Shown: in pieces, positions 1 through 34,609 of the stretch
How positions within the stretch are numbered: the first letter of the stretch is position 1
How the letters are laid out: each line of letters begins with the position of its first letter
Assembly (NCBI GenBank): GCA_025456065.1
Contig: JALOLH010000023.1
Location: 1 to 34,609, forward strand
Direction of reading: 5' to 3'
Source of the DNA: Candidatus Nanopelagicales bacterium
GTDB taxonomy: Bacteria; Actinomycetota; Actinomycetes; S36-B12; CAIYMF01
Length of the DNA stretch: 34,609 nt
The notes under the pieces: model-generated
Seen by the model: the letters and a program-made list of their open reading frames with translations, nothing else
The model's database searches: none
What the model was told of the DNA's origin: nothing
Position numbers and translations under genes: made by a program

Positions 1-126
1 TGAGGCGTGGACACACGCCCCCAGGCGCAGTCACCCCGTAAACCCGGCCCTGACCAGCACCGATACAACCCGGTCTGCCTACATGCTGCGGAACCCGGGG
101 TGCAGTGGCTCCCCAAGACCCGCAAG

Positions 127-1047
127 TCATCCCTCTCGCCTCGGGTCCCCCGGCCAGCTGGCGTCGGCCTCCTCGAGGGCCCGCAGGTAGGTGACCTCGA
201 TCGAGACCGTGCCGTCCTGCTGGGCCTCGCTGATCCAGTCGACGGGCATGACCTCGTACCAGTCCTGCAGCAGTTCGGCTAGCTCGCGTCGGTCGGCGCG
301 TGTGACCCGGTGCAGGGGGATACGGCTCACGGCCCACTGGGTCAGCTCGGGATGGCCGGCGATCTCGATCAGCGCCGAGATCGCCCGCCGCTGGAACTCC
401 GGCGGGACACCATGCAGTTCCGTGGCGGCCGCCCACGCCGACAGCTCGTCCATGGCCACCAGCACCAGGCCCCAGTAGGCCTCGTCCTCGACGTGGCGGT
501 CGAGGTAGGTGCCTGCGAGGTTCACCGTCCAGCGAGGCCCGAAGGCGCGCACCCCCGCGCGCACCATGCGCTCCAGGACGCCCCCCCGCAGTCGCATCCG
601 GGCGGCCTGATCGAGTGTCTCGGTGGCGCGGCGTCGCACACGAAGTGGTGCCAGTGCCGGCGCCGTGTCCTCCCAGGCCGCGATGACCGCGACCAGTCGG
701 ACCACCTCATCCGCGTGGTCGACGCGCGACGCCAGGAAGCCCCGTGCTCCCGCGACGCCACTCGGCGTTCGGAGCAGGAGCCCCGGGTGCTCGTCGAACA
801 GCCGCTCGATCTCGTTCGCCGCCTCCCCTGCGCGATGGACCAGGCCGCCGGGGTCATCACGCGGGTCCGGCGAGGAGGTGAAGGCGTCGTCCAGCGCCTC
901 CAACATGCTCAGCACGAGCTCGTTGACCCAGCCCTCGGCCTCCTCTGGGGTGATGAGCCCGTTGCTGAGGTGCTCGAGCACGGCCCGGCACTTCCCGACC
1001 GTCTCGGTGACGGCCAGCTCTGCCGCCTCGTAGACCTCGATCGCCAA
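127..1047 (-). CDS. Hypothetical helical protein
   Basis: I do not recognise this 306-residue protein. It is largely alpha-helical, acidic and soluble, with no signal peptide, membrane segment or catalytic motif I can name. The middle (about residues 60-150) is rich in Glu, Arg and Ala. The C-terminal third carries aromatic residues (WISEAQQDG, QDWYEV) that look like a real folded domain. The start is chosen by the ribosome binding site: GGGAGGAG at 1053-1060 lies five to six bases before a TTG at 1047. A GTG at 1062 would add five residues but has no such site. The gene points toward the window's left edge with 126 unassigned bases beyond it, and it diverges from the diguanylate cyclase gene. 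Codon use is normal for the window, so it is very likely expressed; the function is unknown. Confidence 0.7.
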   Translation of the reverse strand: MAIEVYEAAELAVTETVGKCRAVLEHLSNGLITPEEAEGWVNELVLSMLEALDDAFTSSPDPRDDPGGLVHRAGEAANEIERLFDEHPGLLLRTPSGVAGARGFLASRVDHADEVVRLVAVIAAWEDTAPALAPLRVRRRATETLDQAARMRLRGGVLERMVRAGVRAFGPRWTVNLAGTYLDRHVEDEAYWGLVLVAMDELSAWAAATELHGVPPEFQRRAISALIEIAGHPELTQWAVSRIPLHRVTRADRRELAELLQDWYEVMPVDWISEAQQDGTVSIEVTYLRALEEADASWPGDPRREG

Positions 1048-1288
1048 CGTCGCTCCTCCCACTTCCGCATCGTCGCAGCGGTGGCCCCCACGCAGCCGAG
1101 CCCAGCCTGCTCGGCTGCTGCGCCCGCCGTGGGCTCACCGATCCCACGACCGGCGTGGCTGGCGAGCGCATCAGCCCCGTCAGCCCCTGGCGACCGCCTC
1201 CGGCCTCGAGGCACTCCTCTGCGCTGCTCAAGTGCGCCGCGGCTCACGCCGATGCTCCCTGGAGCGCAGGTGTCTGACACGGACGGGG

Positions 1289-2424
1289 GTGCTCCGGTTG
1301 ACGCACGCTCACCCTCACCGGAGAGGCCAGCGGGCGTTGCTGCTCAACGGCCTGATCGGGCTCGCCGCTGCGATCCTCGCTGTCGCGGTCACCAGGCCCG
1401 TCGTCCCGTTTGGCGGGCCTGCGTTCGTGATCGCGATGATCGCAGCTGGGGCTGCGTGGCTCATGGACACCGCCCGTGTCCCGTGGGGCCCGGACCGTGC
1501 AGGACAGGCGCAGGTGGCGACAGCTGCGAACGCGGTGCTGTTCCCTGCGGCGATCCTGCTGCCAGTAGGGCTGTACGTGGCCGTGGCTGTCGCGGCGAGT
1601 GCGGCGTTCCTGACCCAGGGTCGAGGAGTGGTTCGCGCTCTCGGCAACGCCATCACGCTCGCTGGACGAGCGTGGCGGCGCTCGTCGCAGCGGGGACGGC
1701 CATGGTCTTCACCGAGGTGGTGATGATCGTGCATCTGGTCCGCGCGTGGGACGGGCTGGACGCCAAGGACCTGCCGTTGTGGTCCTGGCCGGAGCTCCGC
1801 CCGGAACTCCCGGAGGTGCTACTGGGAGCGGTGCTCTGCCTGCTCTTCCCGACCCCCGCGATGCTGCCGGTGGTCGTGCTCATCTGGTGGAGCCACGTGG
1901 CGCTGCGCCAGTTCGCGCAGGCGCGCGCGGCGGCGCGGGACGCCAAGACGGGGCTGCTGAGCTGGGTGGCGTTCGAACAGCTCGCGGACGCCGAGCTCGC
2001 CCGAGCTCGGCGCACCGGGAGCCCCGTTGCGATCCTCCTGATGGACCTGGACGGCTTGAAGTCCATCAACACCGAGCACGGGCATCTGGTCGGCGACCGC
2101 TGCATCCAGGCGATGGCCCGAGTGCTCTCCGAGCATGCCCGCGCTCAGGACCTTGTGGCACGGTTCGGCGGCGACGAGTTCGCCGTGCTGCTGCCGGACA
2201 CGGCCATAGCGGACGCCATGGTGGCCGCCGAGCGAGTCCGGGCGGCCACCGCCGCCAGCACGGTTCCTGCGATCGGGTCGGTGATATCGGTGTCGATCGG
2301 GGTCGCCCCAGGCGACAGCGCCCCCACCGCCCGCGGTGTCGTCGAGGTGGCTGACGCGGCCCTGCACCGCGCCAAGGCCAACAACCGCAACCAGGTGGTG
2401 CTGGCCGCTCAACTGGCCAGGTAG
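1289..2424 (+). CDS. Membrane-anchored diguanylate cyclase (GGDEF), apparent frameshift near 1667
   Basis: The product would make cyclic di-GMP from two GTP at the inner membrane. Seen: the C-terminal GGDEF domain has an intact active-site GGDEF (RFGGDEFAVLLP), the upstream DLDGLKSIN metal-binding strand, and an RAQD five residues before GGDEF, which fits the RxxD inhibitory c-di-GMP site. About five hydrophobic segments precede it. The N-terminal segments are read in the frame of 1289 up to about 1666. From about 1669 the hydrophobic sequence SVAALVAAGTAMVF and everything downstream, including GGDEF, is in another frame; one missing base near 1667 explains this. It may be a real broken gene or a sequencing deletion. 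The start is uncertain: GTG at 1289, GTG at 1232 or TTG at 1337. If the frames are separate genes, the cyclase half could begin at GTG 1672. Confidence 0.7.
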
Positions 2425-2438
2425 TCGCCACCGCGCTC

Positions 2439-4436
2439 CTACCCCAGGCGCAGCTGCGCCGTGACCGCCCGCACCACGTCCTCGTCGAGCTTGAGCACGC
2501 GCCGGTCGTAGGTGAGCAGGCCGTTCGTCTCGTCCTCCACGTCCGACAGCTGCGTGTAGACGCTGGCCGCCAGTCCGCGGGGGATCGCGGGGATCACCTG
2601 GCGCTCGTGCAGGGCGGTGAACGCCACGGCCAGCGCCGCGGCATCGGGGTACCGGCGGTAGCCGAACTCCCGCGGCGTCGAGGCGTGCTCGGGCAGGCGC
2701 AGCGAGTACCCGCCGTACTCGGTGAGCGCCAGCGCCCGGTGGGCCGTCGCCGCGCGCCGGCGGGGCGCCCGGAAGGGGCGGAAGTAGACGTGCAGGCTGG
2801 TGAGGTCGCCCGCGCCCTGGTCGTGCCACCCGCTGGCGTGGTCGACGGTGCGGGTCGGGTCCAGGGCCCGCACGCGGTCACAGACGGCTGCGGCGTCGAA
2901 CTGGCCCCACCCCTCGTTGAACGGCACCCACATGGCCAGCGACACGACGTTGCCGAGCAGCCGCACCGTCGCGTCGAGCTCGCCGAGCCAGTGCTCGCGC
3001 GCAGCGGCGTCCCCCCGGGCGAAACGTTCGTGTCGCCGATCGCTGAGCCTGGCCCGCGACGCCACGGCAGGCACGCTGATGACCGCGGGGTTGTACCGGC
3101 CCCCGCCGTTCACCATGTCCTGCCACACCAGCATCCCGAGCCGGTCGCAGTGGTGGTACCAGCGCAGCGGCTCGACCTTGATGTGCTTGCGCAGCATCGT
3201 GAACCCGAGGCGCCGCATCGTGCTGATGTCGTGGACGAGCGCGGCGTCGGCGGTTGCGGTGTAGCCGCCGTCGGACCAGTAGCCCTGGTCGAGCACCCCG
3301 GCGTGGAAGTACGGCGCGCCGTTGAGCAGCAGGCGCGGCAGCCCGGCGGCGTCCGGGCCGAGGCCGAACGTGCGCAGGCCCGCGTAGCTGCGGACCACGT
3401 CCGCGCCGGCGCGGACCTCCACGTCGTGGAGGAACGGGTCCTCCGGCGACCAGCGCCGGGCGTGCGGCAGGCTCAGCACGAGCGGCTCGCCGGCGGCTCC
3501 CCGGACCCGCGCCAGCTCCACGCCCTCGGCCCGGACGACGACCTCGACCGGCAGCGACGCGCCGACCGGCAGCGACGTGCCCACGGGCAGCGCCCCCGCG
3601 GGCGGGGTCCCACCCGCCCGCTGCGCCCCCCCAGCCCCGGCCACGTGGACGACCACGCGCAGCCGCTCGGCGCCCGGGCGGCGCGGCTCCGGGCCGAGGT
3701 CCGGCACCAGCTCCAGCCGTTCGACCCACTGGGCCGGGGCGGCCTCGAGCCACACGGTCTGCCAGATCCCCGACTGCGGGGTGTACCAGATGCCGCCGTG
3801 CGCCAGGCGCTGCTTGCCGCGCGAGAGGTGCCCGGTGTCGGAGGGGTCGCGCACGACCACCCGCAGCTCCTCCTCGCCGCCGGTGAGCACGTCGGTGACG
3901 TCGGCGGTGAACGGCAGGTACCCGCCGACGTGCTCGGCCACGACCGAGCCGTTCACCAGGACCCGGCACCACTGGTCGACCGCGCCGAAGTGCAGCAGCA
4001 CCCGGCCGTCGGGCTCGGGCCGGAACCCGGGTGGCAGCGAGAACGTCCGCCGGTAGTGCAGGACGTCCTCGGGCCGCACGAGCCGGCGCACGCCGGACAG
4101 CAGCGTCTCCGGGGAGAACGGCACGACGATCGGCCCGTCGAAGCCGTCCGGCGCGGGCAGCTCCTCACCGGGCCGGATCGCGTACTGCCAGCGTCCGTTG
4201 AGGCTCAGCCACGCGTCGCGCACCAGTTGCGGGCGCGGGTGCTCGGGCAGCGGACAGGCCGGGTCGAGCGGTCCCGACGCCGGTTCCCGGGAGCGGTCCG
4301 GGTCGGGCGCCGTGGCGGCGCAGCGCGAGGATCGGGAGCACGGCGAGCACGGCCACCACGGCTGCGGCGACGAAGATGCCGGCGCTGGGCACCTGCTTGA
4401 CCTGGCCGAGGTCCTCGTAGGTCTGGTCGGCCTCAC
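2439..4436 (-). CDS. Glycoside hydrolase family 2 (beta-galactosidase/beta-glucuronidase-like)
   Basis: A retaining beta-glycosidase that probably removes terminal beta-linked sugars. Counting from the frame opening at 4436, the family match begins near residue 65. It has the GH2 order: jelly-roll sugar-binding domain (about 70-235), immunoglobulin-like domain (about 237-360) and TIM barrel (about 361-660). The acid/base Glu is in FNEGWGQ (E508) and the nucleophile in LTEYGGYSL (E573). No signal peptide is visible, so it is probably cytoplasmic and uses sugars imported by the adjoining MFS transporter. The Ig-like domain holds a short repeat of LPVG(T/A)S, an unusual low-complexity insert. 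The start is unresolved: residues 1-60 overlap the transporter and do not look coding, and no ATG, GTG or TTG lies between 4436 and a GTG at 4223, which would cut into conserved sequence. Substrate cannot be read from sequence. Confidence 0.85.
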   Translation of the reverse strand: MRPTRPTRTSARSSRCPAPASSSPQPWWPCSPCSRSSRCAATAPDPDRSREPASGPLDPACPLPEHPRPQLVRDAWLSLNGRWQYAIRPGEELPAPDGFDGPIVVPFSPETLLSGVRRLVRPEDVLHYRRTFSLPPGFRPEPDGRVLLHFGAVDQWCRVLVNGSVVAEHVGGYLPFTADVTDVLTGGEEELRVVVRDPSDTGHLSRGKQRLAHGGIWYTPQSGIWQTVWLEAAPAQWVERLELVPDLGPEPRRPGAERLRVVVHVAGAGGAQRAGGTPPAGALPVGTSLPVGASLPVEVVVRAEGVELARVRGAAGEPLVLSLPHARRWSPEDPFLHDVEVRAGADVVRSYAGLRTFGLGPDAAGLPRLLLNGAPYFHAGVLDQGYWSDGGYTATADAALVHDISTMRRLGFTMLRKHIKVEPLRWYHHCDRLGMLVWQDMVNGGGRYNPAVISVPAVASRARLSDRRHERFARGDAAAREHWLGELDATVRLLGNVVSLAMWVPFNEGWGQFDAAAVCDRVRALDPTRTVDHASGWHDQGAGDLTSLHVYFRPFRAPRRRAATAHRALALTEYGGYSLRLPEHASTPREFGYRRYPDAAALAVAFTALHERQVIPAIPRGLAASVYTQLSDVEDETNGLLTYDRRVLKLDEDVVRAVTAQLRLG

Positions 4437-5577
4437 TGATGACCGCGGCCCCCAGGGCGGGACCCAGCACCATGGGCACCAGCACGAAGAACACCATCCG
4501 CAGGCCCTGGATCGCGCCGACCCGGTCGGCCGGCGTGTGGTCGCGCACGGTCGCGTTCACGGCCGCCGAGCTCACCAGGAACCCGCTGAAGACGACGAGG
4601 CCGGCTCCGATGACGGGCACGAGGTCGCGCGCCACCGCCATGAGCAGCAGGCCCACGACGTACACGCCGAGCGCGGGCAGCATCGCGCGCACCTTGCCGA
4701 CGTGGTCGATGACCCGGCCGCCGAGCACGCCGACGAGCGCCGAGCCGCCCAGCACCACCGCGAGCACGAGGGCGTAGGCCTCGATCTGCAGGGTGTACTG
4801 CACGTAGATCAGCACGTAGGGCAGGAACACCTGCGAGGAGATCCCGATCACGGCAAGCGTCACCAGCGACAGCAGCAGGCCGGGGTTGCGGCGCACCTCC
4901 TCCGGATGCAGGGAGGCCAGCATGGCCCGCAGCGAGGAGCCCTCGGTGGGCACCAGGTCGGCGGCGTCGGCGACCAGGAACCAGGCGGCCACGCCGGCGA
5001 CCACCATCACCGCCCCGATCAGCACGAAGAACGCCGCCCAGTCGCCGGCCCGGGTCATGGGGTCCAGGGCCCCGAAGACGAGCAGCATCGACACCAGCGG
5101 CATCACCTGCAGCACGCCGTCCACCCGCCCGCGGTTGCCCACCTCGGTGGTGTCGGTGACCCACGCGTTGAACGCCGCGTCGTTGGCGCCGGCGCCCAGG
5201 AAGCTCATCACCGCGTCCACCACGATGATCACCACCACGGCGGCGCCGACCGCCCCCGCGAACGGCACCAGCCGCGCGACGTTCTCGGGGCTGACCAGCC
5301 CGAACGCCATCGTCGACAGGCCCCACAGCACGTAGCCGACCGCGATGAAGACGCGCCGCCGGCCCACCCGGTCGCTCCACGCCCCCACCAGGAACGCGGC
5401 GGTCGTGGCAGTGATCGCGCTCACGGCGACCATGGCCGCGATGGCTCCGGGGGAGTCGGTGATCGTCTCGTAGACGAACAGGTTCAGGTAGAGGTTCTCG
5501 ATGGTCCAGGCCACCTGGCCGGCGAGGCCGACGAGGACGATGGCCCACCAGCTGCGCGCCGGCAACGGCTGCTGCAT
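4165..5577 (-). CDS. MFS transporter
   Basis: A 12-helix-type major facilitator permease. Seen: hydrophobic helices from residue 8 onward, and the family's loop motif GAWSDRVGRRR between helices 2 and 3, needed for conformational switching. ATG 5577 is chosen because AGGAGGTCCC lies directly upstream; the longer reading frame (to 5727) adds a non-coding-like tail. The last helix ends around LPILALRRHG. The remaining 50 or so residues up to the stop are Pro/Ala/Arg-rich and overlap the beginning of the GH2 gene in a different frame. That tail is unusual for the family and suggests a lost stop codon or an indel. With the GH2 enzyme behind it in the same direction, the likely job is import of a glycoside or sugar; this is inferred from context only. 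Confidence 0.85.
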   Translation of the reverse strand: MQQPLPARSWWAIVLVGLAGQVAWTIENLYLNLFVYETITDSPGAIAAMVAVSAITATTAAFLVGAWSDRVGRRRVFIAVGYVLWGLSTMAFGLVSPENVARLVPFAGAVGAAVVVIIVVDAVMSFLGAGANDAAFNAWVTDTTEVGNRGRVDGVLQVMPLVSMLLVFGALDPMTRAGDWAAFFVLIGAVMVVAGVAAWFLVADAADLVPTEGSSLRAMLASLHPEEVRRNPGLLLSLVTLAVIGISSQVFLPYVLIYVQYTLQIEAYALVLAVVLGGSALVGVLGGRVIDHVGKVRAMLPALGVYVVGLLLMAVARDLVPVIGAGLVVFSGFLVSSAAVNATVRDHTPADRVGAIQGLRMVFFVLVPMVLGPALGAAVISEADQTYEDLGQVKQVPSAGIFVAAAVVAVLAVLPILALRRHGARPGPLPGTGVGTARPGLSAARAPAPATGARRVAEPQRTLAVRDPAR

Positions 5578-5694
5578 GGGACCTCCTCGTCGGGCGGCAC
5601 CCGCCCTGGCGGCGCCTCGATGGTAGGCGCCCGGAGGCAGCGTTCGGCGGTCGGGACGGTCCGCGCCCGGCTGCCCCCGCTGCGAGCACTCCCG

Positions 5695-5700
5695 TACATT
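5695..5700 (+). promoter_or_regulatory. Candidate -10 box (TACATT) placed for a leaderless start
   Basis: TACATT fits TANNNT and ends exactly six bases before the ATG at 5707, the spacing expected when transcription begins at or next to the start codon. No clear -35 is visible. Its presence is the main support for the small gene that follows. Confidence 0.4.
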
Positions 5701-5706
5701 CGCCGG

Positions 5707-6204
5707 ATGCGTCCGCTCCTGGTGCATGCAGCCCTGCTCGTGATGCTGCTCGTGGGCGTCCTCGCCGTCGTGGCCGGGGAGGCCGACGACTCACCCGGAC
5801 TGCAGGGCCTCGGCGTGCTGGTGGCGATCGGCGCCGTCGTGCTGGCGTGGCGCCAGCATCGGCGACCTGTCGAGGCCCAGCGCACCACGGCCGTCCCCCG
5901 AGCCCGTCAGCCGCCGTCGCCCGAGCGGCTGGCCCCAGCCCCCGCCCGCTCCCGCTCCGCCTGCTGGCGCAGCGCCCGGCCCTCCTCGATGCGCTCCTCG
6001 GCCTTGCGCTGGTTCTCCTCGGACTTCGTCGCGTCCTTCGGCGGCAGCTGGATCGTCTCCTCGGCCTCGATGCCGGCCTGCAGCTGCCGGGAGCGCTCGA
6101 GCTCGGCGTCCACCTCGGCGCCGAACAGCAGCGCGAGGTTCGTGATCCACAGCCACAGCAGGAACACGATCACGCCGGCCAGCGCCCCGTACGTGCGGTT
6201 GTAG
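5707..6204 (+). CDS. Possible small two-helix membrane protein
   Basis: Not recognised. The first 52 residues form two convincing transmembrane helices (LLVMLLVGVLAVVAGEA and GLGVLVAIGAVVLAWRQ) followed by a positively charged end (RQHRR), the pattern of small bacterial membrane proteins. There is no Shine-Dalgarno site, but a TACATT box six bases upstream fits a leaderless start. The problem is the 3' end: no in-frame stop occurs until 6204, so the frame runs about 300 bases into the convergent yihY-type gene, and the residues after about 60 look non-coding. Either the true protein ends in an overlap or this is a chance frame. It sits between two leftward genes in a gap of 329 bases that otherwise holds nothing. 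Confidence 0.35.
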   Translation: MRPLLVHAALLVMLLVGVLAVVAGEADDSPGLQGLGVLVAIGAVVLAWRQHRRPVEAQRTTAVPRARQPPSPERLAPAPARSRSACWRSARPSSMRSSALRWFSSDFVASFGGSWIVSSASMPACSCRERSSSASTSAPNSSARFVIHSHSRNTITPASAPYVRL

Positions 6205-6998
6205 TTGCTGAAGTTCGAGACGTAGAAGCCGAACGCCAGCGAGGCCAGGATCCAGGTCACGATCGCGATGACGCTGCCGACGCTGATCCAGCGGAACTTC
6301 GGCTGCTGCACGTTGGGCGTGAAGTAGTACAGCACCGCGACCATCACCACCACGACCAGCAGGATGATCGGCCACTTCGCCCACGCGAACACCGTCTGCG
6401 CGGTCGACCCGATCCCGAGCGTCTCGCCGATGCCCTGGGCGACGGGGCCGCTGATGATGAGCCCGAACAGGACGATCGCGGCCATCACGATCAGGCCCAC
6501 GGTCACCGCGAGCAGCGCCGGGCGGCGCTTCCAGAACGGCCGCCCCTCGTCGACCTCGTAGACGCGGTTCAGCGCTCGTCCGAAGGCGCCCACGTAGCCC
6601 GAGGCCGACCACAGGGCCAGGGCCAGGCCGAGCACGAGGGACAGCCCCGCGCCGCCGGAGTCCACCAGCCCGCGGATGACCTCCTCCACCTGTTCGGGCA
6701 CCGCGCTGCCGCCCACCGAGCGCACCAGCTCGAGGATCTGCTCCACCGAGTCCTCGCCCTGCCCGAACACGCCGAGCAGCGAGACCAGTGCCAGCAGGGC
6801 CGGGAACACGGCGAGCACCGAGTAGTGCGTCAGCGCGGCGGCGAGGTCGAGGCACTCGTCCTCCTGGAACTCCGCGGCTGCGCTCTTCGCCGTGAACTTC
6901 CATGAGGGCGGGGCGATCTCCGTGGGGCTGTCGGGCTTGCCGGGATGGTCGGGGTCGGGGGCGGCGTGCGCCTTCTCGGTCGTGGTGTCGTCGGCCAT
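5907..6998 (-). CDS. YihY/BrkB-family inner membrane protein
   Basis: A 363-residue member of the YihY/virulence factor BrkB family. The molecular function is not settled in the literature, and the old 'ribonuclease BN' label is considered wrong. Seen: the family opening in which an amphipathic segment precedes the first helix (DECLDLAAALTHYSVLAVFPALLAL), about six membrane helices, the central ALWSASGYVGAFGRALNRVYEV and the conserved late segment NRTYGALAGVIVFLLWLW. The tail (about 310-363) is a charged, coiled-coil-like Glu/Arg/Gln stretch likely to be cytoplasmic. ATG 6998 is chosen because GGAGGAGG lies eight bases upstream; the frame continues to 7151 without coding character. It follows the P450 gene in the same direction after a 184-base gap, so it probably has its own promoter. 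Confidence 0.88.
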   Translation of the reverse strand: MADDTTTEKAHAAPDPDHPGKPDSPTEIAPPSWKFTAKSAAAEFQEDECLDLAAALTHYSVLAVFPALLALVSLLGVFGQGEDSVEQILELVRSVGGSAVPEQVEEVIRGLVDSGGAGLSLVLGLALALWSASGYVGAFGRALNRVYEVDEGRPFWKRRPALLAVTVGLIVMAAIVLFGLIISGPVAQGIGETLGIGSTAQTVFAWAKWPIILLVVVVMVAVLYYFTPNVQQPKFRWISVGSVIAIVTWILASLAFGFYVSNFSNYNRTYGALAGVIVFLLWLWITNLALLFGAEVDAELERSRQLQAGIEAEETIQLPPKDATKSEENQRKAEERIEEGRALRQQAERERAGAGASRSGDGG

Positions 6999-7182
6999 GG
7001 GGGCCACCTCCTCCTGGGTTCGCTCGGGCCCGCTCCACACGAAGCGTTCGATGGGCACGGTCGGCGCCGGGGGACGCTGGTGCACATCGACGCAGGCGGG
7101 GTTCGGTGCGCCGCTTGTCGGGGGCGCTACCCCGCCATCGGGGCGCGACACCCGAAGGCCGACCGGCCGAGCCCGGGCGGCG

Positions 7183-8454
7183 TCAGGCAGGCTGCTGGGT
7201 CACGGCGCTCAGCACCGGTCGGACGTCACGCAGGACGAAGCCATCCACGGGCTGGGCCGGCAGGCGGCGCATCCGCACCGCCAGGCTGCGCTCGGCCACC
7301 TCGTAGCGCAGCCGCCGCGCGAGGAAGGCCAGCGCGACGCCCATGAGGAGCACGGTGACCGGTTCGCCGGGGCAGCGGTGCCCGGTGGCCGGGTCCCCGC
7401 CGCCCTGGGGCACGAACGCGAACGCTCCCTGCTCGTCGGGGCGGTTGCGGTCCGGGTCGAAGTCCTCGGGCGCGTCCCACGAGCGGGCGTCGTGATCGGT
7501 CCCGTAGAGATCGAGCAGCACCCGGCGCCCCCGAGGGAGGCGCATGCCCCGCCACATGACGTCGTCGCGCACGCGCCCGGCCACGGCGGGGAAGAACGGC
7601 GCCTGGCGTCGCACCTCCTCGACGAACCGCAGCTCGGCCTCGCGGTCGTGCACCTGCAGCCGCTCGCGCCACTGCGGCTGCGTGGCCAGCGCGTGGGCCA
7701 GGTGCTGGACGTAGACCGAGACCGCGACGACGGGGCGCAGGACGTTGAGCAGCTCGACGGCGGCGACGCGCGAGGGGAGGAGCTCGCCACCGGGCTCGCG
7801 GTGCTCGGCCACGACGGCCAGCGCCGTTCCGGGCTCCGGTGCGAGCCGGCCGGACCGCACGGCCTCGACCAGCCCCGCCGCCCACCGGTCGGCCGTCGAC
7901 CGGGCCAGGCGCGCCAGCCAGTGCTTCGGGCCCACCGCGCCCGCGCCGTCGAAGAGCAGCGTGAGCTGCCTGGTCCGCAGGCGGACCTCGGACTCGGGCA
8001 ACGGCACGCCGGCCCAGCGGCAGGCGACGCGGGTGAGCAGCGCACGCGTGGCGCTCGCCAGGGGGAGCTCAGCCGTGCCGACCCACCCGGCGCTGGCGGC
8101 GGTCCACTCCTCCTGGGCGATGCGCTCGAGCCGGCGCAACGAGGCGTCGTCCATCAGCGAGAGGAACATCGCCTTGCGGTGCCGGTGCGCCGGCCCGTCG
8201 AGGCCCTGCACGCCGCCCTGCCCGAACAGCGTGCGCTGCAGCCGTCGGGGCGCCGCCCCCGCTCGCACGACGCGCTCCTCGTCGTAGAACAGCCGTGCGG
8301 CGTCCTCGCCGGTGAGCAGGATCGTGCGCTGGAGCAGCACCCGGGCGGCGAAGGCATCCGAGCCGTGTGCCCGCGCCCGGGTGGAGATGAACCGGTAGGG
8401 CGCCAGGAGCAGCGGCAGCGTGCTGTCGGGCAGGAGCTCGCGAGGCATGCGCAT
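7183..8454 (-). CDS. CYP152-type cytochrome P450 fatty-acid peroxygenase
   Basis: An H2O2-using P450 that hydroxylates fatty acids at the alpha or beta carbon without a reductase. It is 423 residues, close to BS-beta (CYP152A1, 417). Seen: heme-binding FVPQGGGDPATGHRCPGE with ligand Cys361; the helix K ExxR motif at 280-283; LLNVLRPVVAV with Arg240-Pro241 at the place of the CYP152 Arg-Pro pair that binds the substrate carboxylate; and LFGQGGVQGLDG with Gln83. In known CYP152 enzymes Gln here goes with hydroxylases and His with the decarboxylase OleT, so hydroxylation is predicted. There is no redox partner nearby, as expected for a peroxygenase. ATG 8454 has GGGGTAGGGG upstream; the second ATG at 8448 is also possible. 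The gene diverges from a secreted lysozyme-like gene across a short region with a perfect dyad. Confidence 0.93.
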   Translation of the reverse strand: MRMPRELLPDSTLPLLLAPYRFISTRARAHGSDAFAARVLLQRTILLTGEDAARLFYDEERVVRAGAAPRRLQRTLFGQGGVQGLDGPAHRHRKAMFLSLMDDASLRRLERIAQEEWTAASAGWVGTAELPLASATRALLTRVACRWAGVPLPESEVRLRTRQLTLLFDGAGAVGPKHWLARLARSTADRWAAGLVEAVRSGRLAPEPGTALAVVAEHREPGGELLPSRVAAVELLNVLRPVVAVSVYVQHLAHALATQPQWRERLQVHDREAELRFVEEVRRQAPFFPAVAGRVRDDVMWRGMRLPRGRRVLLDLYGTDHDARSWDAPEDFDPDRNRPDEQGAFAFVPQGGGDPATGHRCPGEPVTVLLMGVALAFLARRLRYEVAERSLAVRMRRLPAQPVDGFVLRDVRPVLSAVTQQPA

Positions 8455-8556
8455 GACGTCCCCTACCCCTCGCTCCGGTCGGCGTACCCGGTGGCAGCCC
8501 GGCCGAGCCCCGGTCGAGCGATCACCAGGTGGCTCGCCGAGCACGGATCGCCCTGG

Positions 8557-8574
8557 CTGTGAGGCACCTCACAG
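8557..8574. promoter_or_regulatory. Perfect 18-bp dyad between divergent genes
   Basis: CTGTGAGG and CCTCACAG flank a two-base CA spacer with no mismatch. It lies in the 166-base gap between the divergent P450 and lysozyme-like genes, where no terminator is needed, so an operator or 5'-leader hairpin is more likely. No -10 box is obvious beside it, so which gene it serves is open. Confidence 0.5.
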
Positions 8575-8620
8575 GAGTGCTGGGGTTTCGTTCCGCGGGG
8601 TCGAGGGCATCCCGTCGGGC

Positions 8621-9103
8621 ATGTCCACACGACTGGCACGACTCACCGGCATCGTCGCGGCCACGGCCACCACGGGCACGCTGCTCCTCGCCGCCCCGGC
8701 CACCGCCGCCCCGACGGCGACCTCCACCTCCAGCGGCGTCGTCGCCGCCGCCGCCCCCAAGGCCGGCGAGCGCAACCCGCGGGTCTCCCGCAGCATGCGG
8801 GGCGTCCGCCCCAGCGCCTACGTCGGCAAGTACTACAAGCCCCGGTACGAGCGCACCCGCAAGTGCATCGTGCGCAAGGAGTCGGGCGGCAACTACCGCA
8901 TCGCATCCCGCTCCGGCACGTACAAGGGTGCCTACCAGTTCAACGGTGCCCTGGCCCGCGCCACCGCCAAGCGCATGGGCCGTGCGGACCTGGCACGGCG
9001 CCCGATGAACACGTGGAGCCGCTTCCACCAGGACAAGGCGTTCTGGATCGTCTGGAACAACGGTCGCGGCGCCCGCAACTGGCCCACCCGCCACGGCTGC
9101 TGA
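8621..9103 (+). CDS. Secreted lysozyme/transglycosylase-like protein (Rpf/SLT fold)
   Basis: A 160-residue exported protein. Residues 1-30 are a signal peptide (RLARLTG, hydrophobic core, ATAAP cleavage region). An Ala/Thr/Ser linker follows, then a compact lysozyme-like domain at about 75-160. CIVRKESGGNYRI contains the likely catalytic Glu87 in the C-x(4)-ESGGNY pattern of resuscitation-promoting-factor and transglycosylase-like domains. TYKGAYQFNGALA matches the next conserved strand. Cys82 and the final Cys160 could form the disulfide usual in this group. The expected role is cleavage of peptidoglycan glycan strands in the wall. No LysM or other wall-binding repeat is present, so it is a minimal version. 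ATG 8621 gives a proper signal peptide; the ribosome binding site is weak, with GAGGG about 14 bases upstream. Confidence 0.85.
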   Translation: MSTRLARLTGIVAATATTGTLLLAAPATAAPTATSTSSGVVAAAAPKAGERNPRVSRSMRGVRPSAYVGKYYKPRYERTRKCIVRKESGGNYRIASRSGTYKGAYQFNGALARATAKRMGRADLARRPMNTWSRFHQDKAFWIVWNNGRGARNWPTRHGC

Positions 9104-9179
9104 CGGCACGCCTCCGGCTGCTGGCGGCGCCCGCCTCCGAGCTGCCGTCCCCGACCCTCGCACGTCCGCACGCCACCCC

Positions 9180-9220
9180 GATCCGCCATCGCGGCGCCCG
9201 ACCCGTCGCGATGGCGGATC
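9180..9220. repeat. Inverted repeat with 14-bp perfect arms
   Basis: GATCCGCCATCGCG at 9180-9193 is repeated inverted at 9207-9220 around a 13-base loop. No T-run follows. It sits in the 317-base gap after the lysozyme-like gene, directly before a tandem repeat, and could act as a terminator or as part of a small repetitive palindromic element. Confidence 0.65.
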
Positions 9221-9290
9221 CGTGCGTTCGGGCCCGCGCGCCCGCCGTGACCCGTGCGTTCGGGCCCGCGCGCCCGCCGTGACCCGTGCG
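9220..9290. repeat. 32-bp tandem repeat, two copies plus a partial third
   Basis: Two identical 32-base units lie at 9220-9251 and 9252-9283, each beginning CCGTGCGTTCGGGC and ending CCGCCGTGAC; the first seven bases of a third unit follow. The last base of the preceding inverted repeat is the first base of unit 1. The gap 9104-9420 holds no gene I can support; these repeats are its only structure. Confidence 0.8.
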
Positions 9291-9408
9291 GGGGGCGGGT
9301 CGGGTGCCGCGTCACGGAAGGGGCTGGGCCGGGGGTCCCGCGGCACGGAGTGCGCCGTCCAGCATCGGAAGGGGCGGTGACAGCCGCGCGGCCCGCCGCA
9401 CGCCCTGA

Positions 9409-9414
9409 CAGGAT
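9409..9414 (+). promoter_or_regulatory. Candidate -10 box (CAGGAT), leaderless spacing
   Basis: CAGGAT, one base off TANNNT, ends six bases before the GTG at 9421, with no Shine-Dalgarno site. This spacing is why GTG 9421 is preferred over the adjacent GTG at 9418. Confidence 0.35.
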
Positions 9415-9420
9415 CGAGTG

Positions 9421-9771
9421 GTGCTGGACGTCCCCCGCGAGCGGTTCGAGGCCCTGGTCGCCGAGGCCCTGGACGAGATCCCGCCCCAGCTCGGGGCGCT
9501 CATCTCGAACTGCGTCGTGCTCGTCGAGGACGACGTGGCGCCGGGCCAGGAGACGTTGCTCGGCCTGTACGAGGGGATCCCGCTGACCCAGCGCGACACC
9601 TGGTACGCCGGGGTGCTGCCCGACCGGATCACGATCTACCGGCTGCCGATCCTGCGCATCTGCGCCACCGAGGACGACGTCGTCGAGGAGGTCCTCGTCA
9701 CCGTGGTGCACGAGGTGGCCCACCACTTCGGCATCGACGACGAGCGGCTGCACGAGCTCGGCTGGGACTGA
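9421..9771 (+). CDS. Zincin-like metallopeptidase family protein
   Basis: A 116-residue single-domain protein of the possible zinc metallopeptidase family (zincin_1 type). The C-terminal VVHEVAHHFGIDDERLHELGW contains HExxHxxGxxD: two His and the Asp as likely zinc ligands and Glu as the catalytic base. The N-terminal part (VPRERFEALVAEALDEIPPQL) and the middle strand (ITIYRLPIL) follow the family pattern. No signal or membrane segment is present, so it is cytoplasmic. The natural substrate of this family is not established. The gene is a single unit between the repeat-rich gap and the phosphofructokinase gene. Confidence 0.85.
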   Translation: MLDVPRERFEALVAEALDEIPPQLGALISNCVVLVEDDVAPGQETLLGLYEGIPLTQRDTWYAGVLPDRITIYRLPILRICATEDDVVEEVLVTVVHEVAHHFGIDDERLHELGWD

Positions 9772-9927
9772 CCGCCGCCCTCGGGGCGCTCGCGCCGCTG
9801 CCTGCGGTCGCCGCCGGCCCGGGTCGCCGTGCCACTGCCGGCCGCTCGCGCCGCTCCCGCGGCCCGGCCAGGGACCTCGGCGGGACGACGGGCGACGCTC
9901 GTCGGGCGGCGGCGTGGAGCCGGTCAA

Positions 9928-9933
9928 TAGGCT
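9928..9933 (+). promoter_or_regulatory. Candidate -10 box (TAGGCT) for pfk
   Basis: TAGGCT matches TANNNT and sits 28 bases before the pfk ATG, predicting a leader of about 20 bases that just covers AGGAGG at 9950-9955. No good -35 is seen. Confidence 0.5.
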
Positions 9934-9961
9934 GGGGTCGACCTGTCGCAGGAGGTTCCCG

Positions 9962-12214
9962 ATGGCCCCGTCCGAGCAGCGCCGTCCCGCCCTCGCCGTC
10001 CTCACGTCGGGCGGGGACTCCCAAGGGATGAACGCGACGGTCCGGGCGGTCGTGCGCACCGCGATCGCCCGCGGCGCCGACGCGTACGCCGTCTACGAGG
10101 GGCTCCAGGGCCTGGTCGACGGCGGCGACCGCATCCGCCGCTTCGACTGGGACGACGTCAGCGGGATCATGCACCTCGGCGGCACGGTCATCGGGACCGC
10201 CCGCTCCGCCGACTTCCGGGAGCGCCAGGGGCGCCTGCGGGCGGCCCGCAACCTCGTCGAGCGCGGCATCGACCGGCTCGTCGTCGTCGGCGGCGACGGC
10301 TCGCTGACCGGCACCGACATCTTCCGGGAGGAGTGGCCCGGGCTGCTCGACGAGCTCGTCGCGACCGGGGAGCTGTCCGCCGAGCAGGCCGAGGCGCACC
10401 GCCAGCTCATCATCGCCGGCGCGGTCGGCTCCATCGACAACGACATGGTCGGCACCGACAAGACCATCGGTGCGGACTCGGCGATGCACCGGATCATCGA
10501 GGCCATCGACGCGCTGGCCAGCACCGCGGCCAGCCACCAGCGCTCGTTCGTCGTCGAGGTGATGGGCCGGCACTGCGGCTACTTGACCGTGCTGTGCGCC
10601 ATCGCCGGGGGCGCGGACTACATCCTGATCCCCGAGGTGCGCCCGGCGCCGGGCTGGGAGGACGAGCTGATCGCCCGGCTGCGGGCTGGTCGCGCCGCCG
10701 GACGCCGCGACAACCTCGTGCTCGTCGCGGAGGGCTGCCACGACCGGTCGGGCACGCCCATCACCCCGCAGATGGTCGCCGACGTCATCACGCAGCGAGC
10801 CGGCGAGGACACGCGCGTCACCATCCTCGGCCACGTCCAGCGCGGTGGTGCGCCCAGCGCCTACGACCGTTGGATGCCGACCTTGATGGGCCACGCCGCG
10901 GCCAACGAGGTGCTCGACGCCGGGCGCGACCACGTCTCGCAGCTCATCGGCATCCGCGGCAACCGGGTCACCCGCATGCCGCTGATGGAGGCCGTGGCCC
11001 TGACCCGCGCGATCCCCGGCCTCATCGAGGCTGACGACGTGAAGGGCGCGATGGACGCGCGGGGCTCGTCGTTCGCCGAGATGGTGCGCGTCTTCGAGGG
11101 CATCTCGAAGCCCGAACCGGTGTTCCCGAGCCAGGGCACCCGGATCGGCATCCTGCACGCGGGCGGCCTGGCGCCTGGCATGAACGCGGCGGTCGCCGGC
11201 GCGGTTCGGTTCGGCATCTCCCGCGGGCACGACATCTCCGGCATCCACGGCGGCTTCCCCGGCCTGCTGCGCGGCGACGTGCGCCCGCTGGGGTGGGCCG
11301 ACGTCGAGGGCTGGGTGGTCAGGCCGGGCTGCGAGCTCGGCACGAGCCGCACCACGCCTGCGCCGGAGCAGGCCGCCGAGATGGCCGCCGCCCTGCAGGA
11401 GCACAGCCTCGACGCCCTGCTCGTGATCGGCGGGCACCGCGCGTACGCGGCGCTGTACGAGCTGGCACCGCTGCGCGAGGAGCACCCGGGCCTGCAGGTG
11501 CCGGTCGCCCTCCTGCCGGCCTCGATCGACAACAACCTGCCGGGCTGGGAGATGTCGGTCGGCGCCGACACGGCGCTCAACGAGATCGTCAAGGCGATCG
11601 ACATGATCCGGGTGGCGGCCAGCGCCTCACGGCGGGCCTTCGTCGTCGAGACCATGGGCCGCCGCTGCGGCTTCCTGGCGTTCCTCTCGGCATTGTCGAT
11701 CGGTGCCGAGGAGGTCTACCTGAACGAGGACCCGCCCACCCTGGCGCGCCTGAACGCCGACGTCGCCGAGATGGTCGCGGGGTTCCGGGCAGGCCGCAGG
11801 TTCCACCTCTCCGTGCGCAACGAGGAGGCCAGCGAGGGCTACACGACGGAGTTCCTCCGCCAGCTGTTCACCGAGGAGTCGCAGGGCCTGTTCGGCGTCC
11901 GGGCACAGATCCTCGGCCACATCCAGCAGGGCGGGACCCCCACGGCCTTCGACCGCGCCCACGGCGCGGCCCTGGCCGCCACCTGCGTCGACTGGCTGAC
12001 CGGGCAGGTCCTGTCCGGCCGCCACGACTGGCGCTACATCGCCGTCGTCGACGACAAGGTGTCCACGGCCTCCCTGACGAAGATGGGCGACACCTACGAC
12101 CTCGAGGCGCGCCGCCCCCGCGAGCAGTGGTGGATGGAGCTCGGCGAGGTCATGGAGCTGCTGGCCAAGCGGCCGACCGAGCCGGTCGAGCCGCTCGCGA
12201 CCGCCGATCGATAG
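9962..12214 (+). CDS. pfk: Tandem-domain ATP-dependent 6-phosphofructokinase, eukaryote-like
   Basis: Phosphorylates fructose 6-phosphate to fructose 1,6-bisphosphate. It has 750 residues instead of the usual bacterial 320-340, because it contains two PFK domains. The N half (about 8-385) is catalytically complete: GGDSQGMNATVR, GGDGSLTG (110-117), SIDNDMVGTD (157-166, base Asp159), MGRHCGY (201-207) and HVQRGGAPSAYDR. Gly at GGDGS and Gly before SIDND mark an ATP rather than PPi enzyme. The C half (about 393-690) keeps GGLAPGMNAAV, MGRRCGF and HIQQGGTPTAFDR. It has GGHRA in place of GGDGS and SIDNN in place of SIDND, so it is probably not catalytic. That design is like eukaryotic PFK, whose C half is allosteric. 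ATG 9962 has AGGAGG six bases upstream. The ABM and amidase genes follow closely. Confidence 0.95.
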   Translation: MAPSEQRRPALAVLTSGGDSQGMNATVRAVVRTAIARGADAYAVYEGLQGLVDGGDRIRRFDWDDVSGIMHLGGTVIGTARSADFRERQGRLRAARNLVERGIDRLVVVGGDGSLTGTDIFREEWPGLLDELVATGELSAEQAEAHRQLIIAGAVGSIDNDMVGTDKTIGADSAMHRIIEAIDALASTAASHQRSFVVEVMGRHCGYLTVLCAIAGGADYILIPEVRPAPGWEDELIARLRAGRAAGRRDNLVLVAEGCHDRSGTPITPQMVADVITQRAGEDTRVTILGHVQRGGAPSAYDRWMPTLMGHAAANEVLDAGRDHVSQLIGIRGNRVTRMPLMEAVALTRAIPGLIEADDVKGAMDARGSSFAEMVRVFEGISKPEPVFPSQGTRIGILHAGGLAPGMNAAVAGAVRFGISRGHDISGIHGGFPGLLRGDVRPLGWADVEGWVVRPGCELGTSRTTPAPEQAAEMAAALQEHSLDALLVIGGHRAYAALYELAPLREEHPGLQVPVALLPASIDNNLPGWEMSVGADTALNEIVKAIDMIRVAASASRRAFVVETMGRRCGFLAFLSALSIGAEEVYLNEDPPTLARLNADVAEMVAGFRAGRRFHLSVRNEEASEGYTTEFLRQLFTEESQGLFGVRAQILGHIQQGGTPTAFDRAHGAALAATCVDWLTGQVLSGRHDWRYIAVVDDKVSTASLTKMGDTYDLEARRPREQWWMELGEVMELLAKRPTEPVEPLATADR

Positions 12215-12223
12215 GAGGGCCAG

Positions 12224-12517
12224 ATGATCCTGGAGACCGCGACGATCACGGTCACGCCGGGCCGCGAGGACGAGTTCGTGGCCGCCGTGGAGCAGCAGGG
12301 CAGGGTCGTCCTGGAGCGTGCGGACGGCTGGCGCAGCCTGCGCGTGCTGCGCGGCATCGAGCGCCCCTCGGTCATCCAGCTGCACCTCGAGTGGGAGACG
12401 CTCGAGGACCACACCGAGGGGTTCCGCGGGGGGCCGCTGTTCGGCGAGTGGCGCGCCGTCATCGGCCCGTTCTTCGCCGAGCCCCCGCAGGTCGAGCACT
12501 GGGCCCCGACCGCGTGA
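12224..12517 (+). CDS. ABM-family (antibiotic biosynthesis monooxygenase-like) protein
   Basis: A 97-residue ferredoxin-fold protein of the ABM family, small cofactor-free or heme-binding oxygenases that act as dimers. Seen: the opening strand LETATITVTPGREDEFVAA, the middle WRSLRVLRGIERPSVIQLHLEWETLEDHTEGFRGG with Trp and the conserved His-Thr-x-x-Phe pattern, and the final strand QVEHW. The family covers quinone-forming monooxygenases, heme degraders and proteins of unknown role; the sequence does not decide between them. The start is well supported: GGAGGG lies directly upstream of ATG 12224, only nine bases after the pfk stop. Its TGA overlaps the GTG start of the amidase by four bases. 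It is probably co-transcribed with pfk. Confidence 0.88.
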   Translation: MILETATITVTPGREDEFVAAVEQQGRVVLERADGWRSLRVLRGIERPSVIQLHLEWETLEDHTEGFRGGPLFGEWRAVIGPFFAEPPQVEHWAPTA

Positions 12518-13989
12518 GCGATCGCGCGCCGGGCCCGGACCGTGCGGGCGGGGAGCCCCGGCACGCCCTCGGCGCCCTCGACGTCGCCGCGCGCCTGGCG
12601 GACGCGTCGCTCACCAGCGCGGGGCTCGTCGAGCACCTGCTCGCCCGCATCGCGCGGCACGAGCCGCGACTGCACGCCATGATCGCCGTGGCCGACGACG
12701 CCCGGGCGCAGGCGGCCGCCGCGGACGCCCGGCGAGTGGCGGGCGCGGCGATCGGTCCGCTCGACGGCGTGCCCGTGCTGGTCAAGGACAACGTCGAGGT
12801 CCTCGGGCTGCCCGCCTGCGCGGGTTCGTTGGCCCTGGCCGACAGCCCGGCCGAGCGGGACGCCCCGCTGGTGGCCCGGCTGCGTGCGGCCGGGCTGGTC
12901 GTGCTCGGGACGACCAACCTCTCCGAGTGGGCCAACTTCCGGGGGATGGCCTCGCCGAGCGGCTGGTCGGCGGTCGGCGGCCTGGTCGACAACCCGTGGC
13001 AGACGGGGCGCTCGGCAGGCGGGTCCTCTGCGGGCTCCGGTGCGGCCCTGGCGGCCGGGTACGCCCCGCTGGCCATCGGCACCGAGACCGACGGCTCGAT
13101 CACCTGCCCGGCGGCGCTGTGCGGCGTCGTCGGGCTCAAGTGCACGGTCGGCCTGCTCCCGACGGTGGGCGTCGTGCCGATCGCCTCGAGCCAGGACGCC
13201 CCGGGCCCGATGGGGCGCAGCGTGGCCGACGTGGCCGCCCTGTTCGCCGCGCTCACCGGCGCGGATCCGGTGGCAGCAGCGGGATCCGTGGCGGCCGGGC
13301 CGAACCCTGCGCGCCGGTTCGTGCTCGGCGCCCCAGCCGCCTGGCGAAGCGGCCACCCCGGCGCCGACGCCCTGGCCGACGTCGCGCTGGCCGCGCTCCG
13401 GGACGCCGGACTGGTCGTGGTGGACCTGGACGGCGTGGCTGCGGACGAGCACGTCGACGTCGACGAGGTGACGGTGCTGGTGCACGAGATGGCCGACGAC
13501 CTCGACGCCTACCTGCGCAGCCGGCCTGGCTCGGGCCCCACTTCCGTGGCGGCCGTCGTCGCCTTCAACGCGGCCCACGCGCAGGCCGAGCTCGCGCACT
13601 TCGGCCAGGAGTACCTCGAACGCGCGGTCGCCTGTGCCGGGCGGGTGGACCCGGCCTACGCGCGGGCGCGTGCCCGCAACCTCGACTGGGCCATCGGCAC
13701 CGTCCTGGCCCCGGCGTTCGCCCACGGCGTCGACGCCCTGGTGGCCCCCGCCTACGGGCCGGCGTGGGAGAGCCGGCTGGACGGCGGGGACGTGTTCACC
13801 GGTGGGGCGGTGACCACCGCCCCGGCGATCGCGGGGTGGCCGATCCTCACCCTGCCGATCGGGCTGGTCGGGGGGGTGCCGATCGGCCTGGCCATCGTCG
13901 GTCCGGCGCACGGGGAGTCCACCCTGCTGGAGATCGGGGCGGTGGTGGAGGCCGTGGTCGGTCGCCTCGGTCTGGCCCCGCTCGTCTGA
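12514..13989 (+). CDS. Amidase signature family hydrolase
   Basis: A 491-residue amidase that hydrolyses an amide bond by a Ser-cisSer-Lys triad. All three are visible: Lys91 in VLVKDN, cis-Ser171 in GGSSAGSG and nucleophile Ser195 in [10 protein letters not shown]. The C-terminal segment [23 protein letters not shown] matches the end of the family fold. There is no signal peptide. It is not GatA: no gatB or gatC lies nearby, and the context is pfk and an ABM gene. The start is GTG 12514, within the ABM stop (GTGA overlap), so translation is coupled; the first 15 residues are Pro/Gly-rich and may be disordered. Substrate is unknown. Confidence 0.92.
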
Positions 13990-14137
13990 TCCGACCCCTG
14001 CCGACGCCCGCCGGGCCCGACTCGGGACCAACGGCCCGTGGGAAGGCCCATCCTGCTGTTCGCCGGAAATGGCGATGGTGCAGGCTAGGAAGGTGCGCCC
14101 GCCCGGGGCGCGCCTGGATCAGATGGAGCCACGCGCC

Positions 14138-15970
14138 ATGACATTCCCCGGATTGGAGAACCCCCCGACGCAGAACAAGAAGCTCCTGGAGTGGGTGGAG
14201 CAGGTCGCGACCCTGGCCAAGCCCGACCGCATCGAGTGGTGCGACGGCTCCCAGGAGGAGTGGGACCGCCTCACCACGCTGATGGTGGACGATGGCATGG
14301 CCATCGCGCTGAACCCGGAGAAGCGGCCCAACTCGTTCCTGTTCCGCTCGGATCCCTCGGACGTGGCGCGCGTCGAGGACCGGACCTTCATCTGCTCGCT
14401 CGACGAGCACGACGCCGGACCCACGAACAACTGGCACGACCCGGTCGGCATGCGCGGCATCCTCACCGGCCTGTTCGACGGTTGCATGCGCGGCCGGACG
14501 ATGTACGTCATCCCGTTCTCGATGGGCCCGCTGGGCTCGCCGATCTCCGAGCTCGGCGTCGAGATCACGGACTCGCCCTACGTCGTGGTGAACATGCGGA
14601 TCATGACCCGCATGGGCCGGGCCGCCCTGGACCTCATCGGACCCGACGGCGACTTCGTCCCGTGCGTGCACTCGGTCGGCTACCCGCTGCGCGACGTCGA
14701 CGCCAACGAGCGCCCCGACGTGGCGTGGCCGTGCAACGAGATCAAGTACATCGTGCACTTCCCGGAGACCCGTGAGATCTGGTCGTTCGGCTCCGGCTAC
14801 GGCGGCAACGCGCTGCTGGGCAAGAAGTGCTTCGCGCTGCGCATCGCCTCGGCGATGGCCCGCGACGAGGGCTGGCTCGCCGAGCACATGCTGATCCTCA
14901 AGCTCACCAGCCCCAGCGGCGCGGTGAACCATCTCGCGGCCGCGTTCCCGAGCGCCTGCGGCAAGACCAACCTCGCGATGCTCGAGCCGAGCGTGCCGGG
15001 CTGGAAGGTCGAGACCGTCGGCGACGACATCGCGTGGATGCGCTTCGGCGAGGACGGCCGGCTGCACGCGATCAACCCGGAGTCCGGCTTCTTCGGGGTC
15101 GCCCCGGGCACCTCGATGAAGACCAACGCGAACGCGATGCGCACCCTGTGGGGCAACAGCATCTTCACCAACGTGGCCCTGACCGACGACGGCGACATCT
15201 GGTGGGAGGGGATGACCGACGAGGTCCCGGCCCACCTGATCGACTGGAAGGGCCGTGACTGGACGCCGGACTCCAAGGAGCCGTCCAGCCATCCGAACAG
15301 TCGGTTCACCGCCCCCGCGGCGCAGTGCCCGACCATCGCCGACAACTGGGAGGATCCGGCCGGCGTCACCATCGACGCGATCCTGTTCGGCGGCCGGCGC
15401 GCCACCAACGTCCCGCTGGTCAACGGCGCCCGCGACTGGGAGCACGGCGTGTTCATCGGTGCCACGGTCTCCTCGGAGATGACCGCCGCGGCCGTCGGCG
15501 GCGTCGGCCAGCTGCGCCGTGACCCGTTCGCCATGCTGCCGTTCTGCGGCTACAACATGGCCGACTACTGGGGCCACTGGCTCAGGATCGGCCGGGCGAC
15601 GTCGCCGGAGAAGCTGCCGCGCATCTTCCAGGTGAACTGGTTCCGCAAGGACGCCGAGGGCAACTGGCTGTGGCCGGGGTTCGGCGAGAACAGCCGCGTC
15701 CTCGCCTGGATCATCGACCAGGTGAACGGCGTGGCCAACGGGGTCGAGACGCCGATCGGGATCGCCCCGGCGCCCGGCGCGCTCTACCTCGAGGGCCTGG
15801 AGATCAGCGAGGCCGAGCTGACCGAGCTGTTCAAGGTGGACCCGGGCAGCTGGCTCAGCGAGTGCATCCTGACCGAGGAGTACTTCTCGCAGTTCGGCGA
15901 CCGGGTGCCGGCCGAGCTCTACGCGCAGCTGCAGATGCTCCGCGAGCGCCTCGAGGCCGCCAAGGACTGA
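14138..15970 (+). CDS. pckG: Phosphoenolpyruvate carboxykinase (GTP)
   Basis: Converts oxaloacetate and GTP to PEP, CO2 and GDP, the entry to gluconeogenesis; in actinobacteria it can also run in the anaplerotic direction. The 610 residues match the GTP-type length. Seen: [10 protein letters not shown] (269-278) with the P-loop and the reactive Cys274, GDDIAWM (295-301), [15 protein letters not shown] (312-326) and [15 protein letters not shown] 14138 is preferred since GGAG lies nine bases upstream and PEPCK proteins begin near PGLENPP; ATG 14123 is possible. It is a single-gene unit, with 148 bases before it and a strong hairpin after it. Its neighbour upstream is the pfk group, which works in the opposite flux direction. 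Confidence 0.97.
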
Positions 15971-15994
15971 GCCGCCAGCGGTACCGCCGCGCCC

Positions 15995-16025
15995 AGGGCC
16001 CCCCGCGGTCGTCGTGGGGGGCTCT
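15995..16025 (+). terminator. GC-rich stem-loop after pckG
   Basis: Ten-base arms (15995-16004 and 16016-16025) pair with one G-U wobble around an 11-base loop, 25 bases after the pckG stop. No T-tract follows, which is common for actinobacterial terminators. Confidence 0.6.
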
Positions 16026-16064
16026 GGCGTCGGCGGGGCGCGCGGCGATGGCAGGATGCGCCGC

Positions 16065-17126
16065 ATGAGCGTGCGCACGACGACGGACGTCCTGGCCGGC
16101 CTGGACGTCGACCTGCGGGGCCGGGACCTGCTCAAGGAGGTCGACTGGACCGCCGCGGAGCTCGACGCCGTGATCGAGCTGGCGGCCCGCCTCAAGGCCG
16201 CCCGCGCCGCCGGCGTGGAGCAGCAGCACCTGGCGGGGCGGGTCGTGGCCCTGATCTTCGAGAAGACCTCGACCCGGACCCGCTGCGCGTTCGAGGTGGC
16301 GGCGTTCCACCAGGGCGCGCACACGACGTTCCTGGACCCGGCCGCCTCCCAGCTCGGCCACAAGGAGTCCGCGGCCGACACCGGGGCGGTGCTGGCCGGC
16401 ATGTACGACGCGATCCAGTTCCGCGGGGTCGCCCAGGCGACCGTCGAGGAGCTCGCCGAGGGTGCCGACGTGCCGGTCTACAACGGCCTCACCGACGACT
16501 GGCACCCCACGCAGATGCTGGCCGACTACCTGACGATGCAGGAGGTGTCCGGCGGCGCCCCGTGGGCCGAGCTGAGCCTGGCGTACGTGGGGGACGCCCG
16601 CTTCAACATGGGCAACTCGGCGCTCGTGATGGGGGCGATCATGGGGGCGGACGTACGCATCGTCGCGCCGCGCTCGCTGTGGCCGTCGGCGTCGGTGCAG
16701 GCCCTCGCACGGGACCGGGCCACCGCCAGCGGGGCCCGGTTGACCCTGACCGAGGACGTCGCGGAGGGGGTGTCGGGGGCGCGCTTCGTGCACACGGACG
16801 TGTGGGTCTCGATGGGGGAGCCGAAGGAGGTGTGGGACGAGCGCGTGCCGCTGCTGCGGCCCTATCGGGTGGACGGCGCCCTCATGGCGGCGACGGGCCG
16901 CGCCGACGCCGTCTTCATGCACTGCCTGCCGGCGTACCACGACACGTCGACCCTGGTCGGGCAGCAGGCCGCGCAGCGGTTCGGCCTGGTCGACGGCCTG
17001 GAGGTGTCCGACGCCGTGTTCCGGTCACCGGCCAGCGTCGTGTTCCAGCAGGCGCACAACCGCATGCACACCATCAAGGCCCTGATGGTGGCGACGCTCG
17101 CCGGCGGAGGACAGCGTCAGGCGTAG
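16065..17126 (+). CDS. argF: Ornithine carbamoyltransferase
   Basis: Makes citrulline from ornithine and carbamoyl phosphate. The 353-residue protein has the carbamoyl phosphate site [13 protein letters not shown] (STRTR at 69-73), DDWHPTQ (144-150), the ornithine-binding DVWVSMGE (SMG at 249-251) and FMHCLPA with the catalytic Cys287. Absence of arginine biosynthesis genes on one side and of arcA/arcC on the other leaves the biosynthetic or catabolic direction open; its slightly long length is seen in both classes. ATG 16065 is chosen; an in-frame ATG at 16056 is possible. CAGGAT at 16052-16057, seven bases before the start, could be a weak -10 of a leaderless transcript or supply AGGA as a ribosome site. 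The 3' end overlaps the convergent whiB gene by 10 bases. Confidence 0.95.
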
Positions 17127-17488
17127 CCGAGCGCCTGGGGGGCCACGGCCCGGGCGATCTCCTCGGCGGCAGCGGCAGCACCCTCGCCGCGCTGGCGCGG
17201 GAAGTTGGCCAGCTCGATGCGCAGGTACACGCGCTCGCGCTCCTCCTCGGTCATGCCGCCCCACACGCCGTAGGGCTCGCGCGCCCGGATGGCGTAGTCG
17301 GCGCACTCGACCCGGACCGCGCACCGGGCGCACACCGCCTTGGCCGCCCGATCGCGCCGCAGCCGGGCCAGCCCCCGCTCGTTCTGCGGATGGAAGAAGA
17401 GGTCCTGGTCGGCACCCCTGCAGGCACCTGCCTCCTGCCACTCCCAGGTCGCGTCCAGCGGGACCTGGGAAAGCGGCTGCTGCGGCAT
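17117..17488 (-). CDS. WhiB-family iron-sulfur regulator, WhiB3/WhiD-like
   Basis: A 123-residue 4Fe-4S transcription regulator found only in actinobacteria and their phages. The four ligands are visible: Cys in [14 protein letters not shown], then [11 protein letters not shown] (C-x2-C-x5-C). The turn motif EPYGVWGGM follows, then a basic C-terminal part. The WEW-x4-CRG-x2-D-x2-FFHP-x3-ERG spacing resembles WhiB3/WhiD, which bind the primary sigma factor and respond to redox state; the subgroup is my inference from remembered sequences. ATG 17488 has GGAGGAG upstream; the longer frame to 17527 is less likely. A TAGGAT box about 150 bases upstream would give a long leader with three dyads. 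The gene converges on argF and diverges from DUF3039. Confidence 0.93.
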
Positions 17489-17659
17489 GTGCTCCTCCGT
17501 TCCGGGCCCTCGGCCCACGGCGTCCACCGGGCGTGCGACAGTGCGAACTGGGTTGCTGCTTCCCCGGAGAGCCGGCCCTCAGGGGGTCGAGGGGACATGT
17601 CCGAGTGACAGTCACGCTACTCACCGTGAGATCGGATGTTATCCTACGAACGAACGAAA

Positions 17660-25914: not shown

Positions 25915-27312
25915 TCAGGCCGGACGGATGTTGAGGTTGATCCGGAACAGGTTGTCCGGGTCGAGGCGTCGCTTCACCCCGACCAGGCGGTCGTGGACCG
26001 CCCGCCCGAACATCACCGAGGGGTCGAGCAGCCGGTGCCCGTCGACCTCCTGCCCCATGAAGTTGACGTACTGCCCACCCGTGGCGAACGGCTCCATGTC
26101 GCGCGCCATGCCCCGCACGAACGCCACTCGGGCTTCGTCCTGCGCGGGATCGGACCAGAAGCCGTAGGTGTTCAGCCAGAACCGCGCCCCGCGGTTCGGG
26201 AACGGGCTCGTCGTGGACCCCAGACGGCTGAACGCGCCGCCCATGAGGTGCACGTCGAAGGCGGTGCCGACCCAGGTCTGCTCCTCGCCGCGACGGACCA
26301 GCACGTCGATCACCGCGTCGTCCAGCCGGTCGAAGGAGGTGTTGCGCCAGTAGGCGCGGACCCCCTTGGGGAAGGCAGCGTCGAACACCGACTGCCACTG
26401 CACCCAGGGCACCAGGCCGGTCTCCTCGTCGTCCGGCGGGCAGGCGGTGCGCAGCTGGTCGACTAGGCGCTCGCCGGCGGCCGTGTCGGGCGAGGCCCAG
26501 GCGGCCCCGACGAGCAGGAGGGGCTCGTCGCCGGCGTCGAGCAGCGGTGGGGGCGTCAGGGTCGTGGTGATGACCGTGAGCTCGTCGGGCAGGTCGCGGG
26601 TCCACCGCTCGACGGCCCGCCAGGCCGCGCGCCAGCGCGCCGGCGTGTAGACGAGGTTGGCGCCCAGGACGTCGGGGCCGAGCGGGTGGGCCCGGAAGGT
26701 GAACTCCGTCACCACGCCGAAGTTGCCGCCGCCGCCGCGCAGCGCCCACAGCAGCTCGGGGTCGGTGTCGTCGTCCGCCGTGACCTCGCGCCCGTCGGCC
26801 GTGACCAGGCAGGCGGCCAGCAGGTTGTCGGCGGTCAGGCCGTGCTTGCGCGTCAGCCAGCCCACCCCACCGCCGAGCGTCAGCCCGGCGATCCCCGTGG
26901 CGGAGACGACGCCGATCGGCACCGCCAGCCCGTGGGCGGTCGTGGCGGCGTCGACGTCGGCGAGGGTCGCGCCCGCCTGGACCCGCACCGTGCGGGCCCC
27001 GGGGTCGACCTCGACGGCGCGCAGGTCGCCCAGGTCCAGGACGATCCCGCCGTCCACGGTCCCCTTGCCGGCCACGTTGTGCCCACCGCCGCGCACGGCC
27101 AGCGGCAGGCCGGTCCGGCGCGCCAGCGCGATGGTGGGGGCGACGTCGGCGGCGTCGGCAGCCCGCACGATCAGGGCCGGCGTGGCGTCGATCATCCCGT
27201 TCCAGACCGCTCCGGTTGCCTCGTACGCCGGATCGCCGGGCAGCAGGGCGACACCGCGGACGGCGCCCCGGAGCTCGGCCAGCATGGACTCGGACAACTC
27301 CGGGTGTGGCAT
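25915..27312 (-). CDS. FAD-linked oxidoreductase, berberine-bridge-enzyme type
   Basis: A 465-residue flavoprotein of the VAO/BBE superfamily that oxidises sugars, alcohols or secondary metabolites. Seen: the PCMH FAD-binding domain (about 43-210) with LAVRGGGHNVAGKGTVDGGIVLDL, whose His78 is the usual 8-alpha covalent FAD attachment, and IAGLTLGGGVGWLTRKHGLTADN; a substrate domain; and the C-terminal BBE motif YVNFMGQEVDGHRL with RLDPDNLFRINLNI. The second covalent Cys of bicovalent members is absent (GVVSATG), so single attachment is expected. No Tat or Sec signal is visible. ATG 27312 is supported by AGGAG eight bases upstream. It is a single gene with no pathway partners nearby, so the substrate is unknown. 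Confidence 0.92.
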   Translation of the reverse strand: MPHPELSESMLAELRGAVRGVALLPGDPAYEATGAVWNGMIDATPALIVRAADAADVAPTIALARRTGLPLAVRGGGHNVAGKGTVDGGIVLDLGDLRAVEVDPGARTVRVQAGATLADVDAATTAHGLAVPIGVVSATGIAGLTLGGGVGWLTRKHGLTADNLLAACLVTADGREVTADDDTDPELLWALRGGGGNFGVVTEFTFRAHPLGPDVLGANLVYTPARWRAAWRAVERWTRDLPDELTVITTTLTPPPLLDAGDEPLLLVGAAWASPDTAAGERLVDQLRTACPPDDEETGLVPWVQWQSVFDAAFPKGVRAYWRNTSFDRLDDAVIDVLVRRGEEQTWVGTAFDVHLMGGAFSRLGSTTSPFPNRGARFWLNTYGFWSDPAQDEARVAFVRGMARDMEPFATGGQYVNFMGQEVDGHRLLDPSVMFGRAVHDRLVGVKRRLDPDNLFRINLNIRPA

Positions 27313-27460
27313 GGCAGCTCCTGATCGAGGGTTGCGCCCGCCCTCGACAGGGTTCGGCGTGGGCGCGCCGGCCGTCAAGGGGCGCCCCGGCGGTGCGCAG
27401 GCCCCGTGCCCGGCTCAGGTGCCGCCGCCGCTGCTGGGGCCGCCCCACCCGGGGAGTCGG

Positions 27461-27561
27461 CGGCGCGCGGGGGGCCGCGGTGCGGGTGGCGACGGCGGCG
27501 CGCGGGGGGCCGCGGTGCGGGTGGCGACGGCGGCGCGCGGGGGGCCGCGGTGCGGGTGGCG
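27461..27561. repeat. 35-bp tandem repeat, three copies, last one fused to tRNA-Leu
   Basis: Identical 35-base units at 27461-27495 and 27496-27530 are followed by 31 identical bases at 27531-27561. Each unit contains TGCGGGTGGCG; in the third copy this stretch is the 3' end of tRNA-Leu (27551-27561). The repeats lie downstream of the tRNA in its direction of transcription. Nothing else is visible in the 238-base gap 27313-27550. Confidence 0.9.
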
Positions 27562-27632
27562 GGACTCGAACCCGCACGTCCGTGGACACAGGAACCTAAA
27601 TCCTGCGCGTCTGCCAGTTCCGCCACACCCGC
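27551..27632 (-). tRNA. tRNA-Leu (anticodon UAG)
   Basis: Read on the minus strand it folds as a class II tRNA of 82 bases: acceptor GCGGGTG pairing CACCCGC plus discriminator A; D arm with TGGCAGACGC; anticodon stem CAGGA/TCCTG around loop TTTAGGT, giving UAG for the leucine codon CUA; a long variable arm (TGTCCACGGACGT region); and T arm GCGGG-TTCGAGT-CCCGC. The genomic bases after the discriminator are CCG, so CCA is not encoded. CUA is rare in such GC-rich genomes. Confidence 0.96.
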
Positions 27633-27695
27633 CGGCGGCTCATCCTGCCAGCCGGACGGCCCGTGGGGTGCCAGGGCATCCGGACGGACCGGTGG

Positions 27696-27701
27696 TTGGA
27701 T
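27696..27701 (+). promoter_or_regulatory. Candidate -10 box (TTGGAT), leaderless spacing
   Basis: TTGGAT ends six bases before ATG 27708 of the Rrf2 gene; no ribosome site is present. It differs from TANNNT at the second base. Confidence 0.35.
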
Positions 27702-27707
27702 GACGCC

Positions 27708-28166
27708 ATGCAGGTCTCCGCCCGGGTCGACTACGGCATCCGTGCCCTCGTCGAGCTCGCCAGCCGCGACGACGGCCACCTGGTCACCGCGGAGGAGCTG
27801 GCGGGGCTGCAGGACCTCCCGGTGAAGTTCCTCGAGGGGATCCTCACCCACCTGCGCCGAGCCGGGCTGATCGTGAGCAAGCGGGGCGCGGACGGTGGCT
27901 ACCGGCTGGGGCGTCCGGCCGCGGCCATCACGGTCGCCGACGTCTTCCGGGCGATCGACGGGCCCATCGCCGCCGTCCGGGGCCAGGCGCCCGAGGACCT
28001 CGAGTACCCGGGCGCGGCGGAGCACCTGCGTGACGTCTGGGTGGCCACCCGAGCAGCCCTGCGGATGGTCCTCGAGCACGTGACGCTCGCTGACGTCGTC
28101 TCGGGGACGCTGCCCGAGCAGGTCGGGGCCATGCTCGCCCAGCCCGGCGCGTGGGAGCGTCGCTGA
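27708..28166 (+). CDS. Rrf2-family transcription regulator without cysteines
   Basis: A 152-residue winged-helix regulator. The family HTH is clear: MQVSARVDYGIRALVELA at the start, ITAEELA-like TAEELAGLQDLPVKFLEGILTHLRRAGLI as recognition helix region, and KRGADGGYRLGRPAAAITVADVFRAIDGP as the wing. Iron-sulfur members (IscR, NsrR, RsrR) carry three Cys or related ligands in the C-terminal half; this protein has no Cys at all, so it cannot use that chemistry and is more like CymR-type members that sense through a partner or a small molecule. It is transcribed toward the peroxiredoxin gene. The start is supported by a -10 box six bases upstream. Confidence 0.92.
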   Translation: MQVSARVDYGIRALVELASRDDGHLVTAEELAGLQDLPVKFLEGILTHLRRAGLIVSKRGADGGYRLGRPAAAITVADVFRAIDGPIAAVRGQAPEDLEYPGAAEHLRDVWVATRAALRMVLEHVTLADVVSGTLPEQVGAMLAQPGAWERR

Positions 28167-28208
28167 CCCACCCGGCACGGCCGCTGCGCGCGGCGAGCTC
28201 GGCCTCGC

Positions 28209-28676
28209 TCAGATGCCCAGCTCGGTGCGCAGCTTGGCCACGTGCCCCTTGGCCCGCACGTTGTACAGCGCCCGCTCGATGCGGCCCTCGCCGTCGATGA
28301 CGAAGGTGCTGCGGATCACGCCGGTGACGACCTTGCCGTACATCGACTTCTCCCCGAAGGCGCCGTAGGCGGTCAGCACGGCCCTGTCCTCGTCGCTCAC
28401 CAGCGGGAACGTCAGCCCGTCCCTGGCCCGGAACGCGGCCAGCGTGGCAGGGGGGTCCGGCGAGATGCCGATGACGGTGAGGCCGGCACCGGCCAGGGCG
28501 TCCAGCGAGTCCCGGAAGTCGCACGCCTGGGTCGTGCATCCCGGCGTCATCGCGGCCGGGTAGGCGTAGAGGACGACGCGCTGCCCGCGCAGGTCGGCCA
28601 GGCGCACGCGACCCCCGGTGTCGTCGGGCAGGTCGAAGTCGGGGGCCGGGTCACCGGGCTGCAGTCGGACGCTCAT
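28209..28676 (-). CDS. bcp: Bcp/PrxQ-type thioredoxin-dependent peroxiredoxin
   Basis: Reduces hydroperoxides using thioredoxin. The 155-residue protein has PGDPAPDFDLPDDTGG at the start, the active site YPAAMTPGCTTQACDFRD with peroxidatic Cys47 and resolving Cys52 five residues later (PrxQ pattern), Thr44 in the PxxxTxxC motif and the catalytic Arg in GVIRSTFVID. The start ATG 28676 has GAGGAG upstream. It converges on the Rrf2 gene with 42 bases between them; co-regulation is possible but nothing in the sequence shows it. Confidence 0.95.
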   Translation of the reverse strand: MSVRLQPGDPAPDFDLPDDTGGRVRLADLRGQRVVLYAYPAAMTPGCTTQACDFRDSLDALAGAGLTVIGISPDPPATLAAFRARDGLTFPLVSDEDRAVLTAYGAFGEKSMYGKVVTGVIRSTFVIDGEGRIERALYNVRAKGHVAKLRTELGI

Positions 28677-28754
28677 GCGCGGGGCTCCTCGTCGATCAAC
28701 GCGGGGTCGTGCGGGGAGCGTAGCCCGGCGCTGCTTGGGCCGCCCGCGCCCGCG

Positions 28755-28760
28755 TATGGT
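28755..28760 (+). promoter_or_regulatory. Candidate -10 box (TATGGT)
   Basis: TATGGT matches TANNNT, 53 bases before the DUF3618 ATG, giving a leader of about 46 bases that carries GAGGAGGGG as ribosome site. Confidence 0.45.
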
Positions 28761-28813
28761 GGGCCGCGGTCAGCGCAGGTCGCGGCGACAGTGCGAGCGA
28801 GGAGGGGTGGGCC

Positions 28814-29218
28814 ATGGCCGATCAGGGGACGTCGACGGGGAGCAGCGCCGCCGGCGGCACGTCGGCGAAGAAGGCTCCCACGCGGCCTCCGGCCGAGATC
28901 GAGGCCGAGATCGTCGCCACGCGCGAGCGGCTCGTCGGCACCATCGCCGAGCTCGAGGACTACGTGCACCCGAAGAACGTCGCCGACCGCGGCAAGCGCA
29001 AGCTCCAGGCGGTCTACACCGATGACGGGAACAACGTGCGCTGGGACCGGGTCGCGATGACGGCAGGAGCGGTCGTCGGGGGCCTGATCGCCCTGCGCTT
29101 CACCACCAAGACCCTCCGCTGGGCGCTGGGCGCGGACCGTCGCCGGGACGCCGAGATCGTCTACCTGCCGGTCGCCCGGTCGCAGGTCGGCTCGCTCACG
29201 GCCGGCATCGGCGCCTGA
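28814..29218 (+). CDS. DUF3618 single-span membrane protein
   Basis: A 134-residue actinobacterial protein. Residues 1-25 are a Ser/Gly/Lys-rich disordered tail. RPPAEIEAEIVATRERLVGTIAELEDYVHPKNVADRG (about 24-60) is the DUF3618 helix, probably a coiled coil. VAMTAGAVVGGLIALRF (about 79-95) is one membrane helix, and a short charged tail follows. The family's role is not established; members often lie near membrane-stress or envelope genes. The gene is alone between divergent and convergent neighbours. Confidence 0.88.
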   Translation: MADQGTSTGSSAAGGTSAKKAPTRPPAEIEAEIVATRERLVGTIAELEDYVHPKNVADRGKRKLQAVYTDDGNNVRWDRVAMTAGAVVGGLIALRFTTKTLRWALGADRRRDAEIVYLPVARSQVGSLTAGIGA

Positions 29219-29230
29219 GGCGCCCGCCGG

Positions 29231-29713
29231 TCAGCCCTCCAGCGACCCCTGGTCGGTCACGAGCCGGGCGATGCGGCGGCCCAGCACCAACGTCGGGCTG
29301 ATCGCGCCCACCGCCAGCGCGATGATCGTCAGCGTCGCCTTCGTCGCGTCGACCGCCACCTGGTCGACGCTCGTGGCGGTGTCCGCCCCCACCCCGGCGG
29401 CGAGGTCGAGCAGGCCGATGAGCGAGTCGAACATCGCGGTGCCCGGGACCAGGGGGATCACGGGCGCGAAGGCGTAGATCGGCGTGGCCTCACCGGTGCG
29501 AGGGGCGACGACCGCGGCGGTGACGCCCACGAACAGGGCCGCGACCAGGCTCGCGGCAGGCAGGGCCATCCCCTGCTCCAGGCCCACCGCGCGCAGCAGG
29601 TGCGCGGCCACGGCCAGCGCCATGATCCCGGGCAGGGTCCGGCGCGGCACCGAGAAGACCATGGCGAAGCCGAGCACCGCCACCGCCGCCCACAGCGACA
29701 TCCACGGGTTCAT
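29231..29713 (-). CDS. ThrE-type exporter subunit, YjjB-like
   Basis: The smaller half of a split threonine/serine exporter. It has 160 residues, close to E. coli YjjB (157), with about five hydrophobic helices and the conserved AFAPVIPLVPGTAMFDSLIGL. Its ATG overlaps the stop of the YjjP-like gene by four bases (ATGA), so both are made together. In E. coli YjjP-YjjB acts on succinate export, while single-chain ThrE exports threonine and serine, so the substrate is not certain. Confidence 0.88.
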   Translation of the reverse strand: MNPWMSLWAAVAVLGFAMVFSVPRRTLPGIMALAVAAHLLRAVGLEQGMALPAASLVAALFVGVTAAVVAPRTGEATPIYAFAPVIPLVPGTAMFDSLIGLLDLAAGVGADTATSVDQVAVDATKATLTIIALAVGAISPTLVLGRRIARLVTDQGSLEG

Positions 29714-30474
29714 GCGAGCACCCGCACGACGGAGAGCGCCGCGGCCAGCCCGATGGCCGCGCACCCGATGATCACCGCGCTCATCGCCAGCTTCACCAGC
29801 CCGTTGAGGTAGTGCGCGGTGAGCAGGTCCGCGGTGCCGTTCAGCATCGGCACGCCGGGGACGAGGAACAGGGTCGACGCGGCCATCGCGGGGGAGGAGG
29901 CGACGGACCCGCCGCCGAGGGTGAGCCCGCCGGCCACGATGAGCGCGGCGACGAATGCCGCCGAGGTGACCGCGACGAACGGCAGCTGGTGGCGGGAGAC
30001 CAGCACGTGGCGGACGGTGGCCCCGAGCGCGCCGCCGAGGAACGCCAGGGCCGCGCCGCCCGCACTCGCGCCGAACAGCGCGGCGAAGGCGGCGCCCGAT
30101 CCCCCGAGGGCGAGCATCACCATCCAGACCGGATAGACCCGGGCGGCGTGCCGGATGAGGGTGAGCCGGGCGCGCACCTGGCCCGCGGTGAGGCCATGCG
30201 CCTCAGTGTCCTCGACGAGGCGCTTGATCGCGGTCAGGGTCGCGAAGTTGATGCCGAGGTGGCCGGCGTGCCGCCCGGCGCTCAGCCGCTCGGGGCCGGC
30301 CATGACGGTGATCGCGACGTTGACCGAGGAGATCGCCGCGTGGCACTCCTCGGCGCCCATGGCGCGGGCCACGCGCTCCATCTGGTCCAGGGTGCGCGAG
30401 GTGTGCCCGCCGGACAGCTGGACCAGCTCGCCGACCTCCAGCGAGAGGTCCAGGGCGTCGGCGAGATCGGTCAT
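29710..30474 (-). CDS. ThrE-type exporter subunit, YjjP-like
   Basis: The larger half, 254 residues (E. coli YjjP is 256). The soluble N-terminal domain (about 1-105) holds the family's GELVQLSGGHTSRTLDQMERVARAMG segment, where ThrE proteins have a conserved hydrolase-like stretch, and GHLGINFATLTAIKRLVED. About five helices follow, with FLVPGVPMLNGTADLL near the end, matching the VPG motif of the partner. ATG 30474 is chosen for the family start; TACGTT eight bases upstream suggests a nearly leaderless transcript. It diverges from the GroES-like gene with only 32 bases between the start codons. Confidence 0.9.
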   Translation of the reverse strand: MTDLADALDLSLEVGELVQLSGGHTSRTLDQMERVARAMGAEECHAAISSVNVAITVMAGPERLSAGRHAGHLGINFATLTAIKRLVEDTEAHGLTAGQVRARLTLIRHAARVYPVWMVMLALGGSGAAFAALFGASAGGAALAFLGGALGATVRHVLVSRHQLPFVAVTSAAFVAALIVAGGLTLGGGSVASSPAMAASTLFLVPGVPMLNGTADLLTAHYLNGLVKLAMSAVIIGCAAIGLAAALSVVRVLA

Positions 30475-30482
30475 GGCGGCCC

Positions 30483-30500
30483 AACGTACTCGGCTACCCT
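30483..30500. promoter_or_regulatory. Back-to-back divergent -10 boxes
   Basis: TACGTT on the minus strand (30488-30483) and TACCCT on the plus strand (30495-30500) are only six bases apart. The first lies eight bases before ATG 30474, the second six bases before GTG 30507. Each -35 region must fall inside or next to the other gene's coding start. Confidence 0.5.
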
Positions 30501-30506
30501 CGTCGG

Positions 30507-30890
30507 GTGCCCGAGACCCCACCGGCCGCCGGCCTGCCCGTGGGCGGCGGCCCCGATCTGACCCCGACCGCCGACGGCTCGGTCCCGATCAAGCTGCTGC
30601 ACGACCGGCTGCTGGTGCGCGTGGATGCCCCGGACGGCGAGCGCCGCTCCGGCGGCGGGATCCTGATCCCCGCCACGGCCGCGGTCGGCAAGCGCCTCGT
30701 GTGGGCCAGGTCGGTGGCGATCGGTCCGCTGGTCCGCGCCGTGGAGGTGGGCGACCTGGTGCTGTTCGAGCCCGAGGAGCGCTCGGAGGTGGAGCTGCGC
30801 GGCGTGCCCTACATCCTGCTGCGCGAGCGCGACATCCACGCGGTCGCCGCTGCCCGGGTCGCCGAAGGGGCGACGGGCCTGTACCTGTAG
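30507..30890 (+). CDS. GroES-family (Cpn10-like) protein
   Basis: A 127-residue divergent co-chaperonin-like protein. Residues 1-25 are a Pro/Gly-rich tail. The Cpn10 beta-barrel runs about 27-115: IKLLHDRLLVRVDAPDGERRSGGGILIPATA corresponds to the GroES opening and mobile loop, VGDLVLFEPEERSEVELRGVPYILLRERDIHAV to the closing half. The true groES is expected beside groL elsewhere, and no groEL is here, so this is a paralogue of the type seen in actinobacteria; whether it binds a chaperonin is unknown. The loop hydrophobic triplet (GIL) is kept. GTG 30507 has a -10 box six bases upstream and no ribosome site. Confidence 0.88.
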   Translation: MPETPPAAGLPVGGGPDLTPTADGSVPIKLLHDRLLVRVDAPDGERRSGGGILIPATAAVGKRLVWARSVAIGPLVRAVEVGDLVLFEPEERSEVELRGVPYILLRERDIHAVAAARVAEGATGLYL

Positions 30891-30967
30891 GGCGTCGGCC
30901 CCCGGCCTCCGCCGCGGTGCCCCCGCGCCCACCGCGGTGCGCCCCTTGGCGGCCCACCCTCCGCCCG

Positions 30968-31906
30968 TCACCGCGCACCGGGCACCGGCAGCGCCGGTTC
31001 CGGGGCCCGGACCGGCCGGGTGGCCCAGAAGGCGCCGAGGATCACCAGGGGGAAGCCGACCGCCATCCCCCAGGTGAGCGGCTCCCCGAGCACGAGGATG
31101 CCCAGCGCGATGGCGACGGCCGGGTTGATGAAGGTGATGACGGTGGCGCGCACTGGCCCGACCCGGGCGATGAGGGCGAAGAACAGCACGAAGGCCAGCG
31201 CCGTGCAGACCAGGCCCAGCACGAGCACGGCCGCGACCACGTCGGCCGACGGCAGGCCGGCTCGCACGGCGCCGACGCTCGCGGGCAGGTAGAGCCCGGC
31301 GACGGCAGCCACCGAGATGGCGATCACCCCGAGTGCGGGCACGTCGGCCAGGCGGCGGTTCGCGATCGCCGGGGCCACGGCGTACCCGATGGCCACGAGC
31401 AGCAGCTCGAGCACGGGCACCGGCTCCACGTGCCCGGCCAGCGAGTCGAGGCCGACCAGGCACGCCACGCCGACCAGGCCGACCGCCAGCCCGCGCAGCC
31501 GTGACGCGGCGAACGCCGTCGGGTCGCCCTGCAGGCGGGCGATCACGACGCCGACCAGCGGCACGGTGGCGATCATCAGGCCGGCGAACCCGCTGGACAC
31601 CCGGGTCTCGGCCTGCCCCAGCAGCAGCCAGGGCCCGGCCATCTCGATGAGGGCGAACGCCAGCACCCACCACCAGCGGGCCAGGGCTGGCCGCAGGGCG
31701 CCCTGCCACGCCGCCACGGGGACGAGGACGAGCGCCGCGAGCAGGGTGCGCAGACCCGCGAGCTCGGCCGGGCTCAGCTCGGCGACGGCGACCTTGATGA
31801 GCAGGTACGGGATGCCCCAGATCAGCGACATGGCCCCGAACAGCAGCCACGCCTGCCGGGACATGTGCGCGTGGACGTTCGGGGTCGTCGGGGCGGTCGC
31901 GGGCAC
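30968..31906 (-). CDS. EamA-family DMT transporter
   Basis: A 312-residue drug/metabolite transporter with ten hydrophobic helices in two EamA halves (about 18-150 and 165-300). Typical features are WGIPYLLIKVAV at the first helix, TRVSSGFAGLMIATVPLVGVVIA, and the second-half AFVLFFALIARVGPVRATVITFINPAVAIALGILVLGEPLTWGM with the LGEP motif. These usually export amino acids, metabolites or drugs; the substrate is not predictable. GTG 31906 is chosen from the TAGGCT box exactly six bases upstream; ATG 31864 (MSRQAWLLFG) is the alternative without the 14-residue tail. The IS1182 element begins 18 bases upstream, so its promoter is partly of IS origin. Confidence 0.92.
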   Translation of the reverse strand: MPATAPTTPNVHAHMSRQAWLLFGAMSLIWGIPYLLIKVAVAELSPAELAGLRTLLAALVLVPVAAWQGALRPALARWWWVLAFALIEMAGPWLLLGQAETRVSSGFAGLMIATVPLVGVVIARLQGDPTAFAASRLRGLAVGLVGVACLVGLDSLAGHVEPVPVLELLLVAIGYAVAPAIANRRLADVPALGVIAISVAAVAGLYLPASVGAVRAGLPSADVVAAVLVLGLVCTALAFVLFFALIARVGPVRATVITFINPAVAIALGILVLGEPLTWGMAVGFPLVILGAFWATRPVRAPEPALPVPGAR

Positions 31907-31912
31907 CGGGGG

Positions 31913-31918
31913 AGCCTA
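31913..31918 (-). promoter_or_regulatory. Candidate -10 box (TAGGCT) for the EamA gene
   Basis: On the minus strand TAGGCT is followed by six bases and GTG 31906. If the IS1182 end is at 31924, the -35 position (near 31937-31943, ATGACC) lies inside the IS. Confidence 0.5.
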
Positions 31919-31923
31919 GGCGG

Positions 31924-33613
31924 CCCCGCCTGTTCCGGGTCATCGTGGGCCCCCAAGGGGGCCGTGGGCAAGGGCCGGTAGGCCTCTGTCGCTCAGGCCA
32001 GCTGCCAGGCGCCGTCCGTGTGTGTCAGGCCGAGGGTGAGGAGCCGGCGCAGGTTGAGCGCGGCGACGCGGTGGTGGGCCCAGGCGTTGTTCTTGGCCAC
32101 GCCGCGGTAGGGCACTCGCCGGTTGCCTCGCACGAGCCAGGCGATCGAGCGTTCCACCATGGGCCGGTGGGTGCGGTAGGTGGTCTGGAAGCCGGGGTCG
32201 GCGGCACGCTGTCGGTGCGCGCGTTGCAGCGCCTCATGTTCGTGCACCTGGATCTTGCGCCCCCGCTTGGAGGTGGTGCATCGGGCACGTAGCGGGCAGT
32301 CGGCGCAGGCCGCGCCGAACGTGACCCGACGTTTCGCCGACAGGGTGCGGGTGACCCCGGCGGGGCAGGTCAGCGTGCCCGCGGCCGGGTCGTAGGTGAA
32401 GTCATCACCGGTGAACCCGCCCTCGACGGCGGGCCGGGTCGGCCACGGCTTGATGACCGGCACTTGCCCAGCCTCGGTGAGGGTGGCCAGCATCGCCCCG
32501 GTGCCGTAGGCCGAATCGGCGAGCACCTCAACCGTGGCCCCACCCGGGTCCAGGGTGGTGTCGGCGCCGAGCAGGGCGGCCCCGACGGTGGCGTCGCTGT
32601 TGTCCGCCCCCGAGGCCTTGGTCACCGCGACGGCGGTGGTCAGCCCAGTGTCCGGCTCGACCACGAGGTGGGCCTTGAACCCGTCCTGGCGGCGCTCCCG
32701 GGACTTGTGGGCGTGCCGGGTATCGGGGTCCACCACCGAGATCACCCGGTCCTCGACGACCCGCCGGGCGATCCGCCACCGACCGTCGGTGCCGTCCGAA
32801 TCCTCTGCTGGTTCCACGTCCTGACCAGCGACCAGGGCCAGCAGCGCCACCGCCTCTGCGGGCGTCCCGCCCTGAGCCTCGATTGCCGTGATGTCCAGGG
32901 CGGCCAGCAGCGCCAGCGCGTCATTGACCAGCGCCGAGACCAGCGCCTCCCGCGCGGCCGGGTCATCCCAGGCGATCCGCGGCTTGCCCGCCGAGGTGTA
33001 GTCATGCCCGGCGCAGTGCACGGCAACCAGCTCGGCCGCGCCCGGGACCTCGCGGGCGACCCGGCGAACCGCGGCGATCAACTGGGTCACCGTGTCCTGC
33101 CGGGCGACCGCATCATCAAGCACGGTGGAGTCCAGAGCCCGACGATGCCGGCCCTGGAGCGCCCCGGTCTCGATGATCACCTGGCGGACCACGTCGAAGA
33201 TCCGGTGCGGCCCGGCGCTGCCCGCCAGCCGCCGCCGCCAGTAGGTCAACGTGCTCGAGTGAAACGCCGGCGCGTCGACCGCCAGCCCGCACGCGGCCTT
33301 CCACCGCAGGTCGAACGTCGCCGCGTCGGCGGCCTCCCGATCCGACAGCCCGTTCAGGGTCTGCAACACGATCACCGACGCGATCACGTCCGCCGGGATC
33401 GAAGGCCGGCCACGACCCGATGGGAACAGGTCAGCGAACATCTCCTCCGGGAACAACTCCCGACGATGCCCGGCCAGGAACGCGAACACGCTATCCGCCG
33501 GCAGCAGATGCCCCGCCACCGACTCCACATCCCACAGATCCCGCTGACCCCCAGCCCGCCCCTGCATGGGCAACAGCCTCCCAGCCCACCCCGAACCGAC
33601 CCAGCAGGCGGGG
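31924..33613 (-). mobile_element. IS1182-family insertion sequence
   Basis: About 1.69 kb with one transposase gene. CCCCGCCTG at 31924-31932 recurs inverted (CAGGCGGGG) at 33605-33613; GGGTC follows on each side with a two-base offset, so these are probable terminal inverted repeats. No target duplication is visible; the right flank is the IS256 element. A 16-base palindrome (GGCCCCC-AA-GGGGGCC, 31948-31963) lies inside the left end, after the transposase stop. The ends need confirmation by comparison with other copies. Confidence 0.7.
31993..33567 (-). CDS. IS1182-family DDE transposase
   Basis: A 524-residue cut-and-paste-type transposase. The N-terminal DUF772-like domain (about 50-115: RGRPSIPADVIASVIVLQTLNGLSDREAADAATFDLRWKAACGL) is followed by the catalytic core: first Asp146 in RRALDSTVLDD, second Asp in EVLADSAYGTGAM, and Glu in PMVERSIAWLVRGNRRV. 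A Cys cluster (CADCPLRARC) lies between them as usual. All parts look intact, so the element may be active. ATG 33567 is the natural start; the frame continues upstream to 33846 only by chance overlap with the IS256 gene. GC content is a little lower than that of the chromosomal genes. Confidence 0.93.
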   Translation of the reverse strand: MQGRAGGQRDLWDVESVAGHLLPADSVFAFLAGHRRELFPEEMFADLFPSGRGRPSIPADVIASVIVLQTLNGLSDREAADAATFDLRWKAACGLAVDAPAFHSSTLTYWRRRLAGSAGPHRIFDVVRQVIIETGALQGRHRRALDSTVLDDAVARQDTVTQLIAAVRRVAREVPGAAELVAVHCAGHDYTSAGKPRIAWDDPAAREALVSALVNDALALLAALDITAIEAQGGTPAEAVALLALVAGQDVEPAEDSDGTDGRWRIARRVVEDRVISVVDPDTRHAHKSRERRQDGFKAHLVVEPDTGLTTAVAVTKASGADNSDATVGAALLGADTTLDPGGATVEVLADSAYGTGAMLATLTEAGQVPVIKPWPTRPAVEGGFTGDDFTYDPAAGTLTCPAGVTRTLSAKRRVTFGAACADCPLRARCTTSKRGRKIQVHEHEALQRAHRQRAADPGFQTTYRTHRPMVERSIAWLVRGNRRVPYRGVAKNNAWAHHRVAALNLRRLLTLGLTHTDGAWQLA

Positions 33614-34609
33614 ACTGTCCGGAGAACGGTGTAAGTGGCCCGACACGCCAGCCGATCGGCTTGGCGGGGAAGGGTCGTGATGACCGAGACATTGGTGGGC
33701 GTGAATCCACCTCCGATTGAAGCTGATGAGGACCGGCGCCAGCCGTCGGCCGAGGAGCTCGAGGCGGCGCGGGAGCTGGTGCGCCAGGCCCGCGACCGCG
33801 GTGTCGCGTTGACCGGCCCGCAAGGGCTGCTCAAGGCGTTGAACAAGACGGTGATCGAGATCGCCCTGGACGAGGAGCTGTCCGAGCACCTCGGCTACGA
33901 CAAGCACGATCCGGCCGGGCGGAACCGGGGCAACTCCCGCAACGGCAAACGCAGCAAGACGGTGCTCACCGACGCCGCCGGCCAGATCGAGATCGACGTG
34001 CCGCGGGACCGGGACGGCACCTTCGAACCGGTCATCGTGGCCAAGCGGCAGCGCCGCCTCTCGGAGGTCGACGAGGTGGTCCTGTCGCTGTATGCCAAGG
34101 GGCTGACGACCGGGGAGATCAGCGCCCACTTCGCCGACGTGTACGGGGCGTCGGTGTCCAAGGACACCATCAGCCGGATCACCGACCGGGTGATCGAGGA
34201 GATGCAGGCCTGGTGGTCACGCCCACTCGACGGCGTGTACGCGGCGATCTTCATCGACGCGATCCACGTCAAGATCCGCGACGGTCAGGTCGGCAACCGC
34301 CCGATCTACGCCGCCATCGGGGTGGACCTCGACGGTCACAAGGACATCCTCGGGATGTGGCCGGGCAGCGGCGGTGGGGAATCGGCCAAGTTCTGGCTGG
34401 CCGTGCTCACCGACCTGCGCAACCGCGGCGTGCGCGACGTGTTCTTCGTGGTCTGCGACGGGCTGAAGGGCCTGCCCGACTCAGTCAACGCGGTCTGGCC
34501 CGACGCGATCGTGCAGACCTGCATCATCCACCTGATCCGCGGGTCGTTCCGCTACGCGTCGCGCAAGTACTGGGACGAACTGGCCCGCGACCTCAAGCCC
34601 ATCTACACC
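33611..34609 (+). mobile_element. IS256-family insertion sequence, left part only
   Basis: The left end is recognised at about 33611-33638 by GTCCG-x6-A/C-GGTGTAAGTG, the same spacing of GTCCG and GTGTAA as in the inverted repeat of IS256. The element continues past the window, so the right end and target duplication cannot be seen. Its left end abuts or overlaps by up to three bases the probable IS1182 end at 33613. Confidence 0.75.
33680..34609 (+). CDS. IS256-family transposase, 3' end beyond window
   Basis: The first 310 residues of a mutator-type transposase; the frame is still open at the last base. Seen: TGPQGLLKALNKTVIEIALDEELSEHLGY, RNRGNSRNGKRSKTVLTDAGQ-like binding segment, DVPRDRDGTFEPVIV, the first catalytic Asp193 in FIDAIHVKIRD, the second Asp260 in VVCDGLKGLP, and CIIHLIR (C-x2-H), all family hallmarks. 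The catalytic Glu would lie beyond the edge. ATG 33680 follows a GGGGAAGGG ribosome site; GTG 33677 is adjacent. No disruption is visible in the part present. Confidence 0.95.
   Translation, partial: MTETLVGVNPPPIEADEDRRQPSAEELEAARELVRQARDRGVALTGPQGLLKALNKTVIEIALDEELSEHLGYDKHDPAGRNRGNSRNGKRSKTVLTDAAGQIEIDVPRDRDGTFEPVIVAKRQRRLSEVDEVVLSLYAKGLTTGEISAHFADVYGASVSKDTISRITDRVIEEMQAWWSRPLDGVYAAIFIDAIHVKIRDGQVGNRPIYAAIGVDLDGHKDILGMWPGSGGGESAKFWLAVLTDLRNRGVRDVFFVVCDGLKGLPDSVNAVWPDAIVQTCIIHLIRGSFRYASRKYWDELARDLKPIYT

Follow-up and report, generated by a model that had tools for sequence, protein, structure and literature searches.

The stretch analysed here (hereafter the window) comprises 34,609 nucleotides of contig JALOLH010000023.1 from a Candidatus Nanopelagicales bacterium. 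Its forward strand encodes, at positions 9962–12214, a tandem (eukaryotic-type) ATP-dependent 6-phosphofructokinase (PFK) of 750 aa. The frame is open from an ATG start codon, and a further in-frame GTG is present at 9914. PF00365 matches the protein twice, which places two PFK domains in one chain. The NCBIfam model for eukaryotic-type PFKs, TIGR02478, matched with 948.6 bits (E = 2e-285); membership in this family is defined by a whole-protein score above the curated equivalog cut-off of 708.4 bits, and the window PFK was hence confirmed as a member by a match far beyond chance. The best PDB match was human PFKP (E = 5e-213), and over the whole length the closest solved structures were human and rabbit PFK-1 and yeast PFK, with short bacterial PFKs far behind. 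An AlphaFold2 model was computed from 48 natural bacterial sequences as a single chain, although the C-half pocket is completed by a neighbouring subunit, and reached a mean pLDDT of 92.2 and a pTM of 0.92. The top Foldseek match of this predicted model was the R state of human liver PFK (PFKL, 8w2g; TM 0.95, rmsd 1.7, 741 columns), while short bacterial PFKs covered only half of the chain. Both the domain order and the fold match the TIGR02478 family, and the two fused PFK domains recognized in an earlier, sequence-only reading of this DNA were borne out over the full length. Since the window PFK falls into a curated family, its kind was already known; presumably, the description of TIGR02478 names Propionibacterium acnes as a bacterial exception.

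Downstream, a gene of unknown family (about 12223–13995, reverse strand) separates the PFK gene from a gene for a GTP-dependent PEP carboxykinase (14069–15970, forward strand; PF00821/PF17297), which is followed by an aspartate/ornithine carbamoyltransferase-like gene (16014–17126). A transposase gene (DDE_Tnp_1_6, DUF772; 31993–33846, reverse strand) is located near the window end. The gene at 12223–13995 had no Pfam match; its product is 57.96% identical over 597 aa to the counterpart in L023, a locus from a Nanopelagicales MAG with a PFK 88% identical to that of the window, and the gene stands beside the PFK gene in locus L005 as well. All three downstream neighbours are conserved in L023. 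The gene for the GTP-dependent PEP carboxykinase also adjoins the tandem PFK gene in L023 and in the Chloroflexota locus L131 (L131:12-1331). Contamination with eukaryotic DNA was ruled out, because the GC3 of the PFK gene (0.97) matches the window's codon composition, another genome from the same genus also carries the gene, and the PEP carboxykinase and carbamoyltransferase-like neighbours are conserved in L023.

The other PFK of the window genome is of the PPi type (locus L003, G000:C67:11213-12082; NF005121, 707 bits) and contains the motifs GGDDTN and PKTIDND. No further PFK besides these two was found in this genome, which is 85% complete, so that an absent short PFK or other gene may correspond to an assembly gap. 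At least one further PFK-A gene accompanied the tandem PFK in each of the 20 tandem genomes examined.

The N half (residues 9–353; 9986–11020, forward strand) is a PFK domain that contains SHQRSFVVEVMGRHCGYL and retains each tested ATP, Mg and F6P residue, including Gly104, a mark of the ATP type; the tested residues are present in all 139 bacterial tandem proteins or nearly so. The motif GGDGS (residues 110–114; 10289–10303, forward strand) provides the equivalents of Asp103 and Gly104 in an ATP-type donor site. Within SIDND (residues 157–161; 10430–10444, forward strand), D159 corresponds to the catalytic base Asp127 and D161 to Asp129. The donor signature of PPi-PFKs (GGDD, PKTIDND) is absent from the window N half, which reads GGDGS and VGSIDND. 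The catalytic motifs and the ATP-type glycine reported from the sequence were thus all recovered, and we infer that the N half is catalytic and of the ATP type; it would phosphorylate fructose 6-phosphate (F6P) with ATP.

The C half (about residues 392–735; 11135–12166, on the forward strand like all elements named in this paragraph) is a degenerate regulatory PFK domain. Its ATP/Mg site is gone: in GGHRA (residues 490–494; 11429–11443) H492 replaces the Asp103 equivalent and R493 replaces Gly104. The loss of this aspartate, already pointed out for the window PFK, extends to all 139 bacterial tandem proteins, in which its place is taken by W (75), L (23), F (18), H (11) or others. The description of SIDNN in place of SIDND (residues 521–525; 11522–11536) was correct and could be refined, as D523, the equivalent of the catalytic base Asp127, is kept and only the Asp129 equivalent is lost (N525); animals and fungi have TVSNN here. 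An intact Asp-Asn-Asp occurs in none of these 139 proteins (DNN 90, NND 22, NNN 21, SND 3, SNN 1, TND 1, NHD 1). The phosphate-binding residues, on which a check of the C pocket had been proposed, are retained. The 6-phosphate contacts R558 (PFKM R566, E. coli R162; 11633–11635) and R647 (PFKM R655, E. coli R243; 11900–11902) as well as E621 (PFKM E629, E. coli E222; 11822–11824) are invariant (139/139 each), and R463 (PFKM R471, E. coli R72; 11348–11350) is Arg in 138/139 bacteria and in all eukaryotes. The motif MGR (residues 565–567; 11654–11662) combines M565, the M169 equivalent found in 139/139 bacterial C halves, with R567, the Arg171 equivalent, which is Gly in animals and fungi. The sugar-phosphate loop HIQQGGTPTAFDR (residues 653–665; 11918–11956), earlier described as kept, retains H653 (His249 equivalent, 138/139) and has Q656 for Arg252, a glutamine common to all six eukaryotic sequences. 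On the C-terminal tail side of the pocket, R717 (PFKM R735; 12110–12112) is Arg in 81/139 bacteria and 6/6 eukaryotes. Judged from residues alone, the window PFK has the C half typical of TIGR02478, with the ATP site gone and the sugar-phosphate pocket present. The residues of an F2,6BP-type pocket, Ser530 and Gly575, are not found: the window has D523 and R567 instead. At PFKM position 530, where animals and fungi have Ser, the bacterial C halves have Asp (90/139) or Asn (44/139), and at position 575, Gly in animals and fungi, they have Arg in 119/139. The numbering of this site follows what we take to be the UniProt annotation of PFKM, checked by residue identity only. The former catalytic residues have changed less in bacterial than in eukaryotic C halves. 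Judged from tree lengths and identities, evolution is faster in C halves than in N halves.

In animal and yeast PFK, the F6P pocket of the C half (F′ site) became an activating sugar site, and F1,6BP is bound in the C-half F′ site of human PFKP (4XZ2) (PMC12203962). The bacterial C half would be a dead PFK domain in which the ATP/Mg site was destroyed and the F6P pocket was left as an allosteric sugar-phosphate site, a glycolytic sugar phosphate bound there favouring the active state. That it is instead a purely structural remnant without ligand would be in line with the destroyed ATP site and with the faster evolution of C halves; as Arg558, Arg647, Glu621 and Met565 are invariant in the 139 proteins, Arg463 and His653 in all but one, while the ATP side varies freely, we regard a mere remnant as quite improbable. 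PFK-1 of the kind regulated by fructose 2,6-bisphosphate (F2,6BP), as in animals and fungi, responds to this effector with activation, is inhibited by ATP and citrate, and occurs together with PFK-2/FBPase-2. Regulation of the bacterial C half by F2,6BP, as in animals, could draw on the conserved equivalents of R471, R566, E629, R655, H661 and Q663. However, the substitutions at positions 530 and 575 run counter to it, as an Asp beside the expected 2-phosphate position should repel F2,6BP. Moreover, PFK-2 (PF01591) was found above the cut-off in none of 30 tandem genomes, the window genome being 85% complete. F2,6BP could be made in tandem bacteria by an enzyme unrelated to PFK-2, and the retained D523 could reflect selection for something besides F1,6BP binding; altogether, control by F2,6BP appears very doubtful. 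Given a pocket with Asp or Asn in place of the animal and fungal Ser and usually with Arg in place of the Gly, and given the lack of a recognizable PFK-2 in the tandem bacteria, the bacterial C half probably senses F6P or F1,6BP, which would be its most likely natural ligands. Regulation by F2,6BP may then have been added in the eukaryotic line via the Asp/Asn-to-Ser and Arg-to-Gly changes.

Among 40 relatives from the window's own group, a tandem gene above the cut-off was found only in the window genome and in the second genome of the same genus. Other genera of the window's family gave partial TIGR02478 matches only, in frames of about 345–510 aa; one of them, L006, is a single-domain PFK_mixed protein. 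The window's genus would have acquired the tandem PFK, the other sampled genera of the family being without the tandem gene. A wider scan of relatives with one genome per species yielded 154 confirmed cases, and the 80 best were retained. These best 80 of 154 came from Cellulomonadaceae, Actinomycetaceae, Propionibacteriaceae, Dermatophilaceae, Accumulibacter, Competibacteraceae and Chloroflexota and, in addition, from single MAGs labelled Acidobacteria, Deinococcota (Trueperaceae) and Planctomycetota. By phylum, tandem PFKs were detected in 32 of 301 sampled Chloroflexota genomes, 25 of 397 Actinomycetota, 2 of 149 Acidobacteriota, 1 of 399 Pseudomonadota and 1 of 101 Deinococcota, each count including a seed genome previously known to carry the gene. 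The intact two-domain frame is conserved in 139 bacterial tandem proteins. The double PFK seen in an actinobacterium is real, but it is not confined to this one organism and belongs to a branch of bacterial proteins with its centre in Chloroflexota and Actinomycetota, for which a curated family model exists. In the full-length tree, the Chloroflexota sequences form a grade, and two actinobacterial groups, Acidobacteriota and Proteobacteria arise from within it, which points to transfer of the tandem PFK between bacterial phyla. Following the duplication, the gene would thus have spread among bacterial phyla horizontally.

Some of these loci deserve separate mention. Where the Pseudomonadota loci L026–L065 had an informative name, the tandem PFK occurred, among the best 80 of 154, only in Accumulibacter/Propionivibrio (Beta) and Competibacteraceae (Gamma). 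These are lineages known for polyphosphate or glycogen accumulation. The tandem PFKs of Accumulibacter aalborgensis and Contendobacter odensis are 88% identical, whereas identities within the Accumulibacter/Propionivibrio set are as low as 75%, which suggests that the gene moved between co-habiting wastewater bacteria. Two MAG contigs look mislabelled or mis-binned: L020, labelled Proteobacteria, with a PFK 66% identical to that of the window, like the Actinotalea copies, and L038, labelled Phycisphaerales GAO1, with a PFK 83% identical to a Competibacteraceae copy. One Chloroflexota tandem PFK (G243:C175:34749-36929; 818 bits) has a single in-frame TAG and is either a decaying gene or affected by a sequencing error.

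The sequence-only reading had found many segments closer to eukaryotic than to common bacterial PFKs, among them LFTEESQGLFG, which is present in the window PFK, and the comparison by halves upheld this: the N half of the window PFK shares 53.6% identity with the human N half, whereas no short bacterial PFK of the set exceeds 45.0%, and its C half shares 40.1% with the human C half, against a maximum of 37.0% for the short PFKs. For the phylogeny of the separate halves, 30 bacterial and 6 animal and yeast tandem proteins were split and aligned with 29 short PFKs. The eukaryotic sequences were PDB chains, from animals and yeasts only, and the E. coli PfkA query was identical to a PDB chain. The N halves of bacteria and eukaryotes fell into one clade and their C halves into a second, a fully supported branch separated the tandem N half from all short PFKs, and neither half grouped with short bacterial PFKs. 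Fusing two PFK genes is a simple step that could happen repeatedly, and the bacterial duplication might therefore have been independent, only resembling the animal and fungal enzyme. Yet forcing the bacterial N and C halves together cost 128.7 log units (AU test, p-AU 0.00015), and forcing the eukaryotic halves together cost 112.2 log units (p-AU 0.0007). In addition, the replacement of Arg252 by Gln in the C half and the loss of Asp103 are common to bacteria and eukaryotes, and the proteins align colinearly over their full length, including the linker and a C-terminal WW motif. Independent duplication, rejected on both sides under the model used, is thus extremely improbable. The duplication is older than the split between the bacterial and eukaryotic gene lineages; duplication and fusion occurred once, before the bacterial and the animal and fungal genes parted.

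The eukaryotic N halves form one clade (99/89), as do the eukaryotic C halves (100/99), so that no descendant of the sampled animals or fungi can have been the donor of the bacterial gene, and donation to bacteria after the animal–fungus split is disfavoured. A eukaryote living before that split might have given the gene to bacteria, among which it then spread. Such a donor would agree with the description of tandem PFKs as a eukaryotic trait (PMC12203962), with the patchy bacterial occurrence expected of a late arrival and with the N-half trees, in which the bacterial clade stands beside the eukaryotic one (support 92/92, 94/95 and 95/89 in three trees). The best C-half tree, on the other hand, has the eukaryotes among Chloroflexota-type bacteria, and 0% of 200 bootstrap trees unite the bacterial C halves. 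With a careful tree search their monophyly had a p-AU of 0.208 and is compatible with the data, the quick C-half tree having overlooked a better tree that unites them. Because of this better tree, its p-value and the disagreement of the N halves, a nesting of eukaryotes inside bacteria was set aside. Reciprocal concatenation (N+C versus C+N), used to root the tree, gave no firm base, the support for bacteria as one clade being 14 and 47. The early-eukaryote donor is further opposed by the single eukaryotic clade in each half, by the short PFKs nearest to the N half, which are bacterial and mostly from Chloroflexota, if weakly (80/59), and by the lesser alteration of former catalytic residues in bacterial C halves, and we consider it rather unlikely. 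Of the three origins initially offered, a separate duplication has thus fallen away, whereas a bacterial source and a transfer are both compatible with the trees. We lean towards a bacterial origin of the tandem PFK without claiming it. As a tentative scenario, to which we give somewhat less than even weight, the animal and fungal tandem PFK was invented in bacteria, likely in or near Chloroflexota, with the dead half as a sensor of F6P or F1,6BP that eukaryotes retuned to F2,6BP. Under a bacterial origin, Asp127 would have changed to Ser and Arg171 to Gly in eukaryotes once PFK-2 existed, and living bacterial enzymes, with Asp, Asn or Ser at the Asp127 position, would preserve intermediates.

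Tandem PFKs serve as a textbook example of how new allosteric sites arise by gene duplication (Poorman et al. 1984, cited in a 2025 superfamily review, PMC12203962). This review and a 2024 phylogeny of PFK-A (PMC11609450) assigned the duplication to eukaryotes or to animals and fungi. No report on bacterial tandem PFKs was found in the literature searched, which is weak evidence as most subscription literature lay outside it. What seems to be unreviewed is how large the bacterial branch is, that it shares the duplication with animals and fungi, and that its regulatory pocket differs at two residues. With good though not full confidence, we interpret the window gene as an ATP-PFK of the tandem type with an allosteric F6P/F1,6BP site in its C half, descended from one ancient duplication and spread horizontally among bacteria. 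With bacteria sharing the duplication, its date moves back to before the split of the bacterial and eukaryotic genes. Bacterial tandem PFKs can also serve as an outgroup when the conversion of a catalytic into a regulatory pocket is reconstructed, and as single-gene enzymes they make the step from an F6P to an F2,6BP site testable via two residues.

Compared with animal PFK-1 (human PFKP, PFKL, PFKM; PDB 4xyj, 8w2g, 3o8l), the window PFK shares two fused colinear domains with a catalytic N half, a C half that lacks Asp103, has Gln for Arg252 and keeps the 6-phosphate arginines and the histidine, and a similar WW-containing C-terminal end. It differs by a C pocket with D523 and R567, versus Ser530 and Gly575 in animals, by an overall identity of about 45% and by the PFK-2 partner, not found in the 30 tandem genomes. 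Yeast PFKs (S. cerevisiae Pfk1/Pfk2, K. pastoris; PDB 3o8o, 3opy) have the tandem architecture and the degenerate C half as well, but they are 41–44% identical, possess an extra N-terminal domain and read QGG in the C half where the window reads MGR. The other bacterial tandem PFKs (Actinotalea/Cellulomonadaceae, Actinomycetaceae, Propionibacteriaceae, Accumulibacter, Competibacteraceae, Chloroflexota) belong to the same family, with 61–67% identity to the nearest outside the window's own group and 46–58% to most others; their C-half motif varies, being DNN in 90 and mostly NNN or NND otherwise. The short ATP-PFKs (PfkA of E. coli and Bacillus; TIGR02482) have the full catalytic site of the window N half, which is 40.8% identical to E. 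coli PfkA, but consist of a single domain.
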